64,000 nucleotides of DNA from Cylindrospermum stagnale PCC 7417. GTDB taxonomy: Bacteria; Cyanobacteriota; Cyanobacteriia; Cyanobacteriales; Nostocaceae. Location of the stretch: contig NC_019757.1 in NCBI RefSeq assembly GCF_000317535.1, forward strand, positions 5,421,501 to 5,485,500, given 5' to 3'. Position numbers and translations under genes: made by a program. Below, in pieces: positions 1 through 64,000 of this stretch (positions within the stretch are counted from its first letter, which is position 1; the number at the start of each line of letters is the position of its first letter). Below the pieces are notes generated by a model. That model was not told where the DNA came from. It saw only the letters and a program-made list of their open reading frames with translations, and did no database searches.

Positions 1-903
1 ATCGCTAACAAGCATCTAGGGAAAGGTATCAGCTTAAAACTCGATGGTGCTAAACCCTTATTAGCCCAACTCAAATCTTCCACGCCCTTCACCGCCGCCT
101 TTACCTTCCCCCATGTTAACCAAGACTTGTGGATTCGTTACTGGTTAGCAGCAAGTGGAATCGACCCAGATGCAGATGTCAAATTGCTGACAGTACCTGC
201 GGCGCAAACCGTAGCCAACATGAAAACTGGCACAATGGATGCTTTCAGCACCGGCGACCCCTGGCCATTTCGCCTCGTTAACGACAAAATTGGCTTCATG
301 GCCGCATTAACTGCCGAAATTTGGAAAAATCATCCCGAAGAATATTTTGCTATGAGAGGCGATTGGGTTGACCAAAATCCCAAAGCCACAAAAGCCCTAC
401 TTAAAGGGATCATGGAAGCCCAGCAATGGCTAGATAACTTTGAAAACCGCCAAGAAGCAGCGCAAATTCTGGCTGCTAAAAAGTATTTTAGCTTATCTTC
501 ACCAGAAGTTCTTGCTGACCCATTCCAAGGTAAATATGACATGGGTGATGGTCGCCAAATTGATGATAAATCAATGGCTGCTTATTACTGGAAAGATGAA
601 AAAGGCAGTGTTTCTTATCCTTACCAAAGTCATGATTTGTGGTTTATCACAGAAAACGTGCGCTGGGGATTTTTGCCCAAAGATTATCTAGACAATGGTG
701 CAGCCAAAGCTAAAGAATTAATCAAAAAAGTTAACCGCGAAGATATTTGGAAAGAAGCTGCTAAAGAACTTGGAGTACCTGCTGCTGATATTCCCACCAG
801 TACATCTCGTGGAGTAGAAAGTTTTTTTGATGGGATTAAATTTGACCCTGCGAAGCCAGAAGAATATCTCAAGAATCTGAAAATAAAAAAAGTTGGTGTT
901 TAG
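1..903 (+). CDS. nrtA: Nitrate ABC transporter substrate-binding protein, C-terminal part (starts before the window)
   Basis: The reading frame is open from base 1, so the 5' end and the lipoprotein signal lie upstream. About 300 residues are visible. They match the C-terminal lobe of NrtA/CmpA/SsuA-type solute-binding proteins: FTFPHVNQDLWIRYWLAASG, then TGTMDAFSTGDPWPFR, then SVSYPYQSHDLWF and VRWGFLP. In cyanobacteria NrtA binds nitrate and nitrite and hands them to NrtB. I prefer NrtA over the bicarbonate paralogue CmpA because the phrasing is recalled from NrtA and because NrtC-type and NrtD-type ATPases follow, but the pocket residues lie mostly outside the window. The end is followed by a short TCATTAG repeat and nrtB 51 bp downstream. 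Confidence 0.9.
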   Translation: MANKHLGKGISLKLDGAKPLLAQLKSSTPFTAAFTFPHVNQDLWIRYWLAASGIDPDADVKLLTVPAAQTVANMKTGTMDAFSTGDPWPFRLVNDKIGFMAALTAEIWKNHPEEYFAMRGDWVDQNPKATKALLKGIMEAQQWLDNFENRQEAAQILAAKKYFSLSSPEVLADPFQGKYDMGDGRQIDDKSMAAYYWKDEKGSVSYPYQSHDLWFITENVRWGFLPKDYLDNGAAKAKELIKKVNREDIWKEAAKELGVPAADIPTSTSRGVESFFDGIKFDPAKPEEYLKNLKIKKVGV

Positions 904-954
904 TCATTAGTCATTGGTTATTAGTCATTAGTAAATTTGAGGAGAACAACATCT

Positions 955-1794
955 ATGACATTAGCCCAAAAACGTTCCACAAGTCCTAAATTTGATAATA
1001 GTTTTTTATCAAGTTTGCAAAAGCAATTTCCTAATCTTGTTCCTCCAGTTATTGCGATCCTCATCTTCTTAGCCATTTGGCAACTATTTTCTTGGACTCC
1101 AGGTGCTACACTACCAGGCCCAATAAAAGTTGTTCAAGACACTTGGATCTTGATTTTGTATCCCTTCTACGACAAAGGAGGAACTGACAAAGGTCTTTTT
1201 TGGCAAATCTTAGCCAGTCTGCAACGGGTGGCTATTAGCTATACATTAGCGGCAATTGTTGGTATTGGCTTGGGTGTTTTGATTGGTGTCAATCAAACTA
1301 TGTCAAAGGCTTTAGATCCGCTGTTTCAGTTACTTAGAACTGTACCACCTTTGGCTTGGGTGCCTATTTCCTTAGCAGCTTTACGCCAAAACGAACCAGC
1401 AGCATTATTCGTAATTTTCATCACCGCCATTTGGCCGATTCTAATTAACACTGCGGTAGGTGTAACTCAAATTCCCCAAGATTACAACAACGTTGCTAAA
1501 GTGCTGCAACTAAGCCGGAAAGAGTACTTTTTTAACATTCTCATTCCCTCGGCATTACCCTACATTTTTACTGGGTTAAGAATTGCCATTGGTTTGGCTT
1601 GGTTGGCAATTATTGCAGCGGAAATTGTCATGTCCGGTATTGTAGGAATTGGCTTTTTTATCTGGGATGCTTATCAAAATAACAACGTCAGTGAAGTTAT
1701 TTTAGCTCTAGTTTATATCGGTGTTGTTGGTCTAATACTAGATAAACTCATGGTAGCGCTGCAAAACTGGATTTTACCTACTGAACAAAAATAG
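955..1794 (+). CDS. nrtB: Nitrate ABC transporter permease
   Basis: 279-residue inner-membrane permease of the NrtB/CmpB/SsuC family. It has several hydrophobic segments and the EAA-type cytoplasmic loop (around residues 175-200, with the text LQLSRKEYFFNILIPSALPYIFTG nearby) that docks onto the ATPases. An upstream TTG at 937 stays in frame, but the ATG at 955 is the better start because GAGGAG lies about 10 bases before it and the upstream codons translate that ribosome-binding site. It is part of the nrtABCD operon. Expression is probably driven from an NtcA-type promoter upstream of the window, which cannot be seen here. Confidence 0.93.
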   Translation: MTLAQKRSTSPKFDNSFLSSLQKQFPNLVPPVIAILIFLAIWQLFSWTPGATLPGPIKVVQDTWILILYPFYDKGGTDKGLFWQILASLQRVAISYTLAAIVGIGLGVLIGVNQTMSKALDPLFQLLRTVPPLAWVPISLAALRQNEPAALFVIFITAIWPILINTAVGVTQIPQDYNNVAKVLQLSRKEYFFNILIPSALPYIFTGLRIAIGLAWLAIIAAEIVMSGIVGIGFFIWDAYQNNNVSEVILALVYIGVVGLILDKLMVALQNWILPTEQK

Positions 1795-1799
1795 AGATT

Positions 1800-1966
1800 G
1801 GGTAATGGGTAATGGGTAATGGGTAATGGGTAATAGGTAATGGGTAATGGGTAATTTTTTGAATCCCAAATCCCAAATATCAAATCCTAAATTCAAAATT
1901 CCTAATACCCAATTACCAATTACCAATTACCAATTACCAATCACCAATTACCAATTACCCATTACC
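1800..1966. repeat. Two complementary heptanucleotide arrays in the nrtB-nrtC gap
   Basis: Eight near-perfect copies of GGGTAAT (1800-1855) are followed about 50 bases later by about eight copies of AATTACC or its variants (about 1907-1966). The second array is essentially the complement of the first, so the nrtB-nrtC mRNA could fold into a long hairpin. Short tandem heptamers are typical of Nostocales genomes. Here they fill nearly all of the gap between two co-transcribed genes. Confidence 0.9.
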
Positions 1967-1973
1967 GAATAAT

Positions 1974-3977
1974 ATGTCTATATTTGTTGGCGTTGAGCAA
2001 ATTGATAAAGTTTTTGAATTAACCGGTGGTGGTCAATACATTGCCCTCAAAGGTATTGACTTACAAATTAAAAAAGGCGAATTTGTTTCTTTAATTGGTC
2101 ACTCTGGTTGCGGAAAATCCACTCTTTTAAATATGATCGCCGGCTTGGATTTACCAACAGAAGGTTTGGTGACCTTGGAAGGACAAAGAATCAGCAAACC
2201 AGGGCCAGATAGAATGGTAGTGTTTCAAAATTATTCTCTCTTACCTTGGCGGACAGTCAGAGAAAATATTGCCTTAGCTGTAGATTCAGTCTTAAATGGG
2301 ATGCCGGCAGCAGAACGTAAAGCCATTATCGACAAACATATAGATATGGTGGGTTTGCGTCCCCATGCAGACAAACAACCGGGAATGTTATCGGGTGGAC
2401 AAAAACAACGGGTAGCGATCGCACGCGCTTTGGCAATTCGTCCTAAACTATTACTACTAGACGAACCTTTCGGCGCTTTAGACGCACTGACTCGCGGTAA
2501 CTTGCAAGAACAATTAATGCAAATCTGCGAAGAAAACGAAGTCACAGCAGTGATGGTGACACACGACGTAGACGAAGCCGTTTTGTTATCTGACAGAATT
2601 GTCATGTTAACCAATGGCCCCGAATCGAAAATTGGCGATATTCTCGAAGTTGATATTCCCAGACCCCGCAAACGCATGGAAGTAGTAGAACATCCCAGTT
2701 ACTACAGCTTGCGGAGTGAAATGATTTACTTCCTCAACCAACAAAAGCGCATCAAGAAATTACGGGCGCGGAAAACTGCTGCGGTTGTTCGTCATGGTTT
2801 AGAAAAAGTTAATTTAGACATTGGCTTCTTACCCCTCACCGCTTGCGCCCCCCTAGCTATAGCCAAAGAAAAAGGCTTTTTCATCAAACATGGTTTAGAT
2901 GAAGTCAATTTAGTCCGGGAAAGCAGTTGGCGGGGAATTGTGGATGGGATGACAGGCGGTTATTTAGATGCGGCACAAATGCCATCAGGGATGCCAATGT
3001 GGTTAAGTTTGGGAGGGAATAAAAATGAACCCTTACCCGTTGTCACCGCCCTGACCATGACCCGCAACGGTAACGCCATCACCTTAGCAAAACGCTTTTA
3101 TGATCAAGGTGTCCGCAGTTTATCCGACTTCAAAAATTACCTGATCAAAACCCGCGAACAACAACACAGAATGGGGGTAGTCCATCCAGCATCGATGCAC
3201 AACTTATTGCTACGTTATTGGTTAGCAGCAGGTGGAATTGACCCCGACAGTGATGTGGCGATGAAAAATATCCCCCCTGCCCAGATGGTAGTAGATTTAA
3301 AAGGCGCAACCATTGACGGTTACTGTGTAGGTGAACCTTGGAATTATCGCGCTGCGGTAGAAGGTTCAGGCTTTACAATTGCGACTGATTTAGAAGTTTG
3401 GTTAGGACACCCCGGCAAAGTTTTGGGAGTACGAGAAGATTGGGCAGAAACTTATCCTAATACCCATATTGCTTTAACCAAAGCCTTACTAGAAGCTTGC
3501 CAATATTGTGCAAATCGTGCCAACGCCCAAGAAGTTCGCCAAATTTTAGCAAGTCGGGAATATGTCAGCACAGATATTGACTATATCCAAATTGAAGATG
3601 TTAATGGCGCTACCTGTGACTTAGACCATCCGATGCGAGAGTATGCCCATCACCAATTTTATTCTGAGTCGGCGATTAACCGCCCCAGTCGGACTGAACA
3701 AATTTGGATTATGACTCAATTAGCGCGTTGGGGTGATACTCCCTTCCCCAGAAATTGGGTAGAAATTGTTGAACGAGTTTGTCGAGTTCGTGTTTTTAGT
3801 ACCGCCGCTAGAGAATTGGGTTTAGATATTAGTTACACCCGGCAACCGATTCAACTATTTGATGGTAAACCCTTTAACGCCGATGACCCCATTAGCTATC
3901 TCAACGATTTAGAAATTAAACGCGATTTCTCTATTGCCGAAGTTGTTCTAGATGCACCCAGAAGAACAGCAGCTTAA
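1974..3977 (+). CDS. nrtC: Nitrate ABC transporter ATPase fused to an NrtA-like domain
   Basis: 667 residues, the usual length for cyanobacterial NrtC. The N-terminal ATPase has Walker A GHSGCGKST (residues 42-50), the Q-loop in VVFQNYSLLPWR (about 83-94), signature LSGGQ (139-143), Walker B LLLLDEP (about 159-165) and the H-loop histidine (197). From about residue 275 to the end it carries a domain like NrtA without a signal peptide (MHNLLLRYWLAAGGIDPD and GEPWNYRA motifs). In NrtC that domain is known as a cytoplasmic regulatory domain that mediates ammonium/nitrite control of uptake. It works with NrtD as a heterodimeric ATPase pair. Confidence 0.95.
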   Translation: MSIFVGVEQIDKVFELTGGGQYIALKGIDLQIKKGEFVSLIGHSGCGKSTLLNMIAGLDLPTEGLVTLEGQRISKPGPDRMVVFQNYSLLPWRTVRENIALAVDSVLNGMPAAERKAIIDKHIDMVGLRPHADKQPGMLSGGQKQRVAIARALAIRPKLLLLDEPFGALDALTRGNLQEQLMQICEENEVTAVMVTHDVDEAVLLSDRIVMLTNGPESKIGDILEVDIPRPRKRMEVVEHPSYYSLRSEMIYFLNQQKRIKKLRARKTAAVVRHGLEKVNLDIGFLPLTACAPLAIAKEKGFFIKHGLDEVNLVRESSWRGIVDGMTGGYLDAAQMPSGMPMWLSLGGNKNEPLPVVTALTMTRNGNAITLAKRFYDQGVRSLSDFKNYLIKTREQQHRMGVVHPASMHNLLLRYWLAAGGIDPDSDVAMKNIPPAQMVVDLKGATIDGYCVGEPWNYRAAVEGSGFTIATDLEVWLGHPGKVLGVREDWAETYPNTHIALTKALLEACQYCANRANAQEVRQILASREYVSTDIDYIQIEDVNGATCDLDHPMREYAHHQFYSESAINRPSRTEQIWIMTQLARWGDTPFPRNWVEIVERVCRVRVFSTAARELGLDISYTRQPIQLFDGKPFNADDPISYLNDLEIKRDFSIAEVVLDAPRRTAA

Positions 3978-3999
3978 TCAATTCAAAATTCCAAATTTC

Positions 4000-4104
4000 T
4001 CGTTCCCATACTCTGTATGGGAATGAATTATGGAAGGCTCTGCCTTCCGCGACACCAGAGGCAGAGCCTCTTGATAGCATTCCCAGTCTGAGACTGGGAA
4101 CGAG
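4000..4104. repeat. Imperfect inverted repeat between nrtC and nrtD
   Basis: The outer arms CTCGTTCCCA and TGGGAACGAG are complementary. Inside lie two further small palindromes: the two halves of a TCCCATACTCTGTATGGGA-like hairpin, and GGCTCTGCC/GGCAGAGCC. The layout of nested hairpins of about 105 bp resembles the non-coding palindromic elements scattered through cyanobacterial genomes. It has no coding content and sits between two genes of one operon, so it may affect mRNA stability. Confidence 0.8.
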
Positions 4105-4144
4105 ATAAGCGAGATAATTCAAAACTCAAAACTCAAAATTAAAA

Positions 4145-4987
4145 ATGCAAAACCGTAACTTGAGAACTACCAACACCGCTACAAGCACAATCAGCCGTCA
4201 GCCTTTCCTTGAAATTAAGGACGTTTGCAAAGTTTATCCCACCAAGAAAGGGCCATTTACCGTCCTTGATGGTGTTAACCTCAACGTTGAAAAAGGTGAA
4301 TTTCTTTGCGTTATCGGCCATTCTGGTTGCGGTAAATCGACGCTGTTAAATATGGTTTCTGGTTTTAACTTCCCCACCACTGGACAAGTGCTGTTAGAAG
4401 GAGAACCAATTACTAAGCCTGGCCCTGATAGGATGGTGGTTTTCCAAAACTATGCGTTATTACCTTGGCGGACTGCGTTTGAAAATATCTACTTGGCTGT
4501 AAATGCTGTTTATCCAACCAAACCAGAAGCCGAAAAACGGGCAATTGTCCGGGATCATTTGGCAATGGTGGGTTTGGGTGATGCTATGGAAAAGAAGCCC
4601 ATGCAAATGTCTGGGGGGATGAGACAACGAGTTTCTATCGCCCGTGCTTTGGCTATTCGTCCGAAAGTGTTGATTTTAGATGAACCTTTTGGGGCGTTGG
4701 ATGCGATTACTAAGGAAGAATTACAGGAAGAATTGCTGAAAATTTGGGGTGATAATCGTTGTACTGTGCTGATGATTACCCATGATATTGATGAGGCGCT
4801 GTTTTTGGCAGATAAATTGGTGATGATGACCAATGGCCCTCATGCGAAAATTGGGGAAGTGATGGAAATTCCGTTTGCCAGACCACGCGATCGCACCCGC
4901 ATTATGGAAGATCCTCAATATTACCAACTGCGGAACTATGCGTTAGACTTCTTGTTTAACCGCTTTGCCCATGATGATGTAGGTTAA
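4145..4987 (+). CDS. nrtD: Nitrate ABC transporter ATPase
   Basis: 280-residue single-domain ABC ATPase. Walker A GHSGCGKST is at residues 58-66, the Q-loop in VVFQNYALLPWR about 98-109, the signature reads MSGGM (155-159) instead of LSGGQ, Walker B is VLILDEP, and the H-loop is in MITHDIDEA. It pairs with NrtC on the cytoplasmic face of NrtB. No narB (nitrate reductase) follows, unlike the usual nirA-nrtABCD-narB order in Nostoc relatives; the next gene is an unrelated methyltransferase 164 bp away. Confidence 0.93.
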   Translation: MQNRNLRTTNTATSTISRQPFLEIKDVCKVYPTKKGPFTVLDGVNLNVEKGEFLCVIGHSGCGKSTLLNMVSGFNFPTTGQVLLEGEPITKPGPDRMVVFQNYALLPWRTAFENIYLAVNAVYPTKPEAEKRAIVRDHLAMVGLGDAMEKKPMQMSGGMRQRVSIARALAIRPKVLILDEPFGALDAITKEELQEELLKIWGDNRCTVLMITHDIDEALFLADKLVMMTNGPHAKIGEVMEIPFARPRDRTRIMEDPQYYQLRNYALDFLFNRFAHDDVG

Positions 4988-5151
4988 TATACTTGGGGCG
5001 AACCACTGTTCGCCCGGACATCAAGGGAAAAATTGAGATTTTCAAGAACCGTCTACCTTTGCTGTTAGCATTCAATTAGCGATCGCTCTCTATCAGGCAG
5101 TGATGCTAGGATCTTGATAGGTTTTGCAAATCTCTAATAAATTAAATTTTT

Positions 5152-6069
5152 ATGGCAGTGCCTCAAAACACAATCTGGGACAATTTTTTATCGCCTGTGG
5201 TGCGTCTTTTGATTGATGAAGAGGCGTTGAAACGTTATGCGCTGAGTATTGACTGGGAGCAAGAAAGCGATCGCATCCGCAGCAATGATGTCACAGTTCC
5301 CAACTACTACAGCAGCCAAAACTTTCACGGCATTGAGGGCGGATATCTCAACTCCAGTGCGGCGGTTTCCTACGATCCGATTACTCAATACTTTGTACCA
5401 CCGAATGAAACCTGGGTACGTCAGGCTTTGATTGATGCGATCAAAGTCCAACCACGACGCATACTTGATTTAGGTTGTGGCACAGGTTCCACTACCTTGA
5501 TGTTAAAGCAGGCTTTCCCCCAAGCAGAAGTGATCGGTTTGGATTTATCACCTTATATGCTGGTAAGGGCAGAAGATAAAGCCAAAACTGCTGGTTTAGA
5601 TATCTGCTGGCAACATGGCAATGCCGAAACAACAGGCTTGGAGGATGCTACATTCGATTTAGTGACAGCTTCTTTGCTATTTCACGAAACACCCGCTACG
5701 GTAACTCAGGCAATTTTGCGAGAAAGTTTCCGGTTGTTAGCGGTGGGTGGGCAAATATTGATGCTCGATGGTAATCAGAAAACCCTACGTCAAGTAGAAA
5801 TGCTCAATGATGTTTTTGAGGAGCCTTATCTTCGTGAATATGCTGCTGGTAGCGTGGATGCAAGTATGGGTGCAGCCGGGTTTGCAGCAGTGCGAACCCA
5901 GGATATTTGGTGGATACATCAGCTAACTAGCGGTGTGAAACCAATACCCGCAGCAGATGCGAGAAATCAAAAAAATTTCCAGATGTCCGCTCCCAGATCA
6001 ACAGAGACCACAATAGATAATAATGATTTGGAGGGTGTTGGGTCTCCAGCTTTTGGCGTAGTGGTATGA
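5152..6069 (+). CDS. Class I SAM-dependent methyltransferase
   Basis: 305 residues. Motif I is ILDLGCGTGSTTLML (about residues 104-118). An acidic residue ends strand 2 (VIGLDLS), and motif IV is in FDLVTASLLFHE. The N-terminal 90 residues are an extension without recognised motifs, and the last 40 are low-complexity and probably disordered. The substrate cannot be told from sequence. The stop overlaps the start of the HAD gene by four bases (ATGA), which implies translational coupling. No obvious tie to the nitrate genes upstream, from which it is separated by 164 bp. Confidence 0.8.
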   Translation: MAVPQNTIWDNFLSPVVRLLIDEEALKRYALSIDWEQESDRIRSNDVTVPNYYSSQNFHGIEGGYLNSSAAVSYDPITQYFVPPNETWVRQALIDAIKVQPRRILDLGCGTGSTTLMLKQAFPQAEVIGLDLSPYMLVRAEDKAKTAGLDICWQHGNAETTGLEDATFDLVTASLLFHETPATVTQAILRESFRLLAVGGQILMLDGNQKTLRQVEMLNDVFEEPYLREYAAGSVDASMGAAGFAAVRTQDIWWIHQLTSGVKPIPAADARNQKNFQMSAPRSTETTIDNNDLEGVGSPAFGVVV

Positions 6070-6815
6070 GTTTAAAGGCAGTTCTATTTGATTTTAATGG
6101 CGTCATCATTAAAGATGAACCAATCCATCTGCATTTGATAGATGAGATTCTGATTCAGGAAAATCTCCAGCCCCAACGGGTAAATGAGCGCCAAGCTGCT
6201 CTCGGACGTAGCGATCGCGCTTGTTTTCAACAGCTACTGGCTAATCGGGGCCGCGTAGTCAGCGAAGACTATTTATCTCTGTTGCTCAACCGCAAGGCCG
6301 AGGCTTATGTGCTGGAACTAGAGAAAATGGAAAAACTGCCTTTGTATCCGGGTGTAGAGGATTTAATCTATCAAGTGCGATCGCGCAGCGTCTCCGCAGA
6401 TTCGCACCCTCTGAAGTTGGGATTAGTTAGTGGTGCTTTTCGCCAAGAAATAGAACTGGTACTGAATCGCGCCAAACTAGCTGAATACTTTAAAATTATT
6501 GTCGCGGGCGATGACATCACCACCAGTAAACCAGAACCTGAGGGTTATCTGCTGGCAGTGGAACGCTTCAATCAAGCATATCCTGATTTAAATCTCCAAC
6601 CACAAGAATGTCTAGCAATTGAAGATACCCCTGCTGGTATCGAAGCAGCAAAAAGCGCTCGAATGCAGGTGGTGGGTGTAGCGAATACTTACCCATTTCA
6701 CATGCTTCAGCGCTGCTGTAACTGGACTGTGGATTATCTGACTGATTTGGATTTAGATTGGGTGCAGCAAGTCTATTCTCAAAAAGACTCCCAGCTGGCA
6801 TTATCTGAGTGTTAG
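6066..6815 (+). CDS. HAD-superfamily hydrolase (CbbY / beta-phosphoglucomutase-like)
   Basis: 249 residues with a helical cap, subfamily IA. Motif I reads LFDFNGVIIKDEP, so the nucleophile Asp9 is present but the usual second Asp is Asn11. Motif II is GLVSG, the motif III lysine lies in TSKPEPEGY, and motif IV is CLAIEDTPAG. The likely activity is phosphatase or phosphomutase on a small sugar phosphate; the Asn may change the acid/base step. Residues about 105-117 (RSRSVSADSHPLK) look like the translation of a small repeat containing GCGCAGCGTCTCCGC inserted in frame between helix and strand. It is translationally coupled to the methyltransferase. Confidence 0.8.
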   Translation: MSLKAVLFDFNGVIIKDEPIHLHLIDEILIQENLQPQRVNERQAALGRSDRACFQQLLANRGRVVSEDYLSLLLNRKAEAYVLELEKMEKLPLYPGVEDLIYQVRSRSVSADSHPLKLGLVSGAFRQEIELVLNRAKLAEYFKIIVAGDDITTSKPEPEGYLLAVERFNQAYPDLNLQPQECLAIEDTPAGIEAAKSARMQVVGVANTYPFHMLQRCCNWTVDYLTDLDLDWVQQVYSQKDSQLALSEC

Positions 6816-6846
6816 AATGTTATATGGCAGTCAGATTACTGCATAA

Positions 6847-6919
6847 GGGGAATTAGCTCAGTTGGTAGAGTGCTGCGATCGCACCGCAGAGGTCAGGGAT
6901 TCGAGCTCCCTATTCTCCA
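6847..6919 (+). tRNA. tRNA-Ala (anticodon CGC)
   Basis: Full cloverleaf: acceptor GGGGAAT pairs with ATTCTCC including the G3-U70 pair that is the alanine identity element. The D arm is GCTC/GAGT. The anticodon stem is CTGCG/CGCAG with loop ATCGCAC, giving CGC at 34-36 (codon GCG). The T arm is AGGGA/TCCCT with loop TTCGAGC, and the discriminator is A73. CCA is not encoded. A HIP1 octamer GCGATCGC overlaps the anticodon stem and loop. A T-rich tract follows at once. Confidence 0.95.
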
Positions 6920-7034
6920 TTTTTGTACATTCGCAAATTATGTCGTTTTCCCAAACTCGCATCGTTTGTCATTGAAGTCATATTTTTGCTTTGTCTTGGT
7001 TAAGGTTACAGTAATTCCCGTGTGATTCCCTTAC

Positions 7035-10000
7035 TTACACCGCCCATTTGACACCTTTACTAGCATGGTCATAAATTAAATCGAACACGGTGTCACATTT
7101 AGACTTAAACAACACTCGGTCATAGCTTACAGGCAGGTTTTTATCTAAAACTGCTTCAACTGCGGACTTCACCTTGCCCTGACTTTGCATATCTTTATAC
7201 CAGTCTTGGACTAATACTTTTGGCTGTTCTGCTGTCAAACGATGCAAGAGAGACTGTGCTGCTAACTTGACTTTTTGGGTTTCATCAGCAGTCATTTTGT
7301 CTTTCTTGAGCAAATCAAATAGTTCCAGTTCGTCTTCTGTCAACCCTTCCCGAATATGCCGTTGGGCTTCTTCCTTCAAGTTTTCGGTAAAATTTACCAG
7401 GGCTTCGTAGTAGTTATCAGTTGATGAACCACCAGCGTTGTATTTGTCAATGATTGCTTGTAACCTTTGGGCAAAGTCGGTGCGGGTGGTGTTTTGCTGA
7501 ATCATTTTGTTCAGTTTGTCTTCAATAAAACTCCTTAAATCGGTAATTTCAATATTTTTATAGGGTTTGTGGCTAAATTCGGCTTTTAGTTGCTCGAAGT
7601 TGATTTTACTTAAATCCCAAATTTGGCTCGTCTCGATAATGTTGTATTCTGCACTATATTCTTTAGTGGTAAACCCTTGATTATCAGCAACTACGCTTTC
7701 ATCTAGCAGTTCAGCAATTTTTAAACTTGCACTATCAATATCTTTGCGTTCAATGATGCTATCAATTACCCCGCGCAGATATTGGAAGATGAAAACCAGT
7801 GGACGTGGTTGCTTGATTATCTCTGGTTTACAGGCTTCATAGAGTGAGGTAATGGTATTTTGATAGACAAAAAATGCTTTACGCCATTCATCTTTTTGCA
7901 GTAGGGTGTCAGCAAACTGGTTCAATTGCCCTAATTTCTGGAAAGTTTCCTGAATTTTGAGGATACTTTCTAAATCAATCCCCAGTTCCCGACAAAAATT
8001 CAACCCTTGGGCGATCGCATCATCCAGTAACTCAAACAGGTTAGACTTTTCTTGAATGGGTGAGTCTTCCTTCTCTCCATCATCGCCCAAAGCGTAATCT
8101 GCCAAGGCTTGCTTCATGTTGCGGAAGACGTTGTAATAATCAATAATTTCGCCGTTGGTTTTGGTGACGTTGTTAATCTGATATGAGGTGACGCGGTTCG
8201 CACGGGCGATAGTTTGCATCAGCGTGTGGTCTTTCATCGGCTTGTCAAGGTAAAGCGTCGAGAGAGTGGGCGCATCAAAACCCGTCAGCCACATGGCGCA
8301 GACAAACACCAACCGCAAGGGATTTTCCGCATCTTTAAACTGATACTCGATATCATGCCCCTGTGCATCAACTGCATTCATTCGTTCTCGGTGGGGTTTA
8401 ATATCAAGTCCTTGTTTCGCAAATTTTTCAACTTCGCTTTCGCTTCCTTCCAGACTAATCACCACAGCCATCTGGGTTTCTCGCATAAATTCGAGAATCT
8501 TTTTCAAGCGAACTTTCTCAATGTCATTAGCAGATTTTTTAATTCTTCCCAGCAGGTTTTTAATTTCTGCTTTCCAGTGATACTGTACTTTGTCGTACAT
8601 TTTCACCGCAGTGAATTTATCAAGAGAAACTACTAAGCCTTTACCAAGATAGCCACGACGGGGAAAGTGGTAAGCAATATCTTTAGCGATTGTCTCTAAC
8701 CTATCATCGCGTTTTATTACCTCGGTTTCACGGGCAAATTTCCTCTCTAGCTTGGCTTGCTGGGTGTCATCAAGGTTTTCATCTTCGAGTATTTGGTAAA
8801 ATTCCTCGCTTAAATCCTCGTTTTGAATTAGTACCTCTGGTACTCGCTTCTGGTAAAACAGGGGGACGGTTGCGCCATCGTCTACTGACTGAGAAAAGTT
8901 ATACTCACTGACGTAATCGCCAAACCATTCGCTAGTCTTGCGTTTTTTACCTAATAGGGGTGTACCTGTAAAGGCGAGATAATTGGCATGGGGTAAACCT
9001 GCCCGCATATTTTCCGCTAAGGTTTTATACTGGGTGCGGTGTGCTTCATCGACAATTACAATGATGTCGTTGCGATCGCTCAATAGTGGATACTTTTTAC
9101 CCTTCTCGTAGCGGAACTTTTGAATCAGGGTAAAGACAATACGCTTGTTGAGCGAGAGAAAATCCCGCATCTGTTTACTGTTTTTAGGTTGGGCTGCTTC
9201 GCTCTTTTTGACGGTTTCGGTGTTTAAGAAATTGCGGTAAATCTGCCCATCTAAATCGTCGCGGTCGGTAATGATGACAAAGGTAAAATTGCCCGTGAGC
9301 TTGCGGAAAATCTTCCGAGCATAAAAAATCATCGAAAAGCTTTTACCAGAGCCTTGTGTGTGCCAGAAAACTCCTAATTTACCCTGTTTTTCTTCCCGGT
9401 GGTCGAAGGCATCAATAGCGCGATTCACACCGATGAATTGGTGGTTTTGGGCGATGATTTTCTGAGTCTCTTTGTGGTAGAGAATAAAATTTTCGATGTA
9501 GTCCAGTACTTTAGAAGGGTGACAAAGCCCGTCTATGGCTAGTTCTAGGCTAGTACCAGATTCTTGAATCTGCTGACGATCTATTTTTTCCTTTTCATCT
9601 TCCACCCGCAGCCAGTTAAAAAAGTGTTCCCACTCTGCGGTAAAACTGCCGATTTTGGTTTCTAGGGCGTTGGAAAGAATGCAGAAGGCGTTGGTGAGAA
9701 AGAGTTGGGGAATATCTTTTTTGTAGTTGCTGAGGTTGTCGTCAAAGGCTGTTTGCAGTTTGATGTTGGAGTTCTTCAGTTCGATGAAGACAAGGGGTAA
9801 ACCGTTGATATATAGCAGGATATCAGGACGGCGATAGTTTCTTTCTCCTTGAATCCAAAGTTGAGAAACGGCTAAATATTCATTATTTCCGTTTGTACTC
9901 AAGTCGTTAAAATCTATCACGCGCACTTTCCCGTGTTCGGTTCTACCTTGGGCGTTTTCATACTCAATGGGGATACCGTCACGAATTAGCCTGTCTATTT

Positions 10001-10274
10001 CCCGATTTGCGGCGATGGGAGACATCAAGTGGCGTTTATTGGTGAGAGTTTCTAAACCTTGGGCGATCGCATCTGCTGGTAAACTGGGGTTGAGGCGAAT
10101 TGCTGCTGATTGGAGGCGATCGCTAAAAATGACCTCCCGTTTATCTGTGCGGTTGGATCTGTCGTTGAGATCGTCGGGGTTGGTGGTGAAGCAGTTGAGT
10201 AATTTAAAGCCTTGCTGCTTTAATTTGGCAAGTACCGCTTGTTCGATGTCATCTTCAGAGATAAAGTTAGGCAT
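7035..10274 (-). CDS. hsdR: Type I restriction enzyme, endonuclease/translocase subunit
   Basis: 1079 residues, full length for HsdR. The N-terminal PD-(D/E)xK nuclease is visible as RRPDILL (Asp151) and FIELKNS (Glu165, Lys167). The SF2 motor follows, with Walker A HTQGSGKS (305-312), motif II VDEAH (408-412), motif III FTGTPL, and late motifs in VFVCAMWLTGFDAP and QTIARANR. A helical C-terminal region ends the protein. HsdR only cleaves as part of an R2M2S complex, and the local hsdM is broken, so restriction is probably silent unless another methyltransferase subunit complements it. The frame is intact with no frameshift. Confidence 0.95.
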   Translation of the reverse strand: MPNFISEDDIEQAVLAKLKQQGFKLLNCFTTNPDDLNDRSNRTDKREVIFSDRLQSAAIRLNPSLPADAIAQGLETLTNKRHLMSPIAANREIDRLIRDGIPIEYENAQGRTEHGKVRVIDFNDLSTNGNNEYLAVSQLWIQGERNYRRPDILLYINGLPLVFIELKNSNIKLQTAFDDNLSNYKKDIPQLFLTNAFCILSNALETKIGSFTAEWEHFFNWLRVEDEKEKIDRQQIQESGTSLELAIDGLCHPSKVLDYIENFILYHKETQKIIAQNHQFIGVNRAIDAFDHREEKQGKLGVFWHTQGSGKSFSMIFYARKIFRKLTGNFTFVIITDRDDLDGQIYRNFLNTETVKKSEAAQPKNSKQMRDFLSLNKRIVFTLIQKFRYEKGKKYPLLSDRNDIIVIVDEAHRTQYKTLAENMRAGLPHANYLAFTGTPLLGKKRKTSEWFGDYVSEYNFSQSVDDGATVPLFYQKRVPEVLIQNEDLSEEFYQILEDENLDDTQQAKLERKFARETEVIKRDDRLETIAKDIAYHFPRRGYLGKGLVVSLDKFTAVKMYDKVQYHWKAEIKNLLGRIKKSANDIEKVRLKKILEFMRETQMAVVISLEGSESEVEKFAKQGLDIKPHRERMNAVDAQGHDIEYQFKDAENPLRLVFVCAMWLTGFDAPTLSTLYLDKPMKDHTLMQTIARANRVTSYQINNVTKTNGEIIDYYNVFRNMKQALADYALGDDGEKEDSPIQEKSNLFELLDDAIAQGLNFCRELGIDLESILKIQETFQKLGQLNQFADTLLQKDEWRKAFFVYQNTITSLYEACKPEIIKQPRPLVFIFQYLRGVIDSIIERKDIDSASLKIAELLDESVVADNQGFTTKEYSAEYNIIETSQIWDLSKINFEQLKAEFSHKPYKNIEITDLRSFIEDKLNKMIQQNTTRTDFAQRLQAIIDKYNAGGSSTDNYYEALVNFTENLKEEAQRHIREGLTEDELELFDLLKKDKMTADETQKVKLAAQSLLHRLTAEQPKVLVQDWYKDMQSQGKVKSAVEAVLDKNLPVSYDRVLFKSKCDTVFDLIYDHASKGVKWAV

Positions 10275-10287
10275 TGTTTAGCTGAAA

Positions 10288-10908
10288 CTACATGGACACA
10301 GCACCCCCAGCCGCAAAGACTTGTTTTGCTGTTAGTTGCAAATTAGGAAAGATTGAGGAAACGAGTTGATCGTTGTTTTGAAACAATCGCTTTTGATACT
10401 CATCCTCTACTAATGTACAAATTGTAACCGTTGGCTGCTTGGGTTTGCCAATATATTCTCTGCCACCAATGCCCAAATAATCGACAATCCAATACTCAGG
10501 TACAGCTAATAGGGCATAATCTTCAACTTTGCGGGCGTAGTCGTTCTGCCAGTTTGTACTGACAACCTCAGCAATTAGTTTAATTGAGCTTCCTGATGTA
10601 ATTACGGGTTCTTGTTGCCACAATGGTTCATTGACCAGTTGCGTTTGGTCTAACACAATCACATCGGGACGAAAAGCCGTGTTTGTTCCCAATAGTTTGA
10701 TCAAGCAACGATGGGGGATAAAATATGGCAAGTCCTGGCGGTCAATTTCTACATTCAGTTTTCGCCCGACTAAAGATGATACCTGTTCATGGGGCCCTGT
10801 TGGTTCCATCTCGATTAATTCCCCATCAATAAGTTCATAGCGATCGCGATCGCCATACTGAGTAATAAATTCATTAACGGTGATAAGTTTTGAGGCTGAT
10901 TGAACCAT
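10288..10908 (-). CDS. Uma2 family (DUF820) putative nuclease
   Basis: 206 residues of the Uma2 family, which is greatly expanded in cyanobacteria and has a restriction-endonuclease-like fold. Core residues can be seen: Asp82 in FRPDVIVLD, Glu114 in LIAEVVS and Lys127 in ARKVEDY. Biological role is not established; many copies sit near mobile or defence genes, as here between hsdR and the PIN-toxin pair. It lies 13 bp upstream of hsdR on the same strand and so may be co-transcribed with it. Confidence 0.85.
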   Translation of the reverse strand: MVQSASKLITVNEFITQYGDRDRYELIDGELIEMEPTGPHEQVSSLVGRKLNVEIDRQDLPYFIPHRCLIKLLGTNTAFRPDVIVLDQTQLVNEPLWQQEPVITSGSSIKLIAEVVSTNWQNDYARKVEDYALLAVPEYWIVDYLGIGGREYIGKPKQPTVTICTLVEDEYQKRLFQNNDQLVSSIFPNLQLTAKQVFAAGGAVSM

Positions 10909-10972
10909 GATGATTTTTCCTCATAATTATGCAATAGGCTAATAGTGAGACAATTTAGGAGGCGATCGCTAT

Positions 10973-11377
10973 TTACTCAGAACGCCAATTTTCGATTTGC
11001 AAGTTAGGTACTCTTTGAAATTCTCGGACATTAGATGTCACCACAATGTGATTATTGATTACTGCTGTAGCTGCGATGAGTACATCATAAGCACCAATAG
11101 GTGAACCTGCTAGTTTGAGAAAGCTTCTGATTTCGGCTGCTTGTTCTGCTTCTTTTGAGCCAAAAGGTAAAATTGTAATTGAGTTTAATAATGTTTCAAT
11201 AATTAATTGAATTTTAACAGCGCGTTGTGGATTTATAGCTAATCCATATTTCACCTCCATAACTGTTAGAGATGAAACAAAAATTTCAGCAGGGGAGATT
11301 AATTTTATTCGCTTGAGGGTGTTTTCTTCTCCTTTGACAAAATCACTAATAACGCAAGTATCCAGTAGATAACCCAT
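10973..11377 (-). CDS. vapC: PIN-domain ribonuclease toxin, VapC type
   Basis: 134 residues with the PIN acidic set: Asp6 in LLDTCVISD, Glu41 in VMEVKYGL, Asp98 in GAYDVLIAATA, and the C-terminal TSNVREF motif, where Asn replaces the usual Asp, as is common in VapC. VapC toxins cut tRNA or rRNA in a magnesium-dependent way. The antitoxin-like gene ends 2 bp upstream, the classic VapBC arrangement. The pair is nested inside the hsd locus between hsdS and Uma2/hsdR. Confidence 0.88.
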   Translation of the reverse strand: MGYLLDTCVISDFVKGEENTLKRIKLISPAEIFVSSLTVMEVKYGLAINPQRAVKIQLIIETLLNSITILPFGSKEAEQAAEIRSFLKLAGSPIGAYDVLIAATAVINNHIVVTSNVREFQRVPNLQIENWRSE

Positions 11378-11379
11378 AA

Positions 11380-11595
11380 TTAAAGTTCTATTTCGTTAGG
11401 TGGTATCAGTTCATCTCGATATGATTCAAAGATGATACTTTCTTTTACACCTTGATATTCCATGATCATTTCTGGCCATTTCGTGGGTTTGGTTTCTAGG
11501 AAGGTGACGAAAACTAGGCTTTCAGCGATACCTTCTGGTGTTTCATCTAGTTCAATTTTGCCGTTTTTATAAATTCCTTGAATTGTTTTTAACAT
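11380..11595 (-). CDS. VapB-like antitoxin (AF2212/DUF104-like)
   Basis: 71 residues beginning MLKTIQGIYKNGKIELDE, the N-terminal beta-strand signature of AF2212-like/DUF104 antitoxins. The C-terminal half is acidic and probably disordered, as expected for the toxin-wrapping part. A good GGAGG-like site (TAGGAGGTAAGC on the minus strand) lies before the ATG. It is placed directly upstream of vapC on the same strand. Family assignment is from the N-terminus only. Confidence 0.75.
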   Translation of the reverse strand: MLKTIQGIYKNGKIELDETPEGIAESLVFVTFLETKPTKWPEMIMEYQGVKESIIFESYRDELIPPNEIEL

Positions 11596-11636
11596 ATAGC
11601 TTACCTCCTACATGAATTTTAACCGATTTATTCTAA

Positions 11637-12896
11637 TTATTCTGTCATGCTGGGCGGAAATTGGATGTCTAAGTCTTCGACGGAAAGCTTACCTGATATG
11701 AGACGAGTTAGAAGGCGATCGCGTGTTTGTTTGAGAATTTCGTTTGAATTACTACATTTACACATCAATGAGAACAAAGCATCAAATTTTTTTTGATATG
11801 AAGTGAGTATTTTTGTTTCTGGTAATATAATCTGTAATTTCTTTAAAAAATCCCAATCGGCGCGGGGCATTTTTGTGCCTTTTGAGGAGATTGTGGCTAA
11901 TACTATGAAAGTATCACTAAATATAGTAAATAATATAAATCCTTCATATTCATTTAGTTTTGGTCTTATAACTATTGTATCTGATGAACAAGCCCCAGAA
12001 AAATTAGCTAAAGCCATTTTATGTAAATATGGTCTAATTTTTCCAAATAAAATATCTCTCTCCTTAAACAAAAGTTTATCACTTTGAACAGAATCAGCAG
12101 TATTAAAATCTTTAATTAATATTGATTCTCTTGGTAAATTTTCTAAGCCTAAATACTTTGTACTTCCATCAAGATTTTTGATTTTAACTCCATTACGAAT
12201 CTCTTTGCAGATAGCTTCAATTTTTACCGATTCCCAACCCTCCGGGATGCCTTTATGAAACTTAACCTGTTCATGACCCGGAAACCGCAGACGGACAAAC
12301 CACTCGCGGTAGATTTCCTCAGCCATTTTTTCTAATATGGCAATACGGCGATTATTGTTTTCAATCAGGTCATCATAAGCAGAAAGTATCGCCGCAATCT
12401 TTTTCTGAACAGGAAGCGGAGGAATAGGAATATTTATGCGCTTGACAATATCTTGGTTCAGTGAACTCATCGTTGCGCCAAAAGAACCTTGAGCTTCCAT
12501 CCAATATTTATGAGCGTTAGTAGTGAAATAATACGAAAGGAATTTAGTAGACAATTTATTAGATTTGATTCTTAATCTTAAACAATCAGAACCTTGTATC
12601 CATTGTTCGCTTTTCTTTGTAATTAGAATATGTCTATCAACAGCACCTTTTCTACCAAAGACAATATCATCTAGAACTAACCTATGTACTTTTAATCTTT
12701 CAGCAGTTTTATCATCTAGGAATTCAAGCTTTGCATCTGTGAGTGATCCATAACCTATATTTCTCACATTTATTACTGGTATACCATTAGCAATATATTC
12801 ACTAGCTTTGAGCTGAGTTCCAAAAGGCCCAGTTTGCAGTTCAGCCTGATTTTCTTTTACTAGGTCATTTATCTGTATAATTTCCCAATCACTCAT
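11637..12896 (-). CDS. hsdS: Type I restriction-modification specificity subunit
   Basis: 419 residues with the two-half architecture of HsdS. Target-recognition domain 1 (about 1-150) is followed by a conserved coiled-coil region IPIPPLPVQKKIAAILS with AYDDLIENNNRRIAILEKMA. TRD2 (about 215-370) follows, and a second, weaker coiled coil ends the protein (TRDRLLTRLISGKL). It recognises the bipartite DNA target. The start ATGA overlaps the end of the hsdM remnant by four bases. The two spacer regions differ in strength, and the second conserved region is degenerate. Confidence 0.9.
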   Translation of the reverse strand: MSDWEIIQINDLVKENQAELQTGPFGTQLKASEYIANGIPVINVRNIGYGSLTDAKLEFLDDKTAERLKVHRLVLDDIVFGRKGAVDRHILITKKSEQWIQGSDCLRLRIKSNKLSTKFLSYYFTTNAHKYWMEAQGSFGATMSSLNQDIVKRINIPIPPLPVQKKIAAILSAYDDLIENNNRRIAILEKMAEEIYREWFVRLRFPGHEQVKFHKGIPEGWESVKIEAICKEIRNGVKIKNLDGSTKYLGLENLPRESILIKDFNTADSVQSDKLLFKERDILFGKIRPYLHKMALANFSGACSSDTIVIRPKLNEYEGFILFTIFSDTFIVLATISSKGTKMPRADWDFLKKLQIILPETKILTSYQKKFDALFSLMCKCSNSNEILKQTRDRLLTRLISGKLSVEDLDIQFPPSMTE

Positions 12897-13757
12897 AAAT
12901 CCCCTGCTACCTCTCGCACATTATGAGCAATAATCCCCTCTAACAAATGCGCCTCTTGATTTAGCTTTTCCAACTCCTGATTTAAACTCAAAATCTCCTC
13001 AATAAACTCCTCCTCAGTCTTCCCATCTTCCTCAATCACCACCCCCACATACCGCCCAGGATTTAGGGAATAATCCTGTTCCTTCACATCTGCTGGAGTC
13101 GCCAACTTACACAACCCCGTCACATCCTCATATTCTGCCTTCGGGAAGCGTTCCTGTAACCAGCGAATGTGGATAAAAAATGATTCCGCCGATTTTACAT
13201 CTGTATGCAGGGTTTCCAGCGTGGCTTTGAGTGTCTTAACTTGCTTGTCAATCTGTCCCCGTTTCCTCTCTTCCTTTGCCTTTTCTGCTAAAGCTGTTTC
13301 ATGGGCGCGGATAGTTTTATCAAGCTGCTTCAATCCCAGATGGATGTCATCAAAAAATGGTTTAAATGCCGCGCTGAGTTCTTGCTGTACTTGATTTTGT
13401 ATATCTATATTTATTTCGGGGAAATTGTATTTATCTAAATAACCTTGATACTGAATTTCTAAATCTGGCAAATCATCCCACAAATTGAGAAAATCAACAG
13501 CCGCTTTCCTAGCTTTAACATCATCCGTTCCATCATTCAATACAGTGATTAGCTGCTGGGAAACTTGCTGCACCTGTGCTTGATTCTCTCTTAGCTTCAC
13601 CATCCCTTGCTGAAAATAATTATTAATCAGTTCAATAAAGCGATGGCTTTTACCCCGGCGCAAATGGCTGATAATCGCAATATTACTAATTTGTTCTGTG
13701 GAAAACTCCCGATGTGCGCGGTCAACCTGAGTAAAAATATAGCTTTAGCAAATAGTC
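12893..13757 (-). pseudogene. hsdM: hsdM pseudogene, C-terminal fragment
   Basis: The frame reads IFTQVDRAHREFSTEQ, then HLRRGKSHRFIELINNYFQQG, then a long helical tail to residue VAGDL. This is the C-terminal part of a type I methyltransferase subunit, which contacts HsdS. The apparent start at 13663 (TTG) is an artefact; homology runs back in the same frame to about 13757, where it meets the N-terminal fragment in another frame. The SAM-binding FxGxG motif and the catalytic (N/D)PP(Y/F) motif are absent. The end overlaps hsdS by four bases, so the original operon order hsdM-hsdS is kept. Confidence 0.88.
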
Positions 13758-14024
13758 ATAGCGGGCATGATCTGGCAGATAAAACCCACACTTCTCAATG
13801 GCAATTTCGGCGATCGCCTTTTCTCTGCGAGTTCCTTTGAGTGCTTCATATTCTTGCTGGATCTCTGCCGCATACTGACGATACTTGTTATCGGCAAACT
13901 TGAGAAATATTAACCCCATCACGGGCGTTGAATACTCACTAGATTTCAAGTCAGAGTTTGCCCGCATGGTATCGGCACTCTGCCAAAGGTTCGCTTCAAG
14001 TCGTTTTAGTTCTTCTGGGGTCAA
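13722..14024 (-). pseudogene. hsdM: hsdM pseudogene, N-terminal fragment
   Basis: About 92 residues (TTG start, TPEELKRLEANLWQSADTMR, then SSEYSTPVMGLIFLKFADNKY) match the N-terminal helical domain of HsdM. After ARYDYLLK the homology stops and the frame runs into the other fragment out of phase, ending at the TGA at 13722. The simplest reading is one internal deletion of roughly 250-300 codons, including the whole methyltransferase catalytic core, plus a frameshift at about 13743-13757. No good ribosome-binding site is seen before the TTG. Confidence 0.88.
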
Positions 14025-14140
14025 AGCTGTGAGTGGGTGATTTATCTGTTCTGCGAGAACATGAACATTGAAATTATATGCACAACTGGGTTATGTTATG
14101 ACGTGAGTTAAAGCAGATGCTGAAACCCTTAAATTCTGAC

Positions 14141-14701
14141 ATGGCGAAAACAGAAAAGCAGAAAATGCTCGCAGGTGAGTTATATTTGGCAACAGATCCG
14201 GAATTAGCTGCCGAACATCTGCGTGCTGGGCTTCTGCTAAAAAGATACAATGCAACTACGGGAGAACAGCAAAAAAATCGCTGGCAAATCCTACAAGAAT
14301 TATTCGCCAAAATTGGGCAAAAAGTAACGATTGTACCGCCTTTTCACTGCGACTATGGCAGTAATATTTATGCTGGTGACAACTCATATATTAATTATGG
14401 CTGCGTGATTTTAGACTGCAACATAGTTAACATTGGAGACAATGTCTTACTAGCACCCTATGTGCAGATTTACACAGCTTATCACCCGACAGAACCGGAA
14501 ATTCGCCTGACAGGGAAAGAACTAGCAGCCCCGATAACAATTGGTAATAACGTCTGGATTGGTGGCGGTGCGATCGTTTGTCCAGGCGTAACCATTGGTG
14601 ATCATTCAAGCATCGGGGCTGGTAGTGTAGTTGTTAAAGATATACCTGCAAATGTCGTTGCTGCGGGTAATCCCTGCCGGATTATTCGCCATTTGACCTA
14701 A
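14141..14701 (+). CDS. Maltose/galactoside O-acetyltransferase family (left-handed beta-helix)
   Basis: 186 residues from the ATG at 14141 (an in-frame ATG at 14117 adds eight residues). The 14141 start is chosen because MAKTEKQKMLAGELY aligns with the usual Maa/NodL/LacA start. Maltose-acetyltransferase N-terminal domain comes first, then hexapeptide repeats, the presumed catalytic His in YTAYHPTEPE, and the closing IGNNVWIGGGAIVCPGVTIG and AGNPCRII motifs. It transfers acetyl from acetyl-CoA to a sugar hydroxyl; the natural acceptor is unknown. It is divergent from the hsd locus. Confidence 0.88.
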   Translation: MAKTEKQKMLAGELYLATDPELAAEHLRAGLLLKRYNATTGEQQKNRWQILQELFAKIGQKVTIVPPFHCDYGSNIYAGDNSYINYGCVILDCNIVNIGDNVLLAPYVQIYTAYHPTEPEIRLTGKELAAPITIGNNVWIGGGAIVCPGVTIGDHSSIGAGSVVVKDIPANVVAAGNPCRIIRHLT

Positions 14702-14711
14702 AACTGATTTT

Positions 14712-15095
14712 TTAGAATTTGTAGCCTCTAGCGAGCCAATATTGCCAGTCTGCAAGCGCTTCTTGGGTTTCGCTATCAGCATCAATTGCTTCTATTTCCG
14801 ATAGCTTGGCAGTAAACACATCTTCATCTTTACCATCTGGATAAACCACTTCCACCAACATATCTTTTAAACACTCATCCTCCGGTGCCATTCCTAGCAC
14901 TTCAACTTGTTTCTCCTCAACGGCGGCGGTTGATTTGCGTCCCTTCTTTTTCCACTTAGCTAGAAAAGGAACGTTGAGAGTGTCATCGAGGTAGTAGTAC
15001 CAACCCATGGCCCGTTCTTCTTTATCATCAGCATCGACAATTATTTCTGTTTTAATGCGATGCTCGCGGATTGCTTCAGGTTCAACACTAGGCAT
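14712..15095 (-). CDS. CcbP-like calcium-binding protein
   Basis: 127-residue acidic protein with REHRIKTEIIVDADDKEE, then AMGWYYYLDD and FLAKWKKKG. This is the pattern of the cyanobacterial calcium-binding family named after CcbP of Anabaena, a regulator of free calcium during heterocyst formation. No EF hand is present; binding in the family uses a negatively charged surface, and acidic residues are dense in the C-terminal half. I cannot say whether this is the orthologue or a paralogue. Upstream and in frame, codons from 15203 encode MIRSFYTTVRQQLEN, then a TGA, then 20 open codons into the start. This may be chance. Confidence 0.7.
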   Translation of the reverse strand: MPSVEPEAIREHRIKTEIIVDADDKEERAMGWYYYLDDTLNVPFLAKWKKKGRKSTAAVEEKQVEVLGMAPEDECLKDMLVEVVYPDGKDEDVFTAKLSEIEAIDADSETQEALADWQYWLARGYKF

Positions 15096-15724
15096 AAGAC
15101 AAATGCTGGCAATGATGAATTCTGAAATCTGGTATAGCGTTTTGGCGAACGCCTGTCAATTTTCTAGCTGCTGTCTCACCGTAGTATAAAAGGAGCGAAT
15201 CATCGTTATTTTCCTATTTTTTCGCTTTTCTGCCATAAAACGGGTAATTTCTGACCTTAAAAGAAATTTGCTGGAGGTTTAAAAGGCGATGGCGCGGTGC
15301 GATCGCATCCGCTGAGAGGATGTCTGAGAAGTTGTTAGTGATAAATCAAACACTGGTAGATCCCCCTAAATCCACGCCAGTCGCTCATGGGGAGCCACTG
15401 CGTTGGGCGGCTCCGCCGACTTGAAGCATGTGGCGTGGAGACCCCCAAGACCGCGCTGGCTCCCCTTAAAAAAGGGGACTTTGACTCTTGTTCCCCCCTT
15501 AAAAAGGGGGGTTAGGGGGGATCTCGATCAATTTTGATACTTTTCAGACATCCCCTGAGACACTCCAAATTTTCTTGTGGGACGGGCTTTCCGGCCCGTC
15601 CCACAAGATTGGGTAATTTATTTCTTGGAAATCCCTAATGAAAATCAAGCTAAATTTAAAGGAAGAGGAACACAGATAAAATTATCAAGAGAGCGAACCT
15701 TAGCGTTTCAACAGAATTAATATT
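15096..15724. repeat. Repeat-rich gap before the ribokinase gene
   Basis: No convincing gene. The stretch holds a GATCCCCC-type inverted repeat (about 15361-15523) interrupted by a second palindromic block with arms CCACGCCA/TGGCGTGG (about 15373-15439). Next is a hairpin element at 15565-15638 whose core is TTGTGGGACGGGC/GCCCGTCCCACAA and which ends TTTATTTCTTGGAAATCCCT. The last element shares both core and end with the one at 22179-22307. The bases before 15725 contain no clear ribosome-binding site. Confidence 0.8.
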
Positions 15725-16666
15725 ATGACAATAATCGTCTTTGGTAGTATCAATATAGATTTAGTCGCCACAGCCAAGAGCTTACCAGTTGCCGGCGAAA
15801 CCCTATTAGGAGAAAGTTTTTTGAAAGTACCGGGAGGGAAAGGTGCAAATCAAGCGGTAGCATTAGCGCGGTTGGGAATTCCTACTCAAATTGTCGGACG
15901 TGTTGGTGCAGATAGTTTTGGTGAAGAACTGGTTAGCAATTTGCAAGCATCGGGTGTACAAACTGATAATATCTTAGTTGATGAAAGCGTGAGTTCTGGA
16001 GTTGCTATCATCAACGTAGATCATCATGGTGAAAATCAAATCGTTGTTGTTCCCGGTGCAAATGGGAGAGTTAATCAAGAAGATGTAGAACGATTATCTC
16101 GGTTATTACCAACAGCGACAGCAATACTTTTACAGCTAGAAATTCCGATGGCGGCGGTGGTGGCAGCTGCCCAAGCGGCACGTAATGCCAATATAACAGT
16201 AATTCTCGACCCAGCACCGGCGCGATCGCATTTACCAGAGGAACTTTACCCGTTAGTGGATATTATCACACCAAATGAGGTTGAGGCGGGGCAGTTGGTG
16301 GGTTTTGCGGTGGATGGGGAAGAAACAGCAGCTCAGGCTACTGCGATTTTATTACAAAGGGGGGTGAAATGCGCGATCGCTAAATTGGGTGCAAAAGGCG
16401 TTTACTGTGCCACCGCTGAAGAAAGTTTTTTTCTAAGAGCGTTCCCAGTTCAAGCCGTTGACACAGTCGCCGCTGGTGATGCTTTTAACGGTGGTTTAGC
16501 AGCAGCACTTACCGCCGGACTTTCTTTACATCAGGCGGTTGTTTGGGGTGCAGCAGCGGGTGCTTTAGCAACAACAAAACAAGGCGCACAAACTTCGCTA
16601 CCCGACAAGTCTACCTTTGATGCCTTTCTTCGGCAAAAAGGATTACAGCAGTTTTCATCTATTTGA
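15725..16666 (+). CDS. rbsK: Ribokinase (PfkB family)
   Basis: 313 residues. Substrate motif VFGSINIDLV opens the protein, GGKGANQAVALARLG (about 38-52) is the first PfkB signature, and DTVAAGDAFNGGLAAAL (near 245-261) is the second, with the catalytic Asp and anion-hole GAGD-like turn. It phosphorylates D-ribose to ribose 5-phosphate. Next to a nucleoside hydrolase and a base deaminase it most likely handles ribose freed from nucleosides. A palindromic repeat and a TTTTGAA heptamer array separate it from the convergent deaminase gene. Confidence 0.93.
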   Translation: MTIIVFGSINIDLVATAKSLPVAGETLLGESFLKVPGGKGANQAVALARLGIPTQIVGRVGADSFGEELVSNLQASGVQTDNILVDESVSSGVAIINVDHHGENQIVVVPGANGRVNQEDVERLSRLLPTATAILLQLEIPMAAVVAAAQAARNANITVILDPAPARSHLPEELYPLVDIITPNEVEAGQLVGFAVDGEETAAQATAILLQRGVKCAIAKLGAKGVYCATAEESFFLRAFPVQAVDTVAAGDAFNGGLAAALTAGLSLHQAVVWGAAAGALATTKQGAQTSLPDKSTFDAFLRQKGLQQFSSI

Positions 16667-16683
16667 ACTACATCTCTCAAAAT

Positions 16684-16710
16684 GTAGAGACGTTGCATGC
16701 AACGTCTCTA
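16684..16710. repeat. Palindromic repeat, copy 1 of 3
   Basis: A 26-bp perfect palindrome centred on GTTGCATGCAAC with arms TAGAGAC/GTCTCTA. Further copies are at 18200-18227 and 21193-21220. It lies just after the ribokinase stop and could form a hairpin in either transcript. Confidence 0.9.
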
Positions 16711-16719
16711 GATCATTAA

Positions 16720-16756
16720 TTTTGAATTTTGAATTTTGAATTTTGAATTTTGAATT
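16720..16756. repeat. TTTTGAA heptamer array
   Basis: Five consecutive TTTTGAA units lie between the convergent ribokinase and deaminase genes. The same heptamer recurs at 60152-60196. It is a typical short tandem repeat of Nostocales. Confidence 0.9.
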
Positions 16757-16757
16757 G

Positions 16758-17189
16758 TTATTTACCAATATCCTCATTCCAGAGTTCTGGTTTCTCTGTA
16801 ATAAATTCACTCATCATCTGTGCGCATTCATCAAGATTGAGATCAATTACTTCCACACCGTGGGATACCATAAAATCTTTAGCACCGGGAAAAGTTCTCG
16901 ATTCCCCAGCAATAACTTTTTTAATGCCAAATTGCACCACAGCACCAGCGCACAAATAGCACGGCATTAAGGTTGAATAGAGAGTTGTACCTTTGTAGCT
17001 GCCAATTCTGCCAGCATTGCGGAGACAATCGATTTCGGCATGGGTAACAGGATCACCATCTTGCACACGTTTATTGTGTCCTCTGCCGAGAATTTTGCCA
17101 TCTTTGACGAGAATGGAACCAATGGGAATTCCCCCTTCTTGTCTGCCTTGTTGGGCTTCGGTAATTGCAGCTTGCATAAATTCGTCCAT
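16758..17189 (-). CDS. Cytosine deaminase, yeast Fcy1 type
   Basis: 143 residues of the zinc-dependent CDA fold. Zinc site: His50 and Glu52 in THAEID, Cys77 and Cys80 in TLMPCYLCAGA. The text around it (GGIPIGSILV, GRGHNKR, and the C-terminal EKPELWNEDIG) is closer to yeast cytosine deaminase than to bacterial TadA or guanine deaminase as I remember them. It would convert cytosine to uracil. The start is only 17 bp from the divergently transcribed nucleoside hydrolase, so their promoters must overlap. Confidence 0.82.
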   Translation of the reverse strand: MDEFMQAAITEAQQGRQEGGIPIGSILVKDGKILGRGHNKRVQDGDPVTHAEIDCLRNAGRIGSYKGTTLYSTLMPCYLCAGAVVQFGIKKVIAGESRTFPGAKDFMVSHGVEVIDLNLDECAQMMSEFITEKPELWNEDIGK

Positions 17190-17206
17190 TTCTCTATTCT
17201 CCTAAT

Positions 17207-18130
17207 ATGAAAAAACAACTCGTACTATTAGATCATGATGGCGGTGTAGATGATTATCTAGCAACTATGCTGCTGTTGACAATGGATCATATCGAACTTC
17301 TCGGCGTTGTTGTCACTCCCGCTGATTGCTATATTCAACCATCTGTTAGCGCTACACGCAAAATCATTGATTTGATGGGATTTTCTCAGATCCCGGTGGC
17401 AGAAAGTACTGTGCGCGGTATTAATCCCTTCCCCCGTCTTTATCGCCGCGATTCCTTTATTGTTGATCATCTCCCCATTCTCAATCAAAGTGAAATTATT
17501 AATACACCTCTGGTTGCAGAAACAGGGCAAGATTTTATGGTGCGGGTGTTACGTCAAGCGTCTGCACCAGTAACGTTGATGGTAACTGGGCCATTAACTA
17601 CAGTAGCAGTAGCTTTAGAAAAAGCGCCAGAAATTGAAGCGAAAATTCAAAAAATTGTTTGGATGGGGGGGGCGTTAAATGTTCCGGGAAATGTAGAGAA
17701 AAGTCTCGAACCTGGACAAGATGGTTCAGCCGAATGGAATGTTTATTGGGATGCAGTTTCCGCAGCGCAGGTATGGAAAACTCAGATTGAAATTATTATG
17801 TGTCCTTTAGATTTAACTAACAATGTGCCAGTGACATCTGAGTTAGTGCAAAAAATGGGAAAACAACGTCAATACCCCCTTTCTGATTTGGCGGGACAAT
17901 GTTATGCGTTAGTTATTCCTCAAGATTATTATTTTTGGGATGTTTTGGCAACAGCTTATTTGGGACATCCAGAATATTATCAATTGCGCGAATGGGAAAC
18001 GGAAATTATCACCACTGGTTTGAGTCAAGGACGGACTAAAGTAGTTGCTGGTGGGCGGAAAATTTCGGCAATGGATCAAGTTGATAAAGCGGCTTTTTAC
18101 GCTTACATCTTGCAGCAATTTGCCAGGTGA
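17207..18130 (+). CDS. Nucleoside hydrolase (inosine/uridine-preferring family)
   Basis: 307 residues. The calcium-site signature DHDGGVDD is at residues 9-16 (Asp9, Asp11, Asp15, Asp16; the family is DxDxxxDD). LMVTGPLTTVAVAL and WMGGAL follow, and the ribose-binding segment AEWNVYWDA is present. It cleaves the N-glycosidic bond to give ribose and a free base. The histidine of IU-nucleoside hydrolases that protonates the purine is not evident in the C-terminal part, so base preference is open. It works logically with the flanking ribokinase and cytosine deaminase. Confidence 0.9.
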   Translation: MKKQLVLLDHDGGVDDYLATMLLLTMDHIELLGVVVTPADCYIQPSVSATRKIIDLMGFSQIPVAESTVRGINPFPRLYRRDSFIVDHLPILNQSEIINTPLVAETGQDFMVRVLRQASAPVTLMVTGPLTTVAVALEKAPEIEAKIQKIVWMGGALNVPGNVEKSLEPGQDGSAEWNVYWDAVSAAQVWKTQIEIIMCPLDLTNNVPVTSELVQKMGKQRQYPLSDLAGQCYALVIPQDYYFWDVLATAYLGHPEYYQLREWETEIITTGLSQGRTKVVAGGRKISAMDQVDKAAFYAYILQQFAR

Positions 18131-18199
18131 AAACTTAAAGTTAAACTTCAATGTTGACTTCTATCATTAATATGATGTCCATTTAATTGACTAACCAAT

Positions 18200-18227
18200 G
18201 TAGAGACGTTGCATGCAACGTCTCTAC
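18200..18227. repeat. Palindromic repeat, copy 2 of 3
   Basis: The best copy: 28 bp, perfectly self-complementary, centre TTGCATGCAA, arms GTAGAGACG/CGTCTCTAC. It lies between the convergent nucleoside hydrolase and NUDIX genes, where a bidirectional terminator would be useful, but no T run follows. Confidence 0.9.
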
Positions 18228-18243
18228 GTTATGGGTGATTTAC

Positions 18244-18852
18244 TTAATTCTTAACCTTTTTAATGTACGGATTCTTGACAGATTGAGAAAAATCATACTC
18301 TTTTTTCATGAGAAAATTTAAGCCTAAGAAAAGAGCCGCTACAGTTCCAGCTACAGAGATTTCGCCTTGAGCAATTTTATCTAAAACTGATTCTATAGGA
18401 ATTAAAACAACTTCAATTTCTTCTGTAATATCTAGGTTTTGCTCTCCCGCTTTGCTGACATTTTCGGCGAGAAATAAATGTATTTGATTGGTGTCTTTGC
18501 TGGGTTTGTCGTAAAGTGTGCCGATTTTTATGACATCTTGGGCAATATAACCAGTTTCTTCTGCTAATTCTCTTATTGCTGCTGTTTGGGCGCTTTCTTT
18601 AGTTGGATTGAAACTTCCTGCTGGGAGTTCTAAGAAAAATTCACCGACGGCGTGTCTGTATTGGCGGACAAAAACTATCTCTCGACTACTGGTGATGGGT
18701 AAAATCAAGGCTATATCTGGTTTAATACAAACAAAATAATCATCTATAATTTTCCCGTTAGGTAATTCTATTTCATCTTGTCTTACCTTACACCAGTGAT
18801 GATCTAAGACCATTTTTGATTTGATAGTTTTCCATTTTTTTAAGTTATTCAT
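18244..18852 (-). CDS. NUDIX hydrolase (ADP-ribose pyrophosphatase-like)
   Basis: 202 residues. The NUDIX box is clear: AGSFNPTKESAQ, then AAIRELAEETGY (Arg-Glu and Glu-Glu metal residues), with one extra residue between the first Gly and Glu compared with the strict consensus. VRQYRHAVGEFFLELPAG is typical of the ADP-ribose/NDP-sugar pyrophosphatase branch. The likely product from ADP-ribose would be ribose 5-phosphate plus AMP, in line with the ribose theme of the neighbours. It is the last gene of the salvage group and is convergent with the nucleoside hydrolase. Confidence 0.88.
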   Translation of the reverse strand: MNNLKKWKTIKSKMVLDHHWCKVRQDEIELPNGKIIDDYFVCIKPDIALILPITSSREIVFVRQYRHAVGEFFLELPAGSFNPTKESAQTAAIRELAEETGYIAQDVIKIGTLYDKPSKDTNQIHLFLAENVSKAGEQNLDITEEIEVVLIPIESVLDKIAQGEISVAGTVAALFLGLNFLMKKEYDFSQSVKNPYIKKVKN

Positions 18853-18982
18853 AGACTAGGTAACCGATGCAGTTTGTATAAAAAAATAATTTAAAAAGCA
18901 AGTGTAAAAAGTATAACAGATGCATTAGAATCATCTAAACTTTGAAATCACACGGTTTTTGACCCTGGTATTCAGCATAATT

Positions 18983-20035
18983 ATGCAGATAGGTTTCACA
19001 TTATTTACAGTTAATAAACGGTTTCCATTGACAATTAGCCGGGGAACAACGGCACAGACGACGAATGTATGGGTAAAAATTTTTCAAGCTGGTATCGAAG
19101 GCTGGGGGGAAGCATCGCCGTTTGGTGTGGGCAATCATCGACAAACCACTGATACCATTAAAACTGCTTTACAGCAAATTGCGCCGCTGTTGCAAGCTTT
19201 TAGTCCTTGGGAACGGCAGCAAGTTGAGCAAGTATTAGCACAAAATCAGGTTCCTTCATCTGTCAGGGCGGCGCTAGATATGGCGATGCACGACTGGCTG
19301 GGTAAGCTGGTGGGGCTACCATTGTGGCAAATCTGGGGACTTGATGGTGATGCGATTGTCCCGACTTCGGTGACAATTGGCATTAATTCCCCTGAAGGGG
19401 CAGCGGCTAGGGTGCGGGACTGGTTGCAATTTATGGATGTGCGGCTTTTCAAGGTGAAGTTAGGCAGTCCCAATGGCATAGATGCAGACCGGAAAATGCT
19501 CGCAGCGGTCATTGCCGAAGCAGCAGAAACAGAATTATTTGTGGATGCAAACGGGGGTTGGAGTTTGGGTGATGCCACGGAGATGTGCCATTGGCTGGCT
19601 GATATTGGTGTCAAGTATGTAGAACAGCCACTACCACGAGGTCAGGAAATAGATTTAGCAACACTCAAGAAAGATTCACCTTTACCCATTTTTGTTGATG
19701 AAAGTTGCTTTACAAGTTCCGATATTCCCCATTTGGCAAATTATGTGGATGGCATTAATATCAAGCTGATGAAATCAGGGGGTTTAAGTGAAGCCATGCG
19801 GATGGTACATACAGCGCGGGCTTATGGGTTGCAAGTGATGTTCGGCTGCTATTCTGATAGTTCCCTAGCGAATACAGCGGCGGCCCAACTGGCGCCACTA
19901 GCTGATTATCTAGATTTAGACAGTCACCTGAATTTAATCGATGACCCTTTTATAGGTGCATTGGTGCAAGAAGGAAGAGTTTTACCAAACAATTTACCGG
20001 GTTTGGGGGTGCAATACAGTGCGTCTGCCGCTTAA
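18983..20035 (+). CDS. dgcA: Enolase-superfamily epimerase/racemase (DgcA-like or L-Ala-D/L-Glu epimerase)
   Basis: 350 residues from the ATG at 18983 (a TTG at 18959 adds eight). MR/MLE-type enolase fold: KxK in RLFKVKLGS, metal ligands Asp in ELFVDANGGW, Glu in KYVEQPL, Asp in IFVDESC, then the second base Lys in NIKLMKSGG. Such enzymes are usually called dipeptide epimerases. The immediate overlap with a DUF1611 gene matches the DgcA-DgcN pair, in which DgcA racemises N-acetyl-D-glutamate. Assignment to DgcA rather than YcjG-type rests on that context. Confidence 0.85.
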   Translation: MQIGFTLFTVNKRFPLTISRGTTAQTTNVWVKIFQAGIEGWGEASPFGVGNHRQTTDTIKTALQQIAPLLQAFSPWERQQVEQVLAQNQVPSSVRAALDMAMHDWLGKLVGLPLWQIWGLDGDAIVPTSVTIGINSPEGAAARVRDWLQFMDVRLFKVKLGSPNGIDADRKMLAAVIAEAAETELFVDANGGWSLGDATEMCHWLADIGVKYVEQPLPRGQEIDLATLKKDSPLPIFVDESCFTSSDIPHLANYVDGINIKLMKSGGLSEAMRMVHTARAYGLQVMFGCYSDSSLANTAAAQLAPLADYLDLDSHLNLIDDPFIGALVQEGRVLPNNLPGLGVQYSASAA

Positions 20036-21065
20036 TCAAAAAATAGCTATTCTGCTGCATGAAGGTGTTAGTGGGGTTTCTGGCAAAACTGGTTTATCAG
20101 TTTTACGCTACAGCGACGCCCCGATTGTTGCAGTCATTGACCGCGAGTGTGTGGGCCAATCTTTGCCAGAGTTAACAGGTATCAAGCGTGATGTGCCGAT
20201 TGTGGCATCGGTAGCCGCAGCTTTGGAGTATAAGCCGGAAGTTTTGGTAATTGGCATTGCCCCGAAAGGTGGTGCTGTACCAGATGATTACTGGCCTGAA
20301 CTCAAAGATGCCCTAGAAGCTGGGATGTCTTTGGTGAATGGTTTACACACTCCCTTGGGAAATATACCTGAGTTAAAAGCATTGCTGAAACCAGGGCAAT
20401 TAATTTGGGATGTGCGGAAAGAACCACCTAATTTAGATGTGGCAACGGCCATGGCCCGCACTCTGCCTTGTCGGCGGGTGTTGACTGTGGGCACCGATAT
20501 GGCGATCGGTAAAATGTCAACTAGCTTAGAAATGCATTGGGCATCAAAGTTGCGTGGTTGGCGTTCTAAGTTTCTGGCAACCGGTCAAACTGGTTTGATG
20601 TTAGAAGGGGATGGTGTCGCTTTAGATGCTGTGCGGGTAGATTTTGCTGCCGGTGCTGTAGAACAGACTATTATGCGCTTTGGTAAGAACTACGACATCT
20701 TACACATTGAAGGACAAGGTTCACTGCTGCACCCTGGTTCAACAGCCACTTTACCCCTGATTCGTGGTTCCCAACCCACGCAACTGGTGCTAGTACATCG
20801 GGCCGGACAGGTTCATGTGCGGAATTTTCCCCATGTCTTGATTCCCCCATTACCAGAGGTAATTCGGCTATATGAAGCTGTGGCTGGTGCGGGGGGCGCT
20901 TTTGCACCTGTGCCTGTGGTGGCTATAGCTTTGAACACCAGGGATTTGGATGAGGAAAGGGCGCGGGATGCGATCGCGCAAACAACATCAGAAACCGGTC
21001 TACCCTGCACAGATCCAGTGCGCTTTGGTGCTGGGATGCTGTTAGATGCGGTAATGCAAAGTTAG
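20019..21065 (+). CDS. dgcN: DUF1611 protein, DgcN-like (D-glutamate N-acetyltransferase)
   Basis: 348 residues from the GTG at 20019, which overlaps the dgcA-like gene by 17 bp and has GGGGG about 9 bases upstream. The earlier in-frame GTG at 19956 lies deep in that gene and is unlikely. The N-terminal Rossmann-like domain is followed by a P-loop-type motif in VGTDMAIGKMST and the conserved HIEGQGSLLHPG. DUF1611 proteins were uncharacterised until DgcN was shown to N-acetylate D-glutamate using acetyl-CoA. I recall no work on the cyanobacterial members, so function is by family and neighbour. Confidence 0.82.
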   Translation: MRLPLNQKIAILLHEGVSGVSGKTGLSVLRYSDAPIVAVIDRECVGQSLPELTGIKRDVPIVASVAAALEYKPEVLVIGIAPKGGAVPDDYWPELKDALEAGMSLVNGLHTPLGNIPELKALLKPGQLIWDVRKEPPNLDVATAMARTLPCRRVLTVGTDMAIGKMSTSLEMHWASKLRGWRSKFLATGQTGLMLEGDGVALDAVRVDFAAGAVEQTIMRFGKNYDILHIEGQGSLLHPGSTATLPLIRGSQPTQLVLVHRAGQVHVRNFPHVLIPPLPEVIRLYEAVAGAGGAFAPVPVVAIALNTRDLDEERARDAIAQTTSETGLPCTDPVRFGAGMLLDAVMQS

Positions 21066-21378
21066 ATATCGAGATAAATTTAATAACTCGCTGGCAACAG
21101 TGAGTTATTAATTACTACTGCTGACATTCCCACGGCTAAAACCCTGAGAAATAACCTGACAGCGCTGGGAATGTGAATGGAATACATATCTTGCAGAGAC
21201 GTTGTATGCAACGTCTCTACATTGTCGTCTAATATCAAGTCCGGTTAATTACTTATAATAAGTTTGGCCTTGTTGGTAATTGCTGTTTTCCTTTTTCCCT
21301 TTTTCCCAATTACCCATTACCCATTACCAGCCCTCACAGATATGATAAGTATTCAACCGGACATGATATAAACTCTAA
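21066..21378. other. Gap after dgcN with hairpins and repeat copy 3
   Basis: Contains a stem TAATAACTC/GAGTTATTA (21081-21110) right after the dgcN-like stop, a possible terminator without a long T run. A second hairpin has arms CATTCCCA/TGGGAATG (about 21126-21174). The third copy of the 28-bp palindrome is at 21193-21220, and a short TTACCCA heptamer run is near 21307-21328. No gene seen. Confidence 0.7.
21193..21220. repeat. Palindromic repeat, copy 3 of 3
   Basis: Nearly identical to the element at 18200-18227, with two substitutions (GCAGAGACGTTGTATG in the left half) that break perfect symmetry. Confidence 0.85.
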
Positions 21379-21801
21379 CTATTTGTAGAAGACAATGACG
21401 TCACCACCGCTGAGAACGTTAATGGCAACTACTTGACCGATATTGATATTGTTGCTGTTCAGCACATTCTTAATCACCTGATTACTATTAAGAACATTGC
21501 GTAATGTGACGATCTGAACAGTGTTTTTATTCAGGGCATTATTAAAAGCTTCTACATTATCGTTATTGAGTAGATCCTCAACATTAACCAGCTTCACCTG
21601 GCTAAGGGTGAGATTATTTAGAATGCTCAAATCCTGAATCTCAATGGTGACGTTGTTGAGAGCAGCTATGAGATTGTCGAAGGTGGCTTGATTTGTTGTT
21701 TCCTCTGCCGCTGCCGGTTGGCTGATTGTGATAGCTGGAACACCGAACATAAGCAAGCCAACACCAACAACAGATGCTATTCCTACACGATTGATAGCCA
21801 T
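21379..21801 (-). CDS. Exported hypothetical protein
   Basis: 140 residues starting at the ATG 21801, which has GAGG about 8 bases upstream; the longer frame to 21867 adds an implausible tail before the signal peptide. Residues 1-36 form a signal peptide (MAINRVGIASVVGVG and a hydrophobic core, cleavage near QPAAAEE). The mature part is rich in Asn, Leu and Val with a repeating VTLRNVLNSNQVIKNVLNS rhythm, suggesting beta strands or a short solenoid. No known family recognised. It lies alone on its strand. Confidence 0.7.
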   Translation of the reverse strand: MAINRVGIASVVGVGLLMFGVPAITISQPAAAEETTNQATFDNLIAALNNVTIEIQDLSILNNLTLSQVKLVNVEDLLNNDNVEAFNNALNKNTVQIVTLRNVLNSNQVIKNVLNSNNINIGQVVAINVLSGGDVIVFYK

Positions 21802-22739
21802 AAATGAAACCTCTTGGTAATAAACTGATGTCATAAGATTTACAAAAAATTGCTTGTAAATCATCATTCTACGGATTGAGTTACGATTTAGCTAAATGTC
21901 TGACTTAAGCCAGATAAGAAGAAAGTTCCCAATTTATGGATAAAAATTCAGCAATATTAGTCTAAGCTGGAAATAGATCAACATATTGTCAATTAACAAC
22001 CTTAATCGGCATTGCATTATCTGGCATGATTTCAGGTTGGATAGATAGGCTTTGCGGCTGTAATACCAGTGATTACAAGTAGCCAAGGGCAATAGTAATC
22101 ATTCAAAAACAGATATACAGGTATTCTTTGGGAAGACCTTAAGCAACAGAAAAAACCCAGCATTGCTGGGTAGTGTTGCTAGGGACTTCCAAATAAAAAA
22201 AACATCCCAAATTTTCTTGTGGGATGGGTGTCCCCACACTTACAATATTCCGGGCGGGCTAGAAGCCCACCCCACAAGATGGATAATTTATTTCCTGGAA
22301 ATCCCCTATCTCTCAATCTAAAAATTAATACTGAGTAACTGGTCGCCAGATAAATATATTCATCTTCCAGCATAGAACCCTATGTATCGAATGGTAGAAG
22401 ACTTTAGAGAAAAAATGAAGTTAATCTGTGTATGGGATCACAAACTAAAATTCGACTAAAACCAGCCAGATTTTAATCACCTAACAACCGAAGCAGACAA
22501 AAAAATCATAACTCCTAAAATAAATTTGTCTGCTCATGTCGGCTTATAGGCAATACGGCTCGGTTAAAGTCTGAATCTATCGAAGATCCCCCCAACCCCC
22601 CTGGACAAGGGGGACTTTTAACTCTCTTTTACCCCCGGAAGATGGGGGGATCTTATCCGAACCTTATTGGGCTTACAGGTGAACAAGTCTAACATCAACT
22701 GCTAAATTTACCTCTGGATATGAGTAATAAGAGGAAACT
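21802..22739. repeat. Gap of about 0.9 kb with two repeat elements
   Basis: No gene is supported. Elements seen: a CCCAGCATTGCTGGG hairpin (22156-22170) preceded by six A, so a terminator shape on the minus strand; a MITE-like element (22179-22307); and a GATCCCCC inverted repeat (22588-22654). The last 60 bases hold the leader of the next gene with AGAGGAAACT before its ATG. Confidence 0.75.
22179..22307. mobile_element. MITE-like element with imperfect terminal inverted repeats
   Basis: The left end AGGGACTTCCAAATAAA and the right end TTTATTTCCTGGAAATCCCC are imperfect inverted repeats. The interior has the stem TTGTGGGATGGG/CCCACCCCACAA. A shorter relative at 15565-15638 shares the interior stem and the right end. 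It has no transposase and codes for nothing convincing. Confidence 0.65.
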
Positions 22740-25700
22740 ATGATTTTTCAAAGTACGATAATTCCTTTCAAATGGTGCGCTTTACAATTAGGGTTAGCAC
22801 CGATAACAACGACTGGTGAGATTTTCACACTAGAACAAGCACCTTATGTTTTTTCTAGTACCAAATTTTTGGTGGCATTGCTATGTGGAATAGTCATGGC
22901 GTTTGCCTTTCAATTATTATTAACTAATCTTTCCTTGGCTTTGGGAATTTCCGCCATCGGAACTGGTGCATATTCTGATGACGATGATGCCGAAACATTG
23001 GGAGGCACAATTCGCAAAGCTGAAGCAAAAGTTGGTACTTGGGCACTTGTTACTTCCAGCGTTGCATTATTTATCGCTTGTTTTCTAGCGGTGAAAATTA
23101 GCTTAATCGAAAGTGCTGCTTTGGGAGCAATTATCGGTGTAGTTATTTGGTCTAGCTACTTCACAGTCATCATGTGGCTGGGTTCCAGTGCTTTAGGCTC
23201 TTTCGTTGGTTCTTTTGTTAGCACTGTAACTTCTGGCATTCAAAATTTGCTGGGTACAGCAACTACTGCTCTTGGTGCTAGTGCTACTCAAAGACAAATG
23301 GTTTCTACGGCTGAAGAAATTACCGCCGCAGTTCGTCGAGAATTAACTTCAGGTTTTGACGCTGACGGTATTAGAAATACCCTGCAAACTTCTTTGAAGT
23401 CTCTAGAGTTACCAAAACTAGATGTCAAACAAATTAGGAGTCAATTTGACCAGCTTTTAAAAGATGTAAATTTGCGGGATATTGGCGATAGTGAATTACT
23501 CAAAAATGTCAACCGCCAGACTTTTGTTGATTTAGCTAGCAGTCGCACAGACTTGTCTAAAGAAGAGGTAAATCAAATTGCCGACCAACTAGAAGATGCT
23601 TGGAAGCAAGTTTTGAATCGCCAAAATCCAACAGAGAAAGTCCTAAATTTGCTGAAGTCTGCTAGTCCAGAAGAATTAACTTCAGAAAAGTTAAGTGAAA
23701 GGCTTCAACAACTGATAACTGTGGGTGGCGGTAATGGCAAGCAAACTAATGGTATCGTGAATCAAGCTATTAAATATGGCTTGGGTGCTGCTGGGGCAGC
23801 AGTGTTAGAGAGGGTTAACATTTCTGATGTCAATGTTCAAGAAATCTCAACTGAATTGAAAAAGCTTGGCGGTAAGGTTCAAGATGTTGATATCGATAGA
23901 ATTATTCGTCAACTGAAAGATTTTGCTAATAAAACAACTGAGCAAACGAGTAAGATTCGTACTCAATTAGCTGGTAAATTACCAACACAACCTGAGAATA
24001 CGATTAAAACAGATGTAGAAGAGTATATTCTCAATTCTTTTCCTTGGCACTTCAACCGGATTACGGTTCAAGATGAATTCAGAGAAGTCATTTATGACCC
24101 AAATGCAGACGCTAGAACGGCGCGACGTCAGTTGGAAGAAATCAATCAAGATTACTTTGCTAATTTGCTGAAACAACGGGGTGACCTCAGCGAAGACAGA
24201 ATTAAAGAAATTGCCGAACAATTAGAAGGCATTCGTCAAGAAGTTTTACAAGTTGTTCAGCAGGCAGAAGGACAGGAAAAATCTCAAGACCTTCGCAGTA
24301 GAGTTGAAGATTATTTGCGGAATACTGGTAAGGAAGAATTGAATCCAGAAGGTATTCAGCGCGATTTTAGTACTTTGTTGGAAGACCCAGAAGCTGGTTT
24401 TGAAGATTTACAGAATCGCTTGGGTGAGTTTGACCGGGATAGTTTTGTACAATTACTTCAGCAACGCCAAGATATCAGCGAAGAAGAAGCTAATAATATT
24501 GTTGGTCAACTCGAAAGCACTCGTGATAATTTGATCAATCGTGCTAGAGAATTGCAAGAACAAGCAAGAACTAAAGCTGATGAATTGCGTCAACGGATAG
24601 AAGATTATCTGCGGAATACTAACAAAGAAGAACTTAATCCCGATGCTATTAAGCGTGATTTTCGCATTCTGGTGGAAGATCCGCAAGTGGGAATAACTCT
24701 TTTTCGTTCTCGCTTATCGCAATTTGACAGGGATACTCTGGTACAATTTTTGAGTCAGCGTCAAGATTTAAGTGAAGAACAAGTCAACCAAACTCTAGAC
24801 GCTTTGGAAGAGGTGCGAGATAATATTCTCCAAGCGCCACAAAAAGTTGCAGATAAGGCGAAAGAGCAGTATGCACAAACAACTTCAGCTATTGCTGAAT
24901 ATCTGCGGAGTACCAACTTGGAAGAACTCAACCCAGAAGGTATCCAGGAAGATTTGCAAAAGTTGCTGAGTGACCCCAGACAAGGGACTTTAGCATTACG
25001 CGATCGCTTATCGCAATTCGACCGGGAAACTTTAGTTAAACTACTCAGTCAGCGGGAAGATTTGAGTGAAGAGCAAGTTAACCAAATCATCGACTCGGTT
25101 CAACAAGCGATCGCTAATATTGTTAAAGCACCCCAACGTTTAGCGCAACGCACCAGCCAACGAGTGGTTGAGTTTGAAGCAAATCTAGAAAACTACCTCC
25201 GCAATACCAACAAGGAAGAACTTAATCCTGAAGGTATCAAGCGCGATTTGCAATTGTTGCTGTCTTCACCCCGCGCGGGTATTGGTAGTTTAAGCGATCG
25301 CGTTTCTCACTTCGACCGTAATACCTTGGTGGCGCTGCTTTCTGGACGTGAGGATATCTCAGAAGCAGAAGCTAACCGCATTGTAGACCAAATCGACTCT
25401 GTGCGTCATTCGATTGTCGAACAATACCAAGAGATTCAACGAAGAGTGCGATCGCTAGTTGACAGAACTTTCGACAAGGTTCGCGACTATCTCAACTCTC
25501 TGGAGCGTCCCGAACTCAGTTATGAAGGGATTCAGCAAGATGTTGCGAAAATATTTGATGATCCGCAAGCCGGATTTGAAGCATTGCGCGATCGCCTTTC
25601 ACAATTTGACCGTGATACCTTAGTTGCTCTCCTCAGTTCGCGTTCAGATATCTCCGAAGAGCAAGCCAATCAGATTATCAATCGCATCGAATCTGCACGA

Positions 25701-25910
25701 GATAGCGTATTACACCGAGCCGAACGCATCCAGCAAGAAACCCAAAGAAGACTCAGAGCGATTAGAGAACAAGCGAAAAAGCAAGCAATTGACAGCAAAA
25801 AAGCCGTTGCAGATGCTGCTTGGTGGTTATTTAACGCCGCTGTTGTCTCTCTAGTAGCCTCAGCAGTAGGTGGAGTTTTAGCCGTAATCACTCCCAATCT
25901 ATTGGTTTAA
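22740..25910 (+). CDS. Membrane-anchored protein with about six helical repeats of about 98 residues
   Basis: 1056 residues, no family recognised. The N-terminus has about four hydrophobic segments (about 40-65, 95-120, 128-165), and a last one is at the C-terminus (about 1025-1053), so both ends are in a membrane. Between them run repeats starting near residues 422, 518, 614, 717, 816 and 914, each with YLRNTxKEELNPEGIxRD, then LSQFDRDTLVxLLSQRxDLS, then EEQVNQIIDxLE and a basic coiled-coil linker. A degenerate unit lies near 190-290. The repeats look amphipathic and may form an extended scaffold. AGAGGA precedes the ATG. It stands alone. Confidence 0.75.
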   Translation: MIFQSTIIPFKWCALQLGLAPITTTGEIFTLEQAPYVFSSTKFLVALLCGIVMAFAFQLLLTNLSLALGISAIGTGAYSDDDDAETLGGTIRKAEAKVGTWALVTSSVALFIACFLAVKISLIESAALGAIIGVVIWSSYFTVIMWLGSSALGSFVGSFVSTVTSGIQNLLGTATTALGASATQRQMVSTAEEITAAVRRELTSGFDADGIRNTLQTSLKSLELPKLDVKQIRSQFDQLLKDVNLRDIGDSELLKNVNRQTFVDLASSRTDLSKEEVNQIADQLEDAWKQVLNRQNPTEKVLNLLKSASPEELTSEKLSERLQQLITVGGGNGKQTNGIVNQAIKYGLGAAGAAVLERVNISDVNVQEISTELKKLGGKVQDVDIDRIIRQLKDFANKTTEQTSKIRTQLAGKLPTQPENTIKTDVEEYILNSFPWHFNRITVQDEFREVIYDPNADARTARRQLEEINQDYFANLLKQRGDLSEDRIKEIAEQLEGIRQEVLQVVQQAEGQEKSQDLRSRVEDYLRNTGKEELNPEGIQRDFSTLLEDPEAGFEDLQNRLGEFDRDSFVQLLQQRQDISEEEANNIVGQLESTRDNLINRARELQEQARTKADELRQRIEDYLRNTNKEELNPDAIKRDFRILVEDPQVGITLFRSRLSQFDRDTLVQFLSQRQDLSEEQVNQTLDALEEVRDNILQAPQKVADKAKEQYAQTTSAIAEYLRSTNLEELNPEGIQEDLQKLLSDPRQGTLALRDRLSQFDRETLVKLLSQREDLSEEQVNQIIDSVQQAIANIVKAPQRLAQRTSQRVVEFEANLENYLRNTNKEELNPEGIKRDLQLLLSSPRAGIGSLSDRVSHFDRNTLVALLSGREDISEAEANRIVDQIDSVRHSIVEQYQEIQRRVRSLVDRTFDKVRDYLNSLERPELSYEGIQQDVAKIFDDPQAGFEALRDRLSQFDRDTLVALLSSRSDISEEQANQIINRIESARDSVLHRAERIQQETQRRLRAIREQAKKQAIDSKKAVADAAWWLFNAAVVSLVASAVGGVLAVITPNLLV

Positions 25911-25992
25911 ACACCACAGATTATCCTAGGGACACAGCAATCTGTGTCCCTACTAATTATTTGAATCTCTTTTGATGAAAATTGAAAACCTC

Positions 25993-26025
25993 AGATTCCC
26001 AACTTCTCTAAGAAGTCGGGAATCT
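25993..26025 (+). terminator. Rho-independent terminator after the repeat protein gene
   Basis: Stem AGATTCCC/GGGAATCT extended by AACTTCT/AGAAGT around a CTA loop, followed by TTT. Located 80 bases after the stop at 25910. Confidence 0.75.
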
Positions 26026-26152
26026 TTTAAATATCTGATTTACCAAATATGATATTACTGATGATTTATCTCATGTTTGGGTAAATGGGATAAAATATAT
26101 GAAATGTCAGTTACGAGAAGATAATCAGTAAATTCAATATAGCAACTAAATT

Positions 26153-26297
26153 ATGCTAATTGAAGAATTATTACTACCATTTCGTGAAGAAATACTCAAT
26201 ATTGCGTTTATATTTGAGTAATATTCAAGAATGTATTGAGCGTATAGAAGAATATACAAGACGTAAAATTAAACCTTTCACCAAGTACGAACGATAA
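26153..26297 (+). pseudogene. Remnant of an MntA-HepT toxin-antitoxin pair
   Basis: From the ATG at 26153 the frame reads IEELLLPFREEILNIA, the usual N-terminus of a MntA-type nucleotidyltransferase antitoxin, and then stops. In another frame the next bases read RLYLSNIQECIERIEEYT, the N-terminal helix of a HepT (DUF86) toxin, up to a stop at 26295. The GSxxxG nucleotidyltransferase motif and the HepT RNase motif are gone. A single deletion joining the starts of two adjacent genes would give this arrangement. Confidence 0.6.
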
Positions 26298-26476
26298 GAG
26301 GGGTTAAAGGTGGGGTTTTAGTTATCAAAATGGTGCGTTAGGGAACGCACCCTACTTGTTAAGATTATTTGATAATTTATAGAAATCGGGTAATAAAGAT
26401 AACTTTTGCTCTAGGCGGTTGTGGGTCGTTGCTCATAGCATTGAAAAAATAGCTTTTTGCATAGTTAGACCCCAGC

Positions 26477-28045
26477 ATGAAACGAACTTGGAAATCTCTG
26501 CTGCTATCCTTGAACTGGCTATTACTGTCTGTTGGGACATCAATTGTGATTATCCTAACGCAACCGATCGCACCAGTTCCCGCACAAGCACCTGCTGTAA
26601 GTCAGGAAACACCAGCACCAACAACAGAATCTGAACCAAAGCCTAGTGCTACACCAGAAAGTAAGGAACCTGAACCCAGTCCTGAAGAACTTGCGCGTCA
26701 GCAAAAACTGATGGAAGCGGATAAACTTTATTTGGCGGGACAAACCGCCGAAGCCGAAAAAATTTATCGTCAGGTGAAAGCACCTGTTGCGGAAACTAGC
26801 GCACCTCAAGAACGCAAAACGGCAATAGTTGACCCCACGCAACTATCCCCAGCAGGTAAGGTATACTGGCGGGAATCAGAGGCGGGGATAGAAAAGAAGT
26901 TGCAAACCAGAACTTTAGTACCTCTGCGACTTTTGGTTGAACAGTCTCCTGAATTTATCCCTGGTTATATCCGATTTGCTCAAGAACTGAAAAAATACGA
27001 TCGCAACACAGAAGCAATAGATATTTTAGAACGGGCGGTTTCTCTTTATCCCAATCAACCAGAATTAGTTAAAGCCAGAGTTACATCTCTGGCAGATGCT
27101 AAAAAATGGATGGAAGCCTCAATAGCTGCGCGTCAATTTGCCATTCTCAACCCTCAAGACCCCCAAGCACCTGAGTTTACCAAGTTAGCAGAAGACAATC
27201 TCAAACGCTATAAATCTTATATCAAAGAAGAAATTAGAGGTAATGCCCTCGCTAACATTATCACCGGCGCTGTCGGTTACGCCCTCACTGGTAGTCTACT
27301 CGGCCCCTTTTCGGCCCTTGATTCCAGCATCATGCTGCTACAGGGTGAAAAAGCCATCGGTGAATCGGTGTCTAAACAGGCGAAAAAACAACTGGAGTTA
27401 ATTTTAGACGATCAGATATTGGCTTATGTCAATGACATCGGTCAAAAACTGGTGAAAGCAGCCGGACGTGATGAGTTTAATTATGAGTTCTTTGTCATCG
27501 CCGAGGAAGGACTTAACGCCTTTGCGCTGCCTGGAGGTAAAATTTTCATTAATGCCGGTGCGATCGCTAAAGCCAACTCAGAAGCCGAATTAGCCGGCTT
27601 AATCGGTCACGAATTATCCCACGTCGTGTTATCCCACGGTTTCCAATTAGCCACCCAAGGCAACCTGATCTCTAACGTTACCCAATATCTACCCCTCGGC
27701 GGCACCATCGGTCAACTGTTTGCATTCAGTTACAGCCGCGATATGGAAAAACAGGCAGATACATTAGGTACAAGGTTGATTGTCAGCACAGGCTACGCTG
27801 CTGATGGCTTGCGTAACTTAATGGTGACACTAGATAAACAACAAAAAAATGCTCCTCCCCCTTGGTTATCTTCTCACCCTGGCGGTAGCGATCGCGTTAA
27901 TTATTTAGAAAACCTGATTACTCGCAATAGCTACAACCGCTACGCCTACGAAGGAGTAGAGCGACATACACAAATTAAAGCACAGGTTAAACAGCTACTG
28001 AAAGAGAAAAAAGAACAAGAGGAAAAAAAGGAACCTGGTGAATGA
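26477..28045 (+). CDS. M48-family zinc metalloprotease with TPR-like N-terminal region
   Basis: 522 residues. A signal peptide or anchor covers about 1-38, then a Pro/Glu/Ser-rich linker (40-75), then a TPR-like helical part (about 78-250, with EAIDILERAVSLYPNQPELVKA). The peptidase domain has the zinc motif HELSH at 378-382, with the third ligand Glu in SRDMEKQADTLG, as in BepA/LoiP-type periplasmic proteases, which degrade or mature outer-membrane proteins. The C-terminal tail is Lys/Glu-rich. The protein most likely acts in the periplasm. The next gene starts 70 bp on in the same direction. Confidence 0.9.
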   Translation: MKRTWKSLLLSLNWLLLSVGTSIVIILTQPIAPVPAQAPAVSQETPAPTTESEPKPSATPESKEPEPSPEELARQQKLMEADKLYLAGQTAEAEKIYRQVKAPVAETSAPQERKTAIVDPTQLSPAGKVYWRESEAGIEKKLQTRTLVPLRLLVEQSPEFIPGYIRFAQELKKYDRNTEAIDILERAVSLYPNQPELVKARVTSLADAKKWMEASIAARQFAILNPQDPQAPEFTKLAEDNLKRYKSYIKEEIRGNALANIITGAVGYALTGSLLGPFSALDSSIMLLQGEKAIGESVSKQAKKQLELILDDQILAYVNDIGQKLVKAAGRDEFNYEFFVIAEEGLNAFALPGGKIFINAGAIAKANSEAELAGLIGHELSHVVLSHGFQLATQGNLISNVTQYLPLGGTIGQLFAFSYSRDMEKQADTLGTRLIVSTGYAADGLRNLMVTLDKQQKNAPPPWLSSHPGGSDRVNYLENLITRNSYNRYAYEGVERHTQIKAQVKQLLKEKKEQEEKKEPGE

Positions 28046-28115
28046 ATCAAAAACCAAAATTTTGCGTCACTAGAACTATCAATGTCCCTAGGGATTTCCA
28101 GTGAAGGCTAAATTT

Positions 28116-28874
28116 ATGTCATTACAACCGCTGAAGTTTGTATTTTTGAGCAGTCTAGGTTTATCTTTATTCCTAGGCAATTCCGTGGCATTTGCCCAAG
28201 TTGATAATTCTGGTAGTGTTGTAGTCCCCACAGGCACATCAACAGACTCATCAACCATTCCGACATCCACCACCGTTGACAGTGCAACTCGGTTTAGCTG
28301 TCAGAATAACAATGGCCAGTACACCGTCATGTATCAGCCCCAAAGCCAACCAGGTCAATTTTACCCCTGGGCGGCACCGACAACCTTGGGTGGTGGTTGG
28401 GATGCACAAAAGCGTTGTCAAGCGATCGCCTCTCGCCTAGAATTATATCGCCCAGATGGCTTGCAAGAACTGCAAACAGCTTTTGAAAATAACGAAAACA
28501 TCATCTGTGTCACAACCGAAGCTAACACCGGCTGTCGCATTGTGCTGACAGTTCCTCGGAACAAAGACCCCATCGCCGTCCGCAATAGCGTATTCCAAAA
28601 TTTGACTACTGCTGACAGTGGACAACAAACCACAGCAGTCAGCACTTATCGGAATAGCCGTCAGGGAGGAACCAGCGAACTATACAACTTAGGTCGCACC
28701 ATTTTCGGCGGTAGCAAAAAGCCAGTGACTGCAACTAAAAATGGCATCAATCTCAAACCTTACCTCGACCCCAAAGACGGCGGAACCGCCACCAGCCTGC
28801 GAAAACCAGCAGCAACAATTCGTCCAACCCAACCGCAAACCCCCATTCGCTTAAATCCTCGAATATTCCGTTAA
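28116..28874 (+). CDS. COP23-domain exported protein
   Basis: 252 residues from ATG 28116 (AAGG about 8 bases upstream; an in-frame GTG at 28101 adds five). Signal peptide to about residue 28 (FLGNSVAFAQ). The central domain FSCQNNNGQYTVMY, then GWDAQKRCQAIASRL, then a cysteine-containing NIICVTTEANTGCRIV, matches the COP23 family, named from a membrane-associated circadian-oscillating protein of Cyanothece. Function is unknown. The C-terminal 60 residues are low complexity. It is likely co-transcribed with the M48 gene. Confidence 0.8.
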   Translation: MSLQPLKFVFLSSLGLSLFLGNSVAFAQVDNSGSVVVPTGTSTDSSTIPTSTTVDSATRFSCQNNNGQYTVMYQPQSQPGQFYPWAAPTTLGGGWDAQKRCQAIASRLELYRPDGLQELQTAFENNENIICVTTEANTGCRIVLTVPRNKDPIAVRNSVFQNLTTADSGQQTTAVSTYRNSRQGGTSELYNLGRTIFGGSKKPVTATKNGINLKPYLDPKDGGTATSLRKPAATIRPTQPQTPIRLNPRIFR

Positions 28875-28946
28875 TTTTAGGTGCTGTTTGCAGAGAATAT
28901 TTTCGGATAATTAAGCATAAATTAAAGTCAATAAGTCTAAAGTTTA

Positions 28947-28973
28947 GCCCCTTTGTATATTTTTACAAGGGGG
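28947..28973 (+). terminator. Rho-independent terminator after the COP23 gene
   Basis: Stem CCCCTTTGTA/TACAAGGGGG (one G-T wobble) with a six-base loop, followed by TTTTT. Confidence 0.85.
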
Positions 28974-28993
28974 TTTTTGCAATTGTTTATATC

Positions 28994-29023
28994 CTTAACC
29001 TTTCGCTAGCTATTTTTTAATCT
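28994..29023. promoter_or_regulatory. Possible Pho box
   Basis: Three octamers at 11-base spacing: CTTAACCT, GCTAGCTA, TTTAATCT. The first equals and the third approaches the cyanobacterial PhoB/SphR consensus (C/T)TTAACC(T/A); the middle one is poor. It lies about 290 bases before a predicted extracellular nuclease/phosphatase gene, which would fit phosphate control, but the match is partial. Confidence 0.3.
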
Positions 29024-29312
29024 TATTAGCATATTTTTGGTGTGTTAAATCCAAATCCATACCAAGTAAATAATGCTGCTGTTTTCTAGAATAAATATCT
29101 TGGGCGATGGTGTACAAAATACATTCCTCAGATACTCAAACTTTTATTCCAATCGCCCTAACAGCAAGGTATATCTTCACCATTGATGTTGTTTTGCTTG
29201 GAAAAATTTAAAAATCAAAATTCATCTCTAAAATTTTGATTTTAGTTGGGAAGATCGCCACAGCTACCAAGACAAATTTCACTATTAATTAATTACCAGG
29301 AGACACTAGATT

Positions 29313-32300
29313 ATGGTTTTGACACAAGGGGATATTGCTTTTACCTCCTTCAATGCTGATGAGGATGGTTGGTCTATTGTCACGTTTGTAGACATAGCCC
29401 CGAATACGATCATTTACTTCAGCGATAACGAAGCTACTAGCCTGACGGCTTTTAACACTGGGGAGTCTTATTTTCAGTGGAACTCAGGCGCTAATACAAT
29501 TGCTGCTGGTAATGTCATTCGCTTTAGTGCAATTGATAGTGCTACCAATTTAGCAGCGTCAATTGGTACATTTAGCCGGGTTACCGTGTCTGGTAGTTCT
29601 AACTACGGTCTCAGTGGAAGTAATGAAACTGTTTATGCTTATCTTGGCAATAATGCTGCCAGTCCAACTGTATTTTTAGCAGGAGTTTCAAATGATACGA
29701 CTCCACAAGGGACAACTGATTTAACTACAGCGGGTCTAACTATTGGGGCTAATTCAATTTTGCTCAATAGTAGCGCTGACTATGGTGAGTACAATGGTTC
29801 GCGCAGTGGAGAGGGCAGTTTTGCCAATTACAAACCGCTGGTTAACAACCTCAGCAATTGGACAGTCGATAGCGTTAATGGTAACTATGATCCAACCGTT
29901 CCCAATACCACTAACTTTGCGATCGCAGGTGTAACTCCCACTCCCACAGTCAACTTATCAGTCAGCACCAACGCAGGAACCGAAGCCGGCACCACAGCAA
30001 TCTCCGTCACCGCTACTACCTCCAGCGCGGTTTCAGGTGATCAAACTGTAAACTTGGCTGTGACAGGAACAGGCATCACCCCAGGAGATTACACCCTCAG
30101 CAACAACACCATGACAATTCCTAGCGGTTCCACCATAGGTTCTGTCACCTTTACAGTTGTGGATGATGCTGTAGTTGAGGGCACAGAAACTGCAACTCTC
30201 ACCATCAGCAGCCCATCGGCAGGTATGACACTCGGTAGCACCATTTCTCAAAACATCACCATCACTGATAGTGATGGGGGTGAGGGCAAAGTTCTGATAA
30301 AAATTGGTGGCTTTGGTGGTAGTGGGGCCGAGATTACTGCTTATGATCCGATTTCCCAGCGACTATTCGTGGTGGATGGTACGGCAAATATTCAAATTAT
30401 CAATTTCAGTGACCCCACCAACCCGACAGTATTTTCAACGATTAATCTCTCTGCCTACGGTATCAGTGCCAACAGCGTCGCTGTCAAAAACGGTTTAGTG
30501 GCGATCGCGATTGAAGCCACTAATGCCAATGACCCCGGCAACGTTGTTTTCTATAACACCGATGGCACCTTCATTAAAGCCGTGACTGTTGGGGTACTTC
30601 CTGACATGGTGACATTTAGTCCCGATGGCAGCAAAGTACTCACCGCTAATGAAGGACAACCCACTAGCACCGGTGATCCTGTCGGTTCTGTGAGCATTAT
30701 TGATGTTTCCCAAGGGGCAGCGGCTGCGACTGTAGCCACCGCTAGCTTTACCAGCTTTGATGGTCAAGAAGCTGCATTGATTCGTCAAGGCGTTCGCATC
30801 TTTCCTGGTAAAACTGTTTCTCAAGATGTGGAACCAGAATATATTACTTTTTCCCAGGATGGGACACAAGCTTGGGTAACATTGCAAGAAAATAATGCGA
30901 TCGCCGTGATCGATATTGCCACAGCCACAGTCAGCAAAATTATCCCCTTGGGTTTAGTTGACCATAGTTTGCCAGGAAACGAACTAGACCCCAGCGATAA
31001 AGATGGCATCAACATCAAAAACCAACCAGTCTTCGGGATGTATATGCCCGATGCGATCGCTTCTTTTACCGCCAATAATCGCACCTACTACGTTACAGCT
31101 AACGAAGGAGACGCCCGCAACGAAGAAGCACGGGTAAAAGATTTAAATCTCGACCCGACAATTTTTCCCAATGCCGCCACACTCAAACAAGATGCTAACC
31201 TCGGTCGGCTCACGGTTTCAAATATTGATGGTGATATCGATGGTGACGGCGATTACGATCGCCTTTACGCCTACGGAACTCGCTCCTTCACCATTTGGGA
31301 CGACCAAGGAACTTTAGTCTACAACAGCGGTGCAGACTTTGAAAAAATTACCGCTCAACAAGTCCCCAATCTCTTCAATTCTGATGGTATTGCTGGCAGT
31401 ATCGACACCCGCAGCGATAACAAAGGCCCAGAACCAGAAGGCGTCACAATCGGTATCGTCAATCATCGAACTTACGCCTTCATCGGTTTAGAACGAGTTG
31501 GCGGAGTCATGGTCTATGAAATTACCAATCCGCAAAAACCGCAGTTTATCGAGTATTCCCCCGCGCAACCAGGAGACCAAGCCCCTGAAGGCATCAGTTT
31601 TATCGCTGCTAACGACAGCCCAAACGGCAAAAACTTGCTCATCTTGTCCAACGAAGTCAGCAAAACCGTCACCGTCTATCAAGTAAATCCGCCAACTCGC
31701 ATTAGTGACATTCAAGGTGCCGCACACCGTTCTCCCCTAGAAAATCAGACAGTGAATAACGTCTCCGGTATTGTCACCGTTATCCGCAGCAACGGTTTCT
31801 ACCTCCAAGACCCCAACCCAGATAGTAATGATGCCACATCCGAGGCGATTTTTGTCTTCACCTCATCAGCACCAACCGTGCAAGTGGGAGACTCAGTTAA
31901 AGTCAGTGGCACGGTTACAGAGTTTCTCCCTGGTGGTAGTACTAACAACTTAACCACCACAGAAATTACTAGCCCGACAATTGTCACCCTATCCAGTGGA
32001 AACCCTTTGCCAACAGCCACGATCCTCGGCAACGGCGGCCGGGCCATCCCCACAACAACCATTGAAAATGATGCCACTGGCAACGTTGCCACTAGCGGCA
32101 CATTTGACCCATCTGAGGATGGAATTGACTTCTACGAAAGTTTAGAAGGAATGCTCGTTCAGGTAAATAATGCTGTAGCAGTGGGGCCAACGAATAGTTT
32201 TGGCGAAATTCCGGTATTAGCCGATAACGGCGTCAATGCAGGTCTCCGCACGGCTCGTGGTGGGATTATCATTCAACCTGGTGACTTTAACCCAGAACGC

Positions 32301-34757
32301 ATCATCATTGATGATGCAATTATCACCAATGAACCCCAAGTTAATGTCGGTGATCAGTTCAATGGCTCGATTACAGGAGTGATTGACTACAGCTTTAGCA
32401 ACTTCAAGCTGTTGAATACCCAAGCTTTACCCAGCGTCACCTCTGGCGGTTTGCAACGAGAAGTCACCAACCTAACTCCCACAACAAATCAACTCACTGT
32501 TGCCACATTTAACGTAGAAAATCTTCACCCCGGTGAGAGTGCAACTAAGTTTAACAACTTAGCTAACCGGATTGTGAATAACCTGAAATCACCAGATATC
32601 ATTACTCTGGAAGAAATTCAAGACAACAATGGGGCGACAAATAATAGTTTGGTAGATGCTAGTGCAACCTACCAGAAGTTGATTGATGCCATTGTTGCAG
32701 CGGGCGGCCCCACCTATCAATATCGACAAATTAACCCAGTAGATGATCAAGACGGTGGGGAACCTGGGGGAAATATTCGTCAAGGTTTCTTGTTTAATCC
32801 CAGTCGCGTCAGCTTTGTAGACCATGCTGGCGGCACTTCCACATCTAACACCACAGTCACCAATGTCAATGGTGTTCCCACCCTTTCGGCGAGTCCCGGA
32901 CGCATTGACCCCACTAACTCCGCTTTCGACAACAGCCGCAAACCCTTAGTTGGTGAATTTACTTTCAACGGTCAGACTGTCTATGTGATTGGCAACCACT
33001 TTAATTCTAAAGGTGGTGACCAACCTTTATATGGGCCGAATCAATCACCAACTCTCACCAGTGAAACGCAACGCAACCAGCAAGCAACGGTGGTGAAAAA
33101 CTTTGTCGAAAGCATTTTGGCAATTAACCCCAACGCCAATGTGGTGGTGATGGGTGACTTAAATGATTTTGAGTTTTCTCATCCCCTGAGCACACTAGAA
33201 AGCGCTGGACTGAACACCTTAATTGAAACTCTACCTGCAAACGAGCGTTACACCTACAATTTTGAAGGCAATGCCCAGACTCTTGACCACATTTTAGTCA
33301 GTAACAACTTGCTCAACAAGCTGGATGGGTATGATGTGGTTCACATCAACTCCGAGTTTGCTGACCAAGATAGTGACCATGACCCCAGTGTGGCTAGGTT
33401 TAATTTGTCTGCAAATAGTGCCCCGACTAATTTGTCATTGAGCGCCATTAGTATCAACGAGAATGTCCCAGCCGAGACAATTGTCGGTACATTTATCACC
33501 AGTGACCCCGACGAAGATAACACTTTCATTTACAACTTTGTTTCTGGGACAACCGCAACTGATAATGACGCCTTCATCATTGATGGTAATATTCTGAAAA
33601 TAAAAAATTCCCCAGATTTTGAAACTAAGTCAATTTACAATATTCTGGTTAGCAGCACTGACCAAAGTGGACTCTCTTTTGAGAAATTGTTAGCAATCAA
33701 TGTCAATGACCTCAATATACCAACCACCCTGACAAAGAATGCTGACAACGATATCTTTACTATCAAAGGTGACAGCATTAAAGCCAAATTCCAAGTCACT
33801 CTCACAGGCAGTAGTGCTAATGCGGTGAATGAACTAGGATGTTTCACTGTGGATGATGCTCAAGGTAGGATTAACGGAATTAGTCCCGGTGCCGCAGGTT
33901 ACACTGAAGCCGCTTTAGACCGAGCCAAGGTAATTTTCTCCGCTATTGCCAATTTGCCTAATGGGTTTAATGCTGATAATCTCACAAGGGTACTGGAATT
34001 GAACTCTGGTGCTAACCTGAGATTTTATTTGGTCAAAGGCAGTTCAACTGATGCTGTACAGGCTAAAGTATCCCCAACTACAGATATATTATTTGCTGAC
34101 CCTTCAAACCAAAATATTACCGATTTGGGTGATGATGGGTTTTCTTTGGCTTGGAAAGACGGATCTAATAACAGTGTTGCAGACTTTGAAAATTTAGTGG
34201 TGGAGATTAAAGCTACAAATCAATCTTTAATTCTGGGTACGAATCTGCAAGATAATTTACAGGGCGAATTGATTGATTTGCGAGATGTCACAACTCAGGT
34301 GAAGGCTGATTTTGTGGTCAACAGAGAAGCTGCTTTTAACAACTTTGTCGGTTTCTATCAGGTGAGTGATGAGAATGGTGGTATTGATATCAATGCTGAT
34401 GGTCAGGCAGATATTCTCCCTGGACAGGCTGGTTATACTCAAGCAGCGGTGAGTGGACGTGTAGCGGGTATTGAATTAACGGTAAATAATCAAGGTACTG
34501 CAACTTTTAGCGGAACTTTTCAGCCGGGTTTCATCTTCGCTCCGTTTATTATCGTTAATGGCAGACCTGATGCCGTTCTTGATAGTGATCTAAATAATGA
34601 TCCAGCCGTTTACTTCCCATTCTTAGGCGCTAATGCAGATAAATCTGATCATATTCGCCTGTTAGGGGATAACGTCTTTGGTTTTGAGGATCTGCTAAAT
34701 GGTGGTGATCAAGATTTCAATGATTTCATTATCAGAGCCAATTTGAGTCTTGCTTAG
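29313..34757 (+). CDS. Giant secreted nuclease/phosphatase-like protein (choice-of-anchor I, EEP nuclease, DUF4114)
   Basis: 1814 residues with no signal peptide. Domains: N-terminal beta domain (1-205); Calx-beta (about 210-320); choice-of-anchor I propeller-like domain (about 325-790); OB-fold-like part as in ExeM-type nucleases (795-1050); endonuclease/exonuclease/phosphatase domain (about 1060-1365) with FNVENLHPG, Glu in ITLEEIQD, GNHFNSKG, MGDLNDFE and SDHDPSVARF; cadherin-like domain (1368-1480); two DUF4114 domains (about 1488-1630 and 1662-1814), the last ending in FEDLLNGGDQDFND. It probably digests extracellular DNA or phosphoesters. The acidic calcium-binding C-terminus and the secretion genes downstream indicate type I export. 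Confidence 0.88.
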   Translation: MVLTQGDIAFTSFNADEDGWSIVTFVDIAPNTIIYFSDNEATSLTAFNTGESYFQWNSGANTIAAGNVIRFSAIDSATNLAASIGTFSRVTVSGSSNYGLSGSNETVYAYLGNNAASPTVFLAGVSNDTTPQGTTDLTTAGLTIGANSILLNSSADYGEYNGSRSGEGSFANYKPLVNNLSNWTVDSVNGNYDPTVPNTTNFAIAGVTPTPTVNLSVSTNAGTEAGTTAISVTATTSSAVSGDQTVNLAVTGTGITPGDYTLSNNTMTIPSGSTIGSVTFTVVDDAVVEGTETATLTISSPSAGMTLGSTISQNITITDSDGGEGKVLIKIGGFGGSGAEITAYDPISQRLFVVDGTANIQIINFSDPTNPTVFSTINLSAYGISANSVAVKNGLVAIAIEATNANDPGNVVFYNTDGTFIKAVTVGVLPDMVTFSPDGSKVLTANEGQPTSTGDPVGSVSIIDVSQGAAAATVATASFTSFDGQEAALIRQGVRIFPGKTVSQDVEPEYITFSQDGTQAWVTLQENNAIAVIDIATATVSKIIPLGLVDHSLPGNELDPSDKDGINIKNQPVFGMYMPDAIASFTANNRTYYVTANEGDARNEEARVKDLNLDPTIFPNAATLKQDANLGRLTVSNIDGDIDGDGDYDRLYAYGTRSFTIWDDQGTLVYNSGADFEKITAQQVPNLFNSDGIAGSIDTRSDNKGPEPEGVTIGIVNHRTYAFIGLERVGGVMVYEITNPQKPQFIEYSPAQPGDQAPEGISFIAANDSPNGKNLLILSNEVSKTVTVYQVNPPTRISDIQGAAHRSPLENQTVNNVSGIVTVIRSNGFYLQDPNPDSNDATSEAIFVFTSSAPTVQVGDSVKVSGTVTEFLPGGSTNNLTTTEITSPTIVTLSSGNPLPTATILGNGGRAIPTTTIENDATGNVATSGTFDPSEDGIDFYESLEGMLVQVNNAVAVGPTNSFGEIPVLADNGVNAGLRTARGGIIIQPGDFNPERIIIDDAIITNEPQVNVGDQFNGSITGVIDYSFSNFKLLNTQALPSVTSGGLQREVTNLTPTTNQLTVATFNVENLHPGESATKFNNLANRIVNNLKSPDIITLEEIQDNNGATNNSLVDASATYQKLIDAIVAAGGPTYQYRQINPVDDQDGGEPGGNIRQGFLFNPSRVSFVDHAGGTSTSNTTVTNVNGVPTLSASPGRIDPTNSAFDNSRKPLVGEFTFNGQTVYVIGNHFNSKGGDQPLYGPNQSPTLTSETQRNQQATVVKNFVESILAINPNANVVVMGDLNDFEFSHPLSTLESAGLNTLIETLPANERYTYNFEGNAQTLDHILVSNNLLNKLDGYDVVHINSEFADQDSDHDPSVARFNLSANSAPTNLSLSAISINENVPAETIVGTFITSDPDEDNTFIYNFVSGTTATDNDAFIIDGNILKIKNSPDFETKSIYNILVSSTDQSGLSFEKLLAINVNDLNIPTTLTKNADNDIFTIKGDSIKAKFQVTLTGSSANAVNELGCFTVDDAQGRINGISPGAAGYTEAALDRAKVIFSAIANLPNGFNADNLTRVLELNSGANLRFYLVKGSSTDAVQAKVSPTTDILFADPSNQNITDLGDDGFSLAWKDGSNNSVADFENLVVEIKATNQSLILGTNLQDNLQGELIDLRDVTTQVKADFVVNREAAFNNFVGFYQVSDENGGIDINADGQADILPGQAGYTQAAVSGRVAGIELTVNNQGTATFSGTFQPGFIFAPFIIVNGRPDAVLDSDLNNDPAVYFPFLGANADKSDHIRLLGDNVFGFEDLLNGGDQDFNDFIIRANLSLA

Positions 34758-35270
34758 TCTATTAACTTTTTGATCTTCCCCTGATGAAAAATCAGGGGTT
34801 TCTACAACTAGACCAGTAGAGATGAATTTTGGACGTTTTTTAGCTCAGACAAATGTCGTTTTGTAATGGTTTGTAACAGGACGACAAGTCACGCATGCCA
34901 TGGCCTCTGGCACGTTGTTCGCGTTCACCTAGGTTGGGCACTTTACCATCTCTCTGTCTCCCTATTAGTGTTACTTAAAGGCAGGTAGAAAATAAATTTT
35001 CATTTTGAAAGTTTTTTTAATATTTCCGGATATTTGCAATGTTACTAATTTGTGATATTTTTGTTTTACATCTATGAATTATGAAAACTCTTGTTAATAA
35101 GTTTAACAAGGGCAAGTATAATTTTTTAGGTGATCATTATTATGTGTTTAGAAATATACAACGGATAATACTTAGAATAAGGTTGTGATATAGCTATGTG
35201 ACCTCGACCAGCAGATAACTTAATCTCAACCGATTTCTATTATTTTTTTGAAGCCAGATAAATTATAACA
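34758..35270. other. Gap between the secreted nuclease and the secretion genes
   Basis: A terminator (34778-34798) follows the nuclease gene, so the secretion genes need their own promoter. The remainder is AT-rich, with no ORF or clear repeat and no recognised promoter motif. Confidence 0.6.
34778..34798 (+). terminator. Rho-independent terminator after the giant nuclease gene
   Basis: Stem CCCCTGAT/ATCAGGGG with loop GAAAA, followed by TTT. Confidence 0.85.
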
Positions 35271-36017
35271 GTGGCAACACTGAGTACAAATGATATGAAT
35301 CCAGTTTTGCAATTGGGCGATGTCTGCCAACAAGCTGCCGCGCGTCTACGGACAATGACGAAGACAGAGGTTTTGCCGTTGCTGGCAGACTACCAAATCC
35401 TGCCGCTATTAGTAAAAGAGATGATCATCGACCAAGCGATCGCACAAATTGAGTCAACGCCACAAGAAGAAAAGCTCGCCTGTGAACAATTAGCCCAACA
35501 ATATCAAGGGCGACAACAGCCGGCTATGAGTCCGCAGCAGTTACAGCAGATCGCGATCCGCCAATTAAAACTGGAGAAGTTCAAAGAAACAGCTTGGGGA
35601 GGGGATATAGACGCTTACTTTTTCCAACGGAAATCTCAGTTGTCTAGGGCGATCTATTCCCTGATTAGCACGAATGATGTTGGTATTTCCCAAGAAATCT
35701 ACTTCCGCATTCAAGAAGGTGAACAGTCCTTTGCCCAACTAGCACGGGAATATGCTCAAGGGCCTGAGTCCCAAACAGATGGTTTAATTGGTCCAGTGGA
35801 ATTGCAAACCATCCATCCAGTTTTAGCGAAGATATTATCTATCAGCCAACCGCAGCAACTTGTACCGCCGACTCAAATAGGAGACTGGATTGTCATCGTT
35901 CGCCTAGAAAAGCTACTACCAGCTCAATTAGACCGCTCAATGCGTCAGCGGTTACTGAATGAACGCTTTAGTACTTGGCTGCAAACAGAGATGGCGTCTC
36001 AAAATTGGCTTCTTTAA
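35271..36017 (+). CDS. Parvulin-type peptidyl-prolyl isomerase of a type I secretion cluster
   Basis: 248 residues from GTG 35271 (an ATG at 35295 is also possible; neither has a strong ribosome-binding site). The N-terminal 120 residues are helical, like SurA/PrsA-type chaperone regions. A PpiC/rotamase domain is visible from about 135: EQSFAQLAREYAQGP, then DGLIGPVELQTIHPVL. There is no signal peptide, so it probably acts in the cytoplasm, perhaps holding the type I substrate unfolded. It lies 117 bp before the ABC exporter gene; PPIase-ABC-HlyD clusters recur in cyanobacteria. Confidence 0.82.
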   Translation: MATLSTNDMNPVLQLGDVCQQAAARLRTMTKTEVLPLLADYQILPLLVKEMIIDQAIAQIESTPQEEKLACEQLAQQYQGRQQPAMSPQQLQQIAIRQLKLEKFKETAWGGDIDAYFFQRKSQLSRAIYSLISTNDVGISQEIYFRIQEGEQSFAQLAREYAQGPESQTDGLIGPVELQTIHPVLAKILSISQPQQLVPPTQIGDWIVIVRLEKLLPAQLDRSMRQRLLNERFSTWLQTEMASQNWLL

Positions 36018-36134
36018 CCCCCAGATATTGCAACTGTTTAAACAAAGAGTGAGTATTGGGCATAATAAATGACGCACGAAAGCACAATTAGCAATGCCCG
36101 ATCTCCTTAAATAAACTTATTAACCCAATTAGGC

Positions 36135-39100
36135 ATGACTTATATTAAGACGGCTTTTCCCGAATTTCTCGCCACGATTGAGGGATTTGATCAATTACCA
36201 GATGAAGCGATCGCCAATTTATCAGCACAAATACAAGCATGGCGCTACCGCCTCGGTCAAAAAATCATCAGTAAAGAACAACTCCCCGAACAAATAGTCA
36301 TCCTTTATGAAGGACAAGTGCGGCTGTTGGGATACCACCCCCAAACCCAACTACCAATTACCTTAAACAAGCTGCAACCAGGGGCAATTATCGGCGAGAT
36401 TGGGTTATTGCGCCAAGTTGCCTGCGAAACTGCGATCGCCTCCACAGAAGTAATCTGTTTAACATTGAATGCAACCGGCTATTTACGCTTTCTCTCTGCC
36501 TACCCAGCTTTTGCCAATGCCCGCCAAAACAATAGTCATTTAGCAGAAGTTTTCGATGTTCTCAGCCCCCAATTAGCACAGCAAGCTAATGCCAGTATCG
36601 ACTTCAAAGAACTCGCCCAAAGAGCACTATTAAATACAAAAATCCATTACCTCCCCCCCGGAAGAACTTCCTTTAAGCAACTGGCAAGTGACAGAATCTG
36701 GTTTGTCAGCGGCGGCAGTCCAGTAACCAATTTTCCCCCCGGTTCTCGCTTAGAAGCAAGCGATGCTAGAGCAACAATCGAAGTCACAGGCAACAGTCCA
36801 GCACGGTTGCTTAGTGTACATCCCTCAGATTTATTCTTGCTAGATAGTGATCACGGAGAACTGCAACTCAACAACACCAAATCACAAATAGCAGACGAGT
36901 TAGATATACCCTACGCACCAGCAGCAGAAACCCCCCAATCAAATCCCGATGAGCTGCCAAAGAGTAGACAAAAACGCCAAAAATACCCATTTTTCCCCGG
37001 TAAGGGAGAATTAAATGCCACTCTGGCCTGTTTCCAAATGCTCACAAAGCACTTGGACATGCCCTTTCGTCGGGAAGTAGTGCGGCGCATTTTAACTGAG
37101 CAAACAAAGCGCCAAGGTAATATATCTTTCCAACTTTGTGCTTACCTAGCAGAGTTAATTGGACTCAAATCACAGTTAGTAGATATCCCCACAACCTCAG
37201 TGACGCGGCTGCCGACACCAGCATTAATTCGCTATGGTGAGAGTTTTGCTGTTTTATATGCAGCAGATGCAAATAGTGTTGTCGTCGGTGTGCCATCTAA
37301 AGGCATTGTGTACTGCAAACCCGCTCAACTAATTGCCCAATTAGAAGTTGATGAAACTAATCTTCCACCACAAATAAGGGTATTACTGCTGACTGCAACC
37401 AAAGAAACACCCCAGGAGCGCTTCGGCTTACGGTGGTTTCTTCCTTATCTATCACAGCACCGTCGAGTCCTGATAGAAGTCTTTATTGCTTCCTTTTTTG
37501 TCCAATTGGCAGCATTAGCTAACCCCCTAGTTGTCCAGTTAATTATTGATAAAGTTATCGCTCAAAATAGTATTAGTACCCTACATATTTTGGGAATTTT
37601 ACTATTAGTAGTTGGACTATTTGAAGCAGTTTTAACCACCTTACGAACTTATTTATTTGTCGATACTACCAACCGCATTGATATGGGTTTGGGGTCGCAA
37701 ATTATCGACCACTTACTCCGGCTACCGCTGCGCTATTTTGAACGGCGTCCAGTGGGTGAACTGGCCACTCGCATCAATGAATTAGAAAATATCCGTCAAT
37801 TTCTCACCGGTACTGCCTTAACAGTGGTGTTAGATGCCCTCTTCTCGGTGGTTTATATCATCGTGATGCTGTTTTACAGTTGGCAACTCACCCTGGTAGG
37901 TTTAGGCACGATTCCCTTATTTGTACTGGTCACTTTAATTGCCGCTCCCACCATCAGCCGACAGTTACGCACCAAAGCTGAACGCAATGCCGAAACTCAA
38001 TCTTATTTAGTTGAGGTCATGTCAGGCATTCAAACAGTAAAAGCGCAAAATATCGAATTGCGATCGCGCTTTTCCTGGCAACAGCGTTATGCTCGTTTTG
38101 TGGCGGCTGGTTTTAAAACCGTTGCCACTTCTACTCTCGCCAATTCAGCCAGTAATTTTCTCAACAAACTCAGCAGCTTAATGGTTTTATGGGCAGGAGC
38201 TTATCTAGTACTGCAAGGAGATTTAACCCTAGGTGAATTAATCGCCTTTCGGATTATATCTGGTTACGTCACTAGCCCGATATTACGCTTGGCTCAACTC
38301 TGGCAAACCTTCCAAGAAACTGGGTTATCTCTAGAGCGTTTAAGCGATATTGTTGATACCCCACAAGAAGCAGAAACAGACCGCGATAACATTCCCTTAC
38401 CTGCAATTGTCGGTGCTGTAAAGTATGACAATGTTTCCTTCCGATTTGCCACGAGTGGCCCTTTGCAACTTTGCAATGTCAACCTCGATTTTCCCGCAGG
38501 TAAATTTATTGGTATTGTCGGACAAAGCGGCTCAGGCAAAAGTACGCTGATGAAATTACTGCTCAGGCTTTATGAAACTGAGTCTGGGAGAATTTTGGTT
38601 GATGGTTACGACATTTCTAAAGTTGAACTTTATTCACTGCGCCGGCAAATTGGCATCGTTCCCCAAGAGACATTATTATTTGACGGCACCGTTCAGGATA
38701 ATATCGCCCTGACGAATCCCGATGCCACAACTGATGAAATCATCGAAGCCGCTCAGATTGCCGCTGCTCACGAATTTATCATGAATTTGCCCAACGGTTA
38801 CAATACGCGCGTGGGTGAACGAGGTGCAGCCCTTTCCGGAGGACAAAGACAGAGAATTGCGATCGCACGTTCTGTTTTGCAACGACCAAAATTATTAGTG
38901 TTAGATGAAGCAACCAGCGCTCTAGACTATCCCACCGAGCGCCAAATCTGCCTTAATTTAGCCCAAGCATTTAAAGATAGTACAGTCTTTTTTATCACCC
39001 ACAGACTCAACACCGTTAGTAATGCAGACATCATTGTCGTCATGGACAATAGCAGGGTGATAGAACAAGGAACCCACCAAGAATTAATGGCTGGCAAAGG

Positions 39101-39143
39101 TCATTACTATTATCTGTATCAACAACAAGAAGTGAATTTGTAA
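36135..39143 (+). CDS. Type I secretion ABC transporter with cyclic-nucleotide-binding and C39-like domains
   Basis: 1002 residues. The N-terminal Crp/cNMP-binding domain (about 1-130, with PGAIIGEIGLLRQ) is followed by a weaker second beta domain (to about 255). A C39-like peptidase domain (about 290-420) reads NATLACFQML where active peptidases have DCGxxCL, so it lacks the catalytic Cys and probably binds rather than cleaves substrate, as in HlyB. Transmembrane region about 430-720. NBD: Walker A GQSGSGKST (about 795), signature LSGGQRQRIAIARS (about 900), Walker B LLVLDEATSALD, H-loop ITHRL. It exports unfolded RTX-like proteins, likely the giant nuclease. Confidence 0.92.
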   Translation: MTYIKTAFPEFLATIEGFDQLPDEAIANLSAQIQAWRYRLGQKIISKEQLPEQIVILYEGQVRLLGYHPQTQLPITLNKLQPGAIIGEIGLLRQVACETAIASTEVICLTLNATGYLRFLSAYPAFANARQNNSHLAEVFDVLSPQLAQQANASIDFKELAQRALLNTKIHYLPPGRTSFKQLASDRIWFVSGGSPVTNFPPGSRLEASDARATIEVTGNSPARLLSVHPSDLFLLDSDHGELQLNNTKSQIADELDIPYAPAAETPQSNPDELPKSRQKRQKYPFFPGKGELNATLACFQMLTKHLDMPFRREVVRRILTEQTKRQGNISFQLCAYLAELIGLKSQLVDIPTTSVTRLPTPALIRYGESFAVLYAADANSVVVGVPSKGIVYCKPAQLIAQLEVDETNLPPQIRVLLLTATKETPQERFGLRWFLPYLSQHRRVLIEVFIASFFVQLAALANPLVVQLIIDKVIAQNSISTLHILGILLLVVGLFEAVLTTLRTYLFVDTTNRIDMGLGSQIIDHLLRLPLRYFERRPVGELATRINELENIRQFLTGTALTVVLDALFSVVYIIVMLFYSWQLTLVGLGTIPLFVLVTLIAAPTISRQLRTKAERNAETQSYLVEVMSGIQTVKAQNIELRSRFSWQQRYARFVAAGFKTVATSTLANSASNFLNKLSSLMVLWAGAYLVLQGDLTLGELIAFRIISGYVTSPILRLAQLWQTFQETGLSLERLSDIVDTPQEAETDRDNIPLPAIVGAVKYDNVSFRFATSGPLQLCNVNLDFPAGKFIGIVGQSGSGKSTLMKLLLRLYETESGRILVDGYDISKVELYSLRRQIGIVPQETLLFDGTVQDNIALTNPDATTDEIIEAAQIAAAHEFIMNLPNGYNTRVGERGAALSGGQRQRIAIARSVLQRPKLLVLDEATSALDYPTERQICLNLAQAFKDSTVFFITHRLNTVSNADIIVVMDNSRVIEQGTHQELMAGKGHYYYLYQQQEVNL

Positions 39144-39497
39144 TTAATCATAATTTGTTAAAAGTCACCAGAGGATTGAATAAATGTACAGTAGAAAGCA
39201 CAGAACAACTACATCGTCGAAATCCCACGACACCACAGCAAAAAAACAGAAAGAAATTGCCGCTGTCAACCCAGGTAAGAATGGGATTGAAGATGGTACA
39301 GCTACATCACTGATAATTAGATATTAATGCAGGTTCTATGGGGTAGTAAATCAGGACTTGTAAAAGTGATGTTTGAAATTTTGCAACAAATATGTATTTT
39401 CTCTTAGCCAAAATTTACTTTACAAGATTCGTCTATCAACATAAGCACAATAACCAATTACTAAGTTTCAATTCAAAATCTAAAATCCAAAATCGAT
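39144..39497. other. Gap between the exporter ATPase and HlyD genes
   Basis: Apart from the 47-codon ORF at 39184-39327 nothing coding is seen. The last 100 bases are AT-rich with no clear terminator, so read-through into the HlyD gene is possible. Confidence 0.5.
39184..39327 (+). CDS. Possible small ORF of 47 residues
   Basis: ATG with AGAGGA about 9 bases upstream. The product is basic and Ser/Thr-rich at the N-terminus (MYSRKHRTTTSSKSHDTT) and ends with a GKNGIEDGTATS segment. There is no hydrophobic segment and no family recognised. The position between an exporter ATPase and its adaptor gene makes a small secretion-linked peptide conceivable, but it may be a chance ORF. Confidence 0.3.
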   Translation: MYSRKHRTTTSSKSHDTTAKKQKEIAAVNPGKNGIEDGTATSLIIRY

Positions 39498-41081
39498 ATG
39501 GCTCAACTTAATGGTAACCACCTCAACGGCAATCATCAGAATGGAAAGCACACCAACGAATTCAAGCAAGATTTGCGCTCCCTTCCATCTCCAGGAAACG
39601 CTGCTAAAAAGCCTTTAATTAACTTCAACGATGATAACTTTGAGCAATCTGTTGTCTTACGCCAATCTCCTGTTTGGTCGCGGACAATTATGCTCACCCT
39701 GATGGGGTTAGCCTGTTTTGGAATTGCTTGGGCTTGTATTGCTAAAATCGAGCAAGTAATACCAGCAGTAGGTCAATTAAAGCCAGAAGGAACAGTTAAA
39801 GACGTTCAAGCTCCTATTAGTGGAGTCGTGAAAGAAGTTTATGTGAAAGATGGACAACAAGTAAAACCAGGAGATTTACTACTAAGTTTTGAGCCGATCG
39901 CCACCCTAGCAGAATTACGTTCTTTAAATCAGATTCGCATTGGTTTAATTAGAGAAAACAATATTTATCGCCGCTTGATGGCGGCAAGTTTTGCTATTCA
40001 ATCTGAATCTAATTTTTTGCGTGGTAACTTGCCAGCAGAAACTGCTTTTCTTCTAAAAAGTCGGGCAGCATTAGTTGCAGAAAATGAATTGTTGCGGACT
40101 GAATTAAGAACCTCAAATGGGGGTACTGGACTGGGGTTTGATGAACAACAACGTCTACAAATTGCCCAAAGGGAATTAGACTCTCGTGCTGCTGCGGCAC
40201 AGTTAGAAGTTGAAAAAACTAAAAAACAACTTTCTCAAACTCAAATAAAACTGCAAGATACTCGAGCCAGTTTAGCCATCCAAGAGCAGATTTTAGGTAA
40301 ACTTAAAGTATTGGCAGAAGAAGGGGGCATTTCTAAGCTCCAATATCTTAACCAGCTACAACAGGTACAAAACCTCACGGCAGAAGTAGCACAATTAGTA
40401 GAGGAAGGGCAACGCATCCAGTTTGATATTGCTAGAGGACGTCAACAGTTAACCAATACAGTAGCTTTTTCTGATAAAGGCATTTCAGAAAAGATAGCTG
40501 ATAATAAAAAGGGCATTGCCGAGATTGATAGCCAATTCATGAAGATTATTCTGGGGAATGAACAGCAATTGGCAGATGTCAATAGCAAAATATCTCAAAC
40601 ACAGTTGAATGTTAAATATCAAGAAGTTCGCGCTCCTGTAGGGGGGACAGTTTTTGATTTACAAGCAAAAAACATAGGATATGTAGCAAACCCTACCCAA
40701 AAGCTGCTGCAAATTGTCCCCAATGAAAACTATATTGCTGAAGTTTTCATTACTAACAAAGATATTGGTTTCGTGAAGAAAGATATGAAAGTTGATGTGA
40801 GGATTGACTCTTTTCCTTACAGCGAGTTTGGCGATATTAAAGGACAAGTTCTGAGCATCGGTTCAGACGCATTACCCCCAGACCAAAACCATCAGTTTTA
40901 TCGATTTCCTGCCAGAATCAAATTGGATAGTCAATCTCTAACGATTCAGGGTAAAAATATCGATTTGCAGTCGGGTATGTCGATTAGTGCCAATATTAAA
41001 GTCCGCGAAGAACGAACAGTGATGAGTTTGTTTACTGAGGTATTTACTAAGCAGGTTGATACTCTAAAACAGATGCGATAA
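39498..41081 (+). CDS. HlyD-family periplasmic adaptor of type I secretion
   Basis: 527 residues. The N-terminus is Asn/His/Gly-rich (1-25). One transmembrane helix lies at about 63-85 (MLTLMGLACFGIAWACIA). The biotinyl-lipoyl-like domain is split (APISGVVKEVYVKDGQQVKPGD near 107-128 and its partner APVGGTVFDLQAKNIG near 380), with a long coiled-coil hairpin (about 140-365) between them, and a beta-barrel domain ends the protein. It links the ABC exporter to an outer-membrane TolC/HgdD-type channel, which is not encoded here. Confidence 0.92.
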   Translation: MAQLNGNHLNGNHQNGKHTNEFKQDLRSLPSPGNAAKKPLINFNDDNFEQSVVLRQSPVWSRTIMLTLMGLACFGIAWACIAKIEQVIPAVGQLKPEGTVKDVQAPISGVVKEVYVKDGQQVKPGDLLLSFEPIATLAELRSLNQIRIGLIRENNIYRRLMAASFAIQSESNFLRGNLPAETAFLLKSRAALVAENELLRTELRTSNGGTGLGFDEQQRLQIAQRELDSRAAAAQLEVEKTKKQLSQTQIKLQDTRASLAIQEQILGKLKVLAEEGGISKLQYLNQLQQVQNLTAEVAQLVEEGQRIQFDIARGRQQLTNTVAFSDKGISEKIADNKKGIAEIDSQFMKIILGNEQQLADVNSKISQTQLNVKYQEVRAPVGGTVFDLQAKNIGYVANPTQKLLQIVPNENYIAEVFITNKDIGFVKKDMKVDVRIDSFPYSEFGDIKGQVLSIGSDALPPDQNHQFYRFPARIKLDSQSLTIQGKNIDLQSGMSISANIKVREERTVMSLFTEVFTKQVDTLKQMR

Positions 41082-41171
41082 TATCTGAATATTGAGTCCG
41101 TTGCCGACTTCACCTTGGCTTTGATTGAGGATGAGGGGAATGATGATCAGGATTATCTTTATTCCCCTGGC

Positions 41172-42746
41172 TCAAGGTGAATTATGGATTGAACCAAATC
41201 CTCCTCCACCAGGAGTTTCTATCACAAAAACATCTCCAGATAGCATCTCGACTGTTGCTGTGCTGTCTAAATTCTCTTGTGTTCCATCTTGACGCTGTAT
41301 CCAGTTGCGTCCGACAAGTCCTGCTTCCCCACCATTTAATCCAAAGGGAGGGACACGGCGATGACCAGAAAGAATGTTAGCTGTCATGGGTTCAAGAAAC
41401 TTGATGCGGCGAATCACCCCGTTACCACCTAAATATTTTCCTTTACCCCCGCTATCGGCACGCAGACAAAAGCTCTCTACTTGTACAGGATAACGAGTTT
41501 CTAAAATTTCTGGGTCGGTCAAGCGGGAGTTGGTCATGTGGGTTTGGACTGCATCAGTACCATCAAAGTTAGCCCCTGCGCCAGAACCACCGCAGATGGT
41601 TTCATAATATTGATAACGCTGATTACCGAAAGTAAAATTATTCATCGTTCCCTGAGAAGCAGCGATCGCACCCAAAGCACCATATAAAGCATCAACAATG
41701 GTTTGAGATGTCTCTACATTACCTGCTACCACTGCTGCTGGGTAGGTTGGGTTGAGCATACAGCCTTCAGGAATGATAATTTCTAAAGGTTTAAGACACC
41801 CGGCATTGAGGGGAATACTATCATCAACTAGAGTACGGAAGACGTATAAAACTGCTGCTTGAGTTACAGCTTTGGGAGCATTAAAGTTACTGTTTAGTTG
41901 CCCAGATGTGCCAGTAAAATCAATAATTGCACTGCGATTTTCTCGATTAATCGTCACTTTAACTTGAATTAAAGCGCCGCTATCCATTTCATAAATAAAT
42001 GAGCCATCCTTGAGAACATCAATTGCCCTTCTAACTGACTCCTCGGCATTATCTTGGACAAATTTCATGTAAGCTTGCACTGTCTGGAGTCCGTATTGGG
42101 AAACCATTTTACGGAGTTCTTGCACTCCTCGTTCATTGGCGGCAATTTGTGCATTAAAATCAGCGACATTTTGATCGGGGTTACGAGCAGGATAAGGATG
42201 ATTTAACAGTAACTCTCGGACTGCTATTTCCCGAAAATTTCCCTGCTCAACTAGGAGAAAATTATCAAATATAATTCCTTCCTCTTCTACCGTAGTACTA
42301 TGAGGGGGCATGGAACCGGGAGTAACGCCGCCAATATCCGCTTGGTGTCCGCGAGCAGCAACATAAAATAGGGGACTGGAGCCTAAAGTGTTTTCATTAT
42401 TATTCAGAAACACAGGGGTAATTGCTGTGACATCAGGAAGATGTGTTCCGCCGTTATAAGGATTATTAGATAGATACACATTTCCTGGTTTTATAGTGTC
42501 GCCTTTATTATCAATTAAACTCCGAACACTTTCACTCATTGAACCTAAATGCACGGGAATATGGGGAGCATTAGCGACTAATAATCCAGAAGAGTCAAAA
42601 ACAGCGCAGGAGAAATCTAAGCGTTCTTTGATGTTTACCGATGCTGCCGTATTTTGTAGAACAATCCCCATTTGTTCAGCGATAAATTGATAGAGGTTTT
42701 TGAAGATTTCTAAGCGGACGGGGTCGGGTTGAGATGTATTGTACAT
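41172..42746 (-). CDS. hyuB: Hydantoinase B / 5-oxoprolinase beta subunit
   Basis: 524 residues of the HyuB family. Starts DPVRLEIFKNLYQFIAEQMG, then NTAASVNIKERLDFSCAVFD, HIPVHLGSMSESV, NPYNGGTHLPDVT, GHQADIGGVTPGSMPP (metal site) and the C-terminal ETPGGGGFG. It works with HyuA in ATP-dependent opening of 5-oxoproline or hydantoins. In many organisms the two are fused. Here the A part is encoded 0.8 kb upstream on the same strand with a membrane protein gene between. Confidence 0.92.
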   Translation of the reverse strand: MYNTSQPDPVRLEIFKNLYQFIAEQMGIVLQNTAASVNIKERLDFSCAVFDSSGLLVANAPHIPVHLGSMSESVRSLIDNKGDTIKPGNVYLSNNPYNGGTHLPDVTAITPVFLNNNENTLGSSPLFYVAARGHQADIGGVTPGSMPPHSTTVEEEGIIFDNFLLVEQGNFREIAVRELLLNHPYPARNPDQNVADFNAQIAANERGVQELRKMVSQYGLQTVQAYMKFVQDNAEESVRRAIDVLKDGSFIYEMDSGALIQVKVTINRENRSAIIDFTGTSGQLNSNFNAPKAVTQAAVLYVFRTLVDDSIPLNAGCLKPLEIIIPEGCMLNPTYPAAVVAGNVETSQTIVDALYGALGAIAASQGTMNNFTFGNQRYQYYETICGGSGAGANFDGTDAVQTHMTNSRLTDPEILETRYPVQVESFCLRADSGGKGKYLGGNGVIRRIKFLEPMTANILSGHRRVPPFGLNGGEAGLVGRNWIQRQDGTQENLDSTATVEMLSGDVFVIETPGGGGFGSIHNSP

Positions 42747-42911
42747 TTTTGACTCCTGTTTGATATTTGAATTTGTGAAATAACACCCTAAAAAGTAAGA
42801 GACTCATCCTGCAAATTACTAATAAACATATGTCCAGGGGAATGAGTAATTGCTGGCTCTGGCTTGGCTTGCAGAATTATAGCCACAACTTCTAGTCGTC
42901 GGGACTTAGTA
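42747..42911 (-). other. Short gap with possible gene remnant
   Basis: On the minus strand an open frame without a start reads STKSRRLEVVAIILQAKPEP, then AITHSPGHMFISNLQDE and a stop at about 42800. It is protein-like in composition and may be the tail of a lost gene or of a once longer neighbour. ACAGGAG precedes the hyuB ATG. Confidence 0.3.
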
Positions 42912-43562
42912 CTATTGCCGTTTTTCAGAGGAATGAAATTCAACTTTGTAAAAATCTGCTAGTACAGTACCTAACCAATCGCTTTTTTCAATTGACTGCT
43001 TATCTAGCAGAATAATTTTCTTATAAATCATCCCATTGATTGTGCTTTCTGGAATCCAGGATGGAATAGAAATATTTCCATCATATTTTTTTTGATTTGT
43101 GATCAATTCTAAACCCCACGATGGAAATGAGTCCTCTCCTTCACCTCCATCTTTAACTTGTTGGAAGTATTGGATATTCATCCTAGTAACTTCTTGGTCT
43201 TTAGACATCCACAATAAACGTTTAATCACAATTAATGAATCATCAACCGCTAAAAACTCCGTAATTCCAAAAGTTATCCATAGAGCATGAGATGTAGCAA
43301 CACCTAATAGTAAAAAACTAAAGGGGAATATCCAGTACTCTGTAATTTTCTGCAATATTTCCTGCATTACTGGCACAATACCAATATTCAGAATTTCGTA
43401 CAACGTGAAAAACAAGAGGAAAATATGTCCCATAAAAAGGACAATAAATGGTAGTAAGAAGATGATGACACAACAGTTCGCTTGTGCAAAGTACCTGATT
43501 CTAAGCTCTGGTGTTGCACAAAATAGTTTGAATCCAATAGGAATATTTTCGTTACTTAACAT
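42912..43562 (-). CDS. Membrane protein of unknown function
   Basis: 216 residues. Two or three hydrophobic segments (about 28-55, 78-100) are followed by a soluble C-terminal half with FGITEFLAVDDSLIVIKRLL, which resembles the bacterial PH-like domain of small membrane proteins, though this is uncertain. Its start overlaps the hyuA stop by seven bases (the ATG lies inside the final Pro-Cys codons), suggesting translational coupling, yet it shares no obvious role with oxoprolinase. Confidence 0.65.
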   Translation of the reverse strand: MLSNENIPIGFKLFCATPELRIRYFAQANCCVIIFLLPFIVLFMGHIFLLFFTLYEILNIGIVPVMQEILQKITEYWIFPFSFLLLGVATSHALWITFGITEFLAVDDSLIVIKRLLWMSKDQEVTRMNIQYFQQVKDGGEGEDSFPSWGLELITNQKKYDGNISIPSWIPESTINGMIYKKIILLDKQSIEKSDWLGTVLADFYKVEFHSSEKRQ

Positions 43563-45655
43563 GGACGTTTTAAAACCAAATGATTACGCTGATTTAATAT
43601 TGCTTGCCAGTTAGGTTCAACTATAATTGTGCTAATTTTTTCGACAATGATGGCAGCACCGTTGATCCAATCTCCCGGCTGTAAATCTTCCCGGCGATAA
43701 ACTGGCGTATCATGCCATTTATCAGCAGTAAATATCTTGACTATTTCAACAGGTTGAATTGCTTGTTTCACAGGACGGTTATAAGTAATTAAAGGTTCTT
43801 CAGGAGTCTCCATTTTCTGAATTAGTTCTACTGAAATAGATTCCACAATCAAGGTTTTTTCTGACTGAATGAAACCGTAACGAGATTTATGTTCATCTGC
43901 AAATGCTGTTTGCATCGCCGTCACATCTGAATCAAAATCAATGCTAAAAGTAGAATTAGTTCCCTCATATTTTAAATTCAGTTTTTGAATTATGTTTTCT
44001 TGACCACTACTTTCATCTTGACTTAGTTCGCTTCTAGCTTGGGTTTCTAAAGACTCCATCAGCTGCATTAATTGTGGAATCAATGCTTGATTTAAAGGCT
44101 GTTCTACTCCCCCAACTCTTGTCGCTCGAATGTCAGCTAATCCCATTCCATAAGCGGAGAGAACTCCAGCATATGGGTGAAGAAATATCTTTTTCATCCC
44201 TAAAGTATCGGCAATTAAACAGGCAACTTGTCCGCCTGCACCGCCAAAACAGCAAAGGACATATTGGGTGACATCATAACCCCGTTGCAAACTAATTTTT
44301 TTAATCGCATTTGCCATATTTTCTACAGCAATGGCAATAAATCCAGCTGCAACTTGTTCAGGAGTACGATGATTTCCTGTGACTAATGCAATATCTTGAG
44401 CTAGTTGGGTAAATTTTTGAATGACAATCTCTTTATCTAGAGGTAAGTTACCATCAGTCCCAAACACAGAAGGAAAATATTGGGGGTGAATTTTGCCTAA
44501 CATGACATTGGCATCTGTGACCGCTAACGGCCCGCCATGTCGATAACAAGCTGGACCAGGATTTGAACCAGCGGATTCTGGCCCAACACGATAACTAGAA
44601 CCATCAAAAAATAGAATTGAACCACCGCCAGCAGCAATAGTATTAATCGCCAATACAGGAACTCGCATCCGCGCCCCAGCAATTTCGGCATCTAATTGAC
44701 GTTCATACTCTCCTTTAAAATGGGCTACATCTGTACTTGTTCCACCCATATCGAAAGTAATAACTAAGTCAAAACCTGCTCTTTTGCTAGTTTGTACTGC
44801 GCCAACAATACCGCCAGCCGGTCCGCTTAAAATGCTATCTTTTCCCTGAAATTGTTCGGCATCTGTTAAGCCGCCATCAGATTTCATGAACATTAATCTG
44901 ACATTGGGTAACTGACTAGCTACTTGGTTGACATAGCGACGCAAAATAGGAGTTAAATAAGCATCTATTACTGCTGTGTCTCCTCGACTAACCAATTTCA
45001 TTAAAGGACTAACTTGATGGGATACAGATATCTGCGTAAATCCGATTTCTTTGGCGAATTGGGCTACTTCTTGTTCGTGGGAGGAATAGCGATCGCTGTG
45101 CATAAAAACAATAGCACAACTACGAATTCCTGTGTTGTAAACTGCTTGTAGGTCTTTTTTAACTTGTTCTACATTTACAGGGTTTAATTCATTTCCTTTG
45201 GCATCATAACGTTCTGAAACCTCAATTACTTGTTCATAAAGCATCGTGGGTAAGATAATCTGACGGGCGAATATATTAGGGCGGTTTTGATAACCAATTC
45301 GCAACGCATCTTTGAAGCCTTTGGTGATGATGAGTACAACGCGTTCGCCATGTCTTTCTAACAGGGCATTCGTTGCTACTGTTGTTCCCATTTTGACTAC
45401 TTGTATTTCTGTATAGGGAATGGGTTCATTGCTTGAAAGACTCATAATATCCCTAATGCCTTGGATAACTGCATCTTGATATTGTTCCGGATTCTCTGAA
45501 AGTAATTTGTAGACAATAACCCATTCTTGGTTAGGAAGAGGAACAATCAAAAAACGTTCTGTATGCTTTGAGAGTCTATCTATAATTGCCTGATTATTCG
45601 TCACAACAATAATATCTGTGAATGTTCCGCCACGGTCAGCAAATACTTTTAACAT
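43556..45655 (-). CDS. hyuA: Hydantoinase A / 5-oxoprolinase alpha subunit
   Basis: 699 residues. The ASKHA ATPase pattern is clear: ADRGGTFTDIIVV at the start (phosphate 1), LSGPAGGIVGAV and FDMGGTSTDV in the middle, and the C-terminal LVLCCFGGAGGQ-like segment (VLCCFGGAGGQVACLIAD). It couples ATP hydrolysis to ring opening of 5-oxoproline, feeding glutamate back from gamma-glutamyl recycling. It ends NHLVLKRPC at the point where fused oxoprolinases have the linker to the B part. Confidence 0.92.
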   Translation of the reverse strand: MLKVFADRGGTFTDIIVVTNNQAIIDRLSKHTERFLIVPLPNQEWVIVYKLLSENPEQYQDAVIQGIRDIMSLSSNEPIPYTEIQVVKMGTTVATNALLERHGERVVLIITKGFKDALRIGYQNRPNIFARQIILPTMLYEQVIEVSERYDAKGNELNPVNVEQVKKDLQAVYNTGIRSCAIVFMHSDRYSSHEQEVAQFAKEIGFTQISVSHQVSPLMKLVSRGDTAVIDAYLTPILRRYVNQVASQLPNVRLMFMKSDGGLTDAEQFQGKDSILSGPAGGIVGAVQTSKRAGFDLVITFDMGGTSTDVAHFKGEYERQLDAEIAGARMRVPVLAINTIAAGGGSILFFDGSSYRVGPESAGSNPGPACYRHGGPLAVTDANVMLGKIHPQYFPSVFGTDGNLPLDKEIVIQKFTQLAQDIALVTGNHRTPEQVAAGFIAIAVENMANAIKKISLQRGYDVTQYVLCCFGGAGGQVACLIADTLGMKKIFLHPYAGVLSAYGMGLADIRATRVGGVEQPLNQALIPQLMQLMESLETQARSELSQDESSGQENIIQKLNLKYEGTNSTFSIDFDSDVTAMQTAFADEHKSRYGFIQSEKTLIVESISVELIQKMETPEEPLITYNRPVKQAIQPVEIVKIFTADKWHDTPVYRREDLQPGDWINGAAIIVEKISTIIVEPNWQAILNQRNHLVLKRPC

Positions 45656-46128
45656 TTCTCAATTTCCTCAATGCTATGGAACTAGAGTAACAATAGGATT
45701 AGGAGTATTTCTACTTCATGTGTGGAAGATTTTAACGACGGGTGTGGATAACTAATAGACAATTGCCTATAGCGGTTTGCAGTTGAGTCCAATACAGACC
45801 TAACCCCCAACCCCAACAACCTCTCCCTAACCCTCCCCTCCTAGGGGAGGGGAAAGGAAAAGCTTTTATTGCAGGTTCGGGGAGAGAGGTCAAACTGTAT
45901 TGCACCCCATAGAGAAGCGATATAAAGATATAAATTTATAACTGACATCCATTTCCTTCTAGCAAGACTGGAGTCCTAAGAAGCCCCGGTCAAGCATATT
46001 TTAGATAAATTAAGATTGATAACTTGAATCATTCCTAGTCATTAAATAATAAGTTTTCACCGAATAATCAACCGAGACTGTATATGCTAAAACTGCTCAT
46101 AATGGATTGTAGGTAAAATTTCAATACT
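45656..46128. repeat. Gap with a CT/AG-rich repeat
   Basis: At about 45786-45905 there is a long imperfect inverted repeat with TAACCCCCAACCCC, CCCTCCCCTCCTAGGGGAGGGG and flanking AATACAG/CTGTATT ends. It is the kind of non-coding element widely dispersed in cyanobacteria. The rest (45906-46128) is AT-rich and shows no gene. Confidence 0.75.
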
Positions 46129-47973
46129 TTATATTTTCCATTGCCATTTTTGTTGGTTTTCATCCCATTTTACGGCTACTATTTCGGCTGGAGGATGGAG
46201 ACGATCACCACTTTTATCAAATTGAATAAGCCCCGTGACTCCTTTTAACTGTTTTTTCTTTTCTTTGAAATATTGATTCATGTGTGTAAGTAAAGCTTGG
46301 CTAGCTTGGCTACGATATTCTTCTATAACTTTTAAAATTATTAATACTGAATCAAAAGCTGTTGCACTGCGCCATGTTAAGTTTTCTGTTCCCCAAAACT
46401 GAGCGCCTATTTGACAAAAACTCTGTGCTATCAAATTAGAACTCTCGCACCCGTTTTCTTGACTCTGCCAATGCCAAGGAATACAAGCTATAATTGTGCG
46501 GTTATTTTGATTTGTGGCATTACACGGGTTTTGCTCATGAATCCAATGTAAAACATTATCATGATAAAAAGTTGCCGAGCCAGCTATTAAACAGTTATTG
46601 AGATTTAATCGGCTAATTAGCCCAGCATTATCGAGGGAATTCGGTTCAATTCCTCCATCGGGAATTATGATGATAATATCAACGTTATCTTCTCTAATAT
46701 TTTCTATATATTTTTGGACTTGATAATAATTTTCACTAATATAATTACATTCTTCTAGGAAAACAAATTTATCTTGATGTTGTTCTAGATATTTTTTAAT
46801 ACTGTTTCTGTAGGAAATACTGTAACTACTATTTTGATTATAGATAACAGCTACTTTTTGGGGAGGTTTGTTGGAAACTTTTTCTATCAAATAATTAGCA
46901 AGTTTTTTAGCATTGATATTATCTGGGGTAGTCAATCTAAAAAAAGATAAACTCTCACCTATAGATAATTCGGAAAGTTCATTAGATGTACTACTAGAAT
47001 TTACTAAAGTTAACCCTTTTTGCGTATAGAAGTGCAGTGCATTTTTGGTCATTTCGCTTGAGTAATGACCGATGATAGCAATCAGGTTTAATTGCGGTGC
47101 TAAGTCGGCTAACTTTTCTGCTGTTTGGTTATAGGGTGTGTATAAATTATTAGGATCATTAACAACTAGAATTTGTAAGGCTATTTGACTACATATCAAG
47201 GTCAAGAAGATATTAGGTCTGATATCATCTAAATTTATCTCTGTCCCTAAAGAAATTTTGTCAAAGCTTGGCAGATTAACTTGTAATTGTATTTGAGAAA
47301 TTCCTCGTAAAATCTCGGCAGCAACGTGACCTTGATTATGATAAAATGGGACAACTACAGCTAGAGTATAAATTTTTATACCTTTTCCTTGTAAAAAAGA
47401 TTTCTTATATTCAATTAAGCAGTTATTAATGTAGATTAATACTTCTGGATTACCAATGCCATAAATCTTTAGTTCTTGATTCCAAGCTATTAAAAAACAT
47501 TGAAATGCTTGGTAGTAAAGCCCTTGTTGATAAAAATTTGTTCCTTCAATCTGATATTTAACGATTTCTTGATTAGGTGGATAAAGAAAAATTTGTCTCC
47601 CAAAACTTCCTTGAAAGTTATCACTATTTAATTGAGGCGCAGGATTTAACTTATAACCTTTCTCTGGGTCGAGTAAAAAGTTAATAATTTTCACCCAATT
47701 GCCAGCTATCTCCTCTTGTTCAACGCGCATTAGATCTGAGAGTCTCGGATAAATGTTATTAGTTAATCGGTCTCTAACTTTTTGGTCAGGTAATTTGAAT
47801 ATATTAGCTATTTGTTGTCGAGACAATCCCAATAAAGAGTGACAAATAATTAGTCTATCTAGTTCACTGAGTTTCTTTCTATTAGCGATAGCAGCAATAG
47901 AATCTAAATCATGTAATAAAAGTTCAATGTTAATAGCTAGCTTTTCTATAACTTGCCGACAATGTTGACACAT
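46129..47973 (-). CDS. HTH domain fused to a periplasmic-binding-protein-fold ligand sensor
   Basis: 614 residues, no signal peptide and no membrane segment. Residues about 30-80 (LDRLIICHSLLGLSRQQIANIFKLPDQKVRDRLTNN in part) look like a sigma-region-4/LuxR type helix-turn-helix. A helical linker follows. From about 205 to the end is a type I periplasmic binding protein fold of the branched-chain amino acid class (LAVVVPFYHN, then IIGHYSSEMTKNAL, FFRLTTPDN, KVAVIYNQNSSYS). The receptor fold is thus cytoplasmic and tied to a DNA- or partner-binding domain. The ligand and target genes are unknown. It stands alone. Confidence 0.75.
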   Translation of the reverse strand: MCQHCRQVIEKLAINIELLLHDLDSIAAIANRKKLSELDRLIICHSLLGLSRQQIANIFKLPDQKVRDRLTNNIYPRLSDLMRVEQEEIAGNWVKIINFLLDPEKGYKLNPAPQLNSDNFQGSFGRQIFLYPPNQEIVKYQIEGTNFYQQGLYYQAFQCFLIAWNQELKIYGIGNPEVLIYINNCLIEYKKSFLQGKGIKIYTLAVVVPFYHNQGHVAAEILRGISQIQLQVNLPSFDKISLGTEINLDDIRPNIFLTLICSQIALQILVVNDPNNLYTPYNQTAEKLADLAPQLNLIAIIGHYSSEMTKNALHFYTQKGLTLVNSSSTSNELSELSIGESLSFFRLTTPDNINAKKLANYLIEKVSNKPPQKVAVIYNQNSSYSISYRNSIKKYLEQHQDKFVFLEECNYISENYYQVQKYIENIREDNVDIIIIIPDGGIEPNSLDNAGLISRLNLNNCLIAGSATFYHDNVLHWIHEQNPCNATNQNNRTIIACIPWHWQSQENGCESSNLIAQSFCQIGAQFWGTENLTWRSATAFDSVLIILKVIEEYRSQASQALLTHMNQYFKEKKKQLKGVTGLIQFDKSGDRLHPPAEIVAVKWDENQQKWQWKI

Positions 47974-48343
47974 ATTCAGATGTTTTCGTCTTTCTTCAAA
48001 ATGTTAGTCTGATTTTCAGTTCAGGTTATACTATTGATGTGGAAATAATTTCTACAGATGTCGTTATAAGTTGAGGTATGTCTGACGAATTTCACATCCA
48101 TGTTAATTCATCTAAAATCTCGCTGACTGAAATGCTGTCAGAACAAGTGTTTTGGCTTTCAACAATCTCAACAATCTAACGTAAAAGAAACTTCGTGAAA
48201 AACGCAATCTCTGCTATTTACATAGCAGCACATAGCAGTGTTATCAGCATCCATTCTAATTGAGAAAAGTGTTACGAATCCCTAAGTATGTGAGCTTAAA
48301 TGCATATAATATACACTTGTCATTGCTTATCCCTTACGGTCTC
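47974..48343. other. Gap of 370 bases, nothing recognised
   Basis: AT-rich sequence with short CATAGCAG repeats near 48221-48238. No ORF above background, no hairpin followed by T, and no Zur-like box found by eye. Confidence 0.5.
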
Positions 48344-49405
48344 TCATAACCTCGGCTCAAATTTTAGGTAAGTTCCTCCCAAACCTTCAACAATTGTTCG
48401 TGTATTGGCCGCCATCATTTTTTGATAGGTTTCCCCATCGCTTCCGGGTTTACCTAATCCATCAGTATAAAGTTCCCTTTTTGAAACTCTCACTTCTGCT
48501 TTTGTGGCTATAGACTCAATCAGATCGGGGTTAATTGTTGTTTTGGCAAAAATTGTCGGCACTTGAGCCTTTTGAATATTTTCAACTAAATCTCTCTCTC
48601 GTATATCTGTTAGTTTTGCGTTGGTGTTAACAGCTTTTAAAGTTCCTGCATAAGCAAGACCATAAGCTTTGACATAATAACCCAGTGCATTATCGGTTGT
48701 AACTAATGTGCGCTGCTTGTCGGGAATACTGGCAATTCTCAACTTGATCCAGCTATCTAGTTGGGTTAGTTCATTGGTAATTTGTTTGCTCTTACTACGA
48801 TAATTTTTAGCATTACTGGGTGCTAATTTTCCCAGATTGCGATTAATTACTTCTACCATTCTGATAGTATTTTTGGCATTATGCCAAAGATGAGGATCGG
48901 CGACTTTCTTGCCTTTTTTTAGAACTTTTTGTGGCTGAGGCACTGCAAGTTGACCAACGGCTATTTTGGGCGCAGGGTTTTTAGTCGCTTTAATTATTTT
49001 GAGCAAACTTGGTTCAAAATTATAGCCACTATAAAAAATAAGTTTAGCTTGCTCAATGGCTTTGCGGTCTTCTGGTTTTGGTTGATAAGTGTGGGGGTTT
49101 GCACCAGCGGAAATTAAGCAGGTGAGGTTAATTGTATTCCCCGCAACCTGTTTGGTTAAGTCACATAGCACGCTGCTAGTTGCCACAACTTGGGGAAGAT
49201 TTTTGTTCACCTTAGTGGGCTGAGTAGCCTGGGTGACGGAGGTATTTACTACTTGATTTCCACAGCCAACAAATCCAAATGTGAGTGCCAAAAGGGTGGC
49301 GCGTAAGAAGTTGTTTAGCGCCCCTGTCTTGAGGCATGGGGTGAATCTAAAATCCAAAATTGAGTGGCGGGAATTACCAGTAATTAAGCGGGCACTATCT
49401 TTCAC
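48344..49405 (-). CDS. Metal-binding lipoprotein of an ABC transporter (ZnuA/MntC family), orphan
   Basis: 353 residues. Lipobox-like FGFVGC (Cys48) after a hydrophobic stretch. Cluster A-I fold motifs: GANPHTYQP (His105), DPHLWHNAKNT (His172), VTTDNALGYY (Asp238 at the usual His/Glu ligand place) and LYTDGLG (Asp315), ending GSDGETYQKMMAANTRTIVEGLGG. The His-rich loop of typical ZnuA is replaced by a Lys-rich stretch before DPHLW. The inferred His-His-Asp-Asp set is unusual, so zinc versus manganese is open. No permease or ATPase gene adjoins it. Confidence 0.82.
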   Translation of the reverse strand: MKDSARLITGNSRHSILDFRFTPCLKTGALNNFLRATLLALTFGFVGCGNQVVNTSVTQATQPTKVNKNLPQVVATSSVLCDLTKQVAGNTINLTCLISAGANPHTYQPKPEDRKAIEQAKLIFYSGYNFEPSLLKIIKATKNPAPKIAVGQLAVPQPQKVLKKGKKVADPHLWHNAKNTIRMVEVINRNLGKLAPSNAKNYRSKSKQITNELTQLDSWIKLRIASIPDKQRTLVTTDNALGYYVKAYGLAYAGTLKAVNTNAKLTDIRERDLVENIQKAQVPTIFAKTTINPDLIESIATKAEVRVSKRELYTDGLGKPGSDGETYQKMMAANTRTIVEGLGGTYLKFEPRL

Positions 49406-49437
49406 AAATCGGCTTTAGAAATTTTAAAATTAATAAA

Positions 49438-49456
49438 GGCACAGCATTGCTGTGCC
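49438..49456 (-). terminator. Hairpin after the small CxCxxC protein gene
   Basis: GGCACAGCATTGCTGTGCC forms an 8-9 bp stem. On the minus strand it is followed by TTTATTAATTTT. It lies 28 bases after the stop of the next gene. Confidence 0.65.
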
Positions 49457-49483
49457 CCTAAAATATTCAACATTTTAACTTTA

Positions 49484-49756
49484 TTAAAAGTCAACAACAG
49501 GTAATTTACCTTGCAGCATCTGAAATTTAGACTGAACGCAGCTACCACAATTGCAACCAAGTTGATCAATTATTGTATTTGTTGCTTGAGTCAACTTTGG
49601 TGTTGCCAATTGGGAAATTGGTTGTGCAGATACTACTGCAATCATTTGTGTAGTAGGTGCAGATTTCAGGCTGAATGCATGGGACGGATTGACCACCAGT
49701 AGCATAGATGCCAGAAATGCCGGACAAGCAAGCAAAATTAGTTTGGCTATGTTCAT
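49484..49756 (-). CDS. Small exported protein with C-terminal CxCxxC motif
   Basis: 90 residues. Signal peptide 1-27 (MNIAKLILLACPAFLASMLL, cleavage near SHA-FS). The mature part is short and Thr/Gln-rich, with a C-terminal LGCNCGSCVQSKFQMLQG segment. The three close cysteines suggest metal or thiol chemistry. The protein at 54609-54971 has the same layout with FGCDCPPCLNAVRKMRG. No named family recognised. It lies directly upstream of the metal-binding lipoprotein gene. Confidence 0.7.
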   Translation of the reverse strand: MNIAKLILLACPAFLASMLLVVNPSHAFSLKSAPTTQMIAVVSAQPISQLATPKLTQATNTIIDQLGCNCGSCVQSKFQMLQGKLPVVDF

Positions 49757-49834
49757 AATTTACGCATAGGGGCTGCTGCTGATACAGCATAGCCAATTTA
49801 TTAGTTACATTCAACCTCAATTAGTGCGCGTTGC

Positions 49835-50941
49835 TTAACTACGTTTGAAACCTTGACCTGGTAATACTTTTGACCAAATGAGTAGTTCGCCTTGTTCTCC
49901 ACCTGCGGCGAGTAGGGGCGGGGTCTCCCCGCCCTGATTTGGCTGATTCGGGGTCTCCCCGCCCTGACTGGGATGCCAAGCTAGGGTAGAAAAGCCGGCG
50001 GAAACACCTGTGATAATTTGGGATACTTCCTGGGCTTTGTTCCACAAACACAACCAGCCATCAGCTGCGGCGGAGGCGAGTAGGAAGCTTTTGGGTGCAA
50101 AGGCGATCGCATTTATCACATCGACATGATTAGTTAAAATTCGCGATTCCCAACCCAATGATTCATCCTCTGACTTCTCCCACACCACAATCCCCTCCAC
50201 GCTAGAGGAAGCAAGAAGAGGCGCACTTTGTTTGCTGGTAGCTTCTGACCATGCCAATTGACGAATTTTCCCAGGGAAGCCACGCATTACCCAAGGGTCG
50301 GGGTTCTCCCACTCCAAAACGGTAACGCTGCGATCCATGTTCCCGGAAGCTAGATATTTACCATCAGGCGACCAAGCCATAGCTACACTGACAGTAGGCA
50401 TCGAGAGTACGTATGGTTCGTCATCCCAGTTTTGAGTGTCCCAAATTTTGACACCTTGATAGCCGCTAATAGCTAGATATTGCCCATCAGGTCGCCAATC
50501 AATACCCAAGACTGAGGAGTTTTCAAAATTTAAGGTGATGACAATCTCTGATGTATCGGCATCCCACACTTGGACGTATCGCCCCAAACTAAAAGCTAGT
50601 AGGTTCTTGGTGTGACTCCAAGCTAGCTTGTCAACCCAAGCGGGGGCATTTTCTAAAGTGGCGATTAATTCGTTTTCTCGCCAAATTTTCAAGAGTCCAT
50701 CCTGTCCGCCAACAGCTAAAAATTTACCATCTGGGGAAAAGGCTACGCAGTCTACTGATTTACCGTTTCCAGTCTGCAAGGTGGTGAGTTCGCCATCATC
50801 CCACAACACAACTTCTCCAGCAGCGGAAGTTGCTGCTAAGGTTTTACCTTGTGGTTTCCAGGCGATCGCTGTTACATAATCTGCAAGCGTGCCTGAATAG
50901 AGTTGTTCAAATTCTTTAGATTTGTTGGTGGTAGAGTTCAT
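49835..50941 (-). CDS. WD40 repeat protein
   Basis: 368 residues from the ATG 50941 (MNSTTNKSKEF); the frame is open for 20 codons further but those translate the untranslated leader. About seven WD-type blades are seen (VTAIAWKPQGKTLAATSAAG, VDCVAFSPDGKFLAVGGQDG, VLGIDWRPDGQYLAISG, VAMAWSPDGKYLASGNMD, IAFAPKSFLLASAAADG), giving one propeller. Near residue 335 two copies of a GGGGTCTCCCCGCCCTGA-type repeat add SQGGETPNQPNQGGETPPLL in frame. It follows the COG0523 gene in the same direction, suggesting co-transcription. Confidence 0.88.
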   Translation of the reverse strand: MNSTTNKSKEFEQLYSGTLADYVTAIAWKPQGKTLAATSAAGEVVLWDDGELTTLQTGNGKSVDCVAFSPDGKFLAVGGQDGLLKIWRENELIATLENAPAWVDKLAWSHTKNLLAFSLGRYVQVWDADTSEIVITLNFENSSVLGIDWRPDGQYLAISGYQGVKIWDTQNWDDEPYVLSMPTVSVAMAWSPDGKYLASGNMDRSVTVLEWENPDPWVMRGFPGKIRQLAWSEATSKQSAPLLASSSVEGIVVWEKSEDESLGWESRILTNHVDVINAIAFAPKSFLLASAAADGWLCLWNKAQEVSQIITGVSAGFSTLAWHPSQGGETPNQPNQGGETPPLLAAGGEQGELLIWSKVLPGQGFKRS

Positions 50942-50978
50942 ATCTGTACACAGGGCAAGTAGGGAAGAGGAAAATGAA

Positions 50979-51043
50979 ACCACAGATAAACACAGATGCA
51001 CACAGATAATTCATCTGTGTAAATCTTGTGGTGCATCTGTGGT
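50979..51043. repeat. Inverted repeat between the WD40 and COG0523 genes
   Basis: Arms built from ACCACAGATAAACACAGATG and its complement-like CATCTGTGGTG, with a second pair ACACAGAT/ATCTGTGT inside. It is a common dispersed cyanobacterial repeat and can form a hairpin in the intergenic mRNA. Confidence 0.75.
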
Positions 51044-51099
51044 GCTTAATATCCTGATTTTGGATTTTTACCAGAACTTATTAACACTCACGCTGGTAT

Positions 51100-52071
51100 T
51101 TAAGCTAGACAGGCGAGAAAATCTTGCTTGAGTTGGGCTTCATCCAGATTGCGACCGATGAAAACTAATTCATTTTTCCGGGTTTCGCTGTCTTTCCAAG
51201 GGCGATCTGGTTTACCATCAAATATCATGTGTACTCCTTGAAAGACAAAGCGATTATCTTCGCCGGCGATGTTCAAAATGCCTTTCATGCGGAAGATATC
51301 TGGCCCTTGGGTACGCAGTAACTCGCCAATCCAATCGTTTAATTTTTCCCCATCTAATGCGCCTTTTTCGACTAAAGCTACAGAAAAGACGCTTTCGTCA
51401 TGTACGTGGGCATCTTCTCCTAAGAAGTTTGGATCAATTTCCAAAGCACGGTCTAAATCAAAGGCTTTGACGCCTAACAAAGCATCCATTGCTAGTTCAG
51501 AATTGTGGGTGCGGTAGATTTTAGCGATCGCATTCATCGCCCGAATCCGTTTTTCTAATTCTTCTAAAACTTCTGGCGTGACTAAATCTGTTTTATTTAG
51601 TAAAATCACATCGGCAAAGGCAATCTGCTCTTGTGCTTCGTCTGCTTCCCAATGTTGCCAGATATGCTTGGCATCCACCACCGTGACTACTGCATCGAGA
51701 GACATTTTATTTTGCAAATCTTCATCTACAAAAAACGACTGAATCACAGGGGCAGGGTCAGCTAGTCCAGTCGTTTCAATTACTAAATGGTCAAATTTAT
51801 CACGCCGCTTCATCAAGTTGCCAATGATCCGAATCAAGTCGCCCCGTACTGTACAGCAGATGCAGCCGTTATTCATTTCAAAGATTTCTTCGTCCGCATC
51901 AATAACTAGTTGATTATCAATGCCCACTTCCCCAAATTCATTAACGATCACAGCAACTTTTTTGCCGTGTTCGTAAGTGAGAATGTGATTGAGTAGGGTT
52001 GTTTTGCCTGCTCCTAAATAGCCAGTTAAAACGGTTACAGGTACTGAATTCGATGTTTCCGCAGCAATCAT
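51100..52071 (-). CDS. COG0523 (CobW/ZNG1-type) zinc metallochaperone GTPase
   Basis: 323 residues. Walker A GYLGAGKTT starts at residue 17, the metal motif GCICC gives Cys70, Cys72 and Cys73, Walker B-like ETTGLADP is at 99-106, and the guanine motif NKTD is at 159-162. A His/Asp stretch DAHVHDE lies near 215, and the CobW C-terminal domain ends FIGRNLDEAQLKQDF. Family members use GTP to deliver zinc to client enzymes when zinc is scarce. A Zur-like box 17-31 bases upstream of the start supports that role. Confidence 0.92.
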   Translation of the reverse strand: MIAAETSNSVPVTVLTGYLGAGKTTLLNHILTYEHGKKVAVIVNEFGEVGIDNQLVIDADEEIFEMNNGCICCTVRGDLIRIIGNLMKRRDKFDHLVIETTGLADPAPVIQSFFVDEDLQNKMSLDAVVTVVDAKHIWQHWEADEAQEQIAFADVILLNKTDLVTPEVLEELEKRIRAMNAIAKIYRTHNSELAMDALLGVKAFDLDRALEIDPNFLGEDAHVHDESVFSVALVEKGALDGEKLNDWIGELLRTQGPDIFRMKGILNIAGEDNRFVFQGVHMIFDGKPDRPWKDSETRKNELVFIGRNLDEAQLKQDFLACLA

Positions 52072-52087
52072 AATTTCAAAGCAGCTT

Positions 52088-52102
52088 TGATAATCATTAT
52101 CT
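52088..52102. promoter_or_regulatory. Zur (FurB) box upstream of the COG0523 gene
   Basis: TGATAATCATTATCT is a near-perfect 7-1-7 inverted repeat matching the AT-rich box bound by cyanobacterial Zur. It sits between the stop of the alpha/beta hydrolase gene and the COG0523 start, so repression by zinc-loaded Zur is likely. The related Fur box is similar, so a Fur site cannot be excluded by eye. Confidence 0.75.
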
Positions 52103-52104
52103 GC

Positions 52105-53088
52105 CTATGATAACCCTTTTAAAAAAGGCAGTATTGCTTCTGCCAAAACATCTGGATATTCTTCATGCAGTCCTAAGGAACCAGGAATCACGACACTGCT
52201 AACATTTGGTAACGCTGCTAAGGCATCCATCTCTAGCCGTGATTTGGGGGGGCTGGATTCCCCAATGATGACTTTTAGGGGGATAGATAGCGATGGGCTT
52301 CGCCCCGCCGTAGGCGATGGGCTACGCCCCGCTGGAAGTGATGGGCTACGCCCCGCTGGAAGCGATCGCACAAGTGTGAGAAACTCGGATTGGTCGCGGA
52401 CAGGATCAATATTGCCTGTGACAAAGGCAGCAGAACCGAATCTCGCTCCCGGTATTTGCGTTGTTTGCCATTTCTGTTTGATGAAACTGGGTGTGAGTTT
52501 AGTCGCATCGGTGAAGACGTGGCGACCGTACATAAAACTTAAGAAAGAGGGGGAGGTGTTGAGTTGATAGATTGCTTGACCGAGAAGTGGCGATCGCACC
52601 AATCCCCTCACCATACCAGCTATCTGTTGACTTGCGCCCATTGTCGGCAAAGGGCCGCGCCAAGTGGGGGCCGCTAACACAATCCGTGAAAATACATCTG
52701 GTTGCCTAAAAGCTAGCTGCAACACATAACCAGCCGCATGACCAGCAGCGACCACGCTAATGGGCATTTTAAACGCAAATCTGACGAAATCCGCCAAAAA
52801 TTGGTGATATAAAGCTGGTTTATAATCTAAATTCGCTCGGTCAGATTCCCCAAAACCCGGCCAATCTACGGCGACAACTTGAAAATGGGGAGCTAGTAAT
52901 TTAGCGAGTTCACCCATTTCTAATCGTGAGGAAACGGTGCTGAAAGCTGGGAGGAGCAATAGTGGAGAACCTTGGCCAAGGGTTTCATAAATCACACCCA
53001 ATTCCTGATTTTCCCAATTCCAGAGATATTCTTCAATTACGCCCCCAAAGCCGGTACTAGCAGGGACATTTAAAAATCTTGTAGACAT
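52105..53088 (-). CDS. Alpha/beta hydrolase fold protein lacking the nucleophile Ser
   Basis: 327 residues. The fold is clear (SPLLLLPAFSTVSS, then VVAVDWPGFGESDR as the oxyanion/strand 4 region, and late LHEEYPDVLAEAI with the candidate catalytic His). The nucleophile elbow, however, reads AAGHAAGYV, so the expected GxSxG serine is Ala. Residues about 240-265 (LPAGRSPSLPAGRSPSPTAG) are encoded by three 24-bp repeats at 52292-52363 ending next to a HIP1 site. It may be a non-hydrolytic or pseudoenzyme member. The downstream neighbour is the COG0523 gene. Confidence 0.8.
   Translation of the reverse strand: MSTRFLNVPASTGFGGVIEEYLWNWENQELGVIYETLGQGSPLLLLPAFSTVSSRLEMGELAKLLAPHFQVVAVDWPGFGESDRANLDYKPALYHQFLADFVRFAFKMPISVVAAGHAAGYVLQLAFRQPDVFSRIVLAAPTWRGPLPTMGASQQIAGMVRGLVRSPLLGQAIYQLNTSPSFLSFMYGRHVFTDATKLTPSFIKQKWQTTQIPGARFGSAAFVTGNIDPVRDQSEFLTLVRSLPAGRSPSLPAGRSPSPTAGRSPSLSIPLKVIIGESSPPKSRLEMDALAALPNVSSVVIPGSLGLHEEYPDVLAEAILPFLKGLS
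52292..52363. repeat. Three tandem 24-bp repeats inside the alpha/beta hydrolase gene
   Basis: Units beginning GATGGGCTACGCCCCGC follow one another at 52292, 52316 and 52340. They keep the reading frame (8 residues each, RSPSLPAG). A relative of the first unit is at 62240-62271. Confidence 0.9.
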
Positions 53089-53187
53089 TTTCCTTCAATT
53101 TCACTAGCTTTTTAGTTGGTAATTGGTAATTGCTTTTATCCGATTAATTACCACCAGAGCGAATATATTGAGCCTTGCTAATCAGCT

Positions 53188-53628
53188 TTAATTAGAAATA
53201 TCTAACTTGCATTCCAAAGCTTTTTTTTGCATAGTTTTGAAAATATTATAAAACCCATTAGCGCGGGAAGGTGTCAAACTGACATTTAAACCAGTTTCTT
53301 GAATAAAATCTGGGGCGAGTTGGACAATTTCTGTGGGTGTTAGACCATTTAACCCTTCCATCAACAGCCCTACTAACCCTTTGGTTAACTGAGAATCAGA
53401 ATCGCCCTGAAACGCCACCTTGCCATCATCTAGCGCTGCGGTAACATAAACCTGAGAAACGCAACCAGGAACTTTGTTTTCTGGGACTTTATCAGATTCT
53501 GGAAACGCCGGCAGCTTCTGAGCATACCAAATTAGCTGTTCATAGCGGCGCTTTGGTTCAGCAGCGCGTTGAAAGCGTTGGACAATTTTAGCAAGCGCTG
53601 GGGGTAGGGAATCAATAGTTGAGGACAT
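53188..53628 (-). CDS. sufE: SufE sulfur-transfer protein
   Basis: 146 residues, normal length. The active cysteine is Cys56 in KVPGCVSQVYV. Other family marks: RYEQLIWYAQKLPAF, then FQGDSDSQLTKGLVGLL, and SPSRANGFYNIF-like LTPSRANGFYNIFKTM. SufE accepts persulfide from SufS and passes it to the SufBCD scaffold for Fe-S cluster assembly. The gene stands alone, about 100 bp from the hydrolase gene. Confidence 0.93.
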   Translation of the reverse strand: MSSTIDSLPPALAKIVQRFQRAAEPKRRYEQLIWYAQKLPAFPESDKVPENKVPGCVSQVYVTAALDDGKVAFQGDSDSQLTKGLVGLLMEGLNGLTPTEIVQLAPDFIQETGLNVSLTPSRANGFYNIFKTMQKKALECKLDISN

Positions 53629-54082
53629 AACAGAAGCGGGAAATAATCACTATGAGTTTGAGTGTAAATTATCTTGAGAGCGATTGCTCCTAGATTTCAG
53701 CTTGGCTTACTACCTTCTATTTTAGCGATTGCCGACCGCCATTGACATAAAATCCCCTATAGCGATCCTAAATTAGATGTGTTCGCGGAGTGTGCCGTAG
53801 GCATCACATCTCTTTTTTCTCTTCCTCTGCGCTCTCTGCGTCTCTGTAGTTCGTTAAAAACATACTGCTGTTCACAACTCAAATAGGATTGCTATATCAG
53901 CCAGTAATAGTATTGCTGAATACAAAAAATTTTCCCCTAAGTAACATCAATACGGGAACAGTTTAGATTAAGCATTTAGAATAAACGTTAAATATTAATG
54001 CAAAATCGCGATTTCTCTTGAAATTTCTTCGGTAATTCTCAGATTATATTTGCAATAATTCAAAATTTCAGGAGCAAATCAG
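53629..54082. other. Gap upstream of psaK
   Basis: No gene. Near 53777-53810 is a short palindromic repeat with TGTGTTCGCGGAGTGTGCC. The psaK promoter must lie in the AT-rich part 53930-54070; I see no clear -10/-35 pair. TTCAGGAGCAAATCA is the ribosome-binding site. Confidence 0.6.
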
Positions 54083-54343
54083 GTGTTTACCTCAACATTA
54101 CTCGCTGCTGTGCCCTCAAACCTGGAATGGAGTCCCACCATTGGCATTATTATGATTCTTGCCAATATTTTGGCGATCGCTATTGGCAAATTTACCATTA
54201 ACTATCCCAGCACAGAACCAGCCTTACCCGCAGCCAATTTCTTTGGTGGTTTTGGTTTACCAGCCGTACTCGCAACTACCTCCTTTGGGCATATCTTAGG
54301 AGCAGGCATCATTTTAGGGCTGCATAACATCGGCAGAATCTAA
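54083..54343 (+). CDS. psaK: Photosystem I reaction centre subunit X
   Basis: 86 residues from a GTG start with AGGAG 8 bases upstream. A short N-terminal presequence is probably cleaved near LLAA-VPSN. Two transmembrane helices (about 18-38 and 60-80) are joined by the loop INYPSTEPALPAANFFGGFG, the conserved PsaK pattern ending FGHILGAGIILGL. It binds chlorophyll and carotenoid at the edge of PSI, where it affects trimer-edge antenna contacts. Single gene with its own terminator. Confidence 0.95.
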   Translation: MFTSTLLAAVPSNLEWSPTIGIIMILANILAIAIGKFTINYPSTEPALPAANFFGGFGLPAVLATTSFGHILGAGIILGLHNIGRI

Positions 54344-54392
54344 GAATTTACCGAAGTTTTCCTGCAAGTAATGATTGTTTTGTCTCAAGCTA

Positions 54393-54420
54393 AGAGCCAG
54401 AGAAATAACTCTCTGGCTCT
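54393..54420 (+). terminator. Rho-independent terminator after psaK
   Basis: Stem AGAGCCAGAGA/TCTCTGGCTCT with loop AATAAC, followed by TTTT. Confidence 0.9.
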
Positions 54421-54608
54421 TTTATATCGCCATAGTAAATCGCTCAGGACTTATGTAGCAGATGCTAGAAACCAAATTTATTCGTAAATATTTGGTGACA
54501 AAGCCGACGATTTTTCCTAGAAACAGAGTCTCTATTAGCTTTTGATTGTTTACGGGTCTCAGGTAAAGATAAATACTATTTTCGTGATTCTAGTTACTGG
54601 ACAGTTTA

Positions 54609-54971
54609 TTAAACTGGCATCGGTGCTAAACCGCGCATCTTACGCACGGCATTGAGGCAGGGTGGGCAATCACAGCCAAACAAATTGATAGCCTCATTAC
54701 TCTCTTCCTCAGTAAATTCTAGTTCAGCAATCTCATTTGGTTGAACTAGGGCAACTTGTACCTCTGCTTTAGCTGGAGAGGGAGCAGAATTACTCACCCG
54801 TATACATACCTTGCCAGCATTTGCTCTGTGGGGGGAACGGGCACAGGAAAGATGAGTGCCAGCAGGGTTTATTTCACTAGCATGAACTGGTCTAGCCATC
54901 ATCACCATAGACAGCATAGACATAAATACTACGGGGCTGGAAAGCAAGGCCAAGATAAATTTTCTGTTCAT
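54609..54971 (-). CDS. Small exported protein with C-terminal CxCxxC motif (second)
   Basis: 120 residues. Signal peptide 1-31 (hydrophobic LALLSSPVVFMSMLSMVMMA, cleavage near VHA-SE). The mature region has two Cys (LSCARSPH and KVCIRVSN), an acidic stretch ELEFTEEESNEA, and the C-terminal LFGCDCPPCLNAVRKMRG. The GCxCxxC tail matches the protein at 49484-49756, so the two look like one unnamed family of periplasmic or lumenal proteins. Possible metal binding; no function known to me. Confidence 0.7.
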   Translation of the reverse strand: MNRKFILALLSSPVVFMSMLSMVMMARPVHASEINPAGTHLSCARSPHRANAGKVCIRVSNSAPSPAKAEVQVALVQPNEIAELEFTEEESNEAINLFGCDCPPCLNAVRKMRGLAPMPV

Positions 54972-55252
54972 TTATTCTCAAATTTTTGTGACTAGAGAAG
55001 TTATCGGTTTATCCTTTCACTTCAATTGATGGTTAATCAGTCCAGCTTATACAAATTCTTCTGCTGGCAGGAGTTTGTGCCTTACCGAGTAGTCCTATAA
55101 ATACAAGTTGGGATTGAGGCAACTTGGAACCATCACGAAACCAAAAGAGTGAAAAACTCGGATATAACAATACAAAGCCAGAGTTATCGACCAATTTAGC
55201 ATCAGTCGAGTTCCTTCGGTAACTTAGCCTAGTCTGATACTATTTTTTCCGC

Positions 55253-56002
55253 CTAGGATAAAACTGCTTTAACTGACTTTCCCTGAAATCCTTTACCGAC
55301 ACCATAGCGAACAGTTTGGAATTCCACAAAATTTGTGTCTGGAGTGTAGAGAGTATAAATCGCTTCCCCCAATTTTCGCCCCACATTACCCACACCGATA
55401 ACTTGACGCGACGAAATTTCTACAGTTTCGGGAGATGCTGGACTATCAAGAGTTGTCACCCCCGTACTTATAGAACCTGCTTGCAGTTGATATTGAAACG
55501 CCAAACCAGAACGACCACAAAACAAGTTATTAACTTGCATCCGCGACAAACGGTCAAGCATTTGGATAGGAGGAGTTGCCGGCGTCAGTTCTTCATCAAC
55601 AGATACCGTTGAACCGTGAATTAACAAACAATCCAGTTCAGAAAAACCAAAGTCTAAATTTCTCAACCATTGTACAGTCGGACGAGAAACAAAATCCCAC
55701 AGCAACTTAACTGTGTCTCCCCCATATTTGGCTAATAACTCAGTAGCTTCCCCAGTCATCCCCAAACCATGCAAAATCAAACACTGTTCTTCCCACCAAC
55801 CCTTACAAATCAGCGGTTCTAACTCACCAGGTTGAGGGTTTTGCAACCGTTCCACCAATTTCTCAGCTTCTTCTCTTGGACCCACCAAATCGCCCAGAAT
55901 ATACAAAGCCTCTACATCACCTTGACGCTTAATATCAGCCAACACAGCTTCATAAGCCGCCAAATTACCCTCAATTCCGCTCAAAATCGCCCATTTATTC
56001 AT
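55253..56002 (-). CDS. Degenerate calcineurin-like phosphoesterase (probable pseudoenzyme)
   Basis: 249 residues. It aligns with the neighbouring phosphatase (56194-57006) over the whole fold, but the metal ligands are changed: first motif LSGIEGN instead of SDIHGN (Asp to Gly9, His to Glu11), KGWWEEQ instead of GNxxE/D, and FCGRSGL instead of CGHTH. LGDLVG (Asp38) and LIHGS are kept. Hydrolytic activity is unlikely; a binding or regulatory role is more plausible. It is the last gene of the putative Zur operon, after a 54-bp duplicated repeat. Confidence 0.78.
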   Translation of the reverse strand: MNKWAILSGIEGNLAAYEAVLADIKRQGDVEALYILGDLVGPREEAEKLVERLQNPQPGELEPLICKGWWEEQCLILHGLGMTGEATELLAKYGGDTVKLLWDFVSRPTVQWLRNLDFGFSELDCLLIHGSTVSVDEELTPATPPIQMLDRLSRMQVNNLFCGRSGLAFQYQLQAGSISTGVTTLDSPASPETVEISSRQVIGVGNVGRKLGEAIYTLYTPDTNFVEFQTVRYGVGKGFQGKSVKAVLS

Positions 56003-56028
56003 TTTTTCTCTGCGCTTTCTGCGTCTGA

Positions 56029-56150
56029 AGCAGTTAAAAAAAGCTCGTAGTCAGGACTTCAGTCCTTTCCCTATTTAGATTGAGCAGTTAAGAAAAGCTC
56101 GTAGTCAGGACTTCAGTCCTTTCCCTATTTAGATTGAGCGATAAATCGCT
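56029..56150. repeat. Direct duplication of a 54-bp unit between the two phosphatase genes
   Basis: The segment GCAGTTAA(A/G)AAAAGCTC, then GTAGTCAGGACTTCAGTCCT and TTTCCCTATTTAGATTGAGC, occurs twice in tandem with a 54-base period. Each copy holds the small palindrome AGGACTTCAGTCCT-like hairpin. A GATAAATCGCTCACTAC end follows the second copy. Confidence 0.85.
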
Positions 56151-56193
56151 CACTACAAACAAAATCTTGATTTTACATTTAATTAATCTCTAC

Positions 56194-57006
56194 CTACTTA
56201 GTACAAACATGAGTTGGGTCATCAGCCCGTTCTGCATATTCCAAACCTTGGGACAAACGCCAAGCAAAAATTGCAGGTAAACCCTGTTCGATAATTGCTG
56301 CACAGGTTTTCTGATAGTTGTAAGGCACTTCTCGCAACTTCACGGCTTGATTATCTGTGTCGTAAATTACATAAGTGGCATTTGGTCGCCCATGCCGTGG
56401 TTCACCCACCGAACCCACATTGATAATCTGCTTCAGAGGTGTATTAAAGTTTATTTTCTGTTCTTCTATACCCTCACCTTTAACACGAACTTGCAAACTA
56501 CCTGCATCCAAGTTACGCACATAAGGCACATGGGTATGACCACAAAAAAGCACATCTGCATCTGTAGAAAGTACTCGCTCTAAGGCGGCAAAAGCATCGA
56601 GTTCAGGTAATAAATACTCGTGGTTGCTGTGGGGACTTCCGTGGACAAAAGCTAAATTTCCCTCATGCAAACTATGGGGTAATTGGGCCAGAAATTCGCG
56701 GTTTTCTGGATTAATTTGGTTATTTGTCCATTCGTGGGCTATTTTGCCGCGTTTCTCAGCTAATAACGAGGGATAACTGCAATCGCAAGCATTCAGTCCC
56801 TCAACGATATCTTCATCCCAACAGCCGACGCAGGTGGGGATATTTAGGGAACGAATTTTTGTCACTACGGCATTTGGATGTGGCCCATATCCGACTAAAT
56901 CGCCTAGACAAAAGATTTTTTCAGCTTTTTCTTGGTCGATATCTAATAAAACTGCATCCAAGGCTTCAGAGTTGCCATGAATACACGACATCACAGCGAT
57001 TTTCAC
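56194..57006 (-). CDS. Calcineurin-like metallophosphoesterase with Cys at two metal-ligand positions
   Basis: 270 residues of the YfcE/diadenosine-polyphosphatase-like class. Motifs: MSCIHGN (Cys8 where Asp is normal, His10), CLGDLVGYGPHP (Asp36), VGCWDED (Cys62 where Asn is normal), FVHGSPH (His122), CGHTHVP (His157, His159). The C-terminal region ends with YERADDPTHVCTK-like Cys. The Cys substitutions suggest a different metal, perhaps zinc. It overlaps the end of the P-loop gene by four bases, so it is co-translated with it under the Zur-like box. Confidence 0.85.
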   Translation of the reverse strand: MKIAVMSCIHGNSEALDAVLLDIDQEKAEKIFCLGDLVGYGPHPNAVVTKIRSLNIPTCVGCWDEDIVEGLNACDCSYPSLLAEKRGKIAHEWTNNQINPENREFLAQLPHSLHEGNLAFVHGSPHSNHEYLLPELDAFAALERVLSTDADVLFCGHTHVPYVRNLDAGSLQVRVKGEGIEEQKINFNTPLKQIINVGSVGEPRHGRPNATYVIYDTDNQAVKLREVPYNYQKTCAAIIEQGLPAIFAWRLSQGLEYAERADDPTHVCTK

Positions 57007-57779
57007 TCTATGGGTTCCTCCATCAGAATTTGTTTGACTTGTTCTTGGTATTGTTTAATGGCTGCTTCTGACAAATAGCAATCTTGTAAGGTTTGTTTAA
57101 TTGCAGATTCATCTAGGTTTTGCCCCCACACTTCTATACCACTAAAACGCTGTGGTCTGCCTTCTAAATGGCGTGGTAGGTCTAATTCTAAAAAATCGGT
57201 GGCTGGTACTCCGGCGACAAAATCACCGTAAATTGCCCGTCCGTCGGCGACTTCAAAAATACCTTTAGCACGGCTAACTTGACCGTAAGCGCCTTGGGTG
57301 ATTTCATACCAAAACTCTTGTAAACTGTCTTCGTCGCAGACTTGACTGCTGGTTATCCCCCGCCAAACTTGGTTTTGGGCAATGCTGGTGTCAATATCTG
57401 CACCTGGGACAATTTTTTCTGCCCAAGGATGATATTCAGAATTTTTGAGGTGTGGTGGCAGAATTGCGATCGCACGATAAGGTAAATTATCTAATATTTG
57501 CTGGATTACTCCTAATTCTAAGTAAAACCCTAGTTCAATATAAGTATTCTCTGCTGCTGCTAGCTGGTTGAAAAACTCCCTTTCTTGCCCATCACCAAAA
57601 ACTTTCACCTCAGGAAATTCCGCAGCTAGGCGCGTTTGGTCAATGGGAACAGTGCCAGTACCTGGACTGAAATAAATTATATTTTCCACAACGGCGTTTT
57701 TTGGCAACTCTTGGCAAATCCAAGTGGTTTTTCCGCAGCCAGCCGGGCCAGCAACAACGGTAATTATTGGTATAGTCAT
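57003..57779 (-). CDS. Divergent CobW-like P-loop protein without CxCC
   Basis: 258 residues from ATG 57779; upstream in-frame ATGs are rejected because they would translate the Zur-like box. Walker A GPAGCGKTT begins at residue 11. There is no GCxCC metal motif and no NKxD guanine motif. The C-terminal RFSGIEVWGQNLDESAIKQT resembles the CobW C-terminal end of the COG0523 protein at 51100-52071 (FIGRNLDEAQLKQDF). So it appears to be a distant COG0523 relative that has lost the metal-transfer cysteines. First gene of a three-gene operon with two phosphatases. Confidence 0.75.
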   Translation of the reverse strand: MTIPIITVVAGPAGCGKTTWICQELPKNAVVENIIYFSPGTGTVPIDQTRLAAEFPEVKVFGDGQEREFFNQLAAAENTYIELGFYLELGVIQQILDNLPYRAIAILPPHLKNSEYHPWAEKIVPGADIDTSIAQNQVWRGITSSQVCDEDSLQEFWYEITQGAYGQVSRAKGIFEVADGRAIYGDFVAGVPATDFLELDLPRHLEGRPQRFSGIEVWGQNLDESAIKQTLQDCYLSEAAIKQYQEQVKQILMEEPIE

Positions 57780-57786
57780 CCTTAAA

Positions 57787-57801
57787 TGATAATCATTTTC
57801 A
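57787..57801. promoter_or_regulatory. Zur (FurB) box before the P-loop/phosphatase operon
   Basis: TGATAATCATTTTCA fits the 7-1-7 cyanobacterial Zur consensus. It lies only 7 bases before the ATG at 57779, so it overlaps the ribosome-binding region and suggests a very short leader. Same core (TGATAATCATT) as the box at 52088-52102. Confidence 0.75.
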
Positions 57802-57910
57802 TACGGTTTGCCAACAAGGTGAAGCAAAATCTTCAACTCGTTGCGACTGGTATTTTTTCTCGACTTTTCCCAGAAATGCCAAGATAGAAATAGAAGTTTC
57901 CGGAGGTCTT

Positions 57911-58450
57911 ATGTCTTTGACCGTCCAAGACCTGGAGAAAATGCAGGCAGATTATCCCGACTATCGCATGGAATTAGTGGATGGGAGCATAGTTGTCATG
58001 AGTCCATCAGGTTATGAGTCTGAAGAAGTAGGAACTGAGTTTGCCCGAATTTTGGGTAATTGGGTTAGACCGCGCAAATTGGGGCGTGTGGTTGGTTCCA
58101 GTGCTGGTTTTAGATTACCGAACTCAGATTTACGTGCGCCTGATGTGTCTTTTGTCAGGGCCGAGAAACTGAAACGTTCGACGGAAGATTACGCCGAATT
58201 GGTTCCTGATTTGGTGGTGGAGGTAAGGTCTAAAACAGATTCTCTCGACAAACTCCGCGAAAAGATTCAGGAATTTATCAGCTTGGGTACGCAAATCGGT
58301 ATTTTGATTAACCCTAAAATTAGAATTATGGAAGTCTACCGTGCTGGTGAGAAAGTGATATTTGGGGATGGTGATGTGCTGACTCTCCCTGACTTATTAC
58401 CTGGTTGGGAAGTGGCGGTTGCTGATATTTGGTCGCCTATTTTTGAGTAG
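57911..58450 (+). CDS. Uma2 family (DUF820) putative nuclease
   Basis: 179 residues. Core residues: Asp78 in LRAPDVSFV, Glu104 in LVVEVRSKTD and Lys118 in LREKIQEF, the usual Uma2/DUF820 layout, with a conserved start LTVQDLEKMQ and ELVDGSIVVMSPSG. AGGTCTT precedes the ATG (CCGGAGG further up). Transcribed divergently from the Zur-box operon. Function of this large family is still open. Confidence 0.88.
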   Translation: MSLTVQDLEKMQADYPDYRMELVDGSIVVMSPSGYESEEVGTEFARILGNWVRPRKLGRVVGSSAGFRLPNSDLRAPDVSFVRAEKLKRSTEDYAELVPDLVVEVRSKTDSLDKLREKIQEFISLGTQIGILINPKIRIMEVYRAGEKVIFGDGDVLTLPDLLPGWEVAVADIWSPIFE

Positions 58451-58573
58451 TCTTTATCAGCACAACTGAGCACAACTGAGAGCAGCCGGAGTTGAACCAG
58501 AGATATGATCAGCTAGCAGATACCCAAATTCTCCTACAATTTCTTTGTTAGTGAAAAAAATATTTCTCGACTT

Positions 58574-59410
58574 ATGACAAATCAAGCTCTGATTCCGGTT
58601 ATTGTCAACGGTGCTGCTGGCAAAATGGGCCGGGAGGTAATCAAAGCGGTGGCGCAAGCACCTGATATGACTTTATTGGGTGCAATTGATACGACTCCCG
58701 AACATCAAGGGAAAGACGCTGGGGAACTGGCGGGTTTAAGCGAACCTTTGGAAGTGCCAATTACTAATCAATTGGAACCGATGCTGGGTTATGTGGCTGG
58801 TGAAAGACATCTGGCACCGGGGGTGATAGTAGATTTTACCCATCCTGATGCAGTTTATGACAATATTCGCAGTGCGATCGCCTACGGTATTCGTCCAGTA
58901 GTTGGTACCACAGGCTTAAGTCCAGAACAAATTCAACAATTGGCAGAATTTGCCGACAAAGCCAGTACAGGTTGTCTGATTATTCCTAACTTCTCCATTG
59001 GGATGGTACTGTTGCAACAAGCCGCCGTCGCCGCATCTCAATATTTTGACCACGTAGAAATTATTGAACTACATCACAACCAAAAAGCTGATGCTCCCAG
59101 CGGTACCGCCATTCAAACCGCCCAGTTGTTAGGAGAATTGGGTAAAACTTTTAACCCTGCTATTGTAGAAGAGACGGAGAAAATCCCCGGAGCAAGGGGC
59201 AGCCTAGCAGAGGAAGGAATTCGAATTCACAGCGTCCGCTTACCGGGACTGATAGCCCATCAGGAAGTAATTTTTGGCGCAGCGGGTCAAATTTACACCT
59301 TACGCCATGATACTAGCGATCGCGCTTGCTATATGCCAGGAGTGCTACTAGCAATTCGCAAAGTCTTACCGCTAAAGTCATTAGTATATGGCTTAGAAAA
59401 GATCCTCTAA
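58574..59410 (+). CDS. dapB: 4-hydroxy-tetrahydrodipicolinate reductase
   Basis: 278 residues. N-terminal NAD(P)H motif [12 protein letters not shown] (about 11-22), [16 protein letters not shown], and the catalytic/substrate motif [15 protein letters not shown] in the C-terminal domain. It reduces (4S)-4-hydroxy-2,3,4,5-tetrahydrodipicolinate in lysine and diaminopimelate (peptidoglycan) synthesis. The next gene follows 46 bp later behind a CAGCACT heptamer array. Confidence 0.96.
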
Positions 59411-59417
59411 ACTTCAA

Positions 59418-59450
59418 ACTCAGCACTCAGCACTCAGCACTCAGCACTCA
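59418..59450. repeat. ACTCAGC heptamer array
   Basis: Four to five tandem ACTCAGC units between dapB and the next gene; a complementary GTGCTGA run appears near 60880-60905. Confidence 0.9.
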
Positions 59451-59456
59451 CTACAC

Positions 59457-60143
59457 ATGTTAGTTCCATTAACTCGCCAAAAATTTGAACAAATCGTCCC
59501 CCTGATTGCCACTTCTGGGCAGTATAAATACTACTGGGGAAAGTCTGCCAATTTTTTGCAGCGGCTGTTAATTTCTGTCGTTGCTGTAGTTGTAATTCTG
59601 CTGGTAAAAGCCCTCTTTGGGCTGGAGTTTGGGGCAATAGTATTTGTGTTAGGGGTATTTAGCGCTTTTTTTTGGCTGTGGTATCCAGTATTTCAGGCAA
59701 GTATGCGGAATGCAAAATGCCGCCGTTACAAATACAGCGGCTTTTTCCGTGGACGAGTACTCGATTGGTGGATTACAGAAGAGTTAGTTGGCAAACAAGA
59801 AACCGTTAACAGCAAAGGCGATTTGGTGATTGTCGAAAACCGTGAAAAACGGATTAACTTAGAATTAGGCGATGAAACCGGATTTAGCATTGAGTTTGAA
59901 GCACCACTACGAACTGCCCACAAAGTCATTGCTCGCGGTCAAATAGCAGAAATGATCGTGATGTCAAATCGTCCAGATTTAAGCAGAATTGAAGAATTCA
60001 GCGATATCTACATTCCCGGTCGCAACCTCTGGGTCAGCGATTATCCCTATCTGCGACAGGATTTCTTTAATGAAGTCAGTCGCCGTTTGAGTAATGACCC
60101 ACAAAATAGACAACGCCGTCGCCGTCCCAGAGTAGAAGATTAG
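59457..60143 (+). CDS. Conserved cyanobacterial membrane protein, unknown function
   Basis: 228 residues. Two adjacent transmembrane helices (about 36-52 and 55-78) are followed by a soluble region with RYKYSGFFRGRVLDWWITEE, then beta strands, and a very basic C-terminal tail. I recall similar cyanobacterial proteins sometimes labelled as phosphate ABC permease, but nothing in this sequence supports transport. It follows dapB closely on the same strand. Confidence 0.7.
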   Translation: MLVPLTRQKFEQIVPLIATSGQYKYYWGKSANFLQRLLISVVAVVVILLVKALFGLEFGAIVFVLGVFSAFFWLWYPVFQASMRNAKCRRYKYSGFFRGRVLDWWITEELVGKQETVNSKGDLVIVENREKRINLELGDETGFSIEFEAPLRTAHKVIARGQIAEMIVMSNRPDLSRIEEFSDIYIPGRNLWVSDYPYLRQDFFNEVSRRLSNDPQNRQRRRRPRVED

Positions 60144-60151
60144 AGAGAAAA

Positions 60152-60196
60152 TTTTGAATTTTGAATTTTGAATTTTGAATTTTGAATTTTGAATTT
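60152..60196. repeat. TTTTGAA heptamer array
   Basis: Six tandem TTTTGAA units in the convergent gap between the membrane protein gene and the CobH gene; same heptamer as at 16720-16756. Confidence 0.9.
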
Positions 60197-60826
60197 CTAA
60201 CTCCCCCCATTCCCATCTTTACCATAAGCTTGCCAAGCTAAGTCTACTAATCCATCAACGATTGCTGCGGCGACGACTGCATTACCCTTACGACTATCAA
60301 TTGTAATGTGAGGTACTAAGGAGTCTTGCAACCGTCCTTTTGCAGCTTCCACATTCACAAAACCCACTGGGGTGGCAATTATCAAAGCGGGTCGAATTTC
60401 CTCAGCTTCAATTAAATCCACCAGTACAGTCAGTGCAGTTTGCGCTTGACCCACCACAAAAATCCCCTCTGGATAACGCTTGGCTAGGGTTTCTATTCCC
60501 CAAGCTGCCCGAGTTTTTTCTTTTTGGGGACGGGTCAGAGCTTCCATGCTGCAATATACCGGATTGGCAAAGGTGTTTTGAATATCGTAGGCGATACCAA
60601 CTTGTACCATCGGGATATCTACCACAATAGTGGTACGCGCCGCTAATGCTGCTGCCCCAGATTGCAAGGCACGCTCAGAAAAGCGAATTAAAGACTTATA
60701 CTCAAAGTCAGCCGTGGCGTATATTACCCGCCGGACAATCTCATACTCTGCGGGTGAAAAGGCATGGTCGCCAATTTCACTATCAATGATTGCCAAGCTT
60801 TGAGCATCAGTTACGTGCCATTCCAT
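60197..60826 (-). CDS. cobH: Precorrin-8X methylmutase / cobalt-precorrin-8 methylmutase
   Basis: 209 residues of the CobH/CbiC family: IVRRVIYATADFEY, then GAAALAARTTIVVDIPMVQVGI, then RYPEGIFVVGQAQTALTVLVDLI, IATPVGFVNVEAAK and RKGNAVVAAAIVDGL. It moves the C-11 methyl to C-12 to make (cobalt-)hydrogenobyrinate in B12 synthesis. The place where the proteobacterial enzyme has its active-site His (IHA...D) reads IYATAD here, with Tyr. The gene is not in a cobalamin operon. Confidence 0.9.
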   Translation of the reverse strand: MEWHVTDAQSLAIIDSEIGDHAFSPAEYEIVRRVIYATADFEYKSLIRFSERALQSGAAALAARTTIVVDIPMVQVGIAYDIQNTFANPVYCSMEALTRPQKEKTRAAWGIETLAKRYPEGIFVVGQAQTALTVLVDLIEAEEIRPALIIATPVGFVNVEAAKGRLQDSLVPHITIDSRKGNAVVAAAIVDGLVDLAWQAYGKDGNGGS

Positions 60827-60933
60827 TGTTGTCGAGCTTCTCAGATATCGGCTTTCAGTTTTCAGCTTATCAGCTTCAGAGAGTGCTGAGTGCTAAGTGC
60901 TGAGTATTTTGATATGAACTCAGAGACTTGGAC

Positions 60934-61743
60934 TTAGGACTCATTACTAGAAGAAGGCCGACTGAAAACAGGAGACAGGTATGCAACTAAGACACCAATG
61001 AGGAAAGCGGAGATATTGCGAACTAGAGGTAACCAGTCGCTAGTGCGCGTCACTACTGGCCCAATGCCAAAGGCCAGAAACAAAATCCCCCATAAAGGCG
61101 AGAATATTAAAGCCCATTGCCAAGCAAAAACTTGTCCTTCTTTCTGGGGTTGAGCCGCAAATCCACAAATCACCCCACCAATAGCTGAGGTAATCAGGGT
61201 GAGTATCCACTGTTCTCTTGGTAGTCCAGGAACAACGTTGCAACCACCTTTGAGCAAACAGCCTTTAACTGAACCTAAGGCTTGGAGGATTGCTTGGTCT
61301 TCCCCTTGTTCGCGCACAAAGTACAAATTGCCGAAACGGGTTTGCAGTTCGATCCAAAAAGTCCGGGGTAAAAGTTCATAAACTGCATCGCCAACGCTGA
61401 AACTGAGGATGTTACCACCACGGGAATCTGCAACTAAGAGAATGCTTTTGTCATCTAAACCCCAATATTTGATGACTGCCCTACCTGGGGTACGGTCATA
61501 TTGGGTCAATACTCGCAATTTCCAGCCAGTATCGGCTTCAAATTGCGCTAAATCTTGGACAAGCTGCTCTTCTTGCAGATCGGGGAGCGATTTAGCTAAA
61601 TCGACAACTGGGGTGAAGGTGTCGGGTAGTAAGTCAGGATTGTCATAAGCTAGGGCTGACGGAGAATGCATTGCCCACATTGACCCAGCCAAGAAGAATA
61701 CTGCAATGGATACTAAGATTCGTCGCCAAAAACAAGATTGCAT
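60934..61743 (-). CDS. TPM-domain protein (Psb32-like)
   Basis: 269 residues from ATG 61743 (a further upstream ATG at 61782 gives an N-terminal tail before the signal peptide). Signal peptide 1-32 (ILVSIAVFFLAGSMWAMH, cleavage near ALA-YD). The TPM domain follows (LPDLQEEQLVQDLAQFEADT, LRVLTQYDRTPGRA, SILLVADSRGGNILSFSVGD). After it come two or three C-terminal transmembrane helices (about 165-260). This layout matches the thylakoid Psb32/TLP18.3 group linked to photosystem II repair, but a paralogue is possible. Confidence 0.75.
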   Translation of the reverse strand: MQSCFWRRILVSIAVFFLAGSMWAMHSPSALAYDNPDLLPDTFTPVVDLAKSLPDLQEEQLVQDLAQFEADTGWKLRVLTQYDRTPGRAVIKYWGLDDKSILLVADSRGGNILSFSVGDAVYELLPRTFWIELQTRFGNLYFVREQGEDQAILQALGSVKGCLLKGGCNVVPGLPREQWILTLITSAIGGVICGFAAQPQKEGQVFAWQWALIFSPLWGILFLAFGIGPVVTRTSDWLPLVRNISAFLIGVLVAYLSPVFSRPSSSNES

Positions 61744-62047
61744 GGACGTTTTTATACAAATATCAAGGGTAAAAGCGAACAAGTTGTTTTAAAAGAGTAC
61801 TGGAAAAGTGATACTTCTTTACACTTGTTTACTTTACTCTAATCTGAGGGATCAAAGCAAAGTCTTGGCTTTGGTGAATTTTGAGTATCACCAAAGAGAC
61901 TTTCCAGAAAGCGTTGTCAAATAAGGTTTATGAGTATTTTTTGCAGAAATTAAGGTAAAGGGGAAAGGACGCGAAAATTCTTCTTTCCCTGGAACCATTA
62001 GCGAACAGGATTCAGTTTCTCAGCATAACTGCTTTTTTCAGACAGGT
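61744..62047. other. Gap of 304 bases, nothing recognised
   Basis: AT-rich region carrying the leader of nothing obvious on either strand; both flanking genes are on the minus strand, so it holds the promoter of the TPM gene. No ORF, hairpin or repeat stood out. Confidence 0.5.
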
Positions 62048-62653
62048 TTATTGGTCCGACCAATCTTCTGAAGCTTGAGATTTGGAGAGTGCATTTTCAT
62101 CGTCAAACCTGGTTTCCCAGTTAGCAGCCTCGTTATAATCTTCATTGGGGCGGTATGCTTCTGGTTTTGCGCGGCGATTTTCCTGTCTGAGTGTTTCTCG
62201 TTCTCGCAACGTTAGCGGTGGTTTTTCGTTTGTTGGCAGGCGATCGCCTACGGTGGGGCGTAGCCCATCGCTTGTCCGTCTGCTAGGTTTTGGGCGGGTG
62301 AAGGTTTTCCAAGCGGCTTTGACGCCAACCACTAGGCTGCGTGTGCCTACTTGCAGATTTTGAGCTTGTTTTTTGGCACTATCTAGGCTTTGATCAACTT
62401 GTTTAACGACTTGACTGGCGCTTTTTACACCTTCATTCACATCTTCGGTTAAATCAGATATTTCCAAGCCAGTCATGCGGATGGCATTTAGAGTAGGTGG
62501 CAACTCCCGTGAGAGTGTATCAAAGAGCTTTTCCGCACTGCGGGCAGCGCGTGCTAACTCCTGCAAAGCGGGTATAGCTGCCACTAAAACAGCAGTCAGG
62601 CTGGTAGCAACTAAAAGGATGGATAGTCCCAGCCAAAACAGAGGATCAATCAC
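62048..62653 (-). CDS. DUF948-like membrane-anchored protein
   Basis: 201 residues. One N-terminal transmembrane helix (about 5-28) and a long coiled coil (about 30-110; NAIRMTGLEISDLTEDVNEG, then ASQVVKQVDQSLDSAKKQ) match DUF948-type proteins. The C-terminal part is polar and disordered. Residues about 128-138 (SDGLRPTVGDR) are the translation of a small palindromic repeat at 62240-62271, inserted in frame. It is next to a YtxH protein, a pairing seen in other bacteria in envelope or stress contexts. Confidence 0.75.
   Translation of the reverse strand: MIDPLFWLGLSILLVATSLTAVLVAAIPALQELARAARSAEKLFDTLSRELPPTLNAIRMTGLEISDLTEDVNEGVKSASQVVKQVDQSLDSAKKQAQNLQVGTRSLVVGVKAAWKTFTRPKPSRRTSDGLRPTVGDRLPTNEKPPLTLRERETLRQENRRAKPEAYRPNEDYNEAANWETRFDDENALSKSQASEDWSDQ
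62240..62271. repeat. Palindromic repeat inside the DUF948 gene
   Basis: GCGATGGGCTACGCCCC, then ACCGTAGGCGATCGCC on the minus strand: same family as the units at 52292-52363. Length is compatible with the frame and it ends in a HIP1-type GCGATCGCC. Confidence 0.85.
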
Positions 62654-62664
62654 GATTGTGCCAT

Positions 62665-63045
62665 TTATGAACGTTCTAGATGCTGGGTCAGAGACTCTGA
62701 GTCTTCTAATGTGTCAGAAGCCTCACTCGTTACATCGACAGTGGTTTGCCGCTTTAAGGTTTGGCTTTCGCGCTGAGTGGCATCTACACCAGCTGCGATC
62801 GCATCTCGCAGTCTATCTAAAGTTTCATCCCAGTTTCGCAGTGCGCTGGCAGAAAGCCTGTCTGCTTGGATTTGTACACTCGTTGATAAATCCTCTGCCA
62901 ACTCTGGTAGAGCATCAGCAGATTTTTTCAACAGTTTACGGGTTTCGCGCCCTGTGCGGGGAGCAATCAGCAAACCGGTCAAAGCACCGATAGTAGCTCC
63001 CAGCATCAAACCGCCAAAAAATACTCCAGAACGGTTATTAGACAT
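62665..63045 (-). CDS. YtxH domain protein
   Basis: 126 residues. The N-terminal glycine-rich membrane helix FFGGLMLGATIGALTGLLIA is followed by PRTGRETRKLLKKSADAL, the YtxH signature, then a coiled-coil region and an acidic Ser/Glu tail. Generic stress-associated membrane protein family with unknown mechanism. It lies 11 bp upstream of the DUF948 gene on the same strand, likely one operon. Confidence 0.85.
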   Translation of the reverse strand: MSNNRSGVFFGGLMLGATIGALTGLLIAPRTGRETRKLLKKSADALPELAEDLSTSVQIQADRLSASALRNWDETLDRLRDAIAAGVDATQRESQTLKRQTTVDVTSEASDTLEDSESLTQHLERS

Positions 63046-63172
63046 CTTGTTGTTTTTCTCCTTAAACCCATTTTAGGTGGGTTTTATCCCCTTGCAAGTA
63101 CTGAAGGGGTTTATCCAAATTAATCTATCGTGACAATATATCAGCCAAAAATGTTGCTTTTATGGATGGGCT

Positions 63173-63508
63173 TCATTTGGCAACTATCTTTTTCCCTAAT
63201 ATCGGCCCTAGTCGCCCAAAATATCGCTGCCAAGTTTGTTGTCCTAGCAACAACAGGCTGATAATTTGCCGCACTTGCTGGATTTGCATTTGTACACCCA
63301 GGTTAGACTGTCGCAAGTTATAAATTGCCTGCTGGCTGGTAGATATATTTTCCGGTGCATTCTTTAGTGCTGCATGAGTTGCGCGTTCATAGGCAGTTAA
63401 GCGATTTGCTACGAATGCCAACAGATGCTTAAGTTTCCAAACTCGCCAAGCTGCGTAGAGTAATATCAACGATATTAGGGTATTAATGACGACAACAAGT
63501 AGTACCAT
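63173..63508 (-). CDS. Small membrane protein, unknown
   Basis: 111 residues. One N-terminal transmembrane helix (about 2-22; VVVINTLISLILLYAAW), then a helical, Gln-rich region. The basic C-terminus ends GPILGKKIVAK. No family recognised, but it fits the group of small envelope proteins next to it (YtxH and DUF948 genes on the same strand, about 130 bp away). Confidence 0.65.
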   Translation of the reverse strand: MVLLVVVINTLISLILLYAAWRVWKLKHLLAFVANRLTAYERATHAALKNAPENISTSQQAIYNLRQSNLGVQMQIQQVRQIISLLLLGQQTWQRYFGRLGPILGKKIVAK

Positions 63509-63654
63509 TTTTTATCTTCGCTCAAGTCTGTTTTGAGGGATTTTTCTGTAATTTTGACTTGGCTTTCAGTCAATGATAGCGGTTGAGTCTCTGTGTCAAT
63601 ACTCACTCTGGCAATTGAATCAAGGGAATAAAGGCGATCGCACATAATTGCCAT
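63475..63654 (-). CDS. Possible small ORF of 59 residues
   Basis: ATG at 63654, stop inside the start region of the next gene (34-bp overlap in another frame). The product is hydrophilic (SLDSIARVSIDTETQPLSL, then TESQVKITEKSLKTDL). Overlap with a downstream start resembles translational coupling, but the ribosome-binding site is weak and no family is recognised. Confidence 0.3.
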   Translation of the reverse strand: MAIMCDRLYSLDSIARVSIDTETQPLSLTESQVKITEKSLKTDLSEDKKWYYLLSSLIP

Positions 63655-63743
63655 AATTAAATTATCCCCCGTGTGAATAGCTGGAATGATTACTAATTAA
63701 GGATATTCATTCATAGTCATTAATATTCATAGTCAAATCATAG

Positions 63744-63959
63744 TCAATCTTTTGGTAGTTCTGGTGGCAGAGGTAATTCTGGCGGTACAGGCAGAGTAGC
63801 ACCATCATAGAAAACGGCCGCTTTACCTTCACTTCTAGCAGCATTAATAGCTTGTCTAGCTTCATCCCACGATGGAAAAGTTAGAAAATGCCATTCTCCA
63901 ATATCATCGTTAGCAATGGCTATAGTGGTTTTCTGTTGTGTCCAATCGTTATCTGACAT
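63744..63959 (-). CDS. Small hypothetical protein with Pro-rich tail
   Basis: 71 residues. The core TIAIANDDIGEWHFLTFPSW, then DEARQAINAARSEGKAAVFY looks like a small alpha/beta domain. The tail is LPVPPELPLPPELPKD. No known function or family recognised. It lies at the window edge, and a clear GGTATG context before the ATG gives only weak ribosome-binding support. Confidence 0.6.
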   Translation of the reverse strand: MSDNDWTQQKTTIAIANDDIGEWHFLTFPSWDEARQAINAARSEGKAAVFYDGATLPVPPELPLPPELPKD

Positions 63960-64000
63960 ACCTTACATCGTGGCAAGTAGCAGATTAAGTATAGAACATA

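Follow-up and report, generated by a model that had tools for sequence, protein, structure and literature searches.

A three-gene operon, PL–MPP1–MPP2, lies on one strand (55253–57779) of the window, by which we mean the whole 64,000-nucleotide stretch of the Cylindrospermum stagnale PCC 7417 genome analysed here. The features of the locus are collected in Table 1. The PL stop codon (57003–57005) and the MPP1 GTG start codon (57006–57004) share four bases, and MPP1 is separated from MPP2 by 191 bp that contain a 54-nt direct repeat in two copies. Since PL starts with the ATG at 57779 and the candidate Zur-type operator occupies 57801–57787, the gap between them is 7 bases. An earlier note on this DNA had described a 7-1-7 box 7 bases before a P-loop gene, a four-base overlap into a phosphatase gene and a second phosphatase on the same strand; the coordinates bear out this layout. 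Elsewhere in the window, a canonical COG0523 gene is followed on the same strand by a gene whose product we take, from a reading of its repeats, to be WD40-like, by a gene for a small CxCxxC protein and by a ZnuA/AztC-like gene. A close relative of this canonical COG0523 protein is encoded near the trio in some other loci. The genome contains three FUR-family genes.

Table 1 Features of the trio locus and its zinc-related surroundings in the window.
Feature	Position	Strand	Remarks
PL: degenerate COG0523/CobW-like P-loop protein	57003..57779	-	258 aa; Walker A, CobW_C; without CxCC and NKxD
MPP1: calcineurin-like fold	56194..57006	-	270 aa, GTG start; C8, C62, W63, C74xC76
MPP2: degenerate MPP1 paralogue	55253..56002	-	249 aa, 29% identity to MPP1
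Zur-type 7-1-7 operator (candidate)	57787..57801	.	7 bases 5' of PL; recurs before PL in relatives
Second Zur-type box	52088..52102	.	16 bases 5' of canonical COG0523 gene; one mismatch
Canonical COG0523 GTPase with GCICC	51100..52071	-	domain match and motif
ZnuA/AztC-like zinc-binding protein	48344..49405	-	downstream of canonical COG0523 gene

The box before PL, TGATAATCATTTTCA, matches the 7-1-7 pattern with 0 mismatches. The exact pattern, TGATAATNATTNTCA, has only two copies in the 7.61-Mb genome; the other, at window position 46721, sits within an ORF and looks incidental. When up to 3 mismatches are allowed, the window holds 13 matches against 5.1 expected (1 of 100 shuffles was as high), and genome-wide, at up to 2 mismatches, there is a modest excess, with 347 + 337 matches against 273 + 270 for the reversed pattern. 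Such loose matches carry little meaning. In addition to the box before the canonical COG0523 gene, another box with one mismatch lies 6.9 kb past the window end; it is flanked by znuA, which znuC follows, and by a porin gene in divergent orientation. Both boxes had been overlooked earlier. The other one-mismatch sites among the matches listed are mostly within ORFs or without a recognised gene.

The distribution of the trio was examined in several genome samples. Of 40 genomes searched for PL, 18 gave a match, among them the genome of the window itself; at the 19 loci in these 18 genomes MPP1 directly follows PL in every case (19/19), and MPP2 was seen in 18 of these short loci. A scan of species genomes with the MPP1 alignment yielded at least 587 relatives, from which the best 80 of 587 were used, so that this sample leans to close relatives. 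In 78 of the 80, PL is encoded upstream of MPP1; three of the 78 PL matches are partial, the PL–MPP1 gap is 0.3–1.6 kb in a few loci, and the two misses (L105 and L115) fall at or near a contig end. With a threshold of 40% identity, MPP2 was identified in 71 of the 80 loci, in some of them 1.4–3.3 kb from MPP1. Several of the nine loci without it are on truncated contigs; the flanks of L104 and L123, however, are complete. When genomes were sampled evenly across the class, MPP1 (E ≤ 1e-60) was detected in 101 of 291 genomes and 62 of 130 genera, which leaves the majority of sampled genomes without it. Twenty further regions, hand-picked from MPP1-positive genomes with preference for small and distant ones, have PL before MPP1 in 20/20 (in two pieces in L156) and MPP2 in 19/20; 12 of the 20 come from 1.7–2.9 Mb genomes of one family. 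The trio is an old cyanobacterial operon.

Box conservation was scored as the best match to TGATAATNATTATCA within 200 nt upstream of PL in 75 usable loci, that is, the 80 minus two without PL and three with a partial PL match. In 44 of the 75 loci this best match scores 12/14 or higher; shuffles have a mean best score of 8.8. Control windows from the same loci, taken upstream of other long ORFs and themselves rich in zinc genes, reached this score in 72 of 612 cases (Fisher p ~1e-18, for windows that overlap and are non-independent). In the ten nearest named loci (L055–L064), the spacing between box and PL is 7 bases without exception, with a score of 13/14 in nine and 12/14 in L057. The promoter box by which membership of a Zur regulon was assessed is conserved, save in the 31 of 75 loci where a box of 12/14 is absent directly before PL. 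Many of these 31 have a same-strand ORF close upstream, and there the trio could be transcribed from a longer operon. The best boxes of the 12 small-genome loci are weak (8–11/14). Conserved co-occurrence of the three genes with the box, which the earlier note had put forward for checking, is apparent both in gene order (78/80 and 20/20 for PL upstream of MPP1) and in the box itself (44/75).

Zinc genes recur around the operon. Within up to 10 kb on each side of the 80 trio loci, many of them on cut contigs, matches at E ≤ 1e-10 over half the query were scored for COG0523 in 34 loci, hemB in 26, folE in 18, znuB in 16, znuC in 14, znuA in 11, hisI in 10 and thrS in 9. Because the ABC and GTPase families are broad, other members may be included in these counts, which refer to trio loci only. 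Zinc-gene neighbours were not recognised in the 12 small-genome loci, except for one weak ABC match.

Published expression data bear on the zinc response. In Synechococcus PCC 7002, hemB-II, folE-II, G0131 and G0132 are up in a zur mutant by RNA-seq and on TPEN, G0129 and G0130 are not raised, and the authors describe G0131 as a conserved hypothetical protein that resembles GTPases and has a methylmalonyl-CoA mutase domain (excerpts of PMC4628125). We located G0129–G0132 in the PCC 7002 record by gene order. G0131 matches residues 1–147 of PL from PCC 7117 at 99.3% and then departs from it, and the 765 bp around the start and promoter of G0131/PL, which include the perfect palindrome TGATAATAATTATCA, are 99% identical between the two strains. 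In the comparison with PCC 7117, G0129 is an ORF of 111 aa, and the DNA in which it lies aligns with the final 130 residues of MPP2; G0130 matches none of the three genes. The 30-kb stretch around G0131 does not contain MPP1, and none of the 26 plasmid records with MPP1 (E ≤ 1e-30, a search of plasmids only) comes from PCC 7002. By gene order and sequence, G0131 is a truncated PL; we read G0129 and G0130, on the description of the locus, as debris of a broken trio. A published gene is thereby reinterpreted as a relic of the operon. In marine Synechococcus WH8102, the Zur regulon is reported to comprise only eight genes (PMC9337993); if this strain carries the trio, the trio there would not be Zur-controlled.

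The conserved operon and box, the zinc-gene neighbours and the induction in PCC 7002 (PMC4628125, same excerpts) together support the earlier proposal of a module that responds to zinc and whose genes stay linked. As a zinc-scarcity module, the set is real and conserved. The trio is probably under Zur control, in this organism by analogy with PCC 7002.

The PL protein matches Pfam CobW_C (PF07683) with 24 bits (cut-off 22). Its Walker A residues G14, G16, K17 and T18 are invariant in 16/16 sequences, and the strict pattern is present in 65 of 77; E82, placed in Walker B by eye, is also invariant (16/16). CxCC occurs in 0 of the 77 PL sequences and [NT]KxD in one, near the C-terminus there, in agreement with the earlier description of a CobW-like C-terminus without either motif. 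The best PDB folds for PL are those of E. coli YjiA, the zinc-bound form included (Foldseek, TM ~0.3), and the PL profile finds YjiA at E 0.0017; the match is remote.

The MPP1 domain is recognised by PF12850 (74.6 bits, cut-off 27), and its nearest solved relative by both sequence and fold is 3rqz (Foldseek E 4.8e-19). In metallophosphoesterases, the conserved motif residues serve as metal ligands or in catalysis. The MPP1 alignment has 123 rows (117 distinct), drawn from the 80 named loci, the 20 further regions, 22 earlier loci and the window. H10, C33, D36, C62, W63, D64, C74, C76, H122, C155, H157, H159 and H205 are invariant in 123/123, and H266 and C268 are kept in 122/123. The motif II aspartate (D36) and the GHTH histidines (H157 and H159) are thus retained. 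Cysteine replaces the motif-I aspartate (C8), giving CxH in 121 rows and DxH in two (L101 and L104), and motif III GNH(D/E) is GCWD in all 123, with C62 for the asparagine and W63 for the catalytic histidine. The structural model of MPP1 is weak (pLDDT 69.5, below 50 at 64–80), so that the CxC cannot be positioned relative to the metal site. In the 71-row MPP2 alignment (the window's sequence plus 70 others; of the 71 MPP2 located, a short one was omitted), only two of the seven metal-ligand positions are kept, D36 in 70/71 and H122 in 71/71; position 8 is Gly, 10 is Glu or Gln, 62 is Trp or Phe, 157 is Arg and 159 is Gly, Ser or Ala. No Pfam match to MPP2 was found at E 0.1. The cysteine substitutions in MPP1 and the ligand losses in MPP2 had escaped the earlier note.

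In this genome the MPP1 profile detects MPP1, MPP2 and one distant phosphatase gene, which on reading we take to be PrpA-like; a close canonical (housekeeping) paralogue was not found with it, and there are four other PF12850 genes. In the tree, MPP2 forms one group (100/100), no branch of the best tree separates MPP1 from all other sequences, only 10% of bootstrap trees have such a branch, and the Car1-like rows discussed below are split; long branches meet here. From its residues, MPP1 is probably no ordinary phosphatase, and the phosphatase label is unsafe. The earlier designation as metal-dependent phosphatases is doubtful, since the motif-I Asp, the motif-III Asn and the catalytic His are missing from MPP1 and only two of the seven ligands remain in MPP2, and a plain phosphatase pair was rejected as the leading explanation because of these losses. 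Replacement of zinc-dependent steps, also suggested earlier, finds little support: the MPP1 profile reveals no close canonical paralogue, though the four other PF12850 genes are present, and the idea of a zinc-sparing duplicate of a housekeeping phosphatase is weakened on the same ground.

A different set of relatives carries a cysteine pair. Cys74 and Cys76 of the As(V) reductase Car1 are reported to be essential, and a Paraclostridium protein is ~40% identical to it (PMC12124457, excerpted text). MPP1 relatives were present in 26 plasmid records, 20 of them non-cyanobacterial with 33–37% identity. In the three non-cyanobacterial plasmid loci examined, the relatives lie among ars genes (3/3), and the CxC of the first such gene in each aligns ungapped with C74/C76 of MPP1. 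The Car1-like plasmid proteins keep D8 and N62. Mucilaginibacter has two tandem Car1-like genes, the second without CxC, an arrangement that recalls MPP1–MPP2. Further CxC proteins without the motif-I ligands were found in 3 of 194 cyanobacterial genomes searched.

The reading that we favour, at somewhat below even confidence, is a Zur-controlled set of a maturation P-loop protein, a Cys-ligated and possibly redox-active metalloprotein, and an inactive partner. Its regulatory part is well supported; its biochemical part we infer. Zur would repress the trio, and low zinc would relieve the repression and switch the operon on. PL would derive from the COG0523/G3E metallochaperone group but no longer have a CxCC metal site or a guanine-specificity motif of its own, and may act as a dedicated nucleotide-dependent maturation partner with MPP1 as its putative client. 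The two-metal site of MPP1 is predicted to have one thiolate per site, C8 and C62, in addition to a C74-x-C76 pair like that of Car1. These two features make a thiol-metal role likelier than that of a phosphomonoesterase, and MPP1 may be a thiol-metal enzyme in redox or transfer reactions or a tight metal holder. MPP2, without catalytic activity, would be the partner of MPP1, and the two would probably form a heterodimer. In a fuller and more speculative form, to which we give limited credence, a metallophosphoesterase fold was rebuilt with a thiolate per metal for thiol/redox chemistry or metal transfer in zinc scarcity; a COG0523-like protein devoid of CxCC would mature it, and an inactive paralogue would hold it. 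It is similarly tentative that such a client–chaperone module is of a new kind and is kept even in small-genome picocyanobacteria.

Other explanations draw on the same observations. MPP1 and MPP2 might form a non-catalytic unit that holds and donates zinc, with PL driving zinc release to clients. Tryptophan in place of the catalytic histidine in both paralogues, the many conserved cysteines and histidines (C33, C155, H266 and C268 among them) and the Zur context of box and zinc neighbours would all suit such a unit, which we nevertheless consider unlikely, as D36, H122, H157 and H159 are fully kept in an active-site-like manner and a protein that only binds metal would probably vary more. The proximity in fold of 3rqz and the asymmetric Ap4A hydrolase SapH, together with nearby genes of replacement-enzyme families (PMC2770081), would instead point to a zinc-sparing phosphodiesterase or Ap4A-type hydrolase that uses another metal and replaces a zinc enzyme. 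The change of the catalytic His to Trp and of two ligands to Cys, and the finding that this genome has no close canonical paralogue for it to replace, place this explanation lower in our estimate.

The CxC at the Car1 positions (PMC12124457, as above) and the ars neighbours of the three non-cyanobacterial relatives raise the prospect of a reductase of the Car1 kind that acts on arsenate or a different oxyanion and whose expression is linked to zinc status. We rate this lower again: Car1-like proteins keep D8 and N62 and MPP1 does not, and the recurring neighbours of the trio are zinc genes, in a search that covered only the gene families counted above. Finally, the box may not be a Zur site and the linkage to zinc genes may be incidental. 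This would accommodate the boxless loci and the WH8102 regulon (PMC9337993, in part), and is highly improbable given a box that recurs at a fixed place and the induction of the truncated PL in the zur mutant (PMC4628125, in part).

The role of COG0523-type proteins in zinc scarcity is largely open because their clients are difficult to identify. The present operon, an old one, apparently encodes a COG0523-like protein together with a putative client, which makes the question testable in a few lab strains. Words beginning with phosphatase or phosphoesterase are absent from PMC6103462 and PMC12058595, and the stem metallophos is absent from PMC10957091. Cysteine for aspartate and cysteine for asparagine in a two-metal phosphoesterase site, across distant cyanobacteria, would show an exit of the fold from phosphate chemistry.

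Compared with known systems, the trio resembles the Zur-linked hemB, folE, thrS and hisI genes of cyanobacteria in neighbourhood and box type, but MPP1 differs from these in having no close housekeeping counterpart in this genome. The metallophosphoesterases SapH (3qfm) and 3rqz are like MPP1 in fold and overall sequence, whereas the motif-I Asp and GNH are replaced in MPP1. Car1 of Rufibacter tibetensis is, as reported in PMC12124457, a metallophosphoesterase with CxC at 74 and 76, as in MPP1. The identity of MPP1 to the Car1-like plasmid proteins compared here is 33–38%. Unlike these proteins, MPP1 has Cys at the D8 and N62 positions, resides in zinc-gene loci and has PL and a degenerate paralogue as partners. 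With the COG0523/G3E GTPases (YjiA, CobW and the nitrile hydratase activator), PL has in common Walker A, CobW_C and the Zur link. In contrast to them, PL lacks CxCC and NKxD, is 65 aa shorter than the canonical member in the window, and has its putative client encoded in the same operon.

Within the window, repeats and small cysteine-motif genes were located, and phosphoesterase-like genes were found in other genomes (Table). At the protein level, the 24-nt repeat corresponds to a repeated AGRSPS stretch. The two small proteins are weakly similar to each other, and relatives of both are found in the trio neighbourhood at locus L056. An N-terminal hydrophobic stretch was also noted in both by eye.

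Coordinates of repeats, small genes and phosphoesterase-like genes
Feature	Copies or genes	Location	Remark
Direct repeat, 54 nt	2	window 56029-56136	98% identity; MPP1-MPP2 gap
24-nt repeat	3	window 52290-52361	within alpha/beta-hydrolase ORF 52105-53088
Small protein genes	2	window 49484-49756; 54609-54971	GC[ND]CxxC near end
Further cyanobacterial phosphoesterase-like group		L196 5104-5943; L197 2709-3569; L198 5272-6225	
Mucilaginibacter ars region, tandem metallophosphoesterases	2	L137 6001-7493	

In the further cyanobacterial group, motif I is replaced by GGPYSN, and GNYD and CGCGY are also present. The second metallophosphoesterase of the Mucilaginibacter tandem is devoid of the CxC motif. 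With regard to L202 and L021, MPP1 is present twice in genome G208, each time on a separate contig, and one copy shares its coordinates with the Dolichospermum DET69 plasmid. Three matches occur in genome G192; one of them contains a stop and another is partial.

The trio is disrupted on plasmid pAQ7 of PCC 7002 (L135 8717-10488), where the PL is truncated, only a remnant of MPP2 persists, an unrelated ORF is interposed, and MPP1 is absent from this stretch. By gene order, the PL remnant is G0131, a member of a published Zur regulon (PMC4628125).
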